Source: Pseudomonas sp. L5B5 (GTDB taxonomy: Bacteria > Pseudomonadota > Gammaproteobacteria > Pseudomonadales > Pseudomonadaceae). From it: a stretch of DNA of 64,000 bases. The notes under the pieces were generated by a model. The model did no database searches. It was not told the DNA's origin and saw only the letters and a list, made by a program, of their open reading frames with translations. Of this stretch, positions 1 to 64,000 are shown in pieces (positions within the stretch are counted from its first letter, which is position 1; each line of letters begins with the position of its first letter). Location of the stretch: contig NZ_CP084742.1 in the NCBI RefSeq assembly GCF_020520285.1, positions 248,001 through 312,000 of the forward strand, in the 5' to 3' direction. The position numbers were made by a program, and so were the translations under genes.

Positions 1-82
1 CATCGGTGAAGGAGAGCCGCCGTATCAGGCGCGATTCGGCGGCGGTGGTGGGCGTGCAGGGCGCTGCGGCAGTGGTGCGCAT
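1..82 (-). CDS. N-terminal fragment of a probable APC-family amino acid permease
   Basis: The reverse strand opens at an ATG at position 82, with an AGGAG ribosome site at 91-95 (8-nt spacing), and reads without a stop off the left edge. The 27 visible residues are rich in Ala/Thr and end in RLIRRLSFTD. In APC-superfamily permeases a segment of this kind immediately precedes the first membrane helix. The assignment rests on this short tail resemblance, so the family is tentative. The presence of a real start is better supported than the product. The stretch from 83 to 277 between this start and the AraC-type gene shows no further gene. Confidence 0.5.
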   Translation of the reverse strand, partial: MRTTAAAPCTPTTAAESRLIRRLSFTD

Positions 83-277
83 TCGATGGGCTCCTGTCAG
101 CCGCTCCCGTGCAGCGAGTGGCTTGCCGGGGCGACCGTATTATTGGAATTGGACAGGCAATGAAGCGGGTTCCAGTATCTGGCCCGCGCGCAGGGTCGAG
201 GTGATCAAGCCGGCCAGCTTTTTGTCTTTTTCGGCCAATTCGATGGCGTGGCAGTCGAACCCGGGCATGGCCGCTGC

Positions 278-1294
278 TCAGTCGCGCAGCGACCTGCGAA
301 AGCGCCCGGGCGAGACGCCGGCCCATTTGCGGTAGGCATGCACGAACGAGGAGGAGGTGGCGAATCCCAGCTGCTGGCTGATGGCGTCCAGTGGCAAGTG
401 GGTGGCACTCAGCAGCTGGTTGGCCAACTGGTGGCGTGCGTTGTTGTGCAGGTGCTTGAAGCTGACCTTGTGCTCGGCCAGCCGGCGACGAAGGGTGCGC
501 TCGGAGACATTCAGGGCCTGGGCGACGGTGTGCAGGTCGCTGTAGTGCTGGAGGTCCGACTTGAGCAAGGCCGCCACCTCGCGGGCAACACCGCTGCCGC
601 CGATGGCCTGCAGGGCCTGCTCCCGCGAGTGGGTCAACCTGAGCATGGCCTGGTAGCTGATCGGGTCCGCCAGGGGTAACCGCCGGGTCAGCAGGGCTGC
701 GGGCAATTGCAGTGAGTCGCAGGGGCTGGAGAAGTGGATGTCACCACCGAACAGCTGGCGATAGGGCGCTTGTTCGATAGGGGCGGGGTGCTTGAAGTGA
801 GCGGTAAAAGGCTCGGTGCTCGATTGCAGGCAGTCGCGGATGACCCGCAGGCTGGCGCTGAGGAACACGTCGCTGAAAAAACCGTAGCCTTCGAAGAATC
901 CATGGCAGTCGTGGCCGACGAAATGCAGTTCGCTGCCTTGCCGGACCATGGCCGGGGCGAACTGGCTGGCCAGCTGGATGGGGAATCGCAGGCCTGCATC
1001 CAGCGCCTCTGCGAGGGTCGGTGCCACCAGCAGGGCATAACCGAGCAGGCCCAGGGTGGAGATCGGCATGGAACTGCCGATGAGCAGGCCCAGGTGCGGC
1101 TCGGGGATGGCTCGGCGGGCGTTGTCGAACACCACCAGTTCCTGCTCCATGGTGATGGCCGCGTCGGGATCGGTTAGGGTGTCCGGCAGCTTCCCTGCGC
1201 CCTGCAGGATCACGGTGTCCGGTACGCCCAGGTCCCGCGTCACGGCCAGGGTCGCCAGCACGCCATGCAGTGATACCGGGCGAACTTCATACAT
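278..1294 (-). CDS. AraC-family transcriptional regulator with arabinose-binding-type sensor domain
   Basis: This 338-residue protein has an N-terminal ligand-sensing region of the Arabinose_bd (OruR/ArgR/VirF-like) kind, roughly residues 20-205. A C-terminal AraC/XylS double helix-turn-helix follows (about 240-335), with NVSERTLRRRLAEHKVSF and QQLGFATSSSFVHAYRKWAG as its recognition segments. The start is ATG preceded by AGGAG at 8 nt. Regulators of this architecture usually control an adjacent catabolic or transport gene. The permease-like fragment immediately downstream on the same strand is a possible target. The ligand cannot be read from the sequence. Confidence 0.9.
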   Translation of the reverse strand: MYEVRPVSLHGVLATLAVTRDLGVPDTVILQGAGKLPDTLTDPDAAITMEQELVVFDNARRAIPEPHLGLLIGSSMPISTLGLLGYALLVAPTLAEALDAGLRFPIQLASQFAPAMVRQGSELHFVGHDCHGFFEGYGFFSDVFLSASLRVIRDCLQSSTEPFTAHFKHPAPIEQAPYRQLFGGDIHFSSPCDSLQLPAALLTRRLPLADPISYQAMLRLTHSREQALQAIGGSGVAREVAALLKSDLQHYSDLHTVAQALNVSERTLRRRLAEHKVSFKHLHNNARHQLANQLLSATHLPLDAISQQLGFATSSSFVHAYRKWAGVSPGRFRRSLRD

Positions 1295-1507
1295 TGAAAC
1301 ACTCCTGTGATCCTGCTGCGGACGTGGCTATCCATCATGCGCGGCGAGTCGAGGAACCGCCAGTACCGGGGGGTGGGCGCCGGGCGCTGACAAGGCTCGC
1401 CAGAGGCTGCTGCAAGGCCCGGTTGGCGTGGGGCTTGAGCGATTGTCGTGAGCAGTTGATTGCTCTATCTTTGGCGTCGCTGACTCGGCCTTTGGGTAGT
1501 TGAAATC

Positions 1508-2533
1508 ATGGAAAAGGACGATAACGAAGCCGGCAGTCCTGCCGGACCTGCGCGAGAGGAACAGCCACCTGTTTTCGACGCGCAGCGCGCAATGCTCAAT
1601 GCTACCCCCGACTGCATCAAGGTCCTGACTCCCGAGGGCATTCTCCTGGCCATGAGCGAGGCCGGATGCATTGCCCTGGGAATTGCGGAAGACCAGGTCA
1701 GGGGCACTTCCTGGATACCCTTGCTGCCCCCTGCGACCCATGCCGCCGCCCGTGACGCCCTGGCCGTGGCCGCCACCGGCGAGACCGCCCGGTTTGCGGG
1801 CTACAGCGACGGCTGTGGCCATACGGTCCACTGGGACAACCTGCTGACCCCGGCTGTCGATCCAGCCGGCCGCGTGCATTCCATCGTCTGTGTCTCCCGG
1901 GATGTCACCGAGCAAGTGCTGCTGCAGCGCAAGCTGGACCAGTTGCTGGCCAGTGAGCAGTTGTTGTCGGGGGAGATGGTGCACCGGATCAAGAACCTGT
2001 TCACCGTGGCATCCGCGGTCATGATGATGGCCGACAGGGAAGCCCGGGCTTGTGGCACTGCCGACCAGCTGGCGGTGATCGCCGCGAGCAAGTTCAAGGC
2101 CTTGGCCCGGGTCTATGACCGGGTGCTGGCCGCAGACGATGTCTCCAGTGTGGAGATCTGCACCTTCATGGACTCGGTGCTGTATCCCTTCGGCGCGCAG
2201 TGCCATTTCAGTGGCGACAGGCACCTGGTTCCTGGCCAGCTGGCCAACTTGCTGGCGCTGTTTCTCCATGAACTGGCCACCAATTCCGTGAAGCACGGTG
2301 CGCTCAGCGTTCCTGAAGGCCAGGTGCGCATCAACTGGAGTACCCAAGACGAGAGGCTGGCAATCGAGTGGCAGGAAAGCGACGGACCGGCCATTGTCGC
2401 GCCGCCAGCGCGCCGCGGTTATGGCACCGAGATGATCGATCAACTGGCCGGGGCCGCCAGAGGAACGATCAAGCGCACCTGGCATCCCCACGGTCTGCAG
2501 GTGCTGCTGGCGATCCCGCTGCAGCACGAGTAG
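1508..2533 (+). CDS. PAS-domain sensor histidine kinase, HWE/HisKA_2 type
   Basis: The 341-residue protein has no membrane segments, so it should be cytoplasmic. A PAS sensor domain lies at about residues 28-135 and ends in a typical VCVSRDVTE linker. The phospho-acceptor box contains MVHRIKNLFTVASAVMMMAD with His159. The ATP-binding N-box is LALFLHELATNSVKHGAL, and the C-terminal glycine box is short (RGYGTEMIDQL). H-R-x-K-N spacing and the short catalytic domain are typical of the HWE/HisKA_2 group, common among light, redox and general stress sensors. No response regulator is adjacent, so its partner is unknown. It is transcribed divergently from the AraC-type gene. The ribosome site is weak. 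Confidence 0.85.
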   Translation: MEKDDNEAGSPAGPAREEQPPVFDAQRAMLNATPDCIKVLTPEGILLAMSEAGCIALGIAEDQVRGTSWIPLLPPATHAAARDALAVAATGETARFAGYSDGCGHTVHWDNLLTPAVDPAGRVHSIVCVSRDVTEQVLLQRKLDQLLASEQLLSGEMVHRIKNLFTVASAVMMMADREARACGTADQLAVIAASKFKALARVYDRVLAADDVSSVEICTFMDSVLYPFGAQCHFSGDRHLVPGQLANLLALFLHELATNSVKHGALSVPEGQVRINWSTQDERLAIEWQESDGPAIVAPPARRGYGTEMIDQLAGAARGTIKRTWHPHGLQVLLAIPLQHE

Positions 2534-2687
2534 AGGCTGCATTCGTTCCAGTACCGCACCCGCCATCCCCGGCAACAGGCAGTCCTGCTGCGTTTCGACA
2601 GGGCCTTGAGCCCGGTGATGCTGGACAAGTGCGAGGTCTTAGGTCCCGGGGCGTCATGCAGTAGGTTGGTTACCCTGCTCTGAATGG

Positions 2688-4328
2688 TTATTTTCCTTCG
2701 ACAACCTCTCCTTTGAGCGTGGCAAACACATACCCACTGGGGTCGGCATGCATCGAGTAGTTTTCCTGTATGAATGCGTCGATCTTCGGTAAACGATCCT
2801 TCATTGTCCGTTCGTAGATTCTCATGGACCAGTAAGGGGAGTTGTAGACCACCAGTTCAGGAGGCTTCGCCTTGAGTTCCTGAAGTGCATGTTGTTCCTG
2901 GTTGCTTGCTATATACACCGCGTACGCATATTTACTGCAATATGGTTTCCTGGCTGCAAAAGAAAAAATCCCTTCATTTGACCATTGGAAAATGCAAGGG
3001 GCCGTGTAAGAAGAAAAATTGTCCAGGCCGTATTGTTTTCGGCTAAGCAGGAGTTCATCTGGAACTGGTTTGATGCTCTGTACGATATTTTTCATGCTGC
3101 TGATGAAAAGATTCGATGAAAACAGTATTACGATAGATAAGAGGCAGGCAGTCTTGAAAATTTCCGCTGTCGATCGCTGATCTTTCTGCTGAGTGACGCG
3201 CTCTACTGTTTCTTTCACGGCCAGGTTCAACGTGCTCAATACGCTGGACTTGGGGAAGAGAAGGATCAATAACAGGATGGAGGGCCAGACGAAATAATAA
3301 TTGACCGGGAACGCCGGGAGAGACTTCATCTTGAGCAGGAAGAGCAGTTGTATCACTACGAGCCCGAAACGTACCGGTGTTAGTTCGTCGATACCTGTCC
3401 GAAGGGTTCTCCTGGCAGAATACCAGATGACTGTCGCAGCAAAGATCAAGGTAGCCAGGCTACCGAGGTGAGTATCACGCTTCAGCTTCTGTGCAAGAAA
3501 CCATACGTCACCGGTATTGAAAATCCAGTATTTGACGTTGCTGATGTTTTCAACGAGGGTGCCCGCTATTCCGGTTGCGGAGATGGCCAGGATCGAAGCG
3601 CCATAGGACGTTACGAGCAGTAGCGCATTTCGCCGACCTTTACCCAGCACATACACGATCGAAAGTGAGATAACCAGCACGGCAGACATGATGCCGCGGT
3701 CATAGCTCCAGTAGAAGGATGCCGCCGAGAAAAAACCGGTGAGGGCGACAAGGAGGCCAGGCATGATGCCGTTCTTGTAGTCAATTGTTTTGACCGAGCA
3801 CCACAGGCCCACTATCAGGAAGAGGTCTCGAGTACCGAGGAATGCCTGCTGGCGATTGACAGGCGTATTTCCTACTGCCGTCGACATGACAATAAACATC
3901 AGAATGAACAACAGTCCGAGAATGTACCTTGAGTCACTTCTCTTCAGTATGATCCTGGCCATGTCCATCCAGGCTATCCAGCAAATGCAGATCGCCATTG
4001 TGTTGAATAAGCGGGTATAAAAAATAATACTTTTTCCATCTTTTATCTCGCCCGCTACCAGCGCAGGAAGGTAGTCCATTGCACCATGTATCAGGATAGG
4101 GAACTCGGCCAGTCCACGGTAGTAGTCTCTGATGTACAGATAGTTCCCTAAATATTCTCCTTCATGAAAGGGGTCGATTACACTGCTGGATAGACCCGTT
4201 GCGAGTGCAAGTAGGATTGGGAAGATGATGTACAGAACCGTCTTGAGTGTTTTTTCTCTTGCAAGTAGGTTTGACGCGGCATTGATACTTTTGCAGGTTG
4301 TGCTTCTGATGGTGAGTGCTGCCTTCAT
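2688..4328 (-). CDS. Polytopic membrane protein of unknown function, AT-rich
   Basis: This 546-residue protein has about ten to twelve hydrophobic segments spread from residue 30 to about 415, followed by a C-terminal soluble portion of about 130 residues. The first extracytoplasmic loop carries an acidic motif, DPFHEGEYLGNY. Such a loop and topology recall GT-C-fold glycosyltransferases (PMT/ArnT-like), but no family signature is clear enough to name it. The start is ATG with a weak AGGGAAGG upstream. The DNA is visibly AT-richer than all neighbours, with many A/T-ending codons, suggesting horizontal acquisition. No polysaccharide genes lie beside it. Confidence 0.75.
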   Translation of the reverse strand: MKAALTIRSTTCKSINAASNLLAREKTLKTVLYIIFPILLALATGLSSSVIDPFHEGEYLGNYLYIRDYYRGLAEFPILIHGAMDYLPALVAGEIKDGKSIIFYTRLFNTMAICICWIAWMDMARIILKRSDSRYILGLLFILMFIVMSTAVGNTPVNRQQAFLGTRDLFLIVGLWCSVKTIDYKNGIMPGLLVALTGFFSAASFYWSYDRGIMSAVLVISLSIVYVLGKGRRNALLLVTSYGASILAISATGIAGTLVENISNVKYWIFNTGDVWFLAQKLKRDTHLGSLATLIFAATVIWYSARRTLRTGIDELTPVRFGLVVIQLLFLLKMKSLPAFPVNYYFVWPSILLLILLFPKSSVLSTLNLAVKETVERVTQQKDQRSTAEIFKTACLLSIVILFSSNLFISSMKNIVQSIKPVPDELLLSRKQYGLDNFSSYTAPCIFQWSNEGIFSFAARKPYCSKYAYAVYIASNQEQHALQELKAKPPELVVYNSPYWSMRIYERTMKDRLPKIDAFIQENYSMHADPSGYVFATLKGEVVEGK

Positions 4329-4907
4329 CCTTCCCTGTTCCTGGTTAGTGTTAATGGATCAACTGGAGTGTTATCTATTCTGCAAATGACTGAATCACTT
4401 GAGAGTCAACTAATCGAATGGAGAAATGATTGTTCTGAAACATCATTTTTTAAAAAAAGGGCGCTAATTTAGTCTCAAACACTCTGGAAAGCCAGGGAAA
4501 TCCTGATCGAAGCGTCCGTTATGTCTATCTTGGGCGCAGTCTTGGGATTCAACACGTGCAAGGGAAATCGTTCCGGACTACAGAGCGTCGCGCTGTTGTC
4601 GATTGAGGCGAAGTGCGGCCTGGCATTGCCAGGCGTCTGCCTCTTTGTGAAGGGGGCGTCTTTAGAGGGAATGCAACGGTAATACACCCGCCATTATCAG
4701 GGGCGCAGTGATAGCGCCCCGGCATCCGCCCGAGGCTGAGCCTGACCAGCGTGTAGCCCAGCACCTGGCCAGCAGATCGACGGCTTGCACGCTGTATGGG
4801 CAAGAGGCCCGGCCGACAATGCCAAGGCCCGATGTGGCCGATCACTCCACGCCTGGTGGGCGGACAGCCACAGAGCCGGATCTGGTGCTTGCGATCAACC
4901 AGACAGG
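4329..4907. other. Intergenic region with no recognisable gene
   Basis: This stretch of 579 bases lies between the AT-rich membrane protein gene and the stop of the flavin oxidoreductase. The part next to the membrane gene (4329-4475) is AT-rich and should contain its promoter. The remainder is GC-rich. Short open frames exist on both strands, but none has a convincing start, ribosome site or recognisable protein family. Confidence 0.5.
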
Positions 4908-6164
4908 TCAGTGTTCGGCAGTGCGCCTGGTGTGGGAGCGGTTTTGCATCATGCGCCGATATTGGCGGGTACGGCGCAGGGTGCTCCACTGCTCCATCAG
5001 CAACGCCCGCAGTGGCGAGGCGCCCGGCCTGGTCGGGTTGCCATCGGCCAGTTGGCGCATCTGCAATTTCACCAGCGACATATAGGCCAGGGCTGCCAGG
5101 GCCTTGCGTTTCCAGCGGATCGGCGGCAATTCGGCGCTAGCCTCGCTATCGCCGTTCTTCCAGCGCCGGGGCAGGGTCGGGTCCACGGCCAGTGCGGTGG
5201 CGATGCCGGCCATGGCCACTCCGCTGTCCAGCACTTGCTCCACCACCGGCAAGCGCCGAATACCGCCGGTGACCATCACCGGCATCCGGGCGATGGCGGC
5301 AATCTCGCGGGCGAACTCGAGAAAGTAGGCCTCGCGGGCCAGGGTGCGACCGTCGCGGGCATCGCCTTGCATGGCCGGAGCCTCGTAGCTGCCGCCAGAC
5401 AATTCCACCAGGTCCACTGGCAGGTCGTTGAGCCACAGCACGACCTGGCGCGCATCGGCGGGTTCGAAACCTCCGCGCTGGAAGTCCGCGGAGTTGAGCT
5501 TGACCGCCACGCTGAATTGGGCAGAGACGGTGGCCCGTACGGCCTTCACCACTTCCAGCAGCAATCGTGCGCGATTTTCCAGGCTGCCGCCCCAGCGGTC
5601 CTGGCGCTGGTTGCTCAGGGGCGAAAGAAACTGGCTCAGTAGGTAGCCATGGGCGGCATGAATCTGTACGCCGCTGAAACCGGTTTGTTCGGCCAGGGCG
5701 GCGGTGCGGGCGAAACGCTGGATCAGGGCGTTGATCTCGGTTTCCTCCAGGGCCTTGGGCATGGGGAACATCTTCGACAGGCGGCCCATGTCCAGGGACA
5801 CCGCCGAGGGCGCGACAGTCGTCTGGCCGAGGCTGGCCTGCATCTGCCGGCCGGGGTGGTTGATCTGCATCCAGAACTGCGCGCCGTGGGCTCGGCCAAT
5901 CCGTGCCCACTCCTGGAACCGGCGCAGTTGCTGGCTGTCGTCGAGCATCACGCCACCCGGGCCGGTCATTGCCTGGGGATCAATCATCACATTGCCGCTC
6001 AGCAGCAGGCCGGCCCCCCCTTCGGCCCAGGCCTTGTAGAGGCGCAGCAGGTGGTCGGATGGGGTCTGGTCGAGGTTGGCCAGGTTTTCTTCCATCGCCG
6101 CCTTGGCGATGCGGTTGGGCAGCGACGTGCCGTTAGGTAAACGCAGGGATTGAAACGCGGTCAT
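4908..6164 (-). CDS. NADH:flavin oxidoreductase, old yellow enzyme family
   Basis: The 418-residue protein is an FMN-dependent TIM barrel. LPNGTSLPNRIAKAAMEENL near the N-terminus, the NHPGRQ strand, the HAAHGYLLSQFLSP active-site region (paired histidines, around residue 180) and WGGSLENRARLL are all hallmarks of the 2,4-dienoyl-CoA reductase-like branch. The C-terminal GGIRR segment binds phosphate. The enzyme probably reduces electrophilic alkenes or related substrates with NAD(P)H. The start is ATG with GGAG upstream. It is divergent from a MerR-type regulator across a dyad at 6229-6248, so that regulator probably controls it. Confidence 0.88.
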   Translation of the reverse strand: MTAFQSLRLPNGTSLPNRIAKAAMEENLANLDQTPSDHLLRLYKAWAEGGAGLLLSGNVMIDPQAMTGPGGVMLDDSQQLRRFQEWARIGRAHGAQFWMQINHPGRQMQASLGQTTVAPSAVSLDMGRLSKMFPMPKALEETEINALIQRFARTAALAEQTGFSGVQIHAAHGYLLSQFLSPLSNQRQDRWGGSLENRARLLLEVVKAVRATVSAQFSVAVKLNSADFQRGGFEPADARQVVLWLNDLPVDLVELSGGSYEAPAMQGDARDGRTLAREAYFLEFAREIAAIARMPVMVTGGIRRLPVVEQVLDSGVAMAGIATALAVDPTLPRRWKNGDSEASAELPPIRWKRKALAALAYMSLVKLQMRQLADGNPTRPGASPLRALLMEQWSTLRRTRQYRRMMQNRSHTRRTAEH

Positions 6165-6228
6165 GGTGTTCTCCAGATGAAGCCCGTGCGTCGGTTCAGG
6201 TGCAGAAGGGCTGTGTCGTGGAGAAGGC

Positions 6229-6248
6229 TAAGGTTAAAGTTATCCTTA
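6229..6248. promoter_or_regulatory. MerR-type operator between the flavin oxidoreductase and merR-like genes
   Basis: The 20-bp imperfect dyad TAAGGTTAAAGTTATCCTTA sits between two divergent genes, 26 bases before the merR-like start. MerR-family proteins bind such dyads in overlong promoter spacers. Binding by the adjacent regulator is inferred from position. Confidence 0.6.
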
Positions 6249-6273
6249 AGGTCAATAGGAGGTTTTCAACCCG

Positions 6274-6738
6274 ATGAAAATTGGTGAACTTGCCCGACGT
6301 ACGGGCTTGAGTGCGTCACGCTTGCGGTTCTACGAGGCCAGCGGTCTGATCGAGGCGCAGCGCCTGGGCAACGGTTATCGCGACTATCCCGAGGAGGTGG
6401 TTCAGCGCCTGGAAATCATTACCTGTGGGCAGCAGGCGGGCTTCAGCCTGGACGAAATGCGGACCCTGACCCTCGAATCCAGCCGAGGCGATGGCAGCTT
6501 CCAGCATGATCGGTTGCTGGTCAGCCTGCGCAGCAAGGTGGCGGAAATCGAAGCCCTGCAGGAGCGCCTGGCGCAAAACCGCATGCACCTGCTGACCCTG
6601 ATCGCAGGGATCGAAGGCAAGCCCGAAGGCCTGGGCTGCGAGGAAAACGCCCAGCGCCTGTTGGCGCAGTGGCGAGGAAGCGAAGGCAATGCGCCAGATG
6701 CCGTCCCTGGTCGGCGCCGACAGAAGCAGGGGCACTGA
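6274..6738 (+). CDS. MerR-family transcriptional regulator
   Basis: The 154-residue protein begins MKIGELARRTGLSASRLRFYEASGLI, the standard MerR winged helix-turn-helix, followed by a dimerisation coiled coil around residues 75-115. It has few cysteines and no metal-binding loop, so it is not a metal sensor of the MerR/CueR type. It resembles regulators that pair with old-yellow-enzyme or other redox genes. A strong AGGAGG at 6257-6262 supports the start. Divergent placement with the flavin oxidoreductase implies shared control. Confidence 0.9.
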   Translation: MKIGELARRTGLSASRLRFYEASGLIEAQRLGNGYRDYPEEVVQRLEIITCGQQAGFSLDEMRTLTLESSRGDGSFQHDRLLVSLRSKVAEIEALQERLAQNRMHLLTLIAGIEGKPEGLGCEENAQRLLAQWRGSEGNAPDAVPGRRRQKQGH

Positions 6739-6768
6739 GCCGCCATTGGCGACTCGGCCCCAGGGGTA

Positions 6769-7014
6769 TCAGCAAAGACTCTCGGCCGGCGATTTCATCG
6801 GCAGGGCCGGCAGGCTCATGTTACGCATGGCCGCTTCGAGCTTGTCCTGATAGAGGCTGAGTATCGAGTAGTCCAGTTTCTGGGTGATATCGGCGCTGCC
6901 CGCGCAATTGGCCAGCAGTTCCTCCAGGGCGCCGGCCACCAGGTCCGCAGTGACCTGCAGCACAGTCAAGCCGTAGCTTTTATCGACAATGACCAGATTC
7001 GTTAAATCGTACAT
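6769..7014 (-). CDS. Small hypothetical protein (81 aa)
   Basis: An ATG with an AGGTG ribosome site opens an 81-residue frame that is mostly helical in composition (ADLVAGALEELLANCAGSAD and a second helix to LEAAMRNM). It is acidic and lacks membrane segments or a signal peptide. Small single-gene helical proteins of this kind are common in Pseudomonas (DUF3077/DUF6124-like), but I cannot assign it to one. It converges with the MerR gene, with only 30 bases between their stops. Confidence 0.6.
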   Translation of the reverse strand: MYDLTNLVIVDKSYGLTVLQVTADLVAGALEELLANCAGSADITQKLDYSILSLYQDKLEAAMRNMSLPALPMKSPAESLC

Positions 7015-7197
7015 ACAGCACCTGTGGTCACTGTTCTCATGGGTAATGGCTATCAGCCATTATCAGGATACCGAAACCGCCCATGGCCTGTCACCGGGGA
7101 AGATGACGGGAAGGTTGCTGAACAAGCCAAGGGTTTTCAGTTCGCAGGGTGCAAGGGTGTGTAGGATTGGCCCGCATCAACCATCAGGAGCGTTTCC

Positions 7198-7719
7198 ATG
7201 CTGATTCTTGCCAGGGGCAACCACCAGGGTTTGCAAGTAGGGCCGCGCTGGCCTTCGTCGAACGTGCTGCTGGACAGGCAGGTGTTCCAGCAACTGCTCG
7301 AGGTCCAGTCGAGCTTGCCGGATTCCGTGCGTTTGCTGGTGACGCGGGGTTATGAAGACAAAGGCAGCAGGCTGGGGGTGTTCCGAACCTTGTCGCGCTG
7401 GCTGGGCATCAAGTTGTTTGTCTGGTGCTATCCGGGGCGCCAGGACGAGGTGGAGGATATCTTCGGTTCCAACGGCCACGACGTGGACGGTACCCATGTC
7501 GACGTGTCGATCATCTTCAACGCCAGGCGCCTGCGTTTTCTGCCCCTGGGAGTGTTCACCCCGCCGTCACGCCAGGGCCTGCTGAAGGCGCGGCATGGGG
7601 CGCTGGTGGATGAGGTCAAGGCTGCGCTGGTGCATTGCGGTTTCCAGATCCATCGCAATCACACGGAAAGCCTGCAGATTCACTGCGACTACCGCCCAGG
7701 CTTTCTGGCCGGACACTGA
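7198..7719 (+). CDS. Hypothetical protein with a possible peptidase M15-like fold
   Basis: The 173-residue protein starts at ATG with CAGGAG at 7185-7190. It contains GSNGHDVDGTHVDVSI around residues 90-105, where His and Asp spacing recalls the SxHxxGxAxD zinc motif of D-alanyl-D-alanine carboxypeptidases/dipeptidases. A later His-containing strand (SLQIHCDYRP) near the C-terminus could supply another ligand. The family link is suggestive only. No signal peptide is present, so periplasmic action would need explanation. Confidence 0.6.
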   Translation: MLILARGNHQGLQVGPRWPSSNVLLDRQVFQQLLEVQSSLPDSVRLLVTRGYEDKGSRLGVFRTLSRWLGIKLFVWCYPGRQDEVEDIFGSNGHDVDGTHVDVSIIFNARRLRFLPLGVFTPPSRQGLLKARHGALVDEVKAALVHCGFQIHRNHTESLQIHCDYRPGFLAGH

Positions 7720-7770
7720 TCCGGTGCAGCAAGCCTGGCAGGCATTCCTGGTTCGATGACGAGCCAGGGG

Positions 7771-9039
7771 TCAATCCCAGCGCTTGAACAGCACGCTGGC
7801 ATTGACCCCGCCGAAACCGAAGCCGTTGGACAAGGCAAACTGCATGGCCATTTTGCGCGCTTGGCCGCGCACCAGGTCCAGGCCTTCAGCGGCGCTGTCG
7901 GGGTTGTCCAGGTTGAGTGTCGCCGGCGCGACCTGGTCCCGCAGGGCGAGGATGGTGAAGATCGCCTCGATCCCGCCGGCAGCGCCCAGCAAGTGGCCAG
8001 TGGCGGACTTGGTCGCGCTGATGGCCGGGCCGCTACCGGTGCCGAACAGGCTCCTGATCGCTGCCAGCTCGCCCTTGTCGCCTACTGGGGTGGATGTGGC
8101 ATGGGCGTTGAGGTGCTGGACCTGCGTCGGCGCCACCCCTGCCTGGCGCAAGGCCTGTTCCATGGCGCGGCGGGCGCCGCTGCCATCCTCCGGCCCCGAG
8201 GTCATGTGATAGGCGTCGGCACTGGTGCCATACCCCACCAGCTCGGCGATGGGTCGGGCGCCGCGGGCCAGGGCGTGCTCCAGCTCTTCGATTACCAGCA
8301 GGCCGGCGCCTTCACCCATGACAAAACCGTCGCGGCCCTGGTCGAAGGGGCGCGAAGCGCGCTCCGGGGTGTCGTTGTAATCGCTGGACAGCGCTCGCGC
8401 CGCAGCGAAGCCACCCAGGCTGACCTGGTGAATCGTCGCTTCCGCGCCACCGCAGACGGCGATGTCGATCTCGCCTGCGCGGATCATCCGTGCCGCATCG
8501 CCAATGGCCTGGACCCCGGCAGCGCAGGCAGTGACCGGGGTTCCCAGCGGCCCCTTGAGGCCATGGCGGATCGAAACGTGGCCGGCGGCCAGGTTGCACA
8601 GGAACGAAGGTATGGTGAAGGGCGACAGGCGGCGCGGTCCTTTGTTGTCGCTAGTGTGTACGGCATCGACGATGGCGGGGAACCCGCCGACCCCCGAGGC
8701 GATGATGGTGGCGGTGCGTTCCTGGGCCTGGGCACTGTCGGGCCGCCAGTTGGCCTGGGCCAGGGCTTCTTCTGCCGCCGCCAGGGCGAACAGGATGAAG
8801 CGGTCCATCTTGCGCTGCTCCTTGGGTGGCAGCAGGCGATCCGGGTCGAAGCCGGCCTGCGGGTCCTGCGCCAGGTCGGGAACCTGGCCGCCCACGGTGG
8901 TGGACAGTCCGGCGATGAACTCTTCGGGCAACTGCCGGATGCCTGATTGCCCGGCCAGCAGGCGCTGCCATACCTGTTCGACCCCGCAGCCCAGCGGAGT
9001 GATTGCGCCCATGCCCGTGACTACGATGCGTTTGCTCAT
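7771..9039 (-). CDS. Beta-ketoacyl-ACP synthase, FabF (KAS II) type
   Basis: The 422-residue protein is a complete thiolase-fold condensing enzyme. The nucleophile is Cys172 in VTACAAGVQA, and the catalytic histidines are His313 (NAHATSTPVGD) and His349 (KSATGHLLGAAGG). The N-terminal RIVVTGMGAITPLGCGVEQVW and full length match FabF. It should catalyse decarboxylative condensation of malonyl-ACP with an acyl-ACP in the cytoplasm. No acyl carrier protein, ketoreductase or other fab gene is adjacent, so this is a stand-alone paralogue, not the housekeeping copy. The start has AAGGAG. It is divergent from an HxlR regulator and probably controlled by it. Confidence 0.9.
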   Translation of the reverse strand: MSKRIVVTGMGAITPLGCGVEQVWQRLLAGQSGIRQLPEEFIAGLSTTVGGQVPDLAQDPQAGFDPDRLLPPKEQRKMDRFILFALAAAEEALAQANWRPDSAQAQERTATIIASGVGGFPAIVDAVHTSDNKGPRRLSPFTIPSFLCNLAAGHVSIRHGLKGPLGTPVTACAAGVQAIGDAARMIRAGEIDIAVCGGAEATIHQVSLGGFAAARALSSDYNDTPERASRPFDQGRDGFVMGEGAGLLVIEELEHALARGARPIAELVGYGTSADAYHMTSGPEDGSGARRAMEQALRQAGVAPTQVQHLNAHATSTPVGDKGELAAIRSLFGTGSGPAISATKSATGHLLGAAGGIEAIFTILALRDQVAPATLNLDNPDSAAEGLDLVRGQARKMAMQFALSNGFGFGGVNASVLFKRWD

Positions 9040-9092
9040 GCAGGTCCTGCTCCTTCAGTGTGTTTGGGTGGGGGATAACGAAGCGTGGACGA

Positions 9093-9111
9093 TACTATCA
9101 TTATGAAAGTA
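9093..9111. promoter_or_regulatory. HxlR-type operator candidate
   Basis: The 19-bp near-perfect palindrome TACTATCATTATGAAAGTA lies between the divergent fabF-like and hxlR-like genes. HxlR regulators bind short dyads of this sort, so this is the likely operator for both promoters. Binding is inferred from symmetry and position. Confidence 0.6.
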
Positions 9112-9155
9112 ACATCCTAATCGACAAAAACCGAGCTGTACCGCAGGAGCTGGTG

Positions 9156-9641
9156 ATGCAACGAAAAAGTCTGGTGGATGCCGAATGTCCCATCGCCCGA
9201 GGGCTGGACCGGGTAGGGGAGTGGTGGAGCATCCTGATCATGCGCGACGCCTTGCATGGCCTGCGGCGTTTCGATGAGTTCTCCCGCAGCCTGGACATTG
9301 CCCCGAACATGCTGACCCGGCGCCTCAACACGCTGGTCGAGGAGGGGTTGCTCGAACGCCAGGCCTATAGCCAGCGCCCCTTGCGCTACCAGTACGTGCC
9401 CACGCCCAAGGGGGAGGATTTTCGTGTCGTGCTGATGGCCTTCGTGGCCTGGGGCAATCGCCATTTCGCCCCCGACGGCGAAAGCGTGCAGATCGTCGAG
9501 CGCGCAACCGGCCGACCGGTGCGACCGGCCATGATGGCCGTTGCCGATGGTCAACTGGTGCCCCTGGAGGCCTGCACGGTGCAGGTCGGGCCCGCAGCCA
9601 GCGCCAGCATGCGCCAGCGCTTTGGTGATCGGACCGGTTGA
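9156..9641 (+). CDS. HxlR-family winged-helix transcriptional regulator
   Basis: The protein of 161 residues contains CPIARGLDRVGEWWSILIMRDALHGLRRFDEF, split over the first two helices, which is the family signature. A wing region (LLERQAYSQRPLRYQYVPTPKG) follows. The start is set at the ATG at 9156 because it has CAGGAG at 9144-9149 and matches the usual family length. The open frame extends 32 codons further upstream, but this includes the operator. It has a longer C-terminal tail than minimal HxlR proteins (about 45 residues). The likely target is the divergent ketosynthase gene and itself. Confidence 0.88.
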   Translation: MQRKSLVDAECPIARGLDRVGEWWSILIMRDALHGLRRFDEFSRSLDIAPNMLTRRLNTLVEEGLLERQAYSQRPLRYQYVPTPKGEDFRVVLMAFVAWGNRHFAPDGESVQIVERATGRPVRPAMMAVADGQLVPLEACTVQVGPAASASMRQRFGDRTG

Positions 9642-9647
9642 GCGGCG

Positions 9648-10469
9648 CTAGGGGGCGGGCGTGGTCGAGGACGGCGTCGGATTGTTCGGGATCAGTTTGC
9701 CGGCGACATAACCGCCGTGGCTGATCAGTACCAGCAACAACAGGGTCTCGTGCAGTTTGGGCAGTTCCAGCAACAGCCAGCCGCCGGTGACCAGGGTGCG
9801 CGCGACCGCAGCGCCATAGACGAAGACCACCACCAGGGTGATCAACAGCATTTGCAGGCGCGGCAGGTCGACGATGGTGCCATTGTTGACATCCTCACCG
9901 CGGATCAGGTCAGCCAGGCGGGCATCCTTCGGGTCGCTCTTGACCAGCACCTGACCCTTGGCCGTAGGCAACGCGTCCAGATCCTGGGTCTGAAGCAACT
10001 GCTGGCCAGTGCTGTCCAGGTTCTGCTGGTTGGTCGGTTGCTCGGCCTTGCGATTCAGGGCCATGGGAGCACTGACGAAGCTGGCCAGGCTGAACCCCAT
10101 CAAGGCGATCAAGTTGAAGTCCAGGTTGACCATCAGCGCCTGGGTCGCGTTGCCGCGGACGATGTTGGCCACGTACACCGTGTACAGGGTGGCCAGTACC
10201 AGCAGGGTCCAGAGGGTCATCTGCAGGCGTGACAGCGAGTAGCGGTTGCGCTCGTCGATCAGCACTCCGAGCACCCGACCGCGGATCTTCAGGCCGGCCA
10301 GGACGAACAGCGCCAGCATGCCCAGCAGGCAACAGGCCCAGGCATACAGTCGCGTGCCGTCGAAGTCCGGCGGAACCGGGGCGACCGGATGTTTCAGGAT
10401 AATGGCGGCGGGGGCTGCTACTGCCAGCAGTATGGCCAGGGTACGCAGCAGGTAGGCAGGGGACTTCAT
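9648..10469 (-). CDS. Conserved membrane protein of unknown function
   Basis: The 273-residue protein has about five transmembrane helices: an N-terminal signal-anchor (residues 8-25), pairs around 42-62 and 85-140, and two near the C-terminus (195-250). NRYSLSRLQMTLWTLLVLAT marks a group of uncharacterised bacterial membrane proteins in which a similar SLSRLQ..LWT segment opens a helix. A hydrophilic loop of about 55 residues separates the helix groups. It ends close to the hxlR stop in convergent orientation. No function can be assigned. Confidence 0.75.
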   Translation of the reverse strand: MKSPAYLLRTLAILLAVAAPAAIILKHPVAPVPPDFDGTRLYAWACCLLGMLALFVLAGLKIRGRVLGVLIDERNRYSLSRLQMTLWTLLVLATLYTVYVANIVRGNATQALMVNLDFNLIALMGFSLASFVSAPMALNRKAEQPTNQQNLDSTGQQLLQTQDLDALPTAKGQVLVKSDPKDARLADLIRGEDVNNGTIVDLPRLQMLLITLVVVFVYGAAVARTLVTGGWLLLELPKLHETLLLLVLISHGGYVAGKLIPNNPTPSSTTPAP

Positions 10470-10646
10470 GATGGCCGGTACTTTCCCTGTACAGGCGGCC
10501 GATTCCAGGAACTGCGTGGGCCGCTGTTGCCCGGATGTCCGAGAAAAGGACTAGCTCTTGCAGGAGCCCCCGGGGACAGGCTCCTGATGTTGGGTATAGC
10601 GAAGTTTTGTCCGACCACCTTGCCGCTGGTCGGGACTCCTCGCTGC

Positions 10647-11387
10647 TCAGACCGGACGTTGTCCGCGACGCCACTGGGGGTGAAAGTGGCGCCAGTGGGC
10701 GTCCTGGGCCGCAGTCAGCAATTCGTGGTCGCCCCGGGTGTCACCCCAGGCTCGCAGGCGGTACTGGTCCAGTGGGCCATAAACACCTTCCAGGCGCAGC
10801 ACCTTGTTTTCGCAACGGCAGTTGTTACCGACGATGTGGCCGGTCAACACGCCGTTGACAACTTCCAGCTCGGTACCGATCAGGGCAATGCCCAGGCGTC
10901 TGGCGAAAGGTTGCAGGACCAAGGATGGCGAGGCTGAGCACAGGGTCACCTGGGCTCCCGAATGGATCTCCTCGGCCACCGCCAGCAAGCCTGCCGGACG
11001 CATCAGTCGCTGCCAGGAGCGTTGGCAGAAGGCCTCGGCCTGCTGCTGCACCCAGGCGGCCTCGACGCCCTTGAGGAAGGTGTTGATCAGCCGTGCCTTG
11101 AGCTGGTCGCGATCGACCCGGCGCGCCAGGAAACCCAGGCTCGGCATAGCCAGCCTGAGCATGCGCTGGTGGAACCTGCGGGGGCCGAAGGCGAATCGCA
11201 GGAAGGGGACGAAGCTGTCATGCCGAGTCAGGGTGCCGTCGAAGTCGAAGACCGAAAGCACGCGGCTGGCCTTGGGGTCGAGCACCAGGGTGTCCGGGGT
11301 GAGTGCTGGCGCGAGTTGGTCGGATACCTGGGATGGGGTAGTGGTACTGACGACGGACGTTGGGGCGGGATGAGTGGGGGACGGCAT
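10647..11387 (-). CDS. HAD-superfamily hydrolase, subfamily IB
   Basis: The 246-residue protein carries motif I DFDGTLTRHDSF at about residues 48-59 and motif II in LCSASPSLVLQPFARRLG. The C-terminal AWGDTRGDHELL is motif IV with the Mg-binding aspartates. This is the SerB-like IB subfamily, typically phosphoserine or other small-molecule phosphatases. The N-terminal 40 residues are Thr/Pro-rich and may be partly untranslated if a later start is used. ATG at 11387 has only a weak GAGAG upstream. It shares its strand with the membrane protein gene 178 bases downstream. Confidence 0.85.
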   Translation of the reverse strand: MPSPTHPAPTSVVSTTTPSQVSDQLAPALTPDTLVLDPKASRVLSVFDFDGTLTRHDSFVPFLRFAFGPRRFHQRMLRLAMPSLGFLARRVDRDQLKARLINTFLKGVEAAWVQQQAEAFCQRSWQRLMRPAGLLAVAEEIHSGAQVTLCSASPSLVLQPFARRLGIALIGTELEVVNGVLTGHIVGNNCRCENKVLRLEGVYGPLDQYRLRAWGDTRGDHELLTAAQDAHWRHFHPQWRRGQRPV

Positions 11388-11958
11388 GGAGGCTCTCGAT
11401 CAATGCGCTCGCCGGGTGGGCGGCCGTTGCTGTAGTCGTCCGTGCAGTCTACGCGTTCTGCTTCTCCGGGGTTCACTGCCGGTTGTCCGGCGCGGCGACA
11501 TCGGGCCGGACGAGGCGCGAGCCTTCGCTTGTCATCAAATGATGGGGCTGGTCAGTTGGGAGGAGTGCAGGTGGGAGGCTGCCTGCCGGGGTTTCCAGGG
11601 ACTAGCCCCAGCAGCACCAGGCGAAGGTGGTCAGGCAGAGCAGCAGGGGCAGGGTATCGAGAAAATCGTTCATGCCAACACGTTCCGTTCAGGCGGGTGC
11701 CGGCAATGTAAGGGCGCTCCAGGTGCCTGTCTGTTGCGATTGTGTGAATTTTCAGCTCACTTTCGTTTAACGGGTTACAGGGCTGCCGGCGTGACGGCGC
11801 ATGGGTGGAAGAAGGGATGGCAAGCCTGGAAGAAATTTACCTTTGAAATCCAATGACTTAAAAAAATTGTGGATATTTAATTGGTTCAGTGCTTTTATTT
11901 ACCTTTTTTTTCAAAAAAATACTTGTTACAGAATGTACCAACCCGTTACTATAGTTCC

Positions 11959-12024
11959 GCGTTCACCACCACGGTTTATGCATTTTTAGTCCCAAGTGTC
12001 CATCAGCTACTTGGGCTTTTTTTT
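11959..12024 (+). ncRNA. Candidate small RNA (about 65 nt)
   Basis: A promoter-like TTGTTA at 11923-11928 and TACTAT at 11947-11952, 18 bases apart, precede a short AT-rich leader. The unit ends in a strong intrinsic terminator: CCCAAGT (11991-11997) pairs with ACTTGGG (12009-12015), followed by an eight-base T-run. No open frame with a ribosome site fits between. The 5' part contains a C/A-rich single-stranded stretch (TTCACCACCACGG) of the sort that pairs with ribosome sites in Hfq-dependent sRNAs. I do not recognise it as a named Pseudomonas sRNA. Confidence 0.5.
11991..12024 (+). terminator. Intrinsic terminator of the candidate sRNA
   Basis: This is a seven-base-pair stem CCCAAGT/ACTTGGG with an 11-nt loop, one C, then eight T residues. 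It is the only terminator between 11.4 and 12.4 kb and does not belong to a visible protein gene. Confidence 0.75.
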
Positions 12025-12387
12025 GCCTGAAATTTGACCAGGCCATTTCTTTTTTCAGCGCACACTCTTTTGAATCCTCCGTCGGGGCCGAGAGTCGCTG
12101 GATTATCCTGTCATCGCCCCTGCTGGGCATCGCCGTGGTCGTGGGAATGCATCGTGCGCTTCAACATCGAAACCGACAGGGAGCATGCTCGGGCTCAGGA
12201 AGTCATTCTTCACTGCCGACGACAGAGCCTGCACGCGAGGCGTTCTGGTGTGGATCGCCCTTTGCTCGCAGGCGAGTGCCGCTATCTGGAGGAGCACTAT
12301 GTCAGGCGTTTCGGTCCTCCCCGCTGAGGCTCGAGGTGGGGAGGGCCGCCGCAGCGACCGTTGCAGTCGCTGCGAGCCCTTGCGGGT

Positions 12388-12876
12388 TCAGGCCTCGACG
12401 ATGTTCAACTGCTCATCCGTTTGGGGCGGTACGAAGTGACTGCAGATCAGTTCGAACTGTTCGTCGCTGGTGGTGAAGGGGTGCTCGCCCTGGTTATTGC
12501 GCACGTGCAATCTATCGCGGCAGATATCCTCGTTAACGTTCAGCCAATGCAGGCGGTGGGGCACTTGCGCCTGGTCCGCCAGGCTGCGCAACCAGGCGCG
12601 TTGGGCCAGCGTATTGGCGGGAAAATCCAGCACCACGCTGGTGCCCGCCTGCAGCATGGCCACCACCAGCGGCCCCAGGGTTTCGCCCAAGCGTCGGGCA
12701 TGGAGCAGGTAGTCGGCGATCGAATGGATCATTTGCGGATACAACTGCGCCAGCCACTGGTCCTCGCAGATCAGTACGCAGCCGGGCGCCTGTGCCAGTT
12801 GCCGGGCGAGTGTCGATTTGCCTGAAGCGATCTTGCCGCACAACAGATGCAGGACTGCGGTAGGTGGGGGATTCAT
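12388..12876 (-). CDS. Small P-loop kinase / zeta-toxin-like ATPase
   Basis: The 162-residue protein starts with MNPPPTAVLHLLCGKIASGKST, whose GKIASGKST is a Walker A P-loop. DFPANTLAQRAWLRSL and the lid-like NEDICRDRLHVRN follow. This arrangement is that of the AAA_33/zeta-toxin-like kinase family, which phosphorylates small molecules, nucleotides or UDP-sugars. The start is chosen at the ATG at 12876 because AAGGAG lies 8 nt upstream and the P-loop then has the usual position. The open frame extends further upstream without support. No antitoxin gene is adjacent, so a toxin role is not indicated. Confidence 0.8.
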   Translation of the reverse strand: MNPPPTAVLHLLCGKIASGKSTLARQLAQAPGCVLICEDQWLAQLYPQMIHSIADYLLHARRLGETLGPLVVAMLQAGTSVVLDFPANTLAQRAWLRSLADQAQVPHRLHWLNVNEDICRDRLHVRNNQGEHPFTTSDEQFELICSHFVPPQTDEQLNIVEA

Positions 12877-13233
12877 GCTGCGTCTCCTTGCGTGAGGCCT
12901 CGCGAGAGCGGTGATGAACCCCGCCTTCGAGGCGGGTTGATTGCGGTTTGGACAGCCGCTAGCCCACCCTCTGGTCGAGGGGGGTAATGATTGCGCGATG
13001 GCGAGATTGAAGCGGTCGGTCCATGGAGCGAACTTATACAGCTTGGGGCAAAAAACCAAGGGTCATTGCCAAGGTGTCCGAGGGGACGGGAGCAACAGAT
13101 AGCCTCACGGCCCCCTACTTTCAGGAACTGTGACGCATCTATCATTGCTGTGTGTTCTTTGCGATGCACAAGAACAATGTTTGCCTATGCTCAATGGGAA
13201 AAATTCCCGAAATCCCATACAGGCTAGGATGCC

Positions 13234-13497
13234 ATGCTCTCTACCCACGAGCTCTGTCGCATATTGGAATCCGGTTTTCTTCCGCTTTCCTGCGCTTGCA
13301 GCCTCAATCCCAGCGGGTCGCTGACCATCAAGATCTACGATGCAGCGTCCGGCCGGGTGGATTTGCTGCTCCCGGGCGTGTCCACTGCGCAACTCACCAG
13401 CGTGCGGGATATCTCCAACCTGATCGGCGAATTGCGCACCGAGCTCAGGGCCGGGCGCCGAGCCTTTGCCGGCGGTTTCAGCAGCTATGGTGGCTGA
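13234..13497 (+). CDS. DUF1652-domain protein
   Basis: The 87-residue protein matches the Pseudomonas-restricted DUF1652 family: MLSTHELCRILESGFLPLSC at the start, a central SLTIKIYDAASGRVDLLLPG and ISNLIGELRTELRAG at the end. Members are single-domain cytoplasmic proteins of unknown function, often present in several copies per genome. The ribosome site is weak (AGG about 10 nt upstream). A nearby out-of-frame ATG at 13229 is rejected because its frame lacks the domain. Confidence 0.85.
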   Translation: MLSTHELCRILESGFLPLSCACSLNPSGSLTIKIYDAASGRVDLLLPGVSTAQLTSVRDISNLIGELRTELRAGRRAFAGGFSSYGG

Positions 13498-13608
13498 TTC
13501 GTAAGACCGATCATTGTTGACAGTTGAACATCCAATGGCAACGGCATAGCGTTTAGCCGTTCGCCCAGTATCTGTGGCTCTTTACCGGTTCATGGATGGC
13601 GAGGTCAT

Positions 13609-13850
13609 CTGTACTGGGCGAACTCCTCCCGCCTGATTGCGCTCCGCAACGGAGTCCTTTTCAACATCCCCTGGGAAATGAAGACCTTCGATGGCCGCGA
13701 GAAGAGCATCCTGCGCGCCGCCGCCAGGGGCCTGTTGCCCGAGTCCATCGTACAGCGCGGATCAAGAACCCCGATGCCCCAGTCCACCAGTTGCTGAACA
13801 GCGTGATCGGAGTGGATGTGATCATTGGCGCCGAAACGCCGGGTGTGGTC
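13609..13850 (+). pseudogene. Frameshifted C-terminal remnant of asparagine synthase (asnB-like)
   Basis: From about 13655 a plus-strand frame reads FNIPWEMKTFDGREKSILRA and continues ARGLLPESIVQR. This matches the C-terminal synthetase region of glutamine-hydrolysing asparagine synthases (MKTFDGREKSLLR..LP.SI..R). Directly after QR the frame is broken by a +2 shift near 13760. The next frame continues IKNPDAPVHQLLNSVIGVDV. Everything upstream (amidotransferase domain) and downstream is absent. It is therefore a decayed fragment, probably a remnant of a biosynthetic cluster or island. Confidence 0.6.
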
Positions 13851-13984
13851 GGGTCAAGGGGGCGATGCTGTCGGCCAGCCTGGTGATTGCCCTGGCGATG
13901 GTCTCTGATGCCTGATCTGTTGGAAAAGCCAGCGGGTGGGTTGTCCAAACGGGCCGAGTGATCAACAGGACATCTTTGTCGTGG

Positions 13985-14398
13985 TTATCCTGCGCCATCC
14001 TTGCCTGGTCTTCCAGGTGCGTCAGGACACTCATGAGTCCATCGCGTAACCGTCATGTCATTGAGTTGCTCGCCGATGGTATCGACTCGTAGGCAAGCGC
14101 CTTTTCTTGAGTAGAACAGGATGCAGCGCGAACTATCGACAGAGCAGGTATCGACCTCGAAATACCGGTGCGCAGCCAGCACCCGCTCCACGCCACTGTA
14201 TTCATAACCATCGGTGCCGTGCATCCGTGTCGGCTTCCAACCGTGTTCGAGCAGTTTGGTCCTGGCCGTGACCCAAGGCTCTGCAACGGCGATGCCGGCC
14301 GGCCCGCGCTTGTCATTTGTCACCTGCGGGCCATCGGCGAACGCTGAGCAGGTTCCGAGGCAATAAAGTGTGATGAGCGTGAGGATGGAAGGCTTCAT
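13985..14398 (-). CDS. Secreted hypothetical protein
   Basis: The 137-residue product begins with a signal peptide (MKPSILTLITLYCLGTCSAFADG), with cleavage expected after the SAFA segment at about residue 21. The mature part contains four cysteines in a regular pattern (VDTCSVDSSRC, then GACLR and HECP), consistent with two periplasmic disulfides. Pairs of the form CxxxxxxC...CL...W.HECP occur in small uncharacterised proteobacterial secreted proteins. The ATG at 14398 is chosen because the upstream extension would destroy the signal peptide. The ribosome site is weak. Confidence 0.7.
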   Translation of the reverse strand: MKPSILTLITLYCLGTCSAFADGPQVTNDKRGPAGIAVAEPWVTARTKLLEHGWKPTRMHGTDGYEYSGVERVLAAHRYFEVDTCSVDSSRCILFYSRKGACLRVDTIGEQLNDMTVTRWTHECPDAPGRPGKDGAG

Positions 14399-14627
14399 TT
14401 GACAGTCCCACCAGCTGATTTGCACTTCGCCGGACATCCTTGATGTTCGGCATGTGTTGCACTGCAGCGAAGCCATGAACGCATCGTGATTGTGTTCACC
14501 TGACTTTCACCCGCACAGGGCTGTCTGGAGCTGACCTTGCGGTAAATCGCCGGGTAGTCGTCAAGGGTGAAACCCTCCCAATTCCATTCATCGGACCACG
14601 CCTCAAGTCCACGTTTGTGCCGGGGCG

Positions 14628-14954
14628 TCAGAAGGAAGCCGCGATTGCCAGGGCCAGCTGCTTATCGGTCACATACGGCTGAGCATAGGCCGAGTGATAG
14701 TAGCGAACAGCTTGCTCGAATTGAGCCCCACGGATCTCTCCATCTGAACCTATGAAAGCAAGAGCATCAGTCTTGGCAGATTTAAAGCCATTTGAGGCGA
14801 GTGAAGTGAGCCCTGTGGTTCCAGCGATCAGGAAGCTCGGAGCCAGTGTCGTGACGACCAGAGTTCTTTCCACCGGGTCGTCGATCTCATAGGCCACTAC
14901 TTGAGCACTGAGCGACGCCAAGAGCGCCATGGCCAGCGCTTTCCACGAATCCAT
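14628..14954 (-). CDS. DUF2388-domain secreted protein
   Basis: The 108-residue protein starts at the ATG at 14954 with a signal peptide (MDSWKALAMALLASLSAQVVA). The C-terminal SAKTDALAFIGSDGEIRGAQ followed by FEQAVRYYHSAY and TDKQLALAIAA is the DUF2388 signature of small Pseudomonas exported proteins. Function is unknown in the family. The 14-codon upstream extension is disfavoured because it precedes the signal peptide with charged residues. TTAGGA lies directly upstream. Confidence 0.75.
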   Translation of the reverse strand: MDSWKALAMALLASLSAQVVAYEIDDPVERTLVVTTLAPSFLIAGTTGLTSLASNGFKSAKTDALAFIGSDGEIRGAQFEQAVRYYHSAYAQPYVTDKQLALAIAASF

Positions 14955-15003
14955 TCCTAACCGCTTCCCTGCTGTCTGTTTGAGGGGCGCTACCATAGCA
15001 AAG

Positions 15004-15113
15004 CAGGACGCTTGCCCGCGATGGACTTCAGAGCGCGGCGTTTATCCAGTCAACACGCGCGACAGTTGACGAACCTCGCGTGCTCCTACAGAGGATCACC
15101 TCGTTCGGGAGCT
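15004..15113 (-). repeat. Diverged partial copy of the 167-bp inverted-repeat element
   Basis: Read on the minus strand, GAGGTGATCCTCTGTAGGAGC and, further on, GACTGGATAAACGC followed by GCGCTCTGAAGTCCATCGC closely match the internal parts of the elements at 18926-19092 and 31139-31305. The central part (about 15053-15080) is different and the outer ends are missing or rearranged. It is therefore a truncated or ancestral relative and not a recent copy. It lies about 115 bases from the 3' end of the tRNA-Leu gene. Confidence 0.7.
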
Positions 15114-15142
15114 TGATGTGCGGTCGGCAGGACGCCGGAGAA

Positions 15143-15179
15143 ATGAGAATTGCGGAACAGGTATGAGAATTGCGGAACA
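15143..15179 (+). repeat. Two direct copies of a 17-bp unit beside tRNA-Leu
   Basis: ATGAGAATTGCGGAACA occurs at 15143-15159 and again at 15163-15179 (20-bp period). Tandem inner-end repeats are typical of some insertion sequence families (for example IS21-like), but no transposase is present. It may be an insertion-sequence end left behind or an integration footprint next to the tRNA. Confidence 0.55.
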
Positions 15180-15220
15180 AAAACGACAAGGGCCTGCATG
15201 AAGAAATCATGCAAGCCCTT
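15176..15220 (-). terminator. Intrinsic terminator of tRNA-Leu
   Basis: On the minus strand, 9 bases after the CCA end, AAGGGCTTGCATGA pairs with TCATGCAGGCCCTT across a 5-nt loop (one mismatch), followed by TTGTCGTTTTTG. This terminates the tRNA transcript. Confidence 0.75.
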
Positions 15221-15228
15221 GATTTATA

Positions 15229-15315
15229 TGGTGCCCGAAGCCGGAATCGAACCGGCACGCCCTTACGAGCGGGGGATTTTAAGTCCCATGCGTCTACCAG
15301 TTTCGCCATTCGGGC
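15229..15315 (-). tRNA. tRNA-Leu (anticodon TAA)
   Basis: The minus strand folds as an 87-nt class II tRNA. The acceptor stem is GCCCGAA paired with TTCGGGC, and the anticodon stem-loop GGGACTTAAAATCCC presents TAA. A long variable arm (CCCGCTCGTAAGGGCG region), a canonical GGTTCGATTCC T-arm and an encoded CCA at 15229-15231 complete the structure. It reads UUA/UUG leucine codons. tRNA-Leu 3' ends are frequent integration sites, and the flanking 11.4-15.2 kb region is gene-poor with remnants, consistent with that role. Confidence 0.97.
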
Positions 15316-15510
15316 GGTAGCGCGATAACACGACACTGGACCTGAATTGGCATTTAGTCGTCCAGTGCTTGAAACAGGGTGTGGAATATATACATCCACT
15401 CCCCGTGAAGCAAGGTCGAAACCGCCAAAAAAACCAGCCTTGCGGTTCCACATCCAAAGAAAAATTCACGTTAAATCATGGGGCTACGGGTGATCTGAGC
15501 AGGAATCACC

Positions 15511-16446
15511 TCAGCGTTGCCCCGGGTCCGATTGCACCAGGTGGTGCCAGGGGAACACCTGCCGCGCAAAATTTTTCACGTAGCCGCCGCCCGTTGCCTG
15601 GATCACCATGAACTGCAAATTGGGTCGGATCTGCTGCAAGGCCTGCAGTTGCGCAAGGCTCAGGCAGGTGTTGCGCAGGCGCAGAACCTTCAGTGAATCG
15701 AAGGCCGGGCTGGCGAACAGTTTTTCATAACTGGCAAAGGAGGTGACCGCGTCGTCCTGGCGTTGATGGGACCAGGTGTGCTGGAGCTCGGTGGACTCGC
15801 TGAAGTCGAGGGTGCGCAGCCTTGGAAGGTTGCTTGAGGCCGCCAGGTTGTCGACGAATCCCTGGGTGTCGCAGCCGGCGCCTATGTGCAGCAGCTCCAG
15901 GTGCGGCAAGTCGACCTGGAACACGCTCGCGTCGGGAGCATTGGGCAGGATCAGTTCACTGAGGTAGGGCGCCTTGGCGACGAAGCGGGCGATTTCTCCG
16001 GCTTCCTCCATGATGGTGCCGGCCTTCTGTACCAGCGAGATGTTGTGGTGCTGGGGTTCGGTGGGGCTGATCGCCAGTGACCTGAGCTGGCCAAAGGTCA
16101 CGGCACTGTCCAGCAGCGGGGTGAACTCCCATTCGCGGGTGCCGTTGGCCCCTGTGTCGGGGCCGGAGAACCGCAACGAGCTGATGGCATTGGCCACGGG
16201 CTGCTCGGCCAGGCACGCCAGGGTCCAGGCGAAAGGGTCGTCCCACAGTTCACCATGAAACTCCACGTGCAAGCCACCACGGATGGGCGCCAGGGCCAGG
16301 TAGTTGTAGTCGTCGACCCACAGTGGCGCGCTGAGGTCATCGGGGTCGTCGTCCCGATCGGCGGCCTGGGCCCGGGTGAACTGGTGAATGCGTTGCTGCA
16401 GCGCCAGCAGGCGCAGGTAACCTGGGGAAGACAGAGGGTTGGACAT
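15511..16446 (-). CDS. Leucine-rich-repeat-like hypothetical protein
   Basis: This 311-residue protein starts at the ATG at 16446. The N-terminal region (LRLLALQQRIHQF) is followed by irregular leucine-rich repeats from about residue 95 to 285: SLRFSGPDT, LRSLAISPT, LSELILPNAP, LELLHIGAG, LRTLDFSES and LKVLRLRNTCLSLAQLQALQ. These form the strand-turn ladder of LRR proteins of the TIGR02996/STM4015 kind. No signal peptide or enzymatic motif is seen. A longer frame begins at a TTG at 16506 but lacks support. The role is unknown, probably protein-protein contact. Confidence 0.7.
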   Translation of the reverse strand: MSNPLSSPGYLRLLALQQRIHQFTRAQAADRDDDPDDLSAPLWVDDYNYLALAPIRGGLHVEFHGELWDDPFAWTLACLAEQPVANAISSLRFSGPDTGANGTREWEFTPLLDSAVTFGQLRSLAISPTEPQHHNISLVQKAGTIMEEAGEIARFVAKAPYLSELILPNAPDASVFQVDLPHLELLHIGAGCDTQGFVDNLAASSNLPRLRTLDFSESTELQHTWSHQRQDDAVTSFASYEKLFASPAFDSLKVLRLRNTCLSLAQLQALQQIRPNLQFMVIQATGGGYVKNFARQVFPWHHLVQSDPGQR

Positions 16447-16635
16447 CGAGCGAATCCACAAGTGAAAGAGGACGGCGGGGCTTACATGACGGTCGAACGA
16501 TGACAAACCGGGACGAAGTCATCGAGGGGCGCCAGCACAGTTTTACAACAAATAATGCCTGTTGCCAGGCTTTCGCTGCAGGCTAGGATCGCCCCCCTGA
16601 AACCATGCCTTGAACGTTCGGGACGGAGCCAGAAC

Positions 16636-17259
16636 ATGTCGCAAACCGTATTGCCCCAGGTAGCATCGATGGCCCTGACCGCCAGGGAAATGGCCCTGGC
16701 TGATGAGCCCGTATTGCAGCGGTTTTTCATCGCCAATCCGGATTACTTCCAGGTGGTGCATGGCTGTGAGCCTCAGCCGGACGAAGCCCGCAGCGAGATC
16801 CTGGACACCTTGCCCGCTGGCTGGAGTTTTACGCGCAAATGGAAGATCGGTTTTTTCGACGGTCGCGGTGAGCTGGTGGCGTTTGCCAGTGTCGTCAGTG
16901 ACCTGCTGGCAGCGGGGGTATGGCACATCGGCTTGTTCATGGTGGACAGTACCCGCCAGGGCAGTGGCGTCGCTCGACAACTGCATCGAGAACTCGAAAC
17001 CTGGGCTGGCTGGCAAGGCGCGTGCTGGCTGCGGCTGGTGGTGGTGCAGGACAACCTGCGGGCCCAGGGTTTCTGGAGAGGCTGTGGTTACGTCCTGGTG
17101 CGCACCCGCGACGATATCGAGTTGGGGCGGCTGCGCCACCGCGTACTGATCATGGTCAAGGCGCTGGTTCCGGCCGATCTCTCGGACTATCTGGAGCGGA
17201 TGCCCCATGACCGGGTCGAGTCCGCGGCGCCGTCCTCGCACCCGGTGTGCCATGAATGA
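16636..17259 (+). CDS. GNAT-family N-acetyltransferase
   Basis: The 207-residue protein has the acetyl-CoA binding strand-helix WHIGLFMVDSTRQGSGVARQL (split at the R/Q-x-x-G-x-G/A pyrophosphate loop RQGSGVA), followed by WLRLVVVQDNLRAQGFWRGCGY, the classic GNAT motif B. The start at ATG 16636 has GGAG upstream. An upstream in-frame ATG at 16555 lacks one. The substrate is unknown. It overlaps the aminoglycoside kinase-like gene by 8 bases, so the two are co-transcribed, which makes a detoxification or metabolite-modifying pair plausible. Confidence 0.88.
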   Translation: MSQTVLPQVASMALTAREMALADEPVLQRFFIANPDYFQVVHGCEPQPDEARSEILDTLPAGWSFTRKWKIGFFDGRGELVAFASVVSDLLAAGVWHIGLFMVDSTRQGSGVARQLHRELETWAGWQGACWLRLVVVQDNLRAQGFWRGCGYVLVRTRDDIELGRLRHRVLIMVKALVPADLSDYLERMPHDRVESAAPSSHPVCHE

Positions 17260-18046
17260 GTGGCGTGGCCTGTCGATGAAGCTGCCAGCCAGCATCGCCC
17301 GCTTCATTGGCGAGGAGCCCCTGGTGCGCGACACGGTTGGCGAGTCGCCCTGTCAGGTCTACAGTTTTCGGCGCGCCGGCGAAGTTTTTTTCCTCAAGTC
17401 ATCGCCCGCCATTCTCGCGTCTACCACCTACAGCGTGCTGCGCGAGGCCCGGGTCCTGGAGTGGCTGGCCGGGCGGCTGAACGTGCCCGAGCTGGTGTTG
17501 GTGGCGCAGGACCGGAAACATGAGTTCATGATCACCCGCCGCGTGCCGGGAGCGCCGCTGTCAGAGCGGCTCGGCGAGCCACGGTTGGCCCTGGAATTGT
17601 TCCAGCTGGCCTTGCGGCAAGTACAGGCAGTGCCGGAGCAGGACTGTCCGTTCGATTCGGGGATTGCGGCGCGTCTTGCGGAGCTCGACTACCTGCTGGC
17701 AAACGGGCTGTGTGCTGCCGAACATGACCTGGGGCAATGGCCGGGGCTGAGCACGGCTGAAGATCTGCGGGGCCGTTTGCAGGCTACCTGGCCCAGCGAG
17801 GAACGGCTGTTTTCCCATGGCGACCTGGGAGACAGCAATATCTTCGTCGACGGACGCGATGAGTTGCATTTCATCGATCTCGGGCGTGGCGGCCTGGCTG
17901 ATCGCTGGCTGGACATCGCGTTCGTCCATCGCGACTTGCGCGAACAGATCGGCCTGGAGATCGCCGATCAGTTCGTGCGCGATCTGGCTTTTCCCGACCA
18001 GCCCGCCAGGCGCGAATACTTCGAACAACTCGATGAGCTTTTCTAG
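17252..18046 (+). CDS. APH(3')-family aminoglycoside phosphotransferase, type III-like
   Basis: At 264 residues from ATG 17252 the protein equals the length of APH(3')-IIIa and shares its segments along the whole length: PCQVYSF near the N-terminus, ARLAELDYLLANGL, the catalytic loop FSHGDLGDSNIFVD, and FIDLGRGGLADRWLDIAF with the metal-binding Asp, ending in EQLDELF. These are the H-G-D-x(4)-N and D-x-G-R-x-G signatures of kinases acting on kanamycin/neomycin-type aminoglycosides. Resistance activity is inferred, not shown. It overlaps the GNAT gene stop by 8 bases. A second ATG at 17276 is possible but would shorten the N-lobe. Confidence 0.85.
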   Translation: MNEWRGLSMKLPASIARFIGEEPLVRDTVGESPCQVYSFRRAGEVFFLKSSPAILASTTYSVLREARVLEWLAGRLNVPELVLVAQDRKHEFMITRRVPGAPLSERLGEPRLALELFQLALRQVQAVPEQDCPFDSGIAARLAELDYLLANGLCAAEHDLGQWPGLSTAEDLRGRLQATWPSEERLFSHGDLGDSNIFVDGRDELHFIDLGRGGLADRWLDIAFVHRDLREQIGLEIADQFVRDLAFPDQPARREYFEQLDELF

Positions 18047-18126
18047 GGCGCGGCAACGGCCTGGCTGAACTAAAAATGCCCCTGCCAGTCCCATGGGGCG
18101 TCTTTATCCGTCCAGGGGGAAACACC

Positions 18127-18519
18127 ATGAACAACCGTCTCGCACCGCTCTGCGCCGCTGTCCTGGCCCTGAGCCTGCCGGTGCTGGCGCACGCCGCACA
18201 GCCACAGGCTCAGGTCGAGCAACCCTCCTACCAGAGCCAGGTGGCGCGCTACCAGTGCGAAGGCAAGGTACGCATCGATGCGGCGTACCTGAACATCGAC
18301 AATGGCGCGTCCTTCGCGACCCTGTATTACAAGGAGCAACTGATCCCGATGCACATCGCGCGCTCGGCCTCGGGGGCCCTGTATGTGGCGGACGACGAGC
18401 AGAACAGCTTCCGTTGGCACACCAAGGGCAAGGGCGCCGTGCTGTCGTTCCTGGAGGCCGATCACACGGCCAAGGAGCAAATCCTGCTCAAGGACTGCAA
18501 GGAACTGGATCCTCAATAA
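18127..18519 (+). CDS. MliC-family periplasmic lysozyme inhibitor
   Basis: The 130-residue protein starts with a signal peptide (MNNRLAPLCAAVLALSLPVL, cleavage near AHA-AQ). The mature domain has YQCEGKVRIDAAYLNIDNG, ATLYYKEQLIPMHIARSASG and YVADDEQNSFRWHTKGKGAVL, the beta-barrel pattern of MliC/PliC. The conserved serine and lysine/arginine loops that insert into the C-type lysozyme active site lie in SASG and KGKG. One cysteine pair (C in YQCEG and KDCKE) can form a disulfide. It acts in the periplasm against host lysozyme. GGGGGAAA upstream sets the start at 18127. Confidence 0.88.
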   Translation: MNNRLAPLCAAVLALSLPVLAHAAQPQAQVEQPSYQSQVARYQCEGKVRIDAAYLNIDNGASFATLYYKEQLIPMHIARSASGALYVADDEQNSFRWHTKGKGAVLSFLEADHTAKEQILLKDCKELDPQ

Positions 18520-18533
18520 CGCCCATTCCTGGC

Positions 18534-18566
18534 GGCAAAAAAAGGGCCCGCGGGAGCGCGCGGGCC
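18534..18566 (-). terminator. Minus-strand intrinsic terminator facing mliC
   Basis: On the minus strand GGCCCGCG and CGCGGGCC form a GC-rich stem (with a short loop) followed by a seven-base T-run. This is a typical terminator for transcription moving left towards mliC. On the plus strand the hairpin has no T-run, so it is not an obvious mliC terminator. Confidence 0.6.
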
Positions 18567-18608
18567 AATACCTTAGTTGCTTGAATGAGCAGGGCGACTA
18601 TACCGAGG

Positions 18609-18656
18609 CGCAACCGGGGCCTGGATGAAAGAAGTTTCATCCAGGCCCCGGTTGCG
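18609..18656. repeat. 22-bp perfect inverted repeat (hairpin)
   Basis: The 22-base arm at 18609-18630, CGCAACCGGGGCCTGGATGA followed by AA, has an exact complement after a 4-nt GAAG loop, giving an extremely stable hairpin on either strand. No T-run follows in either direction. It may block transcription or translation read-through between mliC and the small gene at 18745, or be part of a minus-strand RNA ending at the 18534-18566 terminator. Confidence 0.7.
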
Positions 18657-18744
18657 TATTTGGTCGGCACCCGACGAGCCGCAGGTGGATCTGTTCTAAC
18701 CTCAAGGGGTAAATCAAAAATCCCCTTCAGGAAGAGAGGTGGGC

Positions 18745-18903
18745 ATGGCACTGCAACAGCAACGCCCCAGCGAGCATGAGCGCAGCGATAAAACGGAGGA
18801 ACTCGAAGTCGAGCATCAGGAGCCGCCACCGCAGACCTGGAAGCATCCGGATGACGGCAAGAGCCTGTCGGAACTGGATGAAGAACGCCCCTTGAGGCCA
18901 TGA
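18745..18903 (+). CDS. Small hydrophilic protein (52 aa)
   Basis: ATG at 18745, preceded by a GGAAGAGAGGT ribosome site, opens a 52-codon frame with a coherent, strongly charged product: MALQQQRPSEHERSDKTEEL at the start and WKHPDDGKSLSELDEERPL at the end. It has no hydrophobic segment. The composition (Glu, Lys, Asp, Pro) and ribosome site favour a real gene over chance. No family is recognised. Its stop is 10 bases before the left duplication flanking the 167-bp element. Confidence 0.6.
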   Translation: MALQQQRPSEHERSDKTEELEVEHQEPPPQTWKHPDDGKSLSELDEERPLRP

Positions 18904-18925
18904 GCCAAAGCCCCGCCACCGAGCG

Positions 18926-19092
18926 TAATGCCAGTCAGTCAAGCGAGGTGATCCTCTGTAGGAGCAGCCGGTCGACGCTCGATTGCTCGCGATGGTCGTT
19001 AACGGTAGCGCGTATTGGCTGGATAAACGCAGCGCTCTGAAATCCATGCGGGCAAGCCTCGCTCCTACCATTTCCTTGACTGATCGGCATTG
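18926..19092. mobile_element. 167-bp MITE-like inverted-repeat element, copy A
   Basis: The element begins TAATGCCAGTCAGTCAAG and ends CTTGACTGATCGGCATT. The two ends are near-perfect inverted repeats of about 17 bases. Internally GTAGGAGC and GCTCCTAC form a second nested inverted pair. It is flanked by a direct duplication of CGCCACCGAGCG at 18914-18925 and 19093-19104. It has no coding capacity. A closely similar copy lies at 31139-31305 and a diverged one at 15004-15113. These features indicate a non-autonomous element mobilised in trans. Confidence 0.8.
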
Positions 19093-19202
19093 CGCCACCG
19101 AGCGGGGCTGTCGTTGGTGGTGCCTGTTGCCCGCTCTGGTACCATCGCCGGCGTTGCCGTCCCGGGGTATCGGGACGGGTTGTCTGTCCAAGGGAGAAAC
19201 CC

Positions 19203-19523
19203 ATGATTGTCACCACCACCGCCCAGATCGAAGGCCGCCAGATTGCCGCCTACCTGGATATCGTCAGCTCCGAGTCTGTCCAGGGCATCAACGTGGTGCG
19301 CGACCTGTTCGCCGGCATGCGCGATTTCTTCGGTGGACGGTCCCAGACCTTGGAGCGCGCCTTGAGGGAGGCCCGGGTCCAGGCTACCGACGAGATCAAG
19401 GATCGTGCCCGCAGGCTCGATGCCGATGCGGTGGTCGGCCTGGACTTCGAGATCAGCATGCCTTCAGGACGCGGCGGCATGGTGGTGGTCTTCGCCACTG
19501 GCACGGCGGTCAAGCTCAAGTAG
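19203..19523 (+). CDS. YbjQ/UPF0145-family protein
   Basis: The 106-residue protein has the family segments MIVTTTAQIEGRQIAAYLDIV, a central FFGGRSQTLERALREAR and DADAVVGLDFEIS near the end, with a final short beta strand. YbjQ-family proteins form pentameric barrels of unknown biochemical role (sometimes annotated as heavy-metal-binding). The start has AAGGGAG 6 nt upstream. It lies just right of the inserted 167-bp element, whose insertion may have displaced or replaced part of its promoter. Confidence 0.9.
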   Translation: MIVTTTAQIEGRQIAAYLDIVSSESVQGINVVRDLFAGMRDFFGGRSQTLERALREARVQATDEIKDRARRLDADAVVGLDFEISMPSGRGGMVVVFATGTAVKLK

Positions 19524-19533
19524 CCTTCGTTGC

Positions 19534-19926
19534 TCAAGCCCCGATCGGGGTACACAACTCCACCAGCGTGCCATCCGGACAACGCACATAGGACACGGTC
19601 TGCCCCCAGGGCTTGGTCGCGGGGGCGGCCAGTTCCCGGGCGCCATGTTCCAGCGCCCTGGTGTGGGCCCCTTGGACGTCCTCGGTAACCAGTCCCAACT
19701 CCATGCCCAGCGGTTGTGGCGAGCTGTGCGCGGCGATGTGCCCGTCCTTGAAGTTCATCTGCGCCAACTGGTGGTCGGCAAAGGCCAGGGCGGTGCTGCC
19801 GGTATCCAGTTCACCGTAGGTGCCGGACTCATGAAGGAAGCGGCGCTTGAAACCGAAGGCCTGTTCGAAGAACCGCAAGGATGCTTCCACATTGGGTACA
19901 TAGATGATGGTGTAACCGAACTGCAT
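19534..19926 (-). CDS. VOC-superfamily (glyoxalase/bleomycin-resistance-like) protein
   Basis: The 130-residue protein has two beta-alpha-beta-beta-beta repeats. YTIIYVPNVEASLRFFEQAFGF is the first and ELGLVTEDVQGAHTRALEHGA with WGQTVSYVRCPDGTLVELCTP is the second. A metal-binding glutamate is expected in VELC. Small single-domain members act as metal-dependent lyases, dioxygenases or binding proteins, and the substrate cannot be told. It converges with the ybjQ-like gene, 10 bases apart. AGGGAG precedes the ATG. Confidence 0.85.
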   Translation of the reverse strand: MQFGYTIIYVPNVEASLRFFEQAFGFKRRFLHESGTYGELDTGSTALAFADHQLAQMNFKDGHIAAHSSPQPLGMELGLVTEDVQGAHTRALEHGARELAAPATKPWGQTVSYVRCPDGTLVELCTPIGA

Positions 19927-20010
19927 GGGCTGACGCTCCCTGTCGCTGAATGAGAAGTGGCGAATCTAGCACGAAGTTGCCTGGCGAGCCCCCGCCTGCA
20001 AGGCCCGCAA

Positions 20011-21651
<1,641 letters not shown>

Positions 21652-21838
21652 CAGCACCTCCGGAAAATGTGGAGACAGGCCAACGAGCGCCTGGGCTCGT
21701 CGCGGATACATTTTTGGAAGGCTTAGTGGTTCACGTCGGCAATCGTCCTGGGACGGGAAAGAAGGTGCGTAGACTAATGCCGGAATAATTTGCCTGGCAA
21801 GCGCCAGAATGTACCGACTTTGTATTCAGGCCAACTGC

Positions 21839-22864
21839 TCAGGGTTGGGACAGATCCTGGAGAAAACGGGCCAGGGCGGCTTCCTCGGCCTTCAACCACA
21901 GGCGTTTGCGCGATCGTGGCAAGCGTGCCAGTGCCCCCAGGGCAAAGTGCTCCAGCAGCGCCGGGTGGATGTAGCACTTGCGGCAGACCGCCGGTGTATT
22001 GCCCAGTTCGCGGGCCACCTGCTTGATGGTGTCCACCAGGTGCTTCCTGGCTTCGGTTTCCGGCTGCCAGGGCTGGCGACGCAGCAGCGCCAGGGCCAGC
22101 GCACTGCCGGCCCAGGTGCGGTAGTCCTTGGCGGTGAATGTTGCACCGGTCAGTTGCTGCAGATGGAGATTGATGTCCGAGGAGCTCACCGAGTGACGCT
22201 GGCCGTCTTCATCCAGGTACTGGAACAGTTGCTGCCCGGGCAGTTCCCGGCAGCGCTTGACCACTCGGGCCAGGCGCGGGTCCCTGACCGTGATCTGGTG
22301 TTCGATGCCGCTCTTGCCGCGAAACTGGAAGTGAATGGCATTGCCGTTGACCTGCACATGGCGGTTGCGCAGGGTGGTCAGGCCATAGGAGCGATTGTCC
22401 CGGGCGTACTGGCTGTTGCCGACCCGGATCAGGCTTTCATCCAGCAAGGTGATGATCGTGGCCAGGACTTTCTCGCGACTGAACCCCGGCGCTGCCAGTT
22501 GCGCCTGCAATTGCTTGCGTAGGCGGGGCAGGGCCTGGCCGAACTGCAACAGCCGGGAGTACTTGTCGCTGTCGCGGACCTCGCGCCAGCGTGGGTGATA
22601 ACGGTACTGCTTGCGGCCCCTGGCGTCGCGCCCGGTCGCCTGCAGATGGCCTCTGGGATCGGCGCAGATCCATACCTGGACATAAGCCGGGGGGATCGCC
22701 AGAGCGTTGATGCGCTGGATTTCAGCGGCATCGGCGATGCGCTGGCCCTGGGCATCGTAGTAGGCGAACTTGCCCCGCAGCTTGCGTCGGCTGATCCCGG
22801 GCTGGCGGTCATCGGTGTAGTGCAGGTCAGGGGGCAGGTCGGGGGTGGCCGGAGTATCGGACAT
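21839..22864 (-). CDS. DNA topoisomerase IB
   Basis: The 341-residue protein is of the poxvirus-like bacterial type IB group. RKLRGKFAYYDAQGQRI and IPPAYVQVWICADPRGHLQA form the N-terminal clamp. The catalytic pocket includes RVGNSQYARDNRSYGLTTL, the FRGKSG loop and TAKDYRTWAGSALAL. The nucleophilic tyrosine is expected in CRKCYIHPALL near the C-terminus. It relaxes supercoils by cutting one strand through a 3'-phosphotyrosine intermediate. AGGA precedes the start. This family is accessory to topoisomerase I in Pseudomonas. Confidence 0.9.
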   Translation of the reverse strand: MSDTPATPDLPPDLHYTDDRQPGISRRKLRGKFAYYDAQGQRIADAAEIQRINALAIPPAYVQVWICADPRGHLQATGRDARGRKQYRYHPRWREVRDSDKYSRLLQFGQALPRLRKQLQAQLAAPGFSREKVLATIITLLDESLIRVGNSQYARDNRSYGLTTLRNRHVQVNGNAIHFQFRGKSGIEHQITVRDPRLARVVKRCRELPGQQLFQYLDEDGQRHSVSSSDINLHLQQLTGATFTAKDYRTWAGSALALALLRRQPWQPETEARKHLVDTIKQVARELGNTPAVCRKCYIHPALLEHFALGALARLPRSRKRLWLKAEEAALARFLQDLSQP

Positions 22865-22944
22865 GGCAGCAGATCCTGGGCGAGCGGCGGGACGATAGAG
22901 AGTGGACCGCGCCGTCGCGCCGGGGTGCCGGTTTTCTGCGCCCC

Positions 22945-24027
22945 CTATGCCAGGACCGCCACCGCCTTGATCTGGGCCCAGAGTGATTGGCCGGGGTGCA
23001 GGCCGAGCTGGTCCCGGGAATAGCGGGTAATGCGCGCGAGCAAGGGGGTGCCCATGGCGTCCAGGCGTACCAGTACATGGGCGGCATTGTCGGCCGGAAT
23101 TTCCTCGCTGACGGTGACCGGCAGGCGATTGAGGATGCTGCTGTGCTCGCTGGCCTGCAGGCTCAGGCTGACATCGCGGGCCTGGACCTTGAAGCGCACG
23201 CTCCTGCCTGGGGCGACGGGTTCATGGGCCACGCGCACCAGAAGGTCGCTGCCGGGCAGGCGCAGGCTCAGCAGCTGATAGTCCGGGTCATAGGCGCTGA
23301 CCTGGCCCTGCACCACCACGCCGGCATCGTCGCCCAGGGCCAGTGGCAGGTCCAGGCGGGCCAGGGTGGTGCCGACGGGGCCGCTGGCCAGGGCCCGGCC
23401 TTCACTGAGCAGGACGATATGGTCGGCCAGGCGCGCGACTTCATCCTGGGAGTGGCTGACGTAGAGCACCGGGATGTCCAGTTCGTCATGCAGGCGTTCC
23501 AGGTAGGGCAGGATTTCACCCTTGCGCTTGGCGTCCAGGGCCGCCAGGGGTTCGTCCATCAGCAGCAGCCTTGGGCTGGTGAGCAGGGCCCGGGCGATGC
23601 CGACGCGCTGGCGTTCGCCACCCGACAGGTGCTGCGGGTGACGTTGCAGCAAATGCCCGATGCCCAGGAGCTCGGTGGCGTGGGTCATGTCGACCCGGCG
23701 CTGCTGCTTGGGGATACGCCGCAGGCCGAACTCCAGGTTGGCTTGCACCGACAGGTGGGGAAACAGGCTGGCCTCCTGGAAGACGTAGCCCAGGGAGCGC
23801 TTGTGGGGCGGGACGAACAGTTTGCGCTGGCTGTCCTGCCAGAGTTCATCGTTGATCTGGATGCGCCCGCGCCCGGCCTTTTCCAGGCCGGCGATGCAGC
23901 GCAGGCAAGTGGTCTTGCCCGAGCCTGAGTGGCCAAAGAGTGCGGTCACGCCGCGTCCCGGCAATTGCAGGTCCAGGTCCAGGACGAAATCGCGGTAGTC
24001 CAGTTGCAACTGGAGTTGGATGCTCAT
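22945..24027 (-). CDS. modC: Molybdate ABC transporter ATP-binding protein ModC
   Basis: The 360-residue protein has Walker [21 protein letters not shown], signature [17 protein letters not shown] and Walker [15 protein letters not shown]-terminal MOBE/TOBE domain (residues about 295-355) binds molybdate or tungstate and gates the ATPase. It energises molybdate uptake at the inner membrane. It starts at ATG 24027, 4 bases after the modB stop. The frame extends upstream within modB but is not used. It is the last gene of modABC. Confidence 0.95.
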
Positions 24028-24031
24028 GGAA

Positions 24032-24712
24032 TCAGCTCCAACCGGCTCTGGTCTTGCGGCTCGAATACAGCGCCAGCAGGACCAGGAACGAGAATACCAG
24101 CATGGCCCCGGCCAGCCAGTGGGCCTGGGCGTACTCCATGGCCTCGACGTGATCGTAGATCTGCACCGAGACCACCCGGGTCTTCTCGGGAATGTTGCCA
24201 CCGATCATCAGCACCACGCCGAACTCGCCAACGGTGTGGGCAAAACCCAGGATCGAGGCGGTGATGAAGCCTGGGCGGGCTAGAGGCAGGATCACCGTGA
24301 AAAAGGTATCCCAGGGGTTGGCGCGCAAGGTCGCGGCCACTTCCAGGGGGCGGCTGCCGATGGCCGAGAAAGCGTTCTGCAAGGGTTGCACCACGAAAGG
24401 CATGGAGTAGATCACCGAGCCCAGCACCAGGCCACTGAAGCTGAAGGTCAGGGTGCCCAGCCCGAGGGATTGGGTGAGCTGGCCGAAGAACCCGTTGGGT
24501 CCCAGGGCCAGCAGCAGGTAGAAACCGATGACCGTGGGCGGCAGCACCAGGGGCAGGGCCACCACGGCGCCGATTGGGCCGCGCAGCCAGGAGTGGGTGC
24601 GCGATAGCCACAGGGCAATCGGAGTGCCGACGACCAGCAGGATCAGGGTGGTCAGGGACGCCAGTTTCAGGGTCAGCCAGATCGCGGAGAAATCGGCACT
24701 CGAGAGGTTCAT
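24032..24712 (-). CDS. modB: Molybdate ABC transporter permease ModB
   Basis: The 226-residue inner-membrane protein has five to six helices and the EAA loop contacting Mod[21 protein letters not shown]. The N-terminal [17 protein letters not shown] and the conserved [17 protein letters not shown] segment are typical of ModB. It forms the translocation dimer for molybdate. Its ATG directly follows the modA stop codon with no gap, so translation is coupled. Confidence 0.95.
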
Positions 24713-26723
<2,011 letters not shown>

Positions 26724-26922
26724 TTGAAGTGGTTCTCCAGCGGCGGATTCAGACGATGCTGCGGCGTTTTTTAACAGGAGACAACGGCCTGAGGCCAGCT
26801 GAGTTTTGCCTGGCAGGCACGCAGGTGCGGCAGAACGGCGCGGCGAGGTGACACGCGGCCGCCTTCAGGCGCTAGACTGCGGCGGTTTTTTTCACCCATC
26901 GCATCATTAAGGAAGGTCGACC

Positions 26923-27411
26923 ATGGATGTAAAGCTGCGCCACGTACAGCCCTTCAGTGTGGCGGGATTGCAGGTGCGTACCCTCAACACCCTGGAGCAA
27001 CAGGCTGATACGGCCCGGATTGGCCCGATGTGGCAGCGTTTCTACGTTGAAAACCTGTTCGACAAGATCGCGCCCCGGCAGACGGACTCATTCGTTTACG
27101 GGGTCTATTCCAACTACGAATCCGATGCCTCGGGACACTTTGATGTGACCGCCGGCGTGGCGCTGGAGGGTGCCTGCGCTGAATACCCGACGGTGGAAAT
27201 CCAGGGTGGGGATTACCTGGTGTTCAGCGCCAAGGGGGAGATGCCGGAGTGCGTGATCCAGGCCTGGGGATTCATCTGGGCCTATTTCCAGGACAATCCC
27301 CAGGTGCGTCGCGCCTATGCCACCGATTTCGAGGTCTATGCCAGCGTCGACGCGGTGGCGATCTATATCGGCGTTCATGCCTCGGGCGAGCTTTCTCGTT
27401 CCAGCAACTGA
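26923..27411 (+). CDS. GyrI-like / AraC effector-binding domain protein
   Basis: The 162-residue protein consists solely of a GyrI-like small-molecule binding domain. KLRHVQPFSVAGLQVRT is the first strand, FVYGVYSNYESDASGHFDVT is central, and IQGGDYLVFSAKGEMPECVI and VEVYASVDAVAIYIGV-type strands follow (here FEVYASVDAVAIYIGV). There is no DNA-binding domain. Members sequester toxic ligands or hydrolyse cyclopropanoids. AAGGAAGG precedes the start. Its 3' end overlaps the convergent ada gene by 37 bases. Confidence 0.85.
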   Translation: MDVKLRHVQPFSVAGLQVRTLNTLEQQADTARIGPMWQRFYVENLFDKIAPRQTDSFVYGVYSNYESDASGHFDVTAGVALEGACAEYPTVEIQGGDYLVFSAKGEMPECVIQAWGFIWAYFQDNPQVRRAYATDFEVYASVDAVAIYIGVHASGELSRSSN

Positions 27412-28448
27412 CGCTTGCGTTCCACGCCCCAGCGATAGCCCGAGAGGTCGCCGTCGCTGCGCACCACGCGGTGGCAGGGAATCGCCACCGCCAGGCTGTT
27501 GGCACCACAAGCCTGGGCCACTGCCCGGTACGAACGCGGGGCACCGATGCGCTGGGCAATCTCGGAATAACTGGCGGTGCTGCCGGCCGGGATGGTCCTC
27601 AGGGCCTGCCAGACCCGCTCCTGGAAAGCCGTGCCGCGCAGGTCCAGGGGCAGGTTCAGGCCGATGGCCGGCTCCTCGATGAAACCCACCACCTGGGCCA
27701 CCAGTTGCTCGAACTGCTGGTCGGCGCCGATCAGGTTGGCCCGGGGAAATTTGTCCTGCAGTTCCTGCACCAACCGCTCGGGATCGTCTCCCAGGAGAAT
27801 GGCGCAGACCCCGCGCTCGCTTTGGGCCACCAGGATCGCTCCCAGCGAGCACTGGCCCACGGCGAAGCGGATATCGCGGTTGGAGCCACCTGCACGATAG
27901 TCGCTGGGCTTCATGCCCAGGACCTGGTCCGCAGCCTCGTAGAAGCGGCTGTTGGAATTGAAGCCGGCGTCGTACAGCGCATCGGTCACTGATTGACCCT
28001 GCTGCAAATGCGAACGGACCTTGCGCGAGCGCTGCGCATTGGCATAGCCCCGTGGGGTCAAGCCGGTGACCGCCTTGAATACCCGGTGGAAGTGGTAGCT
28101 GCTCATCCCAGCCTGCTGTGCCAGCTGCTCCAGGCTGGGAGGCGACTCGGCGTTCTCGATCTGCCGGCAGGCGGCAGCCACCAGCGCGCCGTGGTGCGCC
28201 GCGAGCTGGGTCTGGTCGCCGGCCTGGCGCTTGCTCGGGCGATAACCTGCGGCCTCGGCTTGCTCGGCATTGTCGAAGAACTCGACGTTTTCCGCCTTCG
28301 GCAGGCGCGACAGGCTGCTGGGCCGGCAATACACGCCGGTGGTCCTGACGGCATACACGAAGTCTTGATCGGCGCTGGCGTCGCGCTTGAGCACAGCCTG
28401 CCAGCGAGGGTCCTGTTCAATACACTGTTTGCGCGACGGAGCATTCAT
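27375..28448 (-). CDS. ada: Ada-type methylated-DNA repair protein and regulator, zinc site altered
   Basis: The 357-residue protein has the three Ada parts. The N-terminal phosphotriester-repair domain is residues 1-75, an AraC helix-turn-helix (SSYHFHRVFKAVTGLTPRGY) is in the middle, and the C-terminal O6-methylguanine methyltransferase has the acceptor Cys325 in IPCHRVV. In E. coli Ada four cysteines bind zinc. Here only the methyl acceptor (Cys41) remains, and the other three positions are Ser45, Ser72 and Gln75. The C-terminal repair activity looks intact, but zinc-dependent phosphotriester sensing is doubtful. It is last in the 2OG oxygenase-alkB-ada unit. ATG 28448 is chosen by alignment. 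Confidence 0.9.
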   Translation of the reverse strand: MNAPSRKQCIEQDPRWQAVLKRDASADQDFVYAVRTTGVYCRPSSLSRLPKAENVEFFDNAEQAEAAGYRPSKRQAGDQTQLAAHHGALVAAACRQIENAESPPSLEQLAQQAGMSSYHFHRVFKAVTGLTPRGYANAQRSRKVRSHLQQGQSVTDALYDAGFNSNSRFYEAADQVLGMKPSDYRAGGSNRDIRFAVGQCSLGAILVAQSERGVCAILLGDDPERLVQELQDKFPRANLIGADQQFEQLVAQVVGFIEEPAIGLNLPLDLRGTAFQERVWQALRTIPAGSTASYSEIAQRIGAPRSYRAVAQACGANSLAVAIPCHRVVRSDGDLSGYRWGVERKRQLLERESSPEA

Positions 28449-28479
28449 GGTCGGTACTCGACGGGAGATGGTTGCCAGA

Positions 28480-29214
28480 TTACCCGCCTGCCGCCTGATC
28501 GGCACTCCGGCGCTTGCGGTCAAACTCCGCGGGCGCTCCGGCCTGGCGAAACGTCAGGTTGATGCGTTGCCGGCCAAGCAGGGGGTGGGCCCCGTCCTTG
28601 ACTGGCAGGACCCCGTGATAGCGCAAGCGATCCACGCCACCCCAGACCACCACGTCGCCGTGCAGCAACGGGATTCGCAGGCTCCTGTCGCTGCGTTGCG
28701 GGCCGCCGAACAGGAATACTGCCGGCAAGCCCAGGGACAGGGACACGATGGGCGCGCTGTAGTCGCGCTCGTTCTTGTCCTGGTGCAGGGACATCTTCGC
28801 TCCGGGGCGATAGCAATTGATCAGGCACGAGTCGGGGGCGAATCCGGCGAAACCTGCAGCGTCTGCCGCGGCCTCGGCCAGTTGCCGGAATACCTCGGGC
28901 ATGGCCGGCCAGGGACGGCCGCTCTGCGGATCGATCGGGCTGTAGCGATAGCCGCTGCGGTCGGTGGTCCAGCCCAGGTGCCCGCAACTGCTCAGCCCTA
29001 CCGACATGGTGAAGCCGCCCGGGGTGAGCATGTGCCGAAAGGGCGCCTCGGCCAGCACCTGCTCCAGCGCCGGCAGCAGGCGTTCGATCCAGGGCAGGGC
29101 GAACCCATGCAGCGCTCGCGATTGTGGGCCTAGCCGCTCGGTACGCGCTGGCTGTTGCAGTTGCTCCTCGCTGAACAGTCCGAGGCTGGCCGGGGCTTCA
29201 TCACTACAGTGCAT
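28480..29214 (-). CDS. alkB: AlkB alpha-ketoglutarate-dependent DNA demethylase
   Basis: The 244-residue protein has the AlkB core. TMSVGLSSCGHLGWTTDRSGYRY binds substrate, and SCLINCYRPGAKMSLHQDKNE supplies the His-x-Asp iron pair. The distal histidine is in LRYHGVLPVKDG, and RINLTFRQ provides the 2-oxoglutarate-binding arginine. It oxidatively removes methyl groups from 1-methyladenine and 3-methylcytosine. It overlaps the upstream oxygenase gene by 11 bases and lies 31 bases before ada, giving an alkylation-repair operon. Confidence 0.93.
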   Translation of the reverse strand: MHCSDEAPASLGLFSEEQLQQPARTERLGPQSRALHGFALPWIERLLPALEQVLAEAPFRHMLTPGGFTMSVGLSSCGHLGWTTDRSGYRYSPIDPQSGRPWPAMPEVFRQLAEAAADAAGFAGFAPDSCLINCYRPGAKMSLHQDKNERDYSAPIVSLSLGLPAVFLFGGPQRSDRSLRIPLLHGDVVVWGGVDRLRYHGVLPVKDGAHPLLGRQRINLTFRQAGAPAEFDRKRRSADQAAGG

Positions 29215-29920
29215 CGTGGAAAATCACTCCGAGGGTATGGCGCTGGCCACTGTGGACACGGCTGACGCCGTGGCGCATGGTCACTCGGTAATGGCCGCGG
29301 GAGCCTTTTACCGGCCGATGATGCACGGCGAACAGCAACCCATCACCTTGCTTCAGGCCAACGACCTGCGGCCGCGATTGCATGCGTGGGCGCTGTTCGG
29401 TGAGCACCAGTTCGCCGCCGGTGAAGTCCATCTCGGGCTGCGACAGCAGGAAGACGGCCTGCAAGGGAAATACATGCTCACCGTAGAGGTCCTGGTGCAG
29501 GCAGTTGTAGTCCCCGGCCCCGTATTGCAGCAACAGGGGGGTGGGCCGTTCCTGGCCGGCGCCATGGCAGCGCTCGAGAAAGTCGGTGTGCTGCTCGGGG
29601 TAGCGGATGTCGATGTCCATGGTCTGGTTCCAGCGGTTGGCGATCGCCACCAGGCGCGGGTATAGCTGGTGGCGCAACCGGGCGACGAGCTCGGGCAGCG
29701 GATAACGAAAATACTGGTACTGGCCCAGGCCGAAACCATGGCGGGCCATCAGCACGCGGGAACGGAACAACTCGTCCTGTGGGTAGAGCCGGGCCAGGGC
29801 CTGGCACTCATCGACGCTCAGCAGGCCATCAAGGCGGGCACAACCGTCCTGGTCGAGGGCCTGCTCGATACAGGCCCAGTCCAGTTCTTGCAGGCGTTGT
29901 GGCAGAGAGGGAGTGGTCAT
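29204..29920 (-). CDS. 2-oxoglutarate/Fe(II)-dependent oxygenase
   Basis: The 238-residue protein is a second non-heme iron oxygenase of the prolyl-4-hydroxylase-like fold. TPLLLQYGAGDYNCLHQDLYGEHVFP holds the His-x-Asp pair and FTGGELVLTEQRPRMQSRP follows the core strand. The distal His is in YRVTMRHGVSRVHSG. It heads the alkB-ada unit, so a role in alkylation or nucleic-acid repair is likely, although related members act on other substrates. AGGATA precedes the ATG. Confidence 0.88.
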   Translation of the reverse strand: MTTPSLPQRLQELDWACIEQALDQDGCARLDGLLSVDECQALARLYPQDELFRSRVLMARHGFGLGQYQYFRYPLPELVARLRHQLYPRLVAIANRWNQTMDIDIRYPEQHTDFLERCHGAGQERPTPLLLQYGAGDYNCLHQDLYGEHVFPLQAVFLLSQPEMDFTGGELVLTEQRPRMQSRPQVVGLKQGDGLLFAVHHRPVKGSRGHYRVTMRHGVSRVHSGQRHTLGVIFHDAL

Positions 29921-30009
29921 GACACGGGTATCCTGGGCAGGGAACGGATTCCAGTCAGTCTGCGGCCCGTCAGCATGGCGGGCACTCCGCTACTTGCGCT
30001 TGAATCCGG

Positions 30010-30177
30010 TTACAAGGCCTTGCTCACACTGACTTCGCTGATCACGTCGGCCTGGCCGTGCAAGGCCTGCAACGCGGCCAGGGCTTCTTGTGCCGTGCCG
30101 CTCTCGAGTTGGGCGAATTCGAAGCGGCGCTCGCCGTTGAGCTTGTATTTGATGACGTACTTGGTGGTCTTGGACAC
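30010..30177 (-). CDS. Small conserved protein (55 aa) downstream of the DUF1883 gene
   Basis: A GTG at 30177 with AGGTAGC upstream opens a frame beginning SKTTKYVIKYKLNGERRFEF and ending ADVISEVSVSKAL. It reads as an alpha-beta fold with alternating strands. It is 40 bases downstream of the DUF1883 gene on the same strand, so the two are probably co-expressed. No function is known. An earlier TTG is possible but lacks a ribosome site. Confidence 0.65.
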   Translation of the reverse strand: MSKTTKYVIKYKLNGERRFEFAQLESGTAQEALAALQALHGQADVISEVSVSKAL

Positions 30178-30217
30178 GGGGCTACCTGTTTGTCGCAAGG
30201 AGGAGGGCGCGCGCAAC

Positions 30218-30520
30218 CTAGCGCAGTTTCGAGGTGGAGCGGCGGACGATGCGAATCGAGTGGGTCAGGTTCGGCTTGCGGGTCACGCTGATGGCACGGC
30301 GGCTGACGGTGTCGATGGTGATGTTCCAGAAGCCAGTACTGGGTGCGACGATCTTCGCCGGGAACTTGTCGAAAGCGCCACCGTGGTAGGTATGTCGGCC
30401 GCCGTTCTTGAAACTGCGAAAGTTAGCGTCGTTCATCAGGCGGATGTTGCAGGCCTGGGAGCACTCGATGACGACGATGTCGTCTTCGTTCAGGTGCTCG
30501 CGCTGGTGGATGAATTTCAT
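30218..30520 (-). CDS. DUF1883-domain protein
   Basis: The 100-residue protein begins MKFIHQREHLNEDDIVVIEC, the typical start of DUF1883. It then has NIRLMNDANFRSFKNGGRHTY and a strand-rich second half, FPAKIVAPSTGFWNITIDTV. It is basic and soluble, with no signal peptide. The family is uncharacterised. DUF1883 has been found fused to TIR domains elsewhere, which hints at a nucleotide- or protein-binding role. It starts at ATG 30520. Confidence 0.88.
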   Translation of the reverse strand: MKFIHQREHLNEDDIVVIECSQACNIRLMNDANFRSFKNGGRHTYHGGAFDKFPAKIVAPSTGFWNITIDTVSRRAISVTRKPNLTHSIRIVRRSTSKLR

Positions 30521-30728
30521 CGGGACTCCAGAAAGCCAATTGCGGCTAAAGCAAAAACGTTTGCGTGGGCGGTGCTGCAGTTTATCAGGCCCAAGGGTTT
30601 ATTATTCGGCCTCGCCGTCGAGCTTTGACAATTTAAAACAGTTATTTGGATTTTTATCGGCGATAAAGCCGGGCCTCCGGAGAAAAACGGCGAACTGAGT
30701 GTCGGAGGGACTTTACTGGAGATTTTCT

Positions 30729-31082
30729 ATGAAGCGGTGGGTGTGGGTACTGGCATTGGCAATCGGTGGTTGTTCCACCGTCTCGGATATCAACCAGACG
30801 CCACCGACCTTGAACGTGATTTCCGGCAAGAAGCCCGAGGATTACGCCAAGTGCCTGGCCGCCAGGCTGGCCGACAGCCGTGGTGCCTTGCAGCTCGAGC
30901 CGAACAAGGCCGGGGGATACCGGGTGATCATCCCGCAAAGCTTGTCATCGGCACCGGCGGCCATCTTCTATATCGACGAACGTTCCGGTGGTAGCAGCAT
31001 CAAGCTGCACGAGCAGATGTCCAACAATCCATTGCGTCCCCAGGATGTGCTCAAGGCCGGGGAGCGCTGCATCTCCGGCTGA
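30729..31082 (+). CDS. Small lipoprotein
   Basis: The 117-residue protein starts at ATG 30729 with TGGAG upstream. The sequence MKRWVWVLALAIGGCSTVSD has a type II signal peptide and lipobox (IGGC), so the mature protein begins at Cys15 and is membrane-anchored. The residue after cysteine is Ser, consistent with outer-membrane sorting. The rest has two cysteines (YAKCLAARLADSR and GERCISG) likely to form a disulfide, and no recognisable family. The first ten codons of the upstream extension are not used. Confidence 0.8.
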   Translation: MKRWVWVLALAIGGCSTVSDINQTPPTLNVISGKKPEDYAKCLAARLADSRGALQLEPNKAGGYRVIIPQSLSSAPAAIFYIDERSGGSSIKLHEQMSNNPLRPQDVLKAGERCISG

Positions 31083-31138
31083 AAAAGTTGGCGACAAGCC
31101 TGCGCGGTGTCCTGCATCTAATTGGTAGGGGCACTGGC

Positions 31139-31305
31139 TAATGCCTGTCAGTTAAGCAAGGTGATCACCGTAGGAGCAGCCGGTCGACGCTCGATTGCTC
31201 GCGATGGTCGGTAACGTTAGCGCGTGTTCACTGGATAAACACAGCGCTCTGAAGTCCATCGCGGGCAAGCCTCGCTCCTACAATTTCCTTAACTGATCGG
31301 CATTA
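31139..31305. mobile_element. 167-bp MITE-like inverted-repeat element, copy B
   Basis: This copy begins TAATGCCTGTCAGTTAAG and ends CTTAACTGATCGGCATTA, matching the termini and length of copy A (18926-19092) at about nine of ten positions over the whole element. The target duplication GGGGCACTGGC occurs at 31128-31138 and 31306-31316. The element lies between the lipoprotein gene and tsdBA in a 386-base region with no other gene. It carries no coding sequence, so it must depend on a transposase encoded elsewhere. Confidence 0.8.
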
Positions 31306-31468
31306 GGGGCACTGGCGGGGTTTTTTATTGGCTGCAGAAATGGCCCCAGGCCCCGAGTATTCCAGTGTTGGCGGGCAATTGGGCGTTGTCGGTGTGGATC
31401 TATTGACCTACTATTCGTCTGCTTATATCAAGTAAGTCTAAGCATATAACTAGAATAATGGAGTTCAT

Positions 31469-32119
31469 ATGATCCCACTGGATCGAATGCTATTGAGTGG
31501 CCTGATGCTGCTTTTTGTGCAATCTGCCCATGCCGTGGACGGGCAGAAAGTCTTCACCCAGGGCGGTTCCCAGCCGGGAGCGGCAGCCTGCCTGGCCTGT
31601 CATGGCGCGGACGGGATGGGCTTGGCGCCCGCCGGTTTCCCACGCCTTGCCGGGCTGCCGGCAGGTTATCTGAGCAAGCAGCTGCATGATTTTCGCAGTG
31701 GTGCTCGCACCAGTCCGGTCATGCAGCCGCTGGCCAAGGCACTGACCGAAGACGAAATCACCGCGGTGACCGCCACGCTGGCCGCCATGCCTGTTCCGAA
31801 AACCCTCCCGGCCAGTCGCAGCCAGTCGGCCGTTGGTGTTGGTGAGCGCCTGGCCTTGCGAGGCGCCTGGGATCGGCAGGTGCCCGAGTGCGTCAGTTGT
31901 CACGGCCCTGGCGGGGTGGGGGTCGGCCAGGCATTTCCGCCGCTGGCCGGACAGCCTGCCACTTATCTGGTGGCGCAGTTGAACGCCTGGCGTGAAGGTA
32001 CACGGCACAATGACCCCAATGACCTGATGGGGCATATCGCCAAATCCCTGAGCGCCGAAGAAGTGACCGCAGTGGCGGACTACTTCGCCAGTCTGAGCCA
32101 GAAGGAGACACGCCCATGA
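31469..32119 (+). CDS. tsdB: Diheme c-type cytochrome, TsdB-like
   Basis: The 216-residue periplasmic protein has an N-terminal signal peptide (MIPLDRMLLSGLMLLFVQSA) and two heme sites, CLACH (about residue 40) and CVSCH (about 138), in duplicated c4-type domains each with a distal methionine region. In tsdBA operons TsdB is the diheme electron acceptor of the thiosulfate dehydrogenase TsdA. Its last codons overlap the tsdA start as ATGA, so translation is coupled. GGAG lies upstream of the ATG. The name follows from the pairing, and c4 function elsewhere is possible. Confidence 0.8.
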   Translation: MIPLDRMLLSGLMLLFVQSAHAVDGQKVFTQGGSQPGAAACLACHGADGMGLAPAGFPRLAGLPAGYLSKQLHDFRSGARTSPVMQPLAKALTEDEITAVTATLAAMPVPKTLPASRSQSAVGVGERLALRGAWDRQVPECVSCHGPGGVGVGQAFPPLAGQPATYLVAQLNAWREGTRHNDPNDLMGHIAKSLSAEEVTAVADYFASLSQKETRP

Positions 32120-33036
32120 AGCCATTGATTGCAGGGGCGTTGCTGACGGCGCTGGCGAGCCAGGTGCAAGCGGCCGGCATTGCCATGGAAGACCAGTCGC
32201 AGATCCAGGCGCCGAGTGCGGCTGCTCACGCCGAGTATTTCCAGCCGCCTGCCGAGAGCGAACTGCCAGACAACGCCTACGGCAAGCTGGTGCGCGAGGG
32301 GTATGCGCTGTTCGTCGATACCAAGCGCCTGGCGCCGCAATATGTGGGCAACGGCCTCAATTGCAGCAACTGCCACCTCGACCAGGGGCGCCTGGCCAAC
32401 TCAGCCCCGCTGTGGGGCGCTTATCCGATGTACCCCGCTTATCGCAAGAAAAACGACAAGGTCAACACCTTTGCCGAACGCTTGCAGGGCTGTTTCCAGT
32501 TCAGCATGAACGGCGGCAAGCCTCCGGCAGCGGACAGTCCGCAAATCACTGCGCTGTCGGTGTATGCCTACTGGTTGGCGAGCAAGGCGCCCTTGGGGGT
32601 GGAGCTGCCAGGGCGTGGCTACCCTGATGTGGCACAGCCGGCCAAGGGCTATGACCTCAAGCGCGGCGCTGCGGTGTACCAGGCGCAATGTGCGGTCTGT
32701 CACGGGGAGCAGGGCCAGGGACAGAAGGCCGGTGCGGACTACGTCATGCCGCCACTCTGGGGCAAGGACTCCTACAACTGGGGAGCGGGGATGCATCGGA
32801 TCAATACCGCGGCCTCCTTCATCAAGCACAACATGCCCCTTGGCAAGGGTGGCAGCTTGAGCGACGAGCAGGCGTGGGACGTCGCGGCCTTCGTCAACAG
32901 TCACGAGCGGCCCCAGGATCCGCGCCTGGTGGATGGCTCGATCGAGAAGACCCGCGTCAAGTTTCACGCCAATGATGGAGTGAATCTGTACGGGCAGACG
33001 GTGGATGGCGTGCTGATCGGCCAAGGTATCCGATAA
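32116..33036 (+). CDS. tsdA: TsdA-like thiosulfate dehydrogenase (tetrathionate-forming)
   Basis: The 306-residue diheme cytochrome has a signal peptide ending near VQAA. The heme 1 motif is CSNCH at residues 83-87, and the residues after it (HLDQGRLANSAPLWGAYPMY) and FAERLQGCFQFSMNG match TsdA, including Cys126, which sits where TsdA has the unusual His/Cys axial cysteine. The second heme is CAVCH near residue 195. It interconverts thiosulfate and tetrathionate in the periplasm. Direction cannot be told from the sequence. Confidence 0.85.
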   Translation: MKPLIAGALLTALASQVQAAGIAMEDQSQIQAPSAAAHAEYFQPPAESELPDNAYGKLVREGYALFVDTKRLAPQYVGNGLNCSNCHLDQGRLANSAPLWGAYPMYPAYRKKNDKVNTFAERLQGCFQFSMNGGKPPAADSPQITALSVYAYWLASKAPLGVELPGRGYPDVAQPAKGYDLKRGAAVYQAQCAVCHGEQGQGQKAGADYVMPPLWGKDSYNWGAGMHRINTAASFIKHNMPLGKGGSLSDEQAWDVAAFVNSHERPQDPRLVDGSIEKTRVKFHANDGVNLYGQTVDGVLIGQGIR

Positions 33037-33055
33037 ACTATTGTCCATCGTCAAC

Positions 33056-33096
33056 GATGCCGCCCGGGCTCCCGCCTTGGCGGCATCGTCTTTTTT
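33056..33096 (+). terminator. Terminator of tsdBA
   Basis: GATGCCGCC (33056-33064) pairs with GGCGGCATC (33079-33087), followed by GTC and six T residues. It ends just before the ribosome site of the next gene. Confidence 0.75.
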
Positions 33097-33106
33097 GGGA
33101 GAAGGC

Positions 33107-33337
33107 ATGAAGCGGGAACACGTCAGGGAAAAGCATGCAGAGGGCTTGATCTCTGCCACCCATGTGATCCAGAACCCGGCCAATTCCGGGGAGTGGATCG
33201 TGTTTTTCAAGAAAAGCGCCGGGCGCAGCTACTTCCTGGTGGATGACAGCGATGAGGTCGAGTCCTTCGCTCGTCTCGATGACGTGATCGACACCCTCCG
33301 CGGCCTGGGGATCAAGTTTGCCGAGATCCACATGTAG
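33107..33337 (+). CDS. Small conserved hypothetical protein (76 aa)
   Basis: ATG 33107 with GGGAGAAGG upstream opens a frame reading MKREHVREKHAEGLISATHV, then GEWIVFFKKSAGRSYFLVDD, ending in LRGLGIKFAEIHM. It looks like a compact alpha-beta domain without signal peptide or membrane helix. It resembles a small protein common in Pseudomonas genomes, but no function is known. The start is placed after the tsdBA terminator, and an earlier extension through that hairpin is unlikely. Confidence 0.75.
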   Translation: MKREHVREKHAEGLISATHVIQNPANSGEWIVFFKKSAGRSYFLVDDSDEVESFARLDDVIDTLRGLGIKFAEIHM

Positions 33338-33348
33338 CAAGTGCTCCG

Positions 33349-33630
33349 CTACTTGCAAACCACCACTACGCTGCGGCTTTTGTAGTTGCCCACGTCGGCT
33401 CCCAGGGTCTTGTCGTCTGCACTGAGAGCCGGGGTGCCTTTGGTGCTGACAATCCGATAGCCGGTTCCCGCACAGGAGGCCTCGGCCTTTTCATAACAGC
33501 TGGTCCAGGATCCGGCTTCCCCGGAGCAGTCTATGCTCAAGGCCTGTTCGCCATTGGCCAGGTAAGTGTCGGAGGCCGTGGCACAGCCGCCGAGGGCCAG
33601 TACCGCGCAGATCGCAAACAGTCTGTTCAT
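33349..33630 (-). CDS. Small lipoprotein with disulfide pattern
   Basis: The 93-residue protein starts at the ATG at 33630: MNRLFAICAVLALGGCATAS has a lipobox (LGGC), so the mature protein is lipid-anchored. Mature cysteines occur in SIDCSG, TSCYEKAEASCAG and VVVVCK, enough for two disulfides. A C-terminal SVVVVC strand is shared with small Pseudomonas lipoproteins of unknown role. No good ribosome site is seen, and translation from an earlier start would remove the signal peptide. It converges with the 33107 gene. Confidence 0.7.
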   Translation of the reverse strand: MNRLFAICAVLALGGCATASDTYLANGEQALSIDCSGEAGSWTSCYEKAEASCAGTGYRIVSTKGTPALSADDKTLGADVGNYKSRSVVVVCK

Positions 33631-34070
33631 GAGGGATTTCGTCGTCTTGGAGAGGGGAGAGGTTGATGGCGATGCTATAGCTATTGGCCACAAGGGTACA
33701 GGGGCACAGTTGCGCCTCTGGTTGTCCCTCGGAAACGCTTGGAAAGGCATGCAATGCGGGGGTGAGAGGTCGGTTCAGACCTCTTGCCGGGTGCCATCAC
33801 TGGATGCAGAGAGAAGGCCTGAACATGGAGCAAACGCGTTAAGCGAAGGGCTGCCCGATATCCTTCTCGCCAGTGCTGGAAGTACCGGTCTACAAGCCTT
33901 GCGGCACAATGAAGGCTTTTCTCGCGAGGGATCTGATGGATGCTGCGGAACTATCTGATGCTTTATTTCTCTATGATGGCAGCGGTTAGCCAGCGAGGGG
34001 CATTGTAAGGTGCTCGCCGCCTGATTAGACTGCGCCGAAACTCGTACGCACAGCCTTTTTAAGGACTTTT
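33631..34070. other. Intergenic region upstream of galU
   Basis: These 440 bases contain no supported gene. A small hairpin (GAGGTC and GACCTC around 33767-33784) is visible, and the last 60 bases before galU should hold its promoter. I see no repeat or regulatory motif beyond this. Confidence 0.45.
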
Positions 34071-34910
34071 ATGATCAAGAAATGCTTGTTCCCAGCAGCC
34101 GGTTACGGTACTCGCTTCCTGCCAGCGACTAAAGCCATGCCCAAAGAAATGCTGCCGGTGGTGAACAAGCCACTGATCCAGTACGGCGTAGAAGAAGCGC
34201 TGGATGCCGGATTGAATGAAATCTCCATCGTGACCGGTCGCGGCAAGCGTGCCCTCGAAGACCACTTCGACATCAGTTACGAGTTGGAAAACCAGATCAA
34301 GGGCACTGACAAAGAGAAATACCTGGTCGGTATCCGCAAGCTGCTGGACGAGTGCTCCTTCTCCTACACCCGTCAAACCGAGATGAAGGGCCTGGGCCAC
34401 GCCATCCTGACCGGCCGTCCGCTGATCGGTGACGAACCTTTCGCTGTGGTGCTGGCGGACGACCTGTGCGTCAACCTCGAAGGCGACGGCGTTCTGACCC
34501 AGATGGTCAAGCTGTACAAGCAGTTCCGCTGCTCGATCGTGGCCATCCAGGAAGTCGATCCGCAGGAAACCAACAAGTACGGCGTGATTGCTGGCGAGAT
34601 GATCCGTGACGATATCTACCGCGTCCACAGCATGGTCGAGAAGCCAAAGCCGGAAGATGCGCCATCGAACCTGGCGATCATTGGTCGTTACATCCTGACT
34701 CCGGACATCTTCGACCTGATCGAGCAGACCGAGCCGGGCAAGGGCGGTGAGATCCAGATCACCGACGCCCTGATGAAGCAGGCACAGAACGGCTGCGTGA
34801 TGGCCTACAAGTTCAAGGGCAAGCGTTTCGACTGCGGTGGCGCCGAAGGCTACATCGATGCGACCAACTTCTGCTTCGAGAACTTCTACAAGACCGGCAA
34901 GGCTTATTGA
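34071..34910 (+). CDS. galU: UTP-glucose-1-phosphate uridylyltransferase
   Basis: The 279-residue nucleotidyltransferase begins MIKKCLFPAAGYGTRFLPAT, the UTP-binding loop, followed by KAMPKEMLPVVNKPLIQYG. ADDLCVNLEGDG-type metal-binding Asp (VLADDLCV) and the sugar-binding region GGEIQITDALMKQ complete the family pattern. It makes UDP-glucose for lipopolysaccharide core, trehalose and exopolysaccharide. A ribosome site (AAGGA) is 7 bases upstream. It is followed by a terminator and then gor, as in other Pseudomonas. Confidence 0.97.
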   Translation: MIKKCLFPAAGYGTRFLPATKAMPKEMLPVVNKPLIQYGVEEALDAGLNEISIVTGRGKRALEDHFDISYELENQIKGTDKEKYLVGIRKLLDECSFSYTRQTEMKGLGHAILTGRPLIGDEPFAVVLADDLCVNLEGDGVLTQMVKLYKQFRCSIVAIQEVDPQETNKYGVIAGEMIRDDIYRVHSMVEKPKPEDAPSNLAIIGRYILTPDIFDLIEQTEPGKGGEIQITDALMKQAQNGCVMAYKFKGKRFDCGGAEGYIDATNFCFENFYKTGKAY

Positions 34911-34933
34911 TAGCTGCTGTACGGGTTTGTCGG

Positions 34934-34958
34934 AAAAGCCACCTTCGGGTGGCTTTTT
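34934..34958 (+). terminator. Terminator of galU
   Basis: AGCCACC and GGTGGCT form a stem with a UUCG-type tetraloop, followed by five T residues. It separates galU from gor. Confidence 0.85.
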
Positions 34959-35041
34959 CATTTGTCGCCCTTATGTAAATCCTCTGCGCTGACCCGATCG
35001 CCATCTGCGGTTATGCTTGTCAGCCTGCCTGGGAGAGTGAA

Positions 35042-36400
35042 ATGGCCTACGATTTTGATCTTTATGTAATTGGCGCCGGTTCCGGCGGTGTGCGTTGCGC
35101 GCGATTCGCAGCGGGTTTCGGCGCTAAAGTCGCGGTCGCAGAAAGCCGCTATCTGGGGGGCACCTGCGTCAACGTCGGTTGCGTGCCGAAAAAGCTGCTG
35201 GTGTACGGCGCGCATTTCGCCGAAGACTTCGAGCAGGCCTCGGGTTTTGGCTGGTCCCTGGGCGAGGCGAATTTCGATTGGGCGACCCTGATCGCCAACA
35301 AGGATCGCGAGATCCATCGTCTCAACGGCATCTACCGCAACCTGCTGGTCAACAGTGGCGTGACCCTGCATGAAGGCCACGCCAAGCTGATCGACCCGCA
35401 TCAGGTAGAGGTCAACGGCCAGCGCTACACTGCCAAGCACATCCTCATCGCCACCGGCGGCTGGCCACAGATCCCGGACATTCCTGGGCGTGAGCATGCC
35501 ATCAGCTCCAACGAGGCCTTTTTCCTCAAGGAGCTGCCCAAGCGCGTGCTGGTGGTAGGTGGTGGCTACATCGCGGTGGAATTTGCCGGGATCTTCCATG
35601 GCCTGGGTGCCGACACCCAGCTGCTGTACCGCGGCGAGCTGTTCCTGCGCGGTTTTGATGGCGCAGTGCGCAAGCATTTGCAGGAAGAACTGACCAAGCG
35701 GGGCTTGGGTCTGCAGTTCAATGCGGACATCGAGCGCATCGACAAGCAGGCTGACGGCAGTCTTGAGGTCACCCTCAAGGACGGGCGCAAGCTGACTGCC
35801 GATTGTGTGTTCTACGCCACTGGGCGCCGGCCGATGCTGGACAACCTGGGGCTGGAGAATACCGGCGTGAAGCTCGACAAGCGCGGCTTCGTCGAGGTGG
35901 ACGAGCAGTACCAGAGCAGCGAACCGTCGATCCTGGCCATTGGCGATGTCATCGGTCGCGTGCAGCTGACGCCCGTGGCCCTGGCCGAAGGCATGGCCGT
36001 GGCTCGACGCCTGTTCAAGCCCGAGCAGTATCGTCCGGTGGATTACCAGATGATTCCTACGGCGGTGTTCAGCCTGCCGAACATCGGTACCGTCGGTCTC
36101 ACCGAAGAGCAGGCGCGGGAAGCAGGGCACAAGGTGCAGATTTTCGAAAGCCGGTTCCGGCCGATGAAGCTGACCCTGACCGACTGCCAGGAGCGCACCC
36201 TGATGAAGCTGGTGGTGGACGCCGACAGTGAAAAGGTCCTGGGTTGCCACATGGTTGGCCCGGATGCCGGTGAAATCGTTCAGGGCCTGGCGATTGCCTT
36301 GAAGGCCGGGGCGACCAAGCGCGACTTCGACGAAACCATCGGCGTGCACCCGACGGCTGCCGAAGAGTTCGTCACCATGCGCACCCCTGCCGGGAGCTGA
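35042..36400 (+). CDS. gor: Glutathione reductase
   Basis: The 452-residue FAD/NADPH enzyme has the N-terminal dinucleotide fold [20 protein letters not shown] and the redox disulfide [19 protein letters not shown]. The NADPH fold is [20 protein letters not shown], and the catalytic His-Glu of the partner subunit lies in [13 protein letters not shown]. It keeps glutathione reduced in the cytoplasm. The YGA variant after KKLLV is typical of Pseudomonas and cyanobacteria. The ATG at 35042 follows GGGAGAGTGA. Confidence 0.97.
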
Positions 36401-37405
36401 TCAAGCCCCCTTCGTTGCGTCTGGCTGGTCCTTGGGGCTAGCCAGGCGCAGCGCCTCCAGGCCGGCCTCGGCCTTGGTGGCGCGCAATTCCATCTCCTTG
36501 CTTGCTCGGGCCTGCTGCTTGGCCTGTTCCTTGAGTGCCTGAGCGTCCTCCAGCGCCACGCGCAAGCGTTCCTGCAACAAAGTGCTCTTGCTGTCCTGGC
36601 GGGCTAGTTGCTCGTTCAGATGGATCTGCTGCGCTGCGCTTTTGCTGGCAGCATCCCGGGCTTGCTTGAGCTCGTTATGGGTGGCTCGCTGTTCGCTGAT
36701 CAGGCGCTCGTTGTCACGATGCAATTGGGTGATCTCGTCCTGGCGTACCAGCGCGCTCTGCTGGGCCTGGCGCAACTCCATCTGGACCTGTTGCAGCTGC
36801 CCTTCGTAGCGGCGCTGCTCCTGTTCGCGCTGCTCCTTGCTGGCGGCGCGGTAGTGCTCCAGGGCGTCCCGGGCATGCAGGTGCTTTTCTTCCAGGGAGC
36901 GGATCTGCTGCTCCTTGTCTTCCAGGCGCAGCTCATGGCCTTTCAATACCTGGTTGAGCTCGGCGGTGCGCGTCTGTTCGCTTTGCAGCAGGGCGCGGGC
37001 GTCAAGCAGTGCGGCGCTTTCGTGGGCCAGGGCCGTGGCCTGGGCTCCTAGCTGCTGTTGCAATTGCTCGTGCTGGCGGTGCATCTCGTCCAGCTGCTGT
37101 GTCAGGACCTGCTTCTGTTCCTCGAAGTGGGCGAGGGCGTGTTCCAGGGGTTCCTGGGCCTGCTCCTGGAGGCGCTGGGCCAGCCGGCCAACCAATTCTC
37201 CAAGCTCTTCATCCAGTGGCGCAGGGCCGGAATCTCGACGGCCGGTCCCGTCATCCAGCTCCTTGAGGTAGCGGTGGATGGTGGTTTTCGAGCCGGTATT
37301 GCCCATTTCGATGCGTACTGCATCGATGCTGGGGTGGCCGCCGCGGGCGAGGATAGCCTGTCGTGCTTTTTTCACTACCGCTTTATTTATGCCGCCGCGA
37401 GCCAT
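36401..37405 (-). CDS. KfrA-like DNA-binding coiled-coil protein
   Basis: The 334-residue protein begins with a KfrA-type helix-turn-helix (NKAVVKKARQAILARGGHPS, then RIEMGNTGSKTTIHRYLKEL). A long alpha-helical coiled coil rich in Gln/Glu/Ala/Leu spans about residues 75-310. KfrA proteins are plasmid-associated repressors and stability factors. This one is chromosomal, between gor and a divergent tyrosine recombinase. Its own promoter region contains a 14-bp palindrome and a longer inverted repeat that could be its operators. Confidence 0.9.
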   Translation of the reverse strand: MARGGINKAVVKKARQAILARGGHPSIDAVRIEMGNTGSKTTIHRYLKELDDGTGRRDSGPAPLDEELGELVGRLAQRLQEQAQEPLEHALAHFEEQKQVLTQQLDEMHRQHEQLQQQLGAQATALAHESAALLDARALLQSEQTRTAELNQVLKGHELRLEDKEQQIRSLEEKHLHARDALEHYRAASKEQREQEQRRYEGQLQQVQMELRQAQQSALVRQDEITQLHRDNERLISEQRATHNELKQARDAASKSAAQQIHLNEQLARQDSKSTLLQERLRVALEDAQALKEQAKQQARASKEMELRATKAEAGLEALRLASPKDQPDATKGA

Positions 37406-37444
37406 GTTTCCTCCAACGATTTAGTACTGTGTTACGTGGTATGT

Positions 37445-37458
37445 AATTATCGATAATT
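37445..37458. promoter_or_regulatory. 14-bp palindrome in the kfrA-like/recombinase intergenic region
   Basis: AATTATCGATAATT is a perfect palindrome, 40 bases from the KfrA-like start. It sits in an AT-rich 180-base gap between divergent genes. It is the natural candidate for autoregulatory binding by the KfrA-like protein (inference). Confidence 0.45.
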
Positions 37459-37493
37459 GTACAGGCGATTTTTTCTTTCACATAGCAATAATC

Positions 37494-37526
37494 TGACAAT
37501 GGATATATTGGTATTATCCAATGTCA
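37494..37526. promoter_or_regulatory. 12-9-12 inverted repeat: operator or recombination core candidate
   Basis: TGACAATGGATA (37494-37505) and TATCCAATGTCA (37515-37526) are inverted copies with one mismatch, separated by 9 bases. Tyrosine recombinase core sites have two 11-13-base inverted arms around a 6-8-base spacer, so this is slightly long but close. It could equally be a repressor site. It lies 60 bases upstream of the recombinase start. Confidence 0.5.
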
Positions 37527-37585
37527 GTGGTCTGCAACGAGTTTCCCTGTCTTTTTTGCCCTGTACCTGCCGGAGTCGAGACGCC

Positions 37586-38524
37586 ATGAGTGATCTGGAT
37601 CGTTATCTACAAGCGGCTACCCGTGACAACACCCGTCGCAGCTACCGAGCGGCCATCGAACACTTCGAGGTGCAGTGGCGAGGGTTCCTGCCGGCGACGG
37701 CCGATGGCGTTGCTCGTTACCTCGTCGCCTACGCCGGCGAGCTGTCGATCAATACGTTGAAGCTGCGGTTGTCGGCATTGGCCCAGTGGCATAACAGCCA
37801 GGGTTTTGCCGACCCGACCAAGGCGCCGGTGGTGCGCCAGGTCCTCAAGGGCATCCGTGCCCTGCATCCGACCCAGGAAAAACAGGCCGAACCCTTGCAG
37901 TTGCAGGATCTTGAGCGGGTTATCGCCTGGCTCGATGCTCAGGCGGCAATCGCCAGTGCCGAGCAGCACCGTGCCGAGCTACTGCGGGTCCGACGCGATC
38001 GAGCGTTGATCCTGCTGGGGTTCTGGCGGGGATTTCGCAGTGACGAACTCTGCCGGTTGCAGATCAAGCACGTACAGGCCAGCGCAGGTTCCGGCATCAG
38101 CCTTTATTTGCCGCGCAGCAAGGGTGATCGCGACAACCTGGGCCGGACTTATCACACCCCTGCGCTGCAGCGCCTGTGTCCGGTGCAGGCCTATATCGAG
38201 TGGATCAACAGCGCGGCGCTGGTGCGTGGACCGGTGTTTCGCAGCATTGACCGCTGGGGGAACCTGGGGGAGCAGGGGTTGCATGCCAGCAGCGTGATTC
38301 CCCTGTTGCGCCAGGCTCTGGAGCGTGCAGGCATCGCGGCCGAGCACTACACCAGCCACTCGTTGCGCCGTGGGTTCGCCACCTGGGCCCATCGCAGCGG
38401 CTGGGACTTGAAATCGCTGATGGCCTATGTCGGCTGGAAGGACATGAAGTCGGCCATGCGCTACGTCGAGGCCGAGCCGTTCGTGGGCATGGCGCGGCTG
38501 CAGGAAAAGGCCCTTGGCCAGTAG
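37586..38524 (+). CDS. Tyrosine-type site-specific recombinase (integrase)
   Basis: The 312-residue protein has an N-terminal core-binding domain (SDLDRYLQAATRDNTRRSYR, SAM-like) and a C-terminal catalytic domain. Catalytic residues fit: Arg in GFWRGFRSDELCRLQI, the H-x-x-R box in TSHSLRRGFATWAHR, and the nucleophilic Tyr in SAMRYVEAEPF. The start is ATG 37586 with GGAG upstream, giving a XerC/D-like size. It cuts and rejoins DNA at specific sites. No excisionase, phage or island gene is adjacent, and it is divergent from the KfrA-like gene, so a stable chromosomal role seems likely. Confidence 0.92.
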   Translation: MSDLDRYLQAATRDNTRRSYRAAIEHFEVQWRGFLPATADGVARYLVAYAGELSINTLKLRLSALAQWHNSQGFADPTKAPVVRQVLKGIRALHPTQEKQAEPLQLQDLERVIAWLDAQAAIASAEQHRAELLRVRRDRALILLGFWRGFRSDELCRLQIKHVQASAGSGISLYLPRSKGDRDNLGRTYHTPALQRLCPVQAYIEWINSAALVRGPVFRSIDRWGNLGEQGLHASSVIPLLRQALERAGIAAEHYTSHSLRRGFATWAHRSGWDLKSLMAYVGWKDMKSAMRYVEAEPFVGMARLQEKALGQ

Positions 38525-38587
38525 CTAAAGGTTCCTTCTATTAATAGTGTGCGGTCATAGCCAAAACCAATCGACAGCATGAGGTTT

Positions 38588-38616
38588 GCCAATGAGCCAG
38601 ATGGCGACTCATTGGC
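38588..38616. repeat. 9-bp perfect inverted repeat upstream of ahpC
   Basis: GCCAATGAG (38588-38596) and CTCATTGGC (38608-38616) flank an 11-base spacer, 60 bases upstream of ahpC and just past the recombinase stop. It could be an operator of ahpC, an RNA hairpin in the ahpC leader, or a second recombination site. Confidence 0.4.
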
Positions 38617-38675
38617 TAGGATTCTCCCCATCAAGTTTTCACCCAATGTCTTCAACCACTGATGGAGAGTCAACG

Positions 38676-39239
38676 ATGCCTATCATCAACAGCCAAGTTA
38701 AACCGTTCAAAGCTACCGCATTCAAAAACGGCGAATTCGTCGAAGTCTCGGATGCCAACCTGAAGGGCAAGTGGTCTGTCGTGTTCTTCTACCCGGCTGA
38801 CTTCACCTTCGTTTGCCCGACCGAGCTGGAAGACCTGGCCGACAACTACGCCGAATTCCAGAAGCTGGGCGTTGAAATCTACAGCGTTTCCACCGACACC
38901 CACTTCGCCCACGCTGCCTGGCACAACACTTCGCCAGCCATCGGCAAGATCAAGTACACCATGATCGGCGACCCGACCCTGGCCATCTCCCGCAACTTCG
39001 ACGTGCTGATCGAAGAAGCTGGTCTGGCTGATCGCGGCACCTTCGTGATCAACCCGGAAGGCCAGATCAAGATCGTTGAAATCAACGATGGCGGCGTAGG
39101 TCGTGACGCTTCCGAGCTGCTGCGCAAGATCAAGGCCGCTCAGTACGTTGCTGCCCACCCAGGAGAAGTCTGCCCAGCCAAATGGAAAGAAGGCGAAGCC
39201 ACCCTGGCTCCGTCCCTGGACCTGGTCGGCAAGATCTAA
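38676..39239 (+). CDS. ahpC: Alkyl hydroperoxide reductase subunit C (2-Cys peroxiredoxin)
   Basis: The 187-residue protein contains the peroxidatic cysteine in [19 protein letters not shown] (about residue 47) and the resolving cysteine in [10 protein letters not shown] near the C-terminus. It begins [20 protein letters not shown], which is characteristic of AhpC. It reduces hydrogen peroxide and organic peroxides in the cytoplasm and is re-reduced by AhpF, encoded next. ATG 38676 has GGAGAG. The upstream in-frame extension is not coding. A terminator separates it from ahpF. Confidence 0.97.
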
Positions 39240-39298
39240 GTCCATGCGTCATCCAGAGGCGGTCATCCGCACTTAAGCAAGCTGCACCGCCCTCAAAT

Positions 39299-39334
39299 AA
39301 CGCCCGGGCGAGATTCGCCCGGGCGTTGTTTTTT
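39299..39334 (+). terminator. Terminator between ahpC and ahpF
   Basis: AACGCCCGGGCG and CGCCCGGGCGTT form a 12-bp stem with a 5-base loop, then GTTTTTT. It would attenuate read-through into ahpF, explaining higher ahpC expression. Confidence 0.85.
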
Positions 39335-39358
39335 ACCGAATCAAAGGAAATCGCCCGT

Positions 39359-40924
39359 ATGTTGGACGCCAATCTTAAATCTCAGTTGAAGTCATACCTG
39401 GAGCGGGTCACACAGCCGATCGAGATCGTCGCCTCCCTCGACGACGGTGCGAAATCCCAGGAAATGCTCGCGTTGCTCAAAGACATCGTCAGTCTTTCCA
39501 ATCAGATTACCCTGCTCGACAACGGTACCGATGCGCGCAAGCCGTCGTTCTCGTTGAATCGCCCGGGGAGCGATATCAGCCTGCGTTTCGCCGGCATTCC
39601 CATGGGGCATGAATTCACCTCCCTGGTGCTGGCACTGCTGCAAGTCGGCGGCCATCCCTCCAAGGCCAGCGCTGAAGTGATCGAACAGGTTCGTTCGCTG
39701 AAGGGCGAGTTCAACTTCGAAACCTATTTCTCGCTGTCATGCCAGAACTGCCCGGATGTGGTCCAGGCTCTGAACCTGATGGCGGTGCTCAACCCCAATA
39801 TTCGCCATGTGGCCATTGATGGCGCATTGTTCCAGGCCGAAGTCGACGAGCGCAAAGTCATGGCCGTGCCCAGCATCTACCTCAATGGGGTGAACTTCGG
39901 GCAAGGACGCATGGGGCTGGAGGAAATCCTGGCCAAGCTCGACACCGGCGCTATCGAGAAGCAGGCACAGAAACTCAGCGCCAAGGAAGCCTTCGACGTG
40001 CTGGTGGTCGGTGGTGGGCCAGCCGGCGCTGCGGCAGCCATCTATGCCGCTCGTAAAGGTATCCGCACCGGCGTGGCCGCCGAGCGCTTCGGTGGGCAAG
40101 TGCTGGACACCATGGCCATCGAGAACTTCATTTCGGTGCAGGAAACTGAAGGCCCGAAACTCGCCGCAGCCCTGGAAGAACACGTCAAGCAGTACGACGT
40201 CGACATCATGAATCTGCAGCGAGCCAGTGCCTTGCTGCCGGCCAAGGAAGTCGGAGGCTTGCATGAGGTGCAGTTCGCCAGTGGTGCCAGCCTCAAGGCC
40301 AAATCAGTGATCCTGGCCACCGGTGCCCGCTGGCGTGAAATGGGCGTGCCGGGTGAGCAGGAATACAAGGCCAGGGGCGTGTGCTTCTGCCCCCACTGCG
40401 ACGGCCCGCTGTTCAAGGGCAAGCGCGTGGCGGTGATCGGTGGCGGCAACTCCGGTGTAGAAGCAGCCATCGACCTGGCCGGCATCGTCAGCCATGTGAC
40501 CCTGCTGGAATTCGACAGCCAACTGCGTGCCGACGCTGTGTTGCAGCGCAAGCTGTTCAGCCTGCCCAACGTCAAGGTCATCACCAGCGCCCTGACCAGC
40601 GAGGTCAAGGGCGATGGCCAGAAGGTCACCGGCCTGGTCTACAAGGATCGCGATTCGGGTGAGTTCAACAGCGTCGACCTGGAAGGCATTTTCGTTCAGA
40701 TCGGCTTGCTGCCCAACACCGACTGGCTCAAGGGTACGGTGGAGCTGACGCCGCGTGGCGAGATCATCGTCGACGCGCGCGGCGAGACATCACTGCCGGG
40801 TGTGTTCGCTGCCGGTGATGTCACCACGGTGCCATACAAGCAGATCGTGATCGCGGTGGGCGAGGGGGCCAAGGCATCCCTGAGTGCTTTCGACCACTTG
40901 ATCCGCAGTTCCGCGCCGGCCTGA
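39359..40924 (+). CDS. ahpF: Alkyl hydroperoxide reductase subunit F
   Basis: The 521-residue flavoprotein has an N-terminal double thioredoxin-like domain with the disulfide [12 protein letters not shown], an FAD fold ([20 protein letters not shown]) and an NADH domain with the redox pair [13 protein letters not shown]. It passes electrons from NADH to AhpC. It starts at ATG 39359 with AAAGGAAA upstream. The extension to 39182 through the terminator is rejected. The C-terminal [20 protein letters not shown] closes the FAD site. Confidence 0.97.
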
Positions 40925-40942
40925 TCCGTGCCTTGAAAAAAC

Positions 40943-40975
40943 AAAACCCCATGAGCCAGGCTCATGGGGTTTTTT
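40943..40975. terminator. Bidirectional terminator between ahpF and gloA
   Basis: AAAACCCCATGAG and CTCATGGGGTTTT form a 13-bp stem with a 5-base loop and T-tails on both strands, serving the convergent ahpF and gloA genes. Confidence 0.88.
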
Positions 40976-41010
40976 ATTGGCCCTGTGGTCGAGGGCCGGT
41001 TCGTCGCGGT

Positions 41011-41532
41011 TTACAGTGGCGCAGGCTGGATGATCTCGACCCAGTAGCCGTCCGGATCCTTGATGAAGGCCAGGCTCTTCATGCGACCGTCGTTCAGGCG
41101 TTTCTGGAAATCACAGCCCAGTGCTTCGAAGCGCTCGCAGGCGGCGACGATGTCCGGTACCGAGATGCAGATGTGGCCGAAACCGCGCGGATCGGTATTG
41201 CCGTTGTGATAGGCGAACTGCGGGTCGTTCTCGGTGCCATGGTTGTGGGTCAGCTCGAGAATGCCGGGAATCGACTTCATCCATTCGGTACGCGCCGCGG
41301 CGTCTGCCGGGATCTGTGCCTTGTCCACCAGGGCCAGGAAGTACAGGCTGAACTCAGCCTCGGGAAAGTCACGTTTCTCCACCAGGGAGAAACCCAGGAT
41401 CCGGGTGTAGAAGTCCAGGGAACGGGTGATGTCCTTGACGCGCAGCATGGTGTGGTTGAAGACGAAGCGGGCGGTGGCGGCGTCGGGCTGCGCGGTCACA
41501 CCGGGGAAAGTATCGAGTTCGTTGAGGCTCAT
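41011..41532 (-). CDS. gloA: Lactoylglutathione lyase (glyoxalase I)
   Basis: The 173-residue enzyme has the N-terminal FNHTMLRVKDITRSLDFYTR with metal-binding His, then SIPGILELTHNHGTENDP with metal-binding Glu and the glutathione region. The final strands GFGHICISVPDIVAACER and DPDGYWVEIIQ complete the site. It belongs to the longer, zinc-type group (Pseudomonas/human-like). It converts the hemithioacetal of methylglyoxal and glutathione to S-lactoylglutathione. GGAGG precedes ATG 41532. Confidence 0.95.
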   Translation of the reverse strand: MSLNELDTFPGVTAQPDAATARFVFNHTMLRVKDITRSLDFYTRILGFSLVEKRDFPEAEFSLYFLALVDKAQIPADAAARTEWMKSIPGILELTHNHGTENDPQFAYHNGNTDPRGFGHICISVPDIVAACERFEALGCDFQKRLNDGRMKSLAFIKDPDGYWVEIIQPAPL

Positions 41533-41729
41533 GGGCCCTCCGGGGAAATAAAGCGACAAGGGCGGCTCGAAGGCTCGGGCAGCTGCTTGCCGGGGCAATG
41601 GTTCGGACATCCTTGGATTGGCCAATGATACGCAAGTGCCCGTGATGGACCAAACCCAAAGCTCCTGATCTATTGCCCATTCCTGGCGCCAGGCTCAGAC
41701 TTCGAACTCCGTCCTTCAATGTGCCGAAC

Positions 41730-42257
41730 ATGATCGAGTCGTTTAGAGCGTGCATCGCAATCCTGCTGTTGGTGACCTTTGCCGGTGCTGTGCAGGCCGC
41801 CCCTGAAATCAGCTGGCCCCAGGGCTGGACCGAGGAAACGGTGCCCTCCCGGGAGACCGACCAGGCTGCCCAGGTGTTTCGCCAGCGGGCGGTGAAGAGC
41901 GACGCTGCGGGCAACCCGCAGTTGGTCATGGAGTTGACCATGAGCCAAGTCGCGAGCGGGCATGTAGTCAATCTCCAGGGCGTATTGCTGGAGATGCGCA
42001 AGTCGCTGCAAAAGGACTTTGCCCAAGGCGGTTATCAGAGTGTGTGCAACAAGATCCATGCCGCGCAGTTGAGTCGTCTCGAGGCATTGGAAACCACTTG
42101 TACCATTACCCAGAATGGCCGGCATGTGTTGTCGCAAACATTGGTCGCTGCGCTGGATGGCGATAAGGCTTATGTACTTTCATACGCTGGTCAGGCGGCG
42201 GCTTATGCCGATAGTCGAGATGAAATACTCGCCTTTCGAAATAACCTGAAACTTTAA
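41730..42257 (+). CDS. DUF4946-type secreted protein
   Basis: The 175-residue protein starts at ATG 41730 with a signal peptide (CIAILLLVTFAGAVQAAPEI) and the motif ISWPQGWTEETVP. Two cysteines (YQSVCNKIH and LETTCTITQNG) likely form a disulfide. The pattern fits the Pseudomonas DUF4946 family of periplasmic proteins of unknown function. The ribosome site is weak, and a longer TTG-initiated frame from 41673 would spoil the signal peptide. Confidence 0.75.
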   Translation: MIESFRACIAILLLVTFAGAVQAAPEISWPQGWTEETVPSRETDQAAQVFRQRAVKSDAAGNPQLVMELTMSQVASGHVVNLQGVLLEMRKSLQKDFAQGGYQSVCNKIHAAQLSRLEALETTCTITQNGRHVLSQTLVAALDGDKAYVLSYAGQAAAYADSRDEILAFRNNLKL

Positions 42258-42460
42258 GTGGGTTTTCGAGGGTGGGGTTTGATTTCTGCGTGTTGCAGGT
42301 TCGTTATCGAAAATCATTAAGCATGAAGTTGATCATCTGTGCCCCCTTATTGCGCGTGGGTACAGGCACAGGGGCTGGCGGTAGCAATGCCGGGAACTAC
42401 CCGTAGTGCGTGTCAGATCTTTCCTTAGATTCAGATCCCAGTAAGGATATTCTGTTCAAT

Positions 42461-42488
42461 AAAAAACCCTGCACATGCAGGGTCTTTT
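42461..42488 (-). terminator. Terminator of mvaU
   Basis: ACCCTGCA and TGCAGGGT form a stem, with a run of T on the minus strand (six A residues on the plus strand) and TCTTTTT on the plus side. It lies 18 bases downstream of the mvaU stop and can also act on plus-strand transcripts. Confidence 0.8.
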
Positions 42489-42505
42489 TCAGGTTGCGGC
42501 GTTGT

Positions 42506-42871
42506 TCAAGCGCGCAGCCAGGAATCCACGGTAGCGGCTCCGTATTGCTCCTTCCAGGCCTTCAGGCCTCGATGGTTGCCGCCTTTGGTTTCGATCAGCT
42601 CACCGGTGTGCGGGTTCTGGTAGATCTTTACCACGCGGGCCCGGCGCTGTTTCGGGGCGTTGGCCTGGGGCACGCCGGCCTTGCTCGGGTTCGGGTCGAG
42701 AATCGCGATGATGTCACGCAGGTTCTTGTCGTAGGACTTCATCAAAGCCTGGAGCTTCTCCTCGAACTCGATTTCCTTCTTGAGTCCGGCGTCGTTCTTC
42801 AGGGATTCAAGCTGGGCGAGCTGTTCTTGAAGTGCTTTCTCAGCAGCACGGAATTCAGCAAGTCTGGACAA
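42506..42871 (-). CDS. mvaU: MvaU/MvaT-family xenogeneic silencer (H-NS-like)
   Basis: The 121-residue protein has the MvaT/U oligomerisation helix (SRLAEFRAAEKALQEQLAQL and a long coiled coil to SYDKNLRDIIAILDP). The C-terminal AT-hook-like DNA-binding segment is NPHTGELIETKGGNHRGLKA. These proteins coat AT-rich, often foreign, DNA and silence it. I place the start at TTG 42871 because it gives the family N-terminus (M-S-x-L-A-E-F-R) and has GGAG 8 bases upstream. A GTG three codons upstream overlaps that ribosome site. Confidence 0.9.
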   Translation of the reverse strand: MSRLAEFRAAEKALQEQLAQLESLKNDAGLKKEIEFEEKLQALMKSYDKNLRDIIAILDPNPSKAGVPQANAPKQRRARVVKIYQNPHTGELIETKGGNHRGLKAWKEQYGAATVDSWLRA

Positions 42872-43114
42872 TATCTTCACTCCAATAGTCTATTTTGGCT
42901 AATACGCACCACAAACAAAGCTATAAGCCATGAGCCGGTTAAGGTTCGATTAAGTGGCCTACCTGTGAATCTTGTACAGGCGGTAAAAATTGTAGTAGTT
43001 AACGCGCCCCGAGTAAATCATGTTGTTCTTGTTCAAGGCGATATGGACACAATTTATGAAAATTGCGCATGCCTGGAGTTGAGTGTCGAGCACTATTTGT
43101 TCTGACATGGCTAT

Positions 43115-44653
43115 TTAATGGCGCACAACCGCAGCAACAAACTCCGCACTGGGCATGGGCCGCCCAAACAAGTAACCCTGGAGAAACTGCACGCCCTTGG
43201 CTGTCAGGTAATCCCGCTGTTCGGCTGTTTCAATACCTTCGGCGACTATTCGCAGATCGAGTTTGAGCGAGAGTTCGATAATGCTGTCGAGTATATGCAG
43301 CGACAGTGCGTCGGCACCGATCATGGCCACGAAGCTCTGGTCGATTTTCAAGTAGTCGACATTGAACTTGCGCAGGTAGCCGAGGCTGGAATGCCCGGTG
43401 CCGAAGTCGTCGATGGCGATCATCACCCCCAGTTCGTGCAGCGCGCTGAACAGTTGCTGGGTGATTTCAGTGGGTTCGATCAACTGGCGCTCGGTCAGCT
43501 CCAGCACCAGGGTCACCTTGCCCGGCTCGAACCCGGCGAGGAACTCCCGGCAGTCCTGCAGCAATTGCAGGTCCTGGCAATGACGGGCGGTGATGTTGAT
43601 GGCGATATGAAAGCCGTCGATGAAGTCCTTGGCGCAGGGCGCCAGTGCTTCGCGGGTCTGCTCCAGCAGCGAGCGGGTCATGGGCACTATGAGCCCCGTA
43701 TGCTCGGCGAAAGGTATGAACAGGTCCGGGCGTACCAGGCCTTCCCTTGGGTGTTGCCAGCGCATCAGCACTTCGATGCCGGCCCATTGCAAGGTATCTC
43801 CACGCACCACCGGCTGGAAGTACGGGATGAATTCCCGGGCTTCCAGCGCCCGTTGCAGTTCATGCCTGGGGGAGATGGCGCGCTTTTGCAGCCAGTGGGC
43901 GAGGGCGCCGGCCGTAGCCCCAAGAAAGATCAGCAGGCCGAACAGCGCCGGATACTGGTTCTTCATGTGCTGCCAGAGGCTCCCCTGGGCAAAGCCGGCA
44001 TTGACGCTGTAGGGATAGCGCGATGACGTCAGTTGCTGGCTGGCGACGGCCGCCAGGGGCGCGTTGCCGTCGCGCACCTGCCCATCGCTCGATAGCCAGT
44101 GCTGGCCCACCTGCAATTGCAACTGGGCAAAACGGCTGAGCATGCGCAGGATATTGGTCGGGTGGTAACCATTGATGGCCGCCAGGGCTGCGCCTTCGCC
44201 GTCGGTCAAGCGATAGACCAGCAACGGGGTATCGGGAGTGAGGTGGTTGCCATCCATCAGCCGCAACCGGCCGTCTACGTAGTCCTGGGGGTTGAGGACT
44301 GCTGCATAACTGCCCAGGTATGAGCTGCAATAGTTGTTGTTGCGCCACACCAGGTTGGTCGAGCGTACCAGCGGCCGGCGGGTTACCTGTTCGCGCAGGG
44401 TCAGTTGGCGGGCATCATCGCAATCCTGCCCGGCCAGGGGCAGCAAGGCCCGGGCGGCGCTGTCGGAATGATCCAGCATCTGGTCGAACTGCTCGATGGC
44501 CTCCTCGGCGGTCTCCAGGCTGCTGCGCAGCAGTGTGCGCTGTGCCTGGAGATAAAGGATGACAGTGCCGAGCACGATCGGCAGCAGTATCGCCAGCAAG
44601 GTCCAGAAGGTGCGGGTGGAGCGTTTGAGTGGACCTTTGGCGGTCAGCGGCAT
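43115..44653 (-). CDS. CSS-motif cyclic-di-GMP phosphodiesterase (EAL domain)
   Basis: The 512-residue inner-membrane protein has helices at about 15-36 and 233-253 enclosing a periplasmic CSS sensor domain with cysteines at 78 and 109 (NNNYCSSYLGSY). Such disulfides are redox-regulated in E. coli Pdes of this type. The cytoplasmic EAL domain has the variant EVL (GIEVLMRWQHP), then AINITARHCQD and AIDDFGTGHSSLGYLRKFNVD with the metal and catalytic residues. It should hydrolyse c-di-GMP to pGpG. It stands alone between mvaU and a LysR gene. Confidence 0.92.
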   Translation of the reverse strand: MPLTAKGPLKRSTRTFWTLLAILLPIVLGTVILYLQAQRTLLRSSLETAEEAIEQFDQMLDHSDSAARALLPLAGQDCDDARQLTLREQVTRRPLVRSTNLVWRNNNYCSSYLGSYAAVLNPQDYVDGRLRLMDGNHLTPDTPLLVYRLTDGEGAALAAINGYHPTNILRMLSRFAQLQLQVGQHWLSSDGQVRDGNAPLAAVASQQLTSSRYPYSVNAGFAQGSLWQHMKNQYPALFGLLIFLGATAGALAHWLQKRAISPRHELQRALEAREFIPYFQPVVRGDTLQWAGIEVLMRWQHPREGLVRPDLFIPFAEHTGLIVPMTRSLLEQTREALAPCAKDFIDGFHIAINITARHCQDLQLLQDCREFLAGFEPGKVTLVLELTERQLIEPTEITQQLFSALHELGVMIAIDDFGTGHSSLGYLRKFNVDYLKIDQSFVAMIGADALSLHILDSIIELSLKLDLRIVAEGIETAEQRDYLTAKGVQFLQGYLFGRPMPSAEFVAAVVRH

Positions 44654-44712
44654 GGATCGACCTGTGGCAAGGGGAGGGCGTGGTGCCGGTCACGTGCGCG
44701 GCATTGCCTGGA

Positions 44713-45606
44713 TCATCGCAGGATAGCCGCCTTTGCCTGGCCGCACAGCTGCTGAGCAAGGTGGATGAATGCCAGGGCCGCCGGCGATGACTGGCGCCGG
44801 TCCAGCACGGCAAGACCGATCCGGCGCTGTACCACTGGAGCCAGCGGGCGGCTTGCATAACCTCTGTCCACGCCCTGGGGCAACGACAACTCGGCGACGA
44901 TGCTCAGGGCATCGCCCCGGGCCACGGTTTCCAGAGTACTGAGCAATTGTGAGCAGCGATAGCGGATATTGGGGGTCAGGCCGGCGCCGATGAACAGTCG
45001 CGAAACCAGTTCCGAGGAACCGGCCTCGGTGAGGACGAACGGCTCCCGGCACAGTTGGTCCAGGCGCAACTGTGACTCCCGCGCCAGGGCATGGCCTGCC
45101 GGAACCAGCGCCAGCAATTGGTCTTCCACCAGAGGGAAACTGTCGAAGCGTTCCTGGGGCAGCACCACGAAGCCCAGGTCGATACGCCGCTCTTCCAGCC
45201 ATTGCAGGACCTGCCGATCCGGTCCTTCATCGACGTGCACTTCGATGCCTGGATAGTCGCTGCGGTACTGCGCGAGGATCGGTGGCAGCAGGCGGATGGA
45301 GGAGGTGGGCCCGAATGAACCGATGCGCAGGGTGCCACGCTTCATGCCCCGGGCATCGGCAGCCTCCTGTTCCAGGGTCGTTGCCAGCCCGAGCATGGCC
45401 CGGGCCCGCACCAGCAGTTGCTGGCCGATATCGGTGAGTTCGACCTGGGCCTGGTGCCGGCGGAACAGCTCGACGCCCAGCTCCTGCTCCAGGGACCTGA
45501 TCGCATGGGAGACCGCCGACTGGGTAATGCCCAGGCGCGTCGCCGCGCTGGTGAAGCCCTGGAGCTCGGCCACTCGGGAGAATATCTCCAGTTGAGTCAG
45601 GGTCAT
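44713..45606 (-). CDS. LysR-family transcriptional regulator
   Basis: The 297-residue protein has the N-terminal helix-turn-helix ELQGFTSAATRLGITQSAVS, with HAIRSLEQELGVELFRRH as its second segment, and a periplasmic-binding-protein-like effector domain from about residue 90. It is divergent from an EamA-type exporter gene across an 86-base gap that carries short inverted repeats, so it probably regulates that transporter. The inducer is unknown. Confidence 0.9.
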   Translation of the reverse strand: MTLTQLEIFSRVAELQGFTSAATRLGITQSAVSHAIRSLEQELGVELFRRHQAQVELTDIGQQLLVRARAMLGLATTLEQEAADARGMKRGTLRIGSFGPTSSIRLLPPILAQYRSDYPGIEVHVDEGPDRQVLQWLEERRIDLGFVVLPQERFDSFPLVEDQLLALVPAGHALARESQLRLDQLCREPFVLTEAGSSELVSRLFIGAGLTPNIRYRCSQLLSTLETVARGDALSIVAELSLPQGVDRGYASRPLAPVVQRRIGLAVLDRRQSSPAALAFIHLAQQLCGQAKAAILR

Positions 45607-45639
45607 GAGTAAATGCTCATTTTACGATGATCAAGCATT
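45605..45639. promoter_or_regulatory. LysR-type binding site candidate
   Basis: ATGAG (45605-45609) is inverted as CTCAT at 45616-45620, and AATGCT (45612-45617) is inverted as AGCATT at 45634-45639. Two overlapping dyads in a LysR/EamA divergent gap suggest activation and autoregulation sites. This is inferred from symmetry. Confidence 0.35.
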
Positions 45640-45692
45640 AGACAAAGAATATCCCGGTAAGACAAATCCGATCTTCTTCGAGTGCGATCAAC

Positions 45693-46649
45693 ATGAGCGA
45701 GCGCCGTTTCCAAACCCCGCCGGACACCTCACCTGGCGACCTGTCGGTCTACTGCAAGCTGGCTGCGGTCACGATGATCTGGGGCGGTACCTTCGTTGCC
45801 GGGCGTTTCCTGGCTTCGGGGCTGTCGCCATTACTGGCGGCCAGCTTGCGTTTTCTCCTGGCCAGCCTGGCCCTGCTAGGTTTCATGGCCCTGGCGCGCA
45901 TCCCCCTGGCCCGCCCGAGTTTCAGGCAGCTCGGACAACTGGCGTTGCTCGGCTTCTTCGGGATCTTTTTCTACAACCTGTGCTTTTTTCTTGGCCTGCA
46001 ACAGATCAATGCGTCGCGGGCCTCGTTGATCGTTGCATTGAATCCGGCGGTGATCGCCCTGGCTTCCTGGGCGCTGTTCAAGGAGCGCCTGGAGCGCCAT
46101 CAGTTGCTGGGTATCGGCCTATGCCTGGGAGGCGCGGCGCTGGTGATCTGCAGTCGCGACCCCTCGGCCCTGGTCAGCCAGGCGGGGAGTTGGCGTGGTG
46201 ACGTGCTGATCCTCGGCTGTGTCCTGGGCTGGGGCGTGTATTCGCTGTTTTCCAAGGGCCTGAACCAGAGCCTGGGACCCTTGCAGACGGTGACCTACTC
46301 AGTGGTGCTCGGCACTTTGATGTTGTGTACCGCGACCTGGCTGCGAGGCGAATTCGAGCTGCAGGCGTTGCTGCACCTGGACCTGGCCCAGGGCCTGAGC
46401 CTGATGTACCTGGGCGTGCTGGGCTCGGCGCTGGCCTACATCTGGTACTACGACGGCCTGCGCCGAATCGGTGCCACCCGTTCGGGTGTGTTCATCGCCC
46501 TCAATCCACTGACGGCAGTGATGCTTGGAGCGTTGTTGCTGGCCGAGCAATTGAGCCTGGTGATGGTGCTGGGCGGTGTGTTGATCCTGGGCGGCATCTA
46601 CCAGTGCAACCGGCCCCTTGCGCGGGGGACAGCAAAGACGATTTCATAA
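45693..46649 (+). CDS. EamA-family (DMT superfamily) exporter
   Basis: The 318-residue protein has ten hydrophobic helices arranged as two EamA repeats: AAVTMIWGGTFVAGRFLASG starts the first, and GDVLILGCVLGWGVYSLFSK the second. The helices at the end of each repeat are SLIVALNPAVIALASW and SGVFIALNPLTAVMLGA. DMT proteins of this type export amino acids or other metabolites. Its paired LysR regulator lies divergent to it. The start at ATG 45693 has a weak ribosome site. Confidence 0.9.
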   Translation: MSERRFQTPPDTSPGDLSVYCKLAAVTMIWGGTFVAGRFLASGLSPLLAASLRFLLASLALLGFMALARIPLARPSFRQLGQLALLGFFGIFFYNLCFFLGLQQINASRASLIVALNPAVIALASWALFKERLERHQLLGIGLCLGGAALVICSRDPSALVSQAGSWRGDVLILGCVLGWGVYSLFSKGLNQSLGPLQTVTYSVVLGTLMLCTATWLRGEFELQALLHLDLAQGLSLMYLGVLGSALAYIWYYDGLRRIGATRSGVFIALNPLTAVMLGALLLAEQLSLVMVLGGVLILGGIYQCNRPLARGTAKTIS

Positions 46650-46896
46650 AGAGTGCGGACAAAGGCTTTTACGCTGTGTAGAATCTGGTTACGCATACAA
46701 TAATAAAGTCTTCTGGCAGCAGAAGCCTCGCCAGCCGGCAAGACAGGACCGATATGAAGATTCTCGGATTCCAACTCATCTATGGTGACTTCCTCGCGCG
46801 CAGCGTGCGGGGCATTTCCTGCGCACCGCCTTCCTTCCTCAGTATTGATAGCAACTAACGATCCGTTAATTCTAAAAATATGATGAGGCGCCAACC

Positions 46897-47973
46897 ATGG
46901 CAGATATCTTTGAAAACCCGATGGGCCTGATGGGCTTTGAATTCATCGAATTCGCATCGCCTACCCCCAATACCCTCGAACCGATCTTCGAGATCATGGG
47001 TTTCACCAAAGTCGCGACCCATCGTTCAAAAGACGTGCACCTGTATCGCCAAGGCGCGATCAACCTGATCCTCAACAACGAACCCAACAGCATCGCTTCC
47101 TACTTCGCCGCGGAACACGGTCCGTCGGTCTGCGGCATGGCATTTCGCGTCAAGAACGCCCAGCAGGCCTATGCCCGTGCTTTGGAGTTGGGGGCGCAGC
47201 CGATCCACGTCGCCACCGGCCCGATGGAACTGAACCTGCCGGCGATCAAGGGCATCGGCGGTGCGCCGCTGTACCTCATCGACCGTTACGGCGAAGGCAG
47301 CTCGATCTATGACATCGACTTCGTGTTCCTCGAAGGCGTGGAGCGCAACCCAGCGGGTGCCGGCCTCAAGGTCATCGACCACCTGACCCACAACGTGTAT
47401 CGCGGGCGCATGGCCTACTGGGCCGGTTTCTACGAGAAACTGTTCAACTTCCGCGAGATCCGCTACTTCGACATCAAGGGCGAGTACACCGGCCTGACCT
47501 CCAAGGCCATGAGCGCCCCGGATGGCATGATCCGCATCCCGCTGAACGAGGAATCGTCCAAGGGCGCAGGCCAGATCGAAGAGTTCCTGATGCAGTTCAA
47601 CGGCGAGGGCATCCAGCACGTGGCCTTCCTCACCGACGACCTGGTCAAGACCTGGGATGCGCTGAAGAAGATCGGCATGCGTTTCATGACCGCGCCGCCG
47701 GATACCTACTACGAAATGCTTGAAGGCCGCCTGCCGGGCCACGGCGAGCCGACTGGCGAGCTGCAATCGCGCGGTATTCTCCTGGATGGCTCGTCCAACC
47801 CGGATGACAAGCGCCTGCTGCTGCAGATCTTCTCGGAAACCCTGATGGGCCCGGTATTCTTCGAGTTCATCCAGCGCAAAGGCGATGATGGTTTCGGCGA
47901 GGGCAACTTCAAGGCGTTGTTCGAATCGATCGAGCGCGACCAGGTACGTCGTGGTGTACTCGCCACCGAATAA
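46897..47973 (+). CDS. hppD: 4-hydroxyphenylpyruvate dioxygenase
   Basis: The 358-residue non-heme iron enzyme has the C-terminal dioxygenase fold with [20 protein letters not shown] (first iron His), [17 protein letters not shown] (second iron His) and [20 protein letters not shown] (iron Glu). It turns 4-hydroxyphenylpyruvate into homogentisate, the first step of the tyrosine homogentisate pathway and the source of pyomelanin. A GAGG ribosome site precedes the ATG. A MarR-family hpaR-like gene follows 128 bases downstream. Confidence 0.97.
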
Positions 47974-48101
47974 CCTGCGCAACGCGTGAATCCAGAGCCC
48001 GGCCAGGTTGTTCCTGGTCGGGCTTTGTTTTGCCTGTCGGTTGGCGATTGTGAATGTGTTAATGTTCTCGCCCTTGTTTCCAGGCCCTGACCGACTCCTT
48101 G

Positions 48102-48524
48102 ATGAAGACACCCAGACCTTCCCTGACCTTGACCCTGTTGCAGGCCCGCGAGGCCGCCATGGCGTTTTTCCGTCCCTCCCTGAACCAGCACGACCTGACC
48201 GAGCAGCAGTGGCGGGTGATCCGCATCCTGCGCCAGAACGGCGAACTGGAGAGCCACCAGCTGGCGAAGATGGCCTGCATCCTGCCGCCGAGCATGACCG
48301 GCGTGCTGACCCGGCTGGAGCGCGATGAATACGTCAGCCGGCGCAAGTCCCCGGAAGACCAGCGCCGCCTGTTCATCACCCTGACCGAGAAGGGCCACGC
48401 CTGCTTCGACTCCATGAGCGACGACATGGAAATCAACTACCAGAAGATCCAGCAGCAATTTGGCGAAGACAAGCTGCAGGCCCTGCTGGCACTGCTCAAC
48501 GAGCTGAAGCAGATCAAGCCCTGA
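48102..48524 (+). CDS. hpaR: HpaR-type MarR-family regulator
   Basis: The 140-residue protein has the HpaR N-terminus SLTLTLLQAREAAMAFFRPS and the winged helix LESHQLAKMACILPPSMTGV, with the wing LERDEYVSRRKSPEDQRRLF. HpaR proteins repress the homoprotocatechuate meta-cleavage operon and respond to its aromatic intermediates. The start is ATG 48102, preceded by a TTG in the same frame. Here it lies next to hppD, about 9 kb from the hpa operon. Confidence 0.88.
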   Translation: MKTPRPSLTLTLLQAREAAMAFFRPSLNQHDLTEQQWRVIRILRQNGELESHQLAKMACILPPSMTGVLTRLERDEYVSRRKSPEDQRRLFITLTEKGHACFDSMSDDMEINYQKIQQQFGEDKLQALLALLNELKQIKP

Positions 48525-48608
48525 CGAAACCCTGCAACTGTAGCGACAGCCCCGCCAGGGCGAGGCTGCGCGAAGGCCAGCAGCTTGCTGGCCGGCCCCT
48601 CGAGCCCA

Positions 48609-49490
48609 TTACCCTCGCCGCTGGCGCAGCAGGTGGCGCGCACCCTCGGTGATCAGCACCAGTACCGCCAGCCAGATCGGCACGTAGGTCAGCCATTGGC
48701 CGCCGTTGATGCTTTCTCCCAGCAACAGGGCTACCAGCAGCAGCAACACCGGTTCCACGTAGCTGAGCAGGCCGAACAGGCTGAAGGCCAACTGGCGGCT
48801 GGCGATGATGTAGCACACCAGCGCCGAGGCGCTGATCAGGCCCAGCAGCGGGATCAGCAAGTACAGCCTGGGGTGTGCATCCAGTACGGCGAACCCCTGC
48901 TCACCGCCTTGCACGACCCACAGCGCCACCGGTATCAACAGCGCCATGTCCAGCCACAAGCCACCCAGGTGGTCACTCTGCAAGCGCCGGCGCAGCACGA
49001 AATACAGCGGGTAGCCCACGGCCACCACCAGGGTCGCCCAGGAAAAACTGCCCGCCTGGTACAGCTCGTTGAGCACCCCGATGCAGGCCAGCGTTGCGGC
49101 CACCTTTTGCAGCCGCGACAGGCGTTCGCCGTAGACGATGCGTCCCGTGAGGATCATGGTCAGCGGCAGCAGGAAGTAGCCCTGGGACACATCCAGGCTG
49201 TAGCCGTTGAGTGGCGCCCACATGAACAGCCACAGCTGCACGCCCACCAGGGCCGAGGACAGCAGCAGGGCCAGGCCCATGGCCGGCCGGGCTCGCACCC
49301 GGCGCAAGACTTCGCCGACCCGCTGCCACTCACCGGTGAACAGCATGAACAGGGTCATGCAGGGCAGGGTGAGGAGCATTCGCCAGCCGAAGATCTCCAC
49401 CCCGGTAAGGGGCGCCAGCAGCGAAGTGTAGAAATACATGACGGCGAACAGCACCGACGCCAGGACCGATAACGCAATACCTTTAGACAC
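48609..49490 (-). CDS. rarD: RarD-type EamA transporter
   Basis: The 293-residue membrane protein has about ten helices and the RarD hallmark LSVLASVLFAVMYFYTSLLA, then IFGWRMLLTLP. The central GYFLLPLTMILTGRIVYGERLS and the C-terminal SYVEPVLLLLVALLLGESI are shared by this EamA subgroup. RarD is linked to chloramphenicol sensitivity by old annotations, but its substrate is unproved. It starts at a GTG (49488-49490) with GAGGAC upstream and is convergent with hpaR. Confidence 0.9.
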   Translation of the reverse strand: MSKGIALSVLASVLFAVMYFYTSLLAPLTGVEIFGWRMLLTLPCMTLFMLFTGEWQRVGEVLRRVRARPAMGLALLLSSALVGVQLWLFMWAPLNGYSLDVSQGYFLLPLTMILTGRIVYGERLSRLQKVAATLACIGVLNELYQAGSFSWATLVVAVGYPLYFVLRRRLQSDHLGGLWLDMALLIPVALWVVQGGEQGFAVLDAHPRLYLLIPLLGLISASALVCYIIASRQLAFSLFGLLSYVEPVLLLLVALLLGESINGGQWLTYVPIWLAVLVLITEGARHLLRQRRG

Positions 49491-49677
49491 ACTGTCCTCA
49501 TAAGACCCGGATGCGCAGGGCGCATGGAGTGGGGGGAAACAAGCGTGGGCAATATAGAGGGTTTGGCGCGAGATTTTTGCTCTGTTTGCGACATGCCGGC
49601 GGGATATTTTTTCATTTGTACCCCAGGTCGCGTCCAGGCGCCGCTGGCGGCGGCCCTAGGGCCGCCACCGGCACCTC

Positions 49678-50691
49678 TCAGTCGAGGCGGGCAAAACGTC
49701 CCGGGACGAAATGGCTGACATCGTTGAAGCCCGGAGTCGAGGCATGCCCCGGAGTGACCAGGGCGTCGATGAAGGCTTCGTCCTCGGCGCTGATGCGCAC
49801 GGCCAGTGCCCGGGCATAGGCGTCCCACTGGGCCTCGGTGCGGGGGCCGACGATGGCCGAGCTGACGGCCTGGTTGTTCAGCACCCAGGCAATGGCGAAC
49901 TCGACGATGCCGACCCCGCGACCCTGGGCATATTGCTGGACCTGTTGGGCGATATGCAGGGACTCCACACGCCACTCGGTCTCCAGGATGCGCTTGTCCT
50001 GGCGCCCGGCACGGCTGCCACTGTCCGGGGCGACGTCGGGTGCGTACTTGCCGCTGAGCACACCGCGGGCCAGGGGGCTGTAGGGCACCACCCCCAGTCC
50101 GTAGGCCTTGGCGGCGGTGATCTGCTCGCCTTCGGCCTGGCGATTGACCAGGTTGTACAACGGCTGGCTGATCACCGGACGCGCCACGCCCAGTTGGTCG
50201 GCAATGCGTACCGCCTCGGCGATCCGCCAGCCCCGGTAGTTGGACAGCCCCCAGTAACGGATCTTGCCTTGGCGCAACAGGTCGCCGATGGCCGCGATAC
50301 TCACCTCCAGCGGTGTGTCGTGGTCCTCGCGATGCAGGTAGTAGATGTCCAGGTAATCGGTGCCCAGCCGAGTCAGGCTGGCCTCGATGGCGTTGAAGAT
50401 GTGCTTGCGGTTCAGGCCGCTGCGGTTGGGCACGCCGTCCGAGGGGCCGAAGCCGACCTTGGAGGCCAGCACCCATTCGTGGCGATGGCGGGCGATGGCC
50501 TCGCCGACGATCTCCTCGGAACGGCCCTGGTTGTAGACGTCGGCCGTGTCGATGAAGTTGATGCCCTGGTCCCAGGCCTTGTCGATGATGCGCAACGAGT
50601 CTTCGGTGCTGGTCTGCTCGCCGAACATCATGGTGCCCAGGGTCAGGCTGGAAACCTTGAGGCCGGAGTGGCCGAGGATGCGATAGCTCAT
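49678..50691 (-). CDS. Aldo/keto reductase
   Basis: The 337-residue protein starts at ATG 50691 (MSYRILGHSGLKVSSLTLGT). It has the family (alpha/beta)8 signature: INFIDTADVYNQGRSEEIVG with catalytic Asp and Tyr, EWVLASKVGFGP with catalytic Lys, and YLDIYYLHREDHDTPLE with catalytic His. The C-terminal region AIVGPRTEAQWDAYA binds NADPH. It resembles the YajO/tas-like oxidoreductases. It lies downstream of and co-directional with a LysR gene. Confidence 0.9.
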   Translation of the reverse strand: MSYRILGHSGLKVSSLTLGTMMFGEQTSTEDSLRIIDKAWDQGINFIDTADVYNQGRSEEIVGEAIARHRHEWVLASKVGFGPSDGVPNRSGLNRKHIFNAIEASLTRLGTDYLDIYYLHREDHDTPLEVSIAAIGDLLRQGKIRYWGLSNYRGWRIAEAVRIADQLGVARPVISQPLYNLVNRQAEGEQITAAKAYGLGVVPYSPLARGVLSGKYAPDVAPDSGSRAGRQDKRILETEWRVESLHIAQQVQQYAQGRGVGIVEFAIAWVLNNQAVSSAIVGPRTEAQWDAYARALAVRISAEDEAFIDALVTPGHASTPGFNDVSHFVPGRFARLD

Positions 50692-50782
50692 GGGGCGGGA
50701 TCCTTGTGTTGGAGAGGTGGCCGGAGGCCGGCCATCGGGGCCGACCATCAAATACCAGAACCGCAGGCCGGGGCAATGCCTG

Positions 50783-51682
50783 TCAGGGGCACAGGTCACC
50801 ACAGCGCTGCACCAGGAAGGCGTGCAGCAGGCGCACCCGCTCGGACACCTGCAGGCGATGCGGGCACAGCAGGTTGAAGGGCGTCGGCTCGCCCGCCCAA
50901 TCGGTGAGCAGCGGCACCAGGCGGCCGGCGCGAATGTCCTGGGCCACATCCAGCCTTGCCTTGTAGACCAGGCCATGGCCAGCCAGGGCCCAGCGCCGGG
51001 CCACCTCGCCGTCGTCGCACAGGTAGTCGCCGTGCACCTGTATTTCGCAGCCCTGGTTGTCTCGGCTGAAACGCCAGAGGTCAAAGGGCTGACCGTTGCG
51101 CAGGTAGAGCAGGGCACTGTGCCGGGCGAGATCCGCCGGTGTCTGCGGCGTGCCGTGGCGCGCCAGGTACTGCGGGCTGGCACACACCACCCGGCGATGC
51201 CCGGCCAGGATCGGCAGCGCCACCAGGCTGGAATCACCAGGCACGCCGAAACGCAGGGCCACATCGACGCTGTCGCGGAACAAGTCGGCATGACGGTCGT
51301 CGAGCCGCAGCTGCAAGCGCAACTGCGGATGCTGGTGCTTGAAGTCATCGAGCCAGGGCAGCAGCGCATTGCGCCCGAAATCCGAAGGGGCCGACAGTTG
51401 CAATACGCCGGCCAGGCCCTGTCCCTGCTGCTTGAGCGCCTGTTCGCCATCTTCCAGGGCCGCCAGCGCCAGGCGCACGCTGTCCAGGTAGCGCCGGCCC
51501 TCTTCGGTCAGGCGCAGGCTGCGGGTGGAGCGGGCCAACAGGCGGCTGCCCAGGCGGGTTTCCAGGCGCTTGAGGGCGATGCTGGCCGCTGCCGGGGTGA
51601 TGCCAAGGCTGCGTGCCGCAGCGGAAATGCTTCCGTCATCGGCGATGCGGGCGAAGATTTCCAGGTCGAGGATCGAGCTCAT
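50783..51682 (-). CDS. LysR-family transcriptional regulator
   Basis: The 299-residue protein has the DNA-binding helices FARIADDGSISAAARSLGIT and PAAASIALKRLETRLGSRLL, with a typical effector-binding domain (residues 90-295). It belongs to the AaeR/PtxR-like group that often controls neighbouring oxidoreductases. It is divergent from an SDR-VOC gene pair and co-directional with an aldo/keto reductase, either of which may be its target. Confidence 0.9.
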   Translation of the reverse strand: MSSILDLEIFARIADDGSISAAARSLGITPAAASIALKRLETRLGSRLLARSTRSLRLTEEGRRYLDSVRLALAALEDGEQALKQQGQGLAGVLQLSAPSDFGRNALLPWLDDFKHQHPQLRLQLRLDDRHADLFRDSVDVALRFGVPGDSSLVALPILAGHRRVVCASPQYLARHGTPQTPADLARHSALLYLRNGQPFDLWRFSRDNQGCEIQVHGDYLCDDGEVARRWALAGHGLVYKARLDVAQDIRAGRLVPLLTDWAGEPTPFNLLCPHRLQVSERVRLLHAFLVQRCGDLCP

Positions 51683-51782
51683 TGATAAAAATCCTTTAAA
51701 GATCCTTGCGTTTTAAGCGGATTTTTCTTCGATTGGCAAGTAAGGAAGATGTAATTCCCTTGAAACATGACAGGTGATTGCA

Positions 51783-52514
51783 ATGACTCTTTCCAATCCA
51801 GGCTTGCACCAGCAGACCATCGTCGTGATCGGTGCCGGCAGCGGCATCGGTGCCGCGGTGGCACACCAGGCCGCAGCCCGCGGAGCCCAGGTAGTGCTGG
51901 CCGGGCGTGATCTCCAAGCCTTGCAGCGCCTGCAGGCCCGCTTGCCGGACAGCGCCCGCAGCATCGTCGTGGACATGACTGACGCTGCCAGCCTCAACGC
52001 CTTGTTCCAGGCCGTGGGCGGCTTCGATCACCTGGTGATCAGCGCCGGCCCGGCCGTTGTCGCCAAGCCCCTGGCCGACACCGACCTGCAGGACGCCCAG
52101 CGGGCCTTCGAGGTCAAGTTCTGGGGCGTCTGGCGCGCTGTGCAGGCCGCGCTGCCTTACCTGGCGGCCCACGGCAGTATCAGCCTCACCTCGGGTCTGC
52201 TGTCGCGCAAGTTGGTCCCCGGGCAAGTGCTCAAGACCACCCTCAATGCCGCCCTGGAAGCCCTGGGCAAGCACCTGGCCAAGGAACTGGCACCACGGCG
52301 GGTGAACGTCATCAGCCCGGGCGTCACCGATACCGAGGCCTATGCCGGGATGACCGCCGAGGCCCGGGCGACGATGTTCGCCAAGACCGCAGCGAGCCTG
52401 CCGGTCGGTCGGGTCGGTCTTCCCGGGGAGGTGGCGGCAGCCTTCATCCTGGCCATGGAGAACGGCTTCATCAGCGGCAGCCTGATCGATGTCGACGGCG
52501 GTGGCCTGTTGTGA
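51783..52514 (+). CDS. Short-chain dehydrogenase/reductase
   Basis: The 243-residue protein has the Rossmann motif TIVVIGAGSGIGAAVAHQAA and the adjacent strand VDMTDAASLNALFQAVGGFD. The classical active site Ser-Tyr-Lys is incomplete: SGLLSRKLVPGQVLKTTLNA carries Ser and Lys, but Tyr is replaced near the usual Y-x-x-x-K position (PGQVLK). This makes activity uncertain or atypical. It overlaps the following VOC gene by 4 bases. AGGTG precedes ATG 51783. Confidence 0.85.
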   Translation: MTLSNPGLHQQTIVVIGAGSGIGAAVAHQAAARGAQVVLAGRDLQALQRLQARLPDSARSIVVDMTDAASLNALFQAVGGFDHLVISAGPAVVAKPLADTDLQDAQRAFEVKFWGVWRAVQAALPYLAAHGSISLTSGLLSRKLVPGQVLKTTLNAALEALGKHLAKELAPRRVNVISPGVTDTEAYAGMTAEARATMFAKTAASLPVGRVGLPGEVAAAFILAMENGFISGSLIDVDGGGLL

Positions 52515-52921
52515 GCTGGCGCTTCGACCACCTGGCGTTCAACACCGACGGCGGCCCGGCCTTGCCCCAGGCGCTTGCCGAGCTGCTGGGGCTGCAAGCG
52601 GGACGCCGTCCACCGTTTCCCTTCCCGGGGCGCTGGCTGTACCAGGACGGGCAGGCGCTGGTCCATGTCATCGAGCAGGACGCTTGCCCCGAGCCGCAAT
52701 TGAGCCACATTGCCTTCAGCACCCTGGAGGCCGCCGCCACGGTCTTGCTGCGGGTGCAGGCCAGCGGTCTTGAGTACCAGGTGGCGCAGGTGCCGGAAGA
52801 TGGCATCTGGCAAATCTTCGTCCGCCTGCCCGGCGGGCTGGTACTGGAGCTGGACGCTCCAGCGGCGGGGGAGTTGGCTGTCAGCCATGATTACGCCCGG
52901 CACGCTGGCGCGCCGGACTGA
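52511..52921 (+). CDS. VOC-family protein
   Basis: The 136-residue protein begins MSWRFDHLAFNTDGG at a GTG overlapping the SDR stop codon. It has the paired strand pattern of VOC enzymes: FDHLAFNT, LVHVIEQDA, LSHIAFST and GIWQIFVRLPGGLVLELDAP. The metal-site glutamate is plausible in LVLELD. It is probably co-translated with the SDR and acts on the same metabolite. A terminator follows. Confidence 0.8.
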   Translation: MSWRFDHLAFNTDGGPALPQALAELLGLQAGRRPPFPFPGRWLYQDGQALVHVIEQDACPEPQLSHIAFSTLEAAATVLLRVQASGLEYQVAQVPEDGIWQIFVRLPGGLVLELDAPAAGELAVSHDYARHAGAPD

Positions 52922-52932
52922 CGCCCACCACG

Positions 52933-52970
52933 AAAAAAGCCCGTTCCAGCCGATGCTCGAACGGGCTTTT
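52933..52970. terminator. Bidirectional terminator between the VOC and MFS genes
   Basis: AAAAGCCCGTTC and GAACGGGCTTTT form a 12-bp stem with a 12-base loop and T-tails both ways. Confidence 0.85.
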
Positions 52971-52984
52971 GCCGTGGCCGTGGC

Positions 52985-54295
52985 TCAGCGATGCAAGGTA
53001 CGGGTCATGCGCAGGGCCAGTAGGCTGCCGGCGACGATCACTGCCGCCAACAGGTACAGCGCCGCGTCGGTGGAGCCGGTGGTGTCCTTGACCCAGCCGA
53101 CGATATACGGGCTGAGGAAGCCAGCCATCTGGCCCATGGAGTTGATCAGCGCCAGGCCGCCAGCAGCGGCCCCGGCACTGAGCAGAGCGGTGGGCACTGG
53201 CCAGAACATCGGCAGGCCGGTGAGGGCGCCCATGGTGGCGATGCTCAGGCCGACAATGGCGATGGCCGGGTTGGCGGCAAAGTTCACCGCGATCAGCAGG
53301 CCGGCGGCACCCATCAGCATCGGCACCACGAGGTGCCAGCGGCGTTCCTTGTGCAGGTCCGCCGAGCGGCCCACCAGGAGCATGAACACAGCGGCCAGCA
53401 GGTAGGGGATCGCGCTGAGCCAGCCGATCACCAGGTTATCGGCAAAACCCAGGCTCTTGATGATCGACGGCAGCCAGAAGTTGATGGCATAGACCCCGCT
53501 CTGGATGCAGAAGTAGATCAGGCCGAAGGCCCAGATCGCCGGGTTCTTGAACACCTGGGTCAGGGAGTCGCTGGCGGTCTTGGGCTGGTTGGCGGCGTCT
53601 GCGGCCTGGTCGGCCTCCAGTACTGCACGCTCGGCGGGGCTCAGCCACTTGGCGTGGGCGAAGTTGTCGTTGAGCAGGAAATACGCCAGGGCGCCGAGCA
53701 TCACCGTCGGAATGCCTTGCAGCAGGAACATCCACTGCCAACCGGCAAGGCCGCCCTGGCCCGCGGCGAAGTGGTTGAGAATCCACCCGGAGAACGGGCT
53801 GCCCAACAGGCCCGAGACCGGGATCGCCGACATGAACAGGGCCATGATCCGGCCACGGCGGAAGGTCGGGAACCACTGCGACAAGTACAGCACCACCCCG
53901 GGAAAGAAGCCGGCTTCAGCGGCCCCGGTGAACAGGCGCAGGGTGTAGAACTGGGTGGGCGTGGTGACGAACAGGAGGCAGGTGGACAGCGTGCCCCAGG
54001 TGATCATCATCAGGGCGATCCAGCGCCGTGGGCCGAAGCGGGTCAGCGCCAGGTTGCTTGGCACGCCGCACAGCACGTAGCCGATGAAAAAGATCCCGGC
54101 CCCCAGGCCGTAGACCGTTTCACTGAATTTCAAGGCATCGAGCATCTGCAACTTGGCAAAGCCGACGTTGACCCGGTCCAGGTAGTTGAACAGATAGCAG
54201 ATGAAGATGAAGGGGATCAGGCGCAGGGTGATGCGCTTGTAGACGGCGTTCTTGTCGTCAGCCTGGGCCAGTGCCGCAGCGGCTCTGTGTGACAT
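52985..54295 (-). CDS. MFS transporter of the anion/cation symporter (GudP/GarP-like) family
   Basis: The 436-residue protein has twelve helices. The signature IPFIFICYLFNYLDRVNVGF starts helix 1, followed by [20 protein letters not shown]. This is the family of glucarate/galactarate (GudP, GarP) and phthalate transporters. It is divergent from a CdaR-type regulator and near a glycerate kinase gene, so uptake of a sugar diacid or glycerate is the likely role. Start ATG 54295 has AGAGAG upstream. The upstream extension is out of step with the family N-terminus. Confidence 0.9.
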   Translation of the reverse strand: MSHRAAAALAQADDKNAVYKRITLRLIPFIFICYLFNYLDRVNVGFAKLQMLDALKFSETVYGLGAGIFFIGYVLCGVPSNLALTRFGPRRWIALMMITWGTLSTCLLFVTTPTQFYTLRLFTGAAEAGFFPGVVLYLSQWFPTFRRGRIMALFMSAIPVSGLLGSPFSGWILNHFAAGQGGLAGWQWMFLLQGIPTVMLGALAYFLLNDNFAHAKWLSPAERAVLEADQAADAANQPKTASDSLTQVFKNPAIWAFGLIYFCIQSGVYAINFWLPSIIKSLGFADNLVIGWLSAIPYLLAAVFMLLVGRSADLHKERRWHLVVPMLMGAAGLLIAVNFAANPAIAIVGLSIATMGALTGLPMFWPVPTALLSAGAAAGGLALINSMGQMAGFLSPYIVGWVKDTTGSTDAALYLLAAVIVAGSLLALRMTRTLHR

Positions 54296-54486
54296 GGTGT
54301 GTCTCTCTTTATTATGATTTTTCACGGTGCGAGGGTAACGTTGACCGCCCCGAGAGTCTCGGCCACCCTGGCGTCGCTGTCTTTGTGCCGGCGCACAGCG
54401 AATGGTTCCAGGGCCTGTGCCAGCGAACAACGCCGCGCAGCGTGCAGTCCCGTCTCAGCCGCTTCAGCCTCAAGGATCATCCCCCT

Positions 54487-55593
54487 ATGTTCGAACTCGA
54501 TCATGACCTGGCCCAGGACATCGTCGACCGCACGATGGCCATCCTGCCCTACAACATCAATGTCATGGACAGCCAAGGCCTGATCCTCGGCAGCGGCGAG
54601 CCGGAGCGCATCAACACCCGTCACGAAGGGGCACAACTGGTGCTGGCCAACGGTCGCGTGGTGGAGATCGACGAACCTACCGCTTGCCGGCTCAAGGGGG
54701 TGCAACCGGGGATCAACCTGCCATTGCTGCATGACCAGCGGCTGATCGGCGTGCTGGGCATCACGGGCGATCCGGCGCTGTTGCGTACCTATGCCGAGCT
54801 GGTGCGCATGACCGCCGAGATGCTGGTGGGCCAGCGCCATCAGCAGGCCGAGCAGCAATGGCGGCGCCAGCGGTGCGACGACCTGCTGGCGTTGCTGCTG
54901 GGGGAGCGGGGCGATTCCCCGCGCCTGGTGGACGAAGCCCGGCAGATGGGCCTCAAGCCGCAACTGGCGCGTACGCCGTATCTGTTCGAGCTGGCTCCGG
55001 CACAGAACGTCGAGGGCCTGAGCAGTTGGTTGTTGTCGCGGTATCCGGACAGCTGGTGCGTCAGCGCGGCGCAGACCTCATTGCTCTGGTGCCGTCCGGC
55101 GAGCCTGAACCTGGACAACCTGCGCCTGCTGGACAAGCTCGCCAGCCAGGGCTGGAACATCTTGCGGCTGGCCGTCGGCGGTCAGGCCGATGGCCTGGCA
55201 GGGCTGCGTCGCTGCTACCGCAGGGTCGGCGACCTGCTGGCCTACGGCCGTGACATCCTGCCTGAAACCCGACTGCTGACCCTGGACCGCTACCGCCTGC
55301 CCGTCATGCTTTGGCGCCACCGCAACGACGATGCCCTGGATGAGTTGCTCAGCCCCTTGCGCAAGGTCCTGGCCAAGGACAGTAACGGGCAACTGATCGC
55401 GACGTTGCGCTGCTGGTGCGACCACGACGGCCAGAGCCAGGCCTGCGCCGACGCCCTGGGCATCCATCGCAACAGCCTGCGCTATCGCATGGAACGCATC
55501 GCCGAACTCAGCGGCGTCGACCCTTTGCGCCTGGACGGCATGCTCTCACTGTACCTGGCCGTGCAACTGCTGCCCCACGAACCCGCCTCCTAA
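54487..55593 (+). CDS. cdaR: CdaR-type sugar-diacid regulator
   Basis: The 368-residue protein has the diacid-recognition domain at the N-terminus (MFELDHDLAQDIVDRTMAIL, then NVMDSQGLILGSGEPERINT). The C-terminal PucR-type helix-turn-helix is QACADALGIHRNSLRYRMER. E. coli CdaR activates galactarate, glucarate and glycerate genes. Divergence from the MFS gene and position just upstream of garK, both plausible targets, fit that role. The ATG at 54487 has AAGGAT upstream. Earlier starts extend into the MFS promoter. Confidence 0.92.
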   Translation: MFELDHDLAQDIVDRTMAILPYNINVMDSQGLILGSGEPERINTRHEGAQLVLANGRVVEIDEPTACRLKGVQPGINLPLLHDQRLIGVLGITGDPALLRTYAELVRMTAEMLVGQRHQQAEQQWRRQRCDDLLALLLGERGDSPRLVDEARQMGLKPQLARTPYLFELAPAQNVEGLSSWLLSRYPDSWCVSAAQTSLLWCRPASLNLDNLRLLDKLASQGWNILRLAVGGQADGLAGLRRCYRRVGDLLAYGRDILPETRLLTLDRYRLPVMLWRHRNDDALDELLSPLRKVLAKDSNGQLIATLRCWCDHDGQSQACADALGIHRNSLRYRMERIAELSGVDPLRLDGMLSLYLAVQLLPHEPAS

Positions 55594-55641
55594 TTCCCTC
55601 CTGAATAACGGCGGTGGCGGTGTTACGGGGGCTGCGCCCCC

Positions 55642-55725
55642 GGTCGCAGCCTCGCTGGCGCTCGACAGCGGCTACCCCATGAACATCGACCTGTAGCCGC
55701 TGCCGAGCCTGCGAGGCTGCGACAA
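55642..55725. repeat. REP pair (REPIN-like) between cdaR and garK
   Basis: GTCGCAGCCTCGC with CAGCGGCTAC, and the inverted GTAGCCGCTG with GCGAGGCTGCGAC, form two opposed REP-type palindromes with a short spacer. Such paired repeats occur in multiple copies in Pseudomonas genomes between genes. A further GC-rich hairpin (GGGGGCTGCGCCCCC) lies just upstream. Confidence 0.7.
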
Positions 55726-55883
55726 GGCCCGCAGGGCCTTCCAGCGATCCCCCAGGCGCCCCATCATCCCGACTGCGCAAGTTGTAGCAATGAACAATAA
55801 AGTGCCCTCGTCCTTGTGCAGCGGACTGGCGTCAGCCGCTGCGGCAAGTGGCAGCATGGCGCCATGAGAACTGGAGAAACCCC

Positions 55884-57059
55884 ATGAAAATCATCGTCGC
55901 CCCCGACTCGTTCAAGGACAGCCTGAGTGCCGAAGGCGTGGCCCAGGCCATCGCCCAGGGGCTGGCAGACGCCTGGCCCGAAGCCCAGGTGCAGCTGTGC
56001 CCGATGGCCGATGGTGGCGAAGGCACGGTGGAGTCGGTGCTTGCCGCCTGTCAGGGACAACTGCGCACGACCCGGGTCCAGGGCCCGCTGGGCATCGAGG
56101 TGCAGGCCCGCTGGGGCTGGCTGGCGGCCAGTCACACGGCGATCATCGAAATGGCCGAGGCCAGTGGTCTGCAACGGGTGCCGCCAGGCCAGCGCGATGC
56201 CTGCCACAGCAGCACTTTCGGCACCGGCGAGCTGATCCTGGCGGCCCTGGACGCCGGGGCCCGGCGCATCATCCTGGCCATCGGCGGCAGCGCCACCAAC
56301 GACGGCGGGGCCGGAGCCCTGCAAGCCCTGGGCCTCAAGCTGCTGGACCGCCAGGGCCAGGTGCTGCCCCGGGGCGGCCTGGCCCTGGCCGAGCTGGCCA
56401 GCATCGAACTCGAGGCCATGGACCCGCGCCTGGCCCAGGTGCGCTTCGAGATCGCCGCCGACGTCAACAACCCGCTGTGTGGCGAGCACGGCGCCTCGGC
56501 CATCTTCGGCCCGCAGAAGGGCGCATCGGCGCAACAGGTCCGGGCCCTGGACCAGGCCCTGGGACACTTTGCCGACCTGTGTGCCCATGTGTTGCCCAAG
56601 GACGTGCGTGACGAGCCCGGCAGTGGCGCCGCCGGCGGCCTGGGCTTCGCTGCCAAGGCCTTCCTGGGCGCCCGGTTCCGTCCCGGGGTGGAAGTGGTGG
56701 CCGATCTGGTGGGCCTGGAGCAGGCGGTACGCGGCGCCGACCTGGTGATCACTGGCGAAGGACGCTTCGATGCCCAGACCCTGCGGGGCAAGACGCCCTT
56801 TGGCGTCGCACGGATCGCTGGCACACAAGGGGTGCCGGTGATCGTGATTGCCGGCACCCTCGGCGAGGGTTACCAGCAGATGTACGCCCATGGTGTGGCA
56901 GCGGCCTTCGCCCTGACCGCCGGGCCCATGAGCCTGGAGCAGGCCTGTACCGAGGCCCCCCGGCTGCTGCGCGAGCGAGCGGCGGACATTGCCCGGCTCT
57001 GGCGCCTGGCTGCCGGGCCCCGCCAGGCACCGGCCCCCGCCACCTGCCCGGATCAGTAA
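55884..57059 (+). CDS. garK: Glycerate kinase
   Basis: The 391-residue protein has the family opening [20 protein letters not shown] and the phosphate-binding [15 protein letters not shown]. It then has [33 protein letters not shown] and [11 protein letters not shown]. It makes 2-phosphoglycerate from glycerate, linking sugar-diacid or glycolate breakdown to glycolysis. Its gene follows cdaR. Start ATG 55884 has GGAG. Its 3' end overlaps the convergent hpaI gene by 7 bases. Confidence 0.92.
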
Positions 57060-57853
57060 ACCCCACCCTCGCTGGTGGGTGTTTCCAGGGCCTTGTACTG
57101 CCCGGCCAGGTTCTGCAGGCCTTTCATCAGCACCGTGGTATCGACCCCCACCGCGACGAAGTTGGCCCCCAGTTCGATGCAGCGCCGGGCCAGGCCCTGG
57201 TCGGCACTGAGGATGCCCGCGGCCTTGCCTGCTTGGCGCACCCGCAGGATGGCGTCCTCGATCGCCGCCACCACCTGCGGGTGCCCGGGGTTGCCACGAT
57301 GGCCCATGGCCGCCGACAGGTCGGCCGGGCCGATGAATACCCCGTCGACCCCCTCGACCCGGACAATCTCGTCCAGGTTGCGCAAGCCCTCCAGGTTCTC
57401 GATCTGCACCAGCAGGCACATTTGCCCGTCGGCCTGGTCCAGGTAGCCAGCGATGCTGTTCCAGCGCGAGGCCCGGGCCAGGGCGCTGCCCACCCCGCGT
57501 ATGCCCTGGGGCGGATAACGCATGGCGCTGACCAGCTGGCGCGCCTGTCCGGCGCTTTCCACCATGGGAATCAGCAGGGTCTGGGCGCCGATATCCAGCA
57601 GTTGCTTGATCAGTGCGGTATCGCCGATCGGCGGCCGGACGATGCCGTGGGCGCCATAGGGGGCGATGGCCTGCAATTGCGCCAGGAGGCTGCGCAGGTC
57701 GTTGGGCGCGTGCTCGCCGTCCAGCAACAGCCAGTCGAAACCGGCATTGGCCGCCAGTTCGGCGCAGTAGGCGTTGGCCAGGCCCAGCCACAGGCCGATC
57801 TGTGGCTCGCTGTCTTGCAGGCGTTGCTTGAACAGGTTTTGCGGCATGTCCAT
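57053..57853 (-). CDS. hpaI: 4-hydroxy-2-oxoheptanedioate aldolase
   Basis: The 266-residue class II aldolase has [20 protein letters not shown], the catalytic [18 protein letters not shown] and the metal-binding [32 protein letters not shown] completes the site. It splits 4-hydroxy-2-oxoheptanedioate into pyruvate and succinate semialdehyde, the last step of the homoprotocatechuate route. It is the last gene of the hpa operon. ATG 57853 is chosen by alignment. Confidence 0.95.
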
Positions 57854-57863
57854 GACGTTCTCC

Positions 57864-58673
57864 TCAGACGAAGCGGCAGGCGATGCTGCCCAGATGGTCG
57901 TAGTCGACGTGGAACACATCCCCAGGGCGCGCCGCCACCGGTCGGGTGAACGAGCCGCCCAGGATGATCTGCCCGGCTTCCAGGCCGACGTCGTAGGCCG
58001 CCAGCTTGTTGGCCAGCCAGGCCACGCCCTTGGCCGGATGGTTGAGCACCGCGGCCGAGACCCCGGACTCCTCGATCACACCGTTGCGGTACAGCACCGC
58101 CGGCACTTTGCGCAGGTCCACGTCGCCGGGGCGCACGGCCCGGCCGCCCATCACCACGCCGGCATTGGCGGCGTTGTCGGAGATGGTATCGAAGACCTTG
58201 CGCGTGGCCTGGGTCTGCGGGTCCAGCTGCTGGATGCGCGCGTCGATGATCTCCAGCGCCGGAATCACCCAGTCGGTGGCCTCCAGCACATCGAACAGGG
58301 TGCAGCCCGGGCCTTTGAGAGGCTTGCCGAGAATGAACGCCAGTTCGACCTCGACCCGCGGCACGATGAAGCGCTGGAAGGGAATGTCGCTGCCTTCCTC
58401 GAACAGCATGTCGTCCAGCAGGGCGCCGAAATCCGGCTCGCTGATGTTCGACGACACCTGCATGGCCCGGGAGGTGAGGCCGATCTTGTGGCCCACCAGC
58501 CGGCGGCCGTCGCGGATCTTGTGCTCCACCCAACTGCGCTGGATGGCGTAGGCATCCTCGATGCGGATATCCGGGTACTCGAGGGACAACTGGCCGATCT
58601 GTTCGCGGCTGCGTTCGGCGGCGTCCAGGCGTTGGGCGGCCTGTTGGATTTCAGAGGGGCTGAGCATGTTCAT
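57864..58673 (-). CDS. hpaH: 2-oxo-hept-4-ene-1,7-dioate hydratase
   Basis: The 269-residue protein contains the hydratase core. [19 protein letters not shown] is followed by [16 protein letters not shown] and the metal site [19 protein letters not shown]. The C-terminal [19 protein letters not shown] closes the barrel. It hydrates 2-oxohept-4-ene-1,7-dioate in the homoprotocatechuate pathway. The start at 58673 overlaps the MFS stop in an ATGA pattern (translational coupling). A second ATG at 58667 is an alternative with better ribosome spacing. Confidence 0.95.
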
Positions 58674-59977
58674 TTCTCTCGTGGGTTGACGATATGGGCC
58701 GGCACCCGCAGCACCAGGCAGGCGCCGAGGGCGATCAGCAGGGCGAGGGCGTAGAGCGCCAGGCTGGCGCTCTGGGTGGCGTCGCGCACCACACCGATCA
58801 GGTAGGGAGCAAGGAAGGCGGCGATGCTGCCGAAGGAACTGATCAGGGCGATGCCCGCCGCCTGGGTGCTGCTGGCGAGAAAGGCCGGTGGCAGTTGCCA
58901 GAACATGGGCAGCGCGGCGCTGGCCCCCATGCCGGCTATCAGCAGGCCGAACATCACCCACCAGGGGTTTTGTGGAACCAGGGCGGTCAGCACCAGGCCC
59001 AGGCTGGCCATCAGCAGCGGCACCCCCAGGTGCCAGCGCCGTTCGCGCAAGCGGTCCGAGGAGCGGCCCACAGCCAGCATGAACAGGCAGCCGGCCAGGT
59101 AGGGCAGGGCACTGAGCAGGCCGACGCGGCTATCGCGGGCGATGCCGGCGTGGTGGATCAGGGTTGGCATCCAGAAGGCGATGGTGTTGACCGCCAGCAT
59201 CACCGCGAAGTAGATGCCCACCAGCAGCCAGACGTGGCGATCCTTGAGGATGTCACTGAAGCGGTTGATGGACTTGTGCCGTTCTTCCTGGCGCTGGGCC
59301 TCGAGCAGCCAAGCCTTCTGCGCGGCACTGAGCCAGTGGGCCTGCTCGATGCTGTCCGGCAGCGCCTTGAGTACCACAAGCCCGAGCAGCACCACGGGCA
59401 GGCCCTCGATCAGGAACATCCACTGCCAGCCGCGCAGGCCGCCCAGGTCATGGAAGCTTTCGAGGATCCAGCCCGAGAGGGGGCCGCCCACGACCCCGGC
59501 CATGGGCACGGCGATGGCGAACAGCGCGGTGGCCTGGCCGCGTCGGCTGGCCGGGAACCAGCGGTTGAGCAGCACCAGGATACCGGGGAAAAAACCGGCC
59601 TCGGCCACGCCCAGCAGGAAACGCAGCACATAGAAACCCCAGGCGTCCTGCACCAGCATCAGGGCGCTGGACAACAGGCCCCAGACCAGCATCAGCAAGG
59701 CGATCCAGCGCCGTGGCCCGACCCGCTCCAGGGCCAGGTTGCTGGGCACGCCGAACAGGGCGTAGGCGATGAAGAACAGCCCGGCTCCCAGCCCGTAGAC
59801 ACTGTCGCTGAAGCCCAGGTCCTGGGTCATCTGCAACTTGGCGAAGCCGATGTTGATCCGGTCCAGGTGGGCGAAGATGTAGCAGACGAACAGCAGTGGC
59901 ATCAGGCGCCAGGTGATCTTGCGATAACAGTCGTTGGCCTCGGCCAGCGGGGCCTGGGCAATGGCAGGGCGGGACAT
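58670..59977 (-). CDS. hpaX: MFS transporter in the hpa operon (4-hydroxyphenylacetate uptake, HpaX-like)
   Basis: The 435-residue twelve-helix protein has [20 protein letters not shown] in helix 1 and [20 protein letters not shown], the same anion symporter family as the 52985 gene. Its position between hpaF and hpaH, with both junctions tight, points to import of 4-hydroxyphenylacetate or related arylacetates. The start at ATG 59977 is conventional. The symbol is based on context. Confidence 0.85.
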
Positions 59978-60031
59978 GGGCGTGGCCTCGTTGTTGTTCT
60001 TGTTGCTTGCGGCAGCCGCCTGTTGCGGTCG

Positions 60032-60418
60032 CTACAGGGACTTGAGGAAGGCGTGGACGTTGTTGTGCTTGAAGTTCAGCTCTGCCTCCAGCTCGCTCAT
60101 CTCGAACGACAGGGCCAGCAAACGCTGGGCCTGCAACTGGGCAAAGTGCGCCTTGATAATCTCGAACAGACCCTCGGCCACCTGGCGCCGGGTCTCGAGG
60201 TCGCGTCCGGCGCCCACTTGCAGGCGCATGTGGACGAAGGCGTAGTCGTGCTTGCCATCGGCCATGCGCCAGGTGTCCAGGCGTACGCCGCGGCTGCGGA
60301 TGCCACCCAGGGGAAAGACGCCGCTGGCGCCCAGGTAGTCGTGGACCTTTTCGAACAGCCCCGGCAGGTCGGCCTGGGCTTCGATGTTGTCGGTGTATTC
60401 AGCGATGAAATGCGGCAT
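60032..60418 (-). CDS. hpaF: 5-carboxymethyl-2-hydroxymuconate isomerase
   Basis: The 128-residue protein starts MPHFIAEYTDNIEAQADLPG, and Pro2 is the catalytic amino-terminal base of this tautomerase-like isomerase. The central SRGVRLDTWRMADGKHDYAF and RRQVAEGLFEIIKAHF match HpaF. It isomerises 5-carboxymethyl-2-hydroxymuconate. A strong AAGGAGG precedes ATG 60418. A larger overlapping frame beginning near 60964 is in a different frame from hpaD and is not used. Confidence 0.93.
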   Translation of the reverse strand: MPHFIAEYTDNIEAQADLPGLFEKVHDYLGASGVFPLGGIRSRGVRLDTWRMADGKHDYAFVHMRLQVGAGRDLETRRQVAEGLFEIIKAHFAQLQAQRLLALSFEMSELEAELNFKHNNVHAFLKSL

Positions 60419-60430
60419 GGGACCTCCTTT

Positions 60431-60465
60431 GAAGGCAGCTGCAAGCTGCAAGCTACAAGCTGCAA
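60431..60465. repeat. GCAAGCT-type short repeat in the hpaD-hpaF gap
   Basis: The tract reads AGCTGCAAGCTGCAAGCTAC followed by AAGCTGCAAG, so the CTGCAAG/CTACAAG heptad recurs several times. It is a member of a dispersed Pseudomonas intergenic repeat. It lies inside the hpa operon, in the 133-base gap between hpaD and hpaF. Confidence 0.6.
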
Positions 60466-60551
60466 GAGGGATCTCCTGTGGCTGTGGCTCGCGGCTCACC
60501 GCTGCTCTTGATGTTTTCCTGCAGCGTGTAGCTAGATGCTTGACGCTGCGT

Positions 60552-61409
60552 TCACAACGCAAAGATGGCGTTGATCTGGCCGGTGCCGGAGCTGCCGAAC
60601 AGCGGCGTGACGATCTCGGCCGGGCGGTTGTACTCGGCGCCGCCGAGCAGTCCGAGGAGCATTGCCGTGTCATGCATCTTGCCCTCGCCATAGCAGTGCT
60701 CGGCGTAGTCGGGCAGCATCGCGCAGAACTCGCGAAAGCGGCCTTGCTGCCACAGTTCCACCACGCGTTGGTCGACCTGTTTGTCGAACTCCCGCGTCCA
60801 GTTGTGGATGTTGGCCTCGGCCTCGCGGTCATTGGAAAACCGGTGGGACAAGGAGCCGGAGGCCAGTACCAGGACCTTGCGGTCGCTCTTCTCGATGGCC
60901 CGGCGCACCGCGGCCCCAAAGGTGAAGCTGTCGGCCAGCGTGTGCCAGGCGCACCAGGCGGCAATGGACACCACCTGGAAGTGCTCGGCGGCGGGCACGT
61001 CCATGTGCATGTAGCGCATGGGTACCAGGGTCCCGTACTCCAGCTCCAGGCTGGGGATGTTGTGGGCCAGGGTGCGCACGTCGGCGGCGTTGGCCTCGGC
61101 AGCGATCAGCTCCCCCAGCGCCGGGCAGCCCTGGTAGTCGTAGGTCATGTTCTTGATGAAATGCGGCAGCTCGTTGCTGGTGTAGGTGCCGTTGAACGCC
61201 TCGCCGCAATTGATGTGGTAGCCGCTGTTGACCAGCCAGTGCACATCGAACACCACTGCGGTGTCGGCGCCCAGGGCCCGGGCCCGGCGGGCGATTTCCT
61301 TGTGCCCGGCGATGGCCGCCTCGCGGCAGCCGTGGTGCTTGCCCGGCAGTTCGGACAGGTACATCGATGGAACGTGGCAGACCTTGGCGGCCATGACGAC
61401 TTCGCCCAT
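60552..61409 (-). CDS. hpaD: 3,4-dihydroxyphenylacetate 2,3-dioxygenase
   Basis: The 285-residue extradiol ring-cleaving enzyme of the LigB type opens GEVVMAAKVCHVPSMYLSEL with a metal-binding His. VVFDVHWLVNSGYHINCGEA supplies further site residues, and LVLASGSLSHRFSNDREAEA follows. It cleaves homoprotocatechuate to 5-carboxymethyl-2-hydroxymuconate semialdehyde. AGGAG lies upstream of the ATG at 61409. Confidence 0.95.
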   Translation of the reverse strand: MGEVVMAAKVCHVPSMYLSELPGKHHGCREAAIAGHKEIARRARALGADTAVVFDVHWLVNSGYHINCGEAFNGTYTSNELPHFIKNMTYDYQGCPALGELIAAEANAADVRTLAHNIPSLELEYGTLVPMRYMHMDVPAAEHFQVVSIAAWCAWHTLADSFTFGAAVRRAIEKSDRKVLVLASGSLSHRFSNDREAEANIHNWTREFDKQVDQRVVELWQQGRFREFCAMLPDYAEHCYGEGKMHDTAMLLGLLGGAEYNRPAEIVTPLFGSSGTGQINAIFAL

Positions 61410-61488
61410 GGTGCTTCTCCTGAAACATCTTATTGTCGGGGGGATCCGGGACAGTCCTGAACCTTACCAGGTAGTTTTCAACGGACTG

Positions 61489-62945
<1,457 letters not shown>

Positions 62946-62949
<4 letters not shown>

Positions 62950-63725
62950 GCTGTTGCCCCTTGTGCTGGTTGGGCGAAGAACTCGGCTTCGCTGACGATT
63001 CGGTTGACCAGGCGCCCCACGCCTTGCACTTCCACCACCACTTCATCGCCCGGCAGCACGTCGGCCAGGCCCTCGGGAGTGCCGGTGGCGATCATGTCGC
63101 CGGGCTGCAGGGTCATGAAACTGGAGAAGTATTCGATCAGGTAGGGGATGTCGAAGATCATGTCCGCGGTGGTGCCCTCCTGCTTCAGCTCGCCGTTGAT
63201 CCAGGTGCGCAGTGTCAGGTTGCCGGGGTCGGGCACGTCGCTGACATCGACGATCCACGGGCCCACCGGGGTGGTGGCATCACGGTTCTTCACCCGCAGG
63301 TTGGGCCGGTAGTAGTTCTCCAGGTAGTCGCGGATGGCGTAGTCGTTGCACACCGTGTAGCCGGCCAGGTAGTCCAGGGCGTCCTCGCGCTTGACGTTCT
63401 TCGCCGGCTTGCCGATGACGGCCACCAGCTCGCACTCGTAGTGCATGTAGGCGACGCCGTCCGGGCGCCAGGTCCGCTGGTTGTGGCCGGTGTAGGTGCC
63501 CGGCGACTTGATGAACGCCAGGGGTTCGGTGGGCGGGGTGAAGGCCAGCTCGCGGGCATGGTCGGCATAGTTCAGGCCCAGGGCGAACATGTTGCCGGTG
63601 GCGGGCGGCAGCCAGGTGACGTGCTGCTCGGCGAGCACGCGACCATCGGCCAGGCGCACGCTGTTCCGGTCGTCGACCTGGACTGCGTGTACCTCACCTT
63701 CGAACAGGATGCGGGCGTGTTTCAT
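62946..63725 (-). CDS. hpaG2: HpaG2-type isomerase/decarboxylase (fumarylacetoacetate hydrolase fold)
   Basis: The 259-residue protein has NMFALGLNYADHARELAFTP, then GPWIVDVSDVPDPGNLTLRT and FSSFMTLQPGDMIATGTPEG, the FAH-family metal site. It isomerises and decarboxylates 5-oxopent-3-ene-1,2,5-tricarboxylate in the homoprotocatechuate route. In E. coli the two FAH halves are fused in HpaG. Here they are separate genes. It overlaps hpaG1 upstream as ATGA and hpaE downstream likewise. Confidence 0.93.
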
Positions 63726-64000
63726 GGACGAGCCTCCTGTGGCGCGACGATGTGGTTGGTGAGGCGGCCCAGGCCGCTGATCTCGATGTCGACCCGGTCG
63801 CCGGGTTGCACATCGACCCGGCCCTCGGGGGTGCCGGTGAGCAGCACGTCGCCGACATCCAGGGTCATGAACTCGCTCAGCTCGGCGATCAACCGGGCCA
63901 CGCTGCGCACCTGGTTGGCGGTGGTGTTTTCCTGCACGACCTGGCCGTTGACCAGCAGCTTGATCGTCAGCGCCTGCGGGTCGGCGATCTCGGCGGCCGG
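63722..64000 (-). CDS. hpaG1: HpaG1-type isomerase/decarboxylase, C-terminal part
   Basis: The frame enters from the right edge and ends at 63722, 93 codons in view. It contains LTIKLLVNGQVVQENTTANQ (with a GTG-coded valine at 63937), then LSEFMTLDVGDVLLTGTPEG and VDIEISGLGRLTNHIV, the same C-terminal FAH-fold elements as hpaG2. It is the first-half partner of the bifunctional HpaG reaction. The start lies outside the window. The gene should be near the head of the operon, with hpaA or hpaBC further right. Confidence 0.9.
   Translation of the reverse strand, partial: PAAEIADPQALTIKLLVNGQVVQENTTANQVRSVARLIAELSEFMTLDVGDVLLTGTPEGRVDVQPGDRVDIEISGLGRLTNHIVAPQEARP

Follow-up and report, generated by a model that had tools for sequence, protein, structure and literature searches.

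A mini-element with IS4-type ends and a REPIN core in Pseudomonas sp. L5B5, and its probable insertion at the apex of intrinsic terminators

A short repeat that encodes no transposase is present twice in the 64,000-nucleotide stretch of the Pseudomonas sp. L5B5 chromosome analysed here (the window), which raises the question of what kind of unit it is, which enzyme moves it and how its sites are chosen. In the reading that we prefer, to which we attach a probability of roughly 86%, the repeat is a MITE with IS4-subgroup ends and a REPIN core that is moved in trans by an IS4-type transposase and inserted at the apex of intrinsic terminators. As judged from sequence comparison, this reading draws on the ends, the target duplications, the centring of hairpins on these duplications, uninterrupted homologous sites, the REPIN core, and full-length relatives that share these ends and lie in comparable targets.

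Boundaries and ends of the element

The two copies in the window and their parts are as follows.

18926..19092, forward strand: copy A, a MITE-like mini-element of 167 bp bounded by duplications
18914..18925, forward strand: left 12-bp target duplication of copy A
19093..19104, forward strand: right 12-bp target duplication of copy A
18926..18943, forward strand: terminal repeat TAATGCCAGTCAGTCAAG of copy A, resembling the AG end of E. coli IS4
19075..19092, reverse strand: terminal repeat CAATGCCGATCAGTCAAG of copy A, resembling the GA end of E. coli IS4
18958..18995, forward strand: left REP of the nested REPIN core of copy A
19044..19068, reverse strand: right REP of the nested REPIN core of copy A
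31139..31305, forward strand: copy B, the same element as copy A
31128..31138, forward strand: left duplication of copy B, GGGGCACTGGC
31306..31316, forward strand: right duplication of copy B, followed by GGGGTTTTTT

The original prediction described a 167-bp inverted-repeat element with a 12-bp duplication, and the interval 18926-19092 indeed lies between exact 12-bp repeats, CGCCACCGAGCG on both sides. Read inwards, the two terminal repeats differ only in their first base and in an adjacent AG/GA pair. The ends of IS4 in E. coli MG1655 are TAATGCCGATCAGTTAAGG and TAATGCCAGTCAGTTAAGC, and comparison with these indicates that copy A retains the GA/AG asymmetry of IS4. A search of the window for the end motif returned five matches against 0.09 expected, four of which correspond to the termini of the two copies. 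The GTAGGAGC and GCTCCTAC arms, at 18958 and 19061, are internal, and GTAGGAGC was rejected as the end of the element because the terminal repeats and the duplications lie outside it. The prediction had connected the element with a known type of repeat at its ends; such repeats are present as an internal REPIN, while the actual ends are of the IS4 type. Overall, its MITE-like unit, duplications and boundaries stand, but it misjudged the nature of the ends and missed both the nested REPIN and the hairpin-apex target.

The IS4 subgroup is characterized by ends of the form -AATR--------WTW---- and target repeats of 10-13 bp (De Palmenaer et al. 2008, PMC2266710). The majority sequence of 14 aligned copies, TAATGCCAGTCAGTTAAG, conforms to this end pattern, from which copy A deviates by a C for T at position 15. 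The duplication length likewise agrees, so that the boundaries are, as had been anticipated, informative about the mechanism and point to the IS4-subgroup class of enzymes. The DDE transposase with the Y(2)R(3)E(6)K signature is absent from the element, which is therefore not itself an IS4 element, the subgroup denoting the origin of its ends only. It is short, non-coding and multicopy and has ends in common with an autonomous insertion sequence, as is typical of MITEs.

Copies in the same genome

From 112 first-look candidates in the L5B5 genome, 40 scored matches were obtained, and 32 of these reach at least 87% identity. A pair of ends, in several cases a weak one, is present in 35 of 50 loci examined, including two (L073 and L081) for which BLAST gave no match with the element of copy A; the other 15 were left out as both ends, enough flanking sequence or a distinct site were not found. 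The duplications at these 35 loci are exact in eight cases, have at most one mismatch in 19 and at most two in 26, and of the 26 recognisable duplications 24 are 10-13 bp long, in the range of the IS4 subgroup like the 12 bp of copy A (one of 8 and one of 9 bp make up the remainder, and 11 bp is the commonest length). A duplication of at least 10 bp with at most one mismatch has a chance probability of 5e-5 and was observed at 18 of the 35 loci. The predicted discrete, MITE-like and non-autonomous unit is thus borne out by the absence of a transposase and by duplications at most other copies, with nine of the 35 loci lacking a recognisable one at two mismatches or fewer; among these nine is L003, which is nevertheless 92% identical to the window copy.

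The copies fall into two length classes of approximately 155 and 167 bp, with the left REP accounting for the difference of about 12 bases, and L029, L064 and L070 are set apart from the other aligned copies by their length class. The left end of L015 and L064 resembles that of a second type of full-length element, TGTTCACTTAAG.

The interrupted hairpin and its uninterrupted homologues

The target of copy A comprises the following features.

18745..18903, forward strand: gene of 52 amino acids whose 3' hairpin is hit by copy A
18909..18916, forward strand: left arm AGCCCCGC of the interrupted hairpin
19102..19109, forward strand: right arm GCGGGGCT of the interrupted hairpin

When the flanks of copy A are rejoined with a single duplication, the hairpin AGCCCCGC-CACCGA-GCGGGGCT is obtained, directly past the stop codon of the 52-residue gene, for which no Pfam match was found. 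A homologous gene end in another genome (L172; 73% identity over 94 bases, in a BLAST alignment that ends just 5' of the hairpin) carries no insertion and has the same stem with the loop CTAGTA and a subsequent T-run, i.e., the GC-rich stem-loop and T-run of an intrinsic terminator. The alignment of a further locus (L171) spans the copy A site at 74% identity, with a different hairpin at this position. Seven other genomes align without interruption across the site of copy L009 (L141, L143-L148), and two uninterrupted sites in other genomes correspond to that of copy L008 (L173, L174). The homologous uninterrupted sites hold one copy of the duplicated segment and not both, in keeping with the insertion originally proposed. 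A separate hairpin of at least 20 perfect pairs is located 3' of an MliC-like gene at 18609-18656 of the window.

The association of duplications with terminators was quantified using hairpin and T-run thresholds of our own. In the L5B5 genome, a hairpin had to lie within 1.5 bases of the duplication centre and a T-run had to contain at least five T in six bases, and 2242 positions shifted by 30-400 bases served as controls. A centred hairpin was observed at 16 of the 35 sites (3.3% of controls), a T-run at 18 (3.8% of controls) and both at 13, against one of the 2242 controls. The remaining 22 loci fail this strict combined test, including both copies in the window: the copy A site has the stem and a weak T-run, while that of copy B has a T-run and no centred hairpin.

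Target sites of transposase-bearing relatives

Full-length elements that have these ends, encode a transposase and lie in targets of this kind were found in relatives. Among 149 genomes of the genus, 17 have matches to PF13006, that of L5B5 included, and 29 of the 34 matches outside L5B5 were taken as loci; both ends were present in 22 of these, several of them internally deleted, and seven were left out on the grounds given above for the L5B5 loci. Of the 22 elements, 20 combine a hairpin with a T-run (28 of 12066 controls), all 22 have a T-run and 15 have exact duplications. These sites are partly non-independent because L114, L125, L128 and L134, in different genomes, have a nearly identical terminator core, CGAACC(C)AGTCG. 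Internally deleted IS4-type elements of 549-764 bp (L121, L125, L137 and L140) likewise lie in terminators.

A wider Gammaproteobacterial set was drawn from the best 80 of 312 relatives in named genomes, of which 49 distinct sites were measurable and 31 loci were left out on the same grounds, with boundaries set by the ends and duplications rather than by any hairpin. A hairpin was found at 42 of the 49 sites, a T-run at 47 and both at 41, compared to both in 0.31% of 38926 controls, and the sites span Pseudomonas, Vibrio, Idiomarina, Colwellia, Pectobacterium, Aeromonas and others. The target of L432 (Idiomarina loihiensis) is identical to that of another measured copy, probably L366 of the same chromosome. 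In many sites of the genus and Gammaproteobacterial sets the offset between the duplication and the hairpin axis is 0.0. For E. coli IS4, 17 loci (MG1655 and 16 of 60 listed matches, from 5360 places) represent ten locations, three bamD-raiA loci being counted once, and seven of these ten sampled locations, for which there is no control, are terminators; the other three are the K-12 site, a position inside yicI and one inside a paa gene. IS4 was reportedly found in the pheST attenuator in 1984, with a target consensus of AAAN20TTT, which would represent early support for terminator insertion.

Mini-elements across the genus

Of 398 genomes of the genus, 41 (L5B5 included) were found to contain mini-elements by searches with the ends alone at a spacing of 112-142, compared to none for the backward control, while a spacing of 41-101 returned 20 of the 398 genomes, several with a single REP palindrome. 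Among the places listed for both spacing patterns, which were the first in each genome and, for the longer spacing, came from part of the 41 genomes, 90 loci representing 89 distinct elements were measured. Of the 89, 77 contain REP motifs in both orientations, as do 0.7% of the 3706 control windows. Perfect inverted repeats of 12 bases or more are present in 76 (1.1% of control windows), and 87 carry any REP motif (18.6%). A duplication with one mismatch or none flanks 56 of the 89. The target is a hairpin, regardless of a T-run, in 52 cases (3.2% of 15532 controls) and a hairpin with a T-run in 26 (28 of 15532 controls); the other 63 fail the combined test partly because many sit in REPs. 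In a larger set of 97 elements, 22 targets match a strict REP-palindrome pattern, for example GGGCTTGCCC; the counts were repeated on the 89 elements above because nine of the 97 had been found by similarity to copy A. Insertions in REP palindromes appear to have 10-bp duplications (L177-L182, L319, L330, L332 and others), while those in terminators often have 11-13 bp.

The site that is hit is a hairpin apex rather than an arbitrary position, and one alternative would ascribe this to survivorship, in that the transposase inserts widely and only harmless insertions at 3' ends of genes last. Terminators are safe sites, and the E. coli IS4 copies inside yicI and a paa gene would agree with such a view. 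Other intergenic positions are, however, equally safe, yet the shifted controls pass the combined test just once; moreover, the duplication is centred on the hairpin axis, and insertions in REP palindromes that lack a T-run fall on this axis as well. We consider survivorship an unlikely explanation of the terminator bias.

We instead favour target choice by the enzyme. The transposase would select the dyad of a GC-rich, hairpin-forming palindrome, recognising either the palindrome or its extruded form, mainly at the apex of intrinsic terminators and also in REP palindromes. Its staggered cut of approximately 10-13 bp would be centred on the axis, and the duplication would therefore comprise the loop and the upper stem.

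The REPIN core

The aligned copies of the L5B5 genome contain two inverted REPs separated by a short spacer, an arrangement that also occurs on its own and thus identifies the core as a REPIN. REPINs with the same left REP variant and without an IS4 end are present in other genomes (L186-L188), and two in L5B5 (L238 and L264) lack an IS4 end at distances of up to 220 bases; L265, also in L5B5, may be a degenerate copy. In two further loci, L290 and L302, a single REP palindrome lies inside the IS4 ends, as if the REPIN spacer had been lost.

REP types vary between the genomes with mini-elements, among the places listed. The one type that was followed, that of the cores in genomes G018 and G370, matches at 308 places in the former and 89 in the latter, with no match in ten further genomes that contain mini-elements. 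Since this type is confined to its hosts, the core is in this case a REP of the host itself, which was either newly recruited or substituted through conversion.

A REPIN core, the existence of REPINs without IS4 ends and three Y1_Tnp matches in the L5B5 genome (counted genome-wide, irrespective of the REP of the core) might suggest that the unit is a REPIN moved by a RAYT, with incidental IS4-like flanks. This is very improbable given that the boundaries fall exactly at IS4-type repeats with target duplications, whereas elements of the IS200/IS605 type are described as lacking both terminal inverted repeats and larger duplications (PMC2817692).

The transposase

The IS4-type DDE transposase proposed here would act on the non-autonomous element in trans, and is probably present only temporarily. 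The single PF13006 match in the L5B5 genome is a broken IS4 N-terminal frame of 150 amino acids; no intact IS4 transposase was found there, and an autonomous partner in this genome was rejected, that match being a broken frame. Full-length elements with the same ends, for which the prediction had proposed to look, were found in relatives, while L5B5 itself has a remnant. At this locus (L082, 560-1330) the IS4 N-terminal frame is followed by a DDE_Tnp_ISL3 fragment that overlaps it in another frame, and a degenerate IS4-type end lies 5' of the broken frames.

In three of three aligned transposases from elements with such ends, the YREK residues Y316, R319, E323 and K330 are invariant. The one transposase query used matched in nine of the 41 genomes in which the longer end spacing had identified mini-elements: G391 has a close intact transposase (94%), G297 seven copies (38%), G137 one match (42%) in a frame of 332 amino acids, and G010 and G238 distant matches (29-31%), with weak or fragmentary matches in the rest of the nine. 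The query gave no match in the other 32, which is not proof of absence because several genomes are drafts. The simplest reading is that the transposase comes and goes.

Relation to known systems

Several described systems share some of these properties. IS4-subgroup elements such as E. coli IS4 carry their transposase, unlike the present mini-element. REPINs and GTAG-tagged REPs (PMC3116915, PMC3733652) consist of inverted REP pairs starting with GTAG, as does the core described here, which differs in being enclosed by IS4 ends with target duplications. REP-targeting insertion sequences such as ISRm22 (PMC1525189) are similar in that an IS4-family element lies at the axis of REP palindromy, but ISRm22 belongs to subgroup IS4Sa (PMC2266710), bears a transposase, generates 6-bp duplications and has REPs, not terminators, as targets. 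Intrinsic terminators also serve as landmarks for class C group II introns, although these are retroelements that insert downstream of the stem-loop and not at its apex (PMC3522654). The Correia/NEMIS and RUP MITEs (PMC2817692, PMC3733652) are equally short, palindromic and non-coding with IS-like ends; these are described as IS630-derived, in contrast to the IS4-type ends and REPIN core found here. 'Bizarre' structures consisting of a REP plus a stem-loop, which may be distinct from the present mini-elements, flank RAYT genes (PMC3733652).

A striking target-arm specificity of the IS4 subgroup was already published in 2008 (PMC2266710), in a paper whose main text does not contain the word 'terminator'. 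In the literature searched, which covered few subscription papers, no statement that IS4-type elements target terminators and no IS4-ended MITE carrying a REPIN was found. Insertion at the apex of intrinsic terminators would provide a simple and directly testable target rule for a long-known group of insertion sequences, and would explain how such elements spread without gene breakage. Furthermore, two mobile systems, IS4 and REP/RAYT, are joined in one short element, and this composite recurs across the genus with cores of different REP types. A broader proposal, which we advance tentatively and at somewhat less than even odds, is that the IS4 subgroup as a whole is specific for terminator apices and that its ends have, in Pseudomonas, repeatedly been wrapped around host REPINs, giving doubly mobile mini-elements that would be spread by a transient IS4 transposase, kept by the resident RAYT/REPIN system and able to rebuild the terminator they interrupt.

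Folding of the inserted element

The copy A element folds better than its shuffles (z -2.6), as might be expected of a conserved, immobile regulatory element of 3' untranslated regions, but we give this idea almost no credence in view of the unrelated sites with duplications, the uninterrupted homologous sites and an Rfam search of 18500-31700 that returned no match at E<=0.1, on which a regulatory RNA was rejected. Averaged over the 12 copies whose outer arms could be measured, the predicted pairing of these arms reaches 0.79 for the real element, 0.44 for a shuffled one and 0.74 for the rejoined site, an effect limited to part of the copies, as in at least six of the 12 the shuffled element pairs the arms about equally or the real element leaves them unpaired. 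Because the element is a long palindrome, the lower arms of the terminator can still pair at its foot, and the folding model suggests that termination may be retained after insertion.
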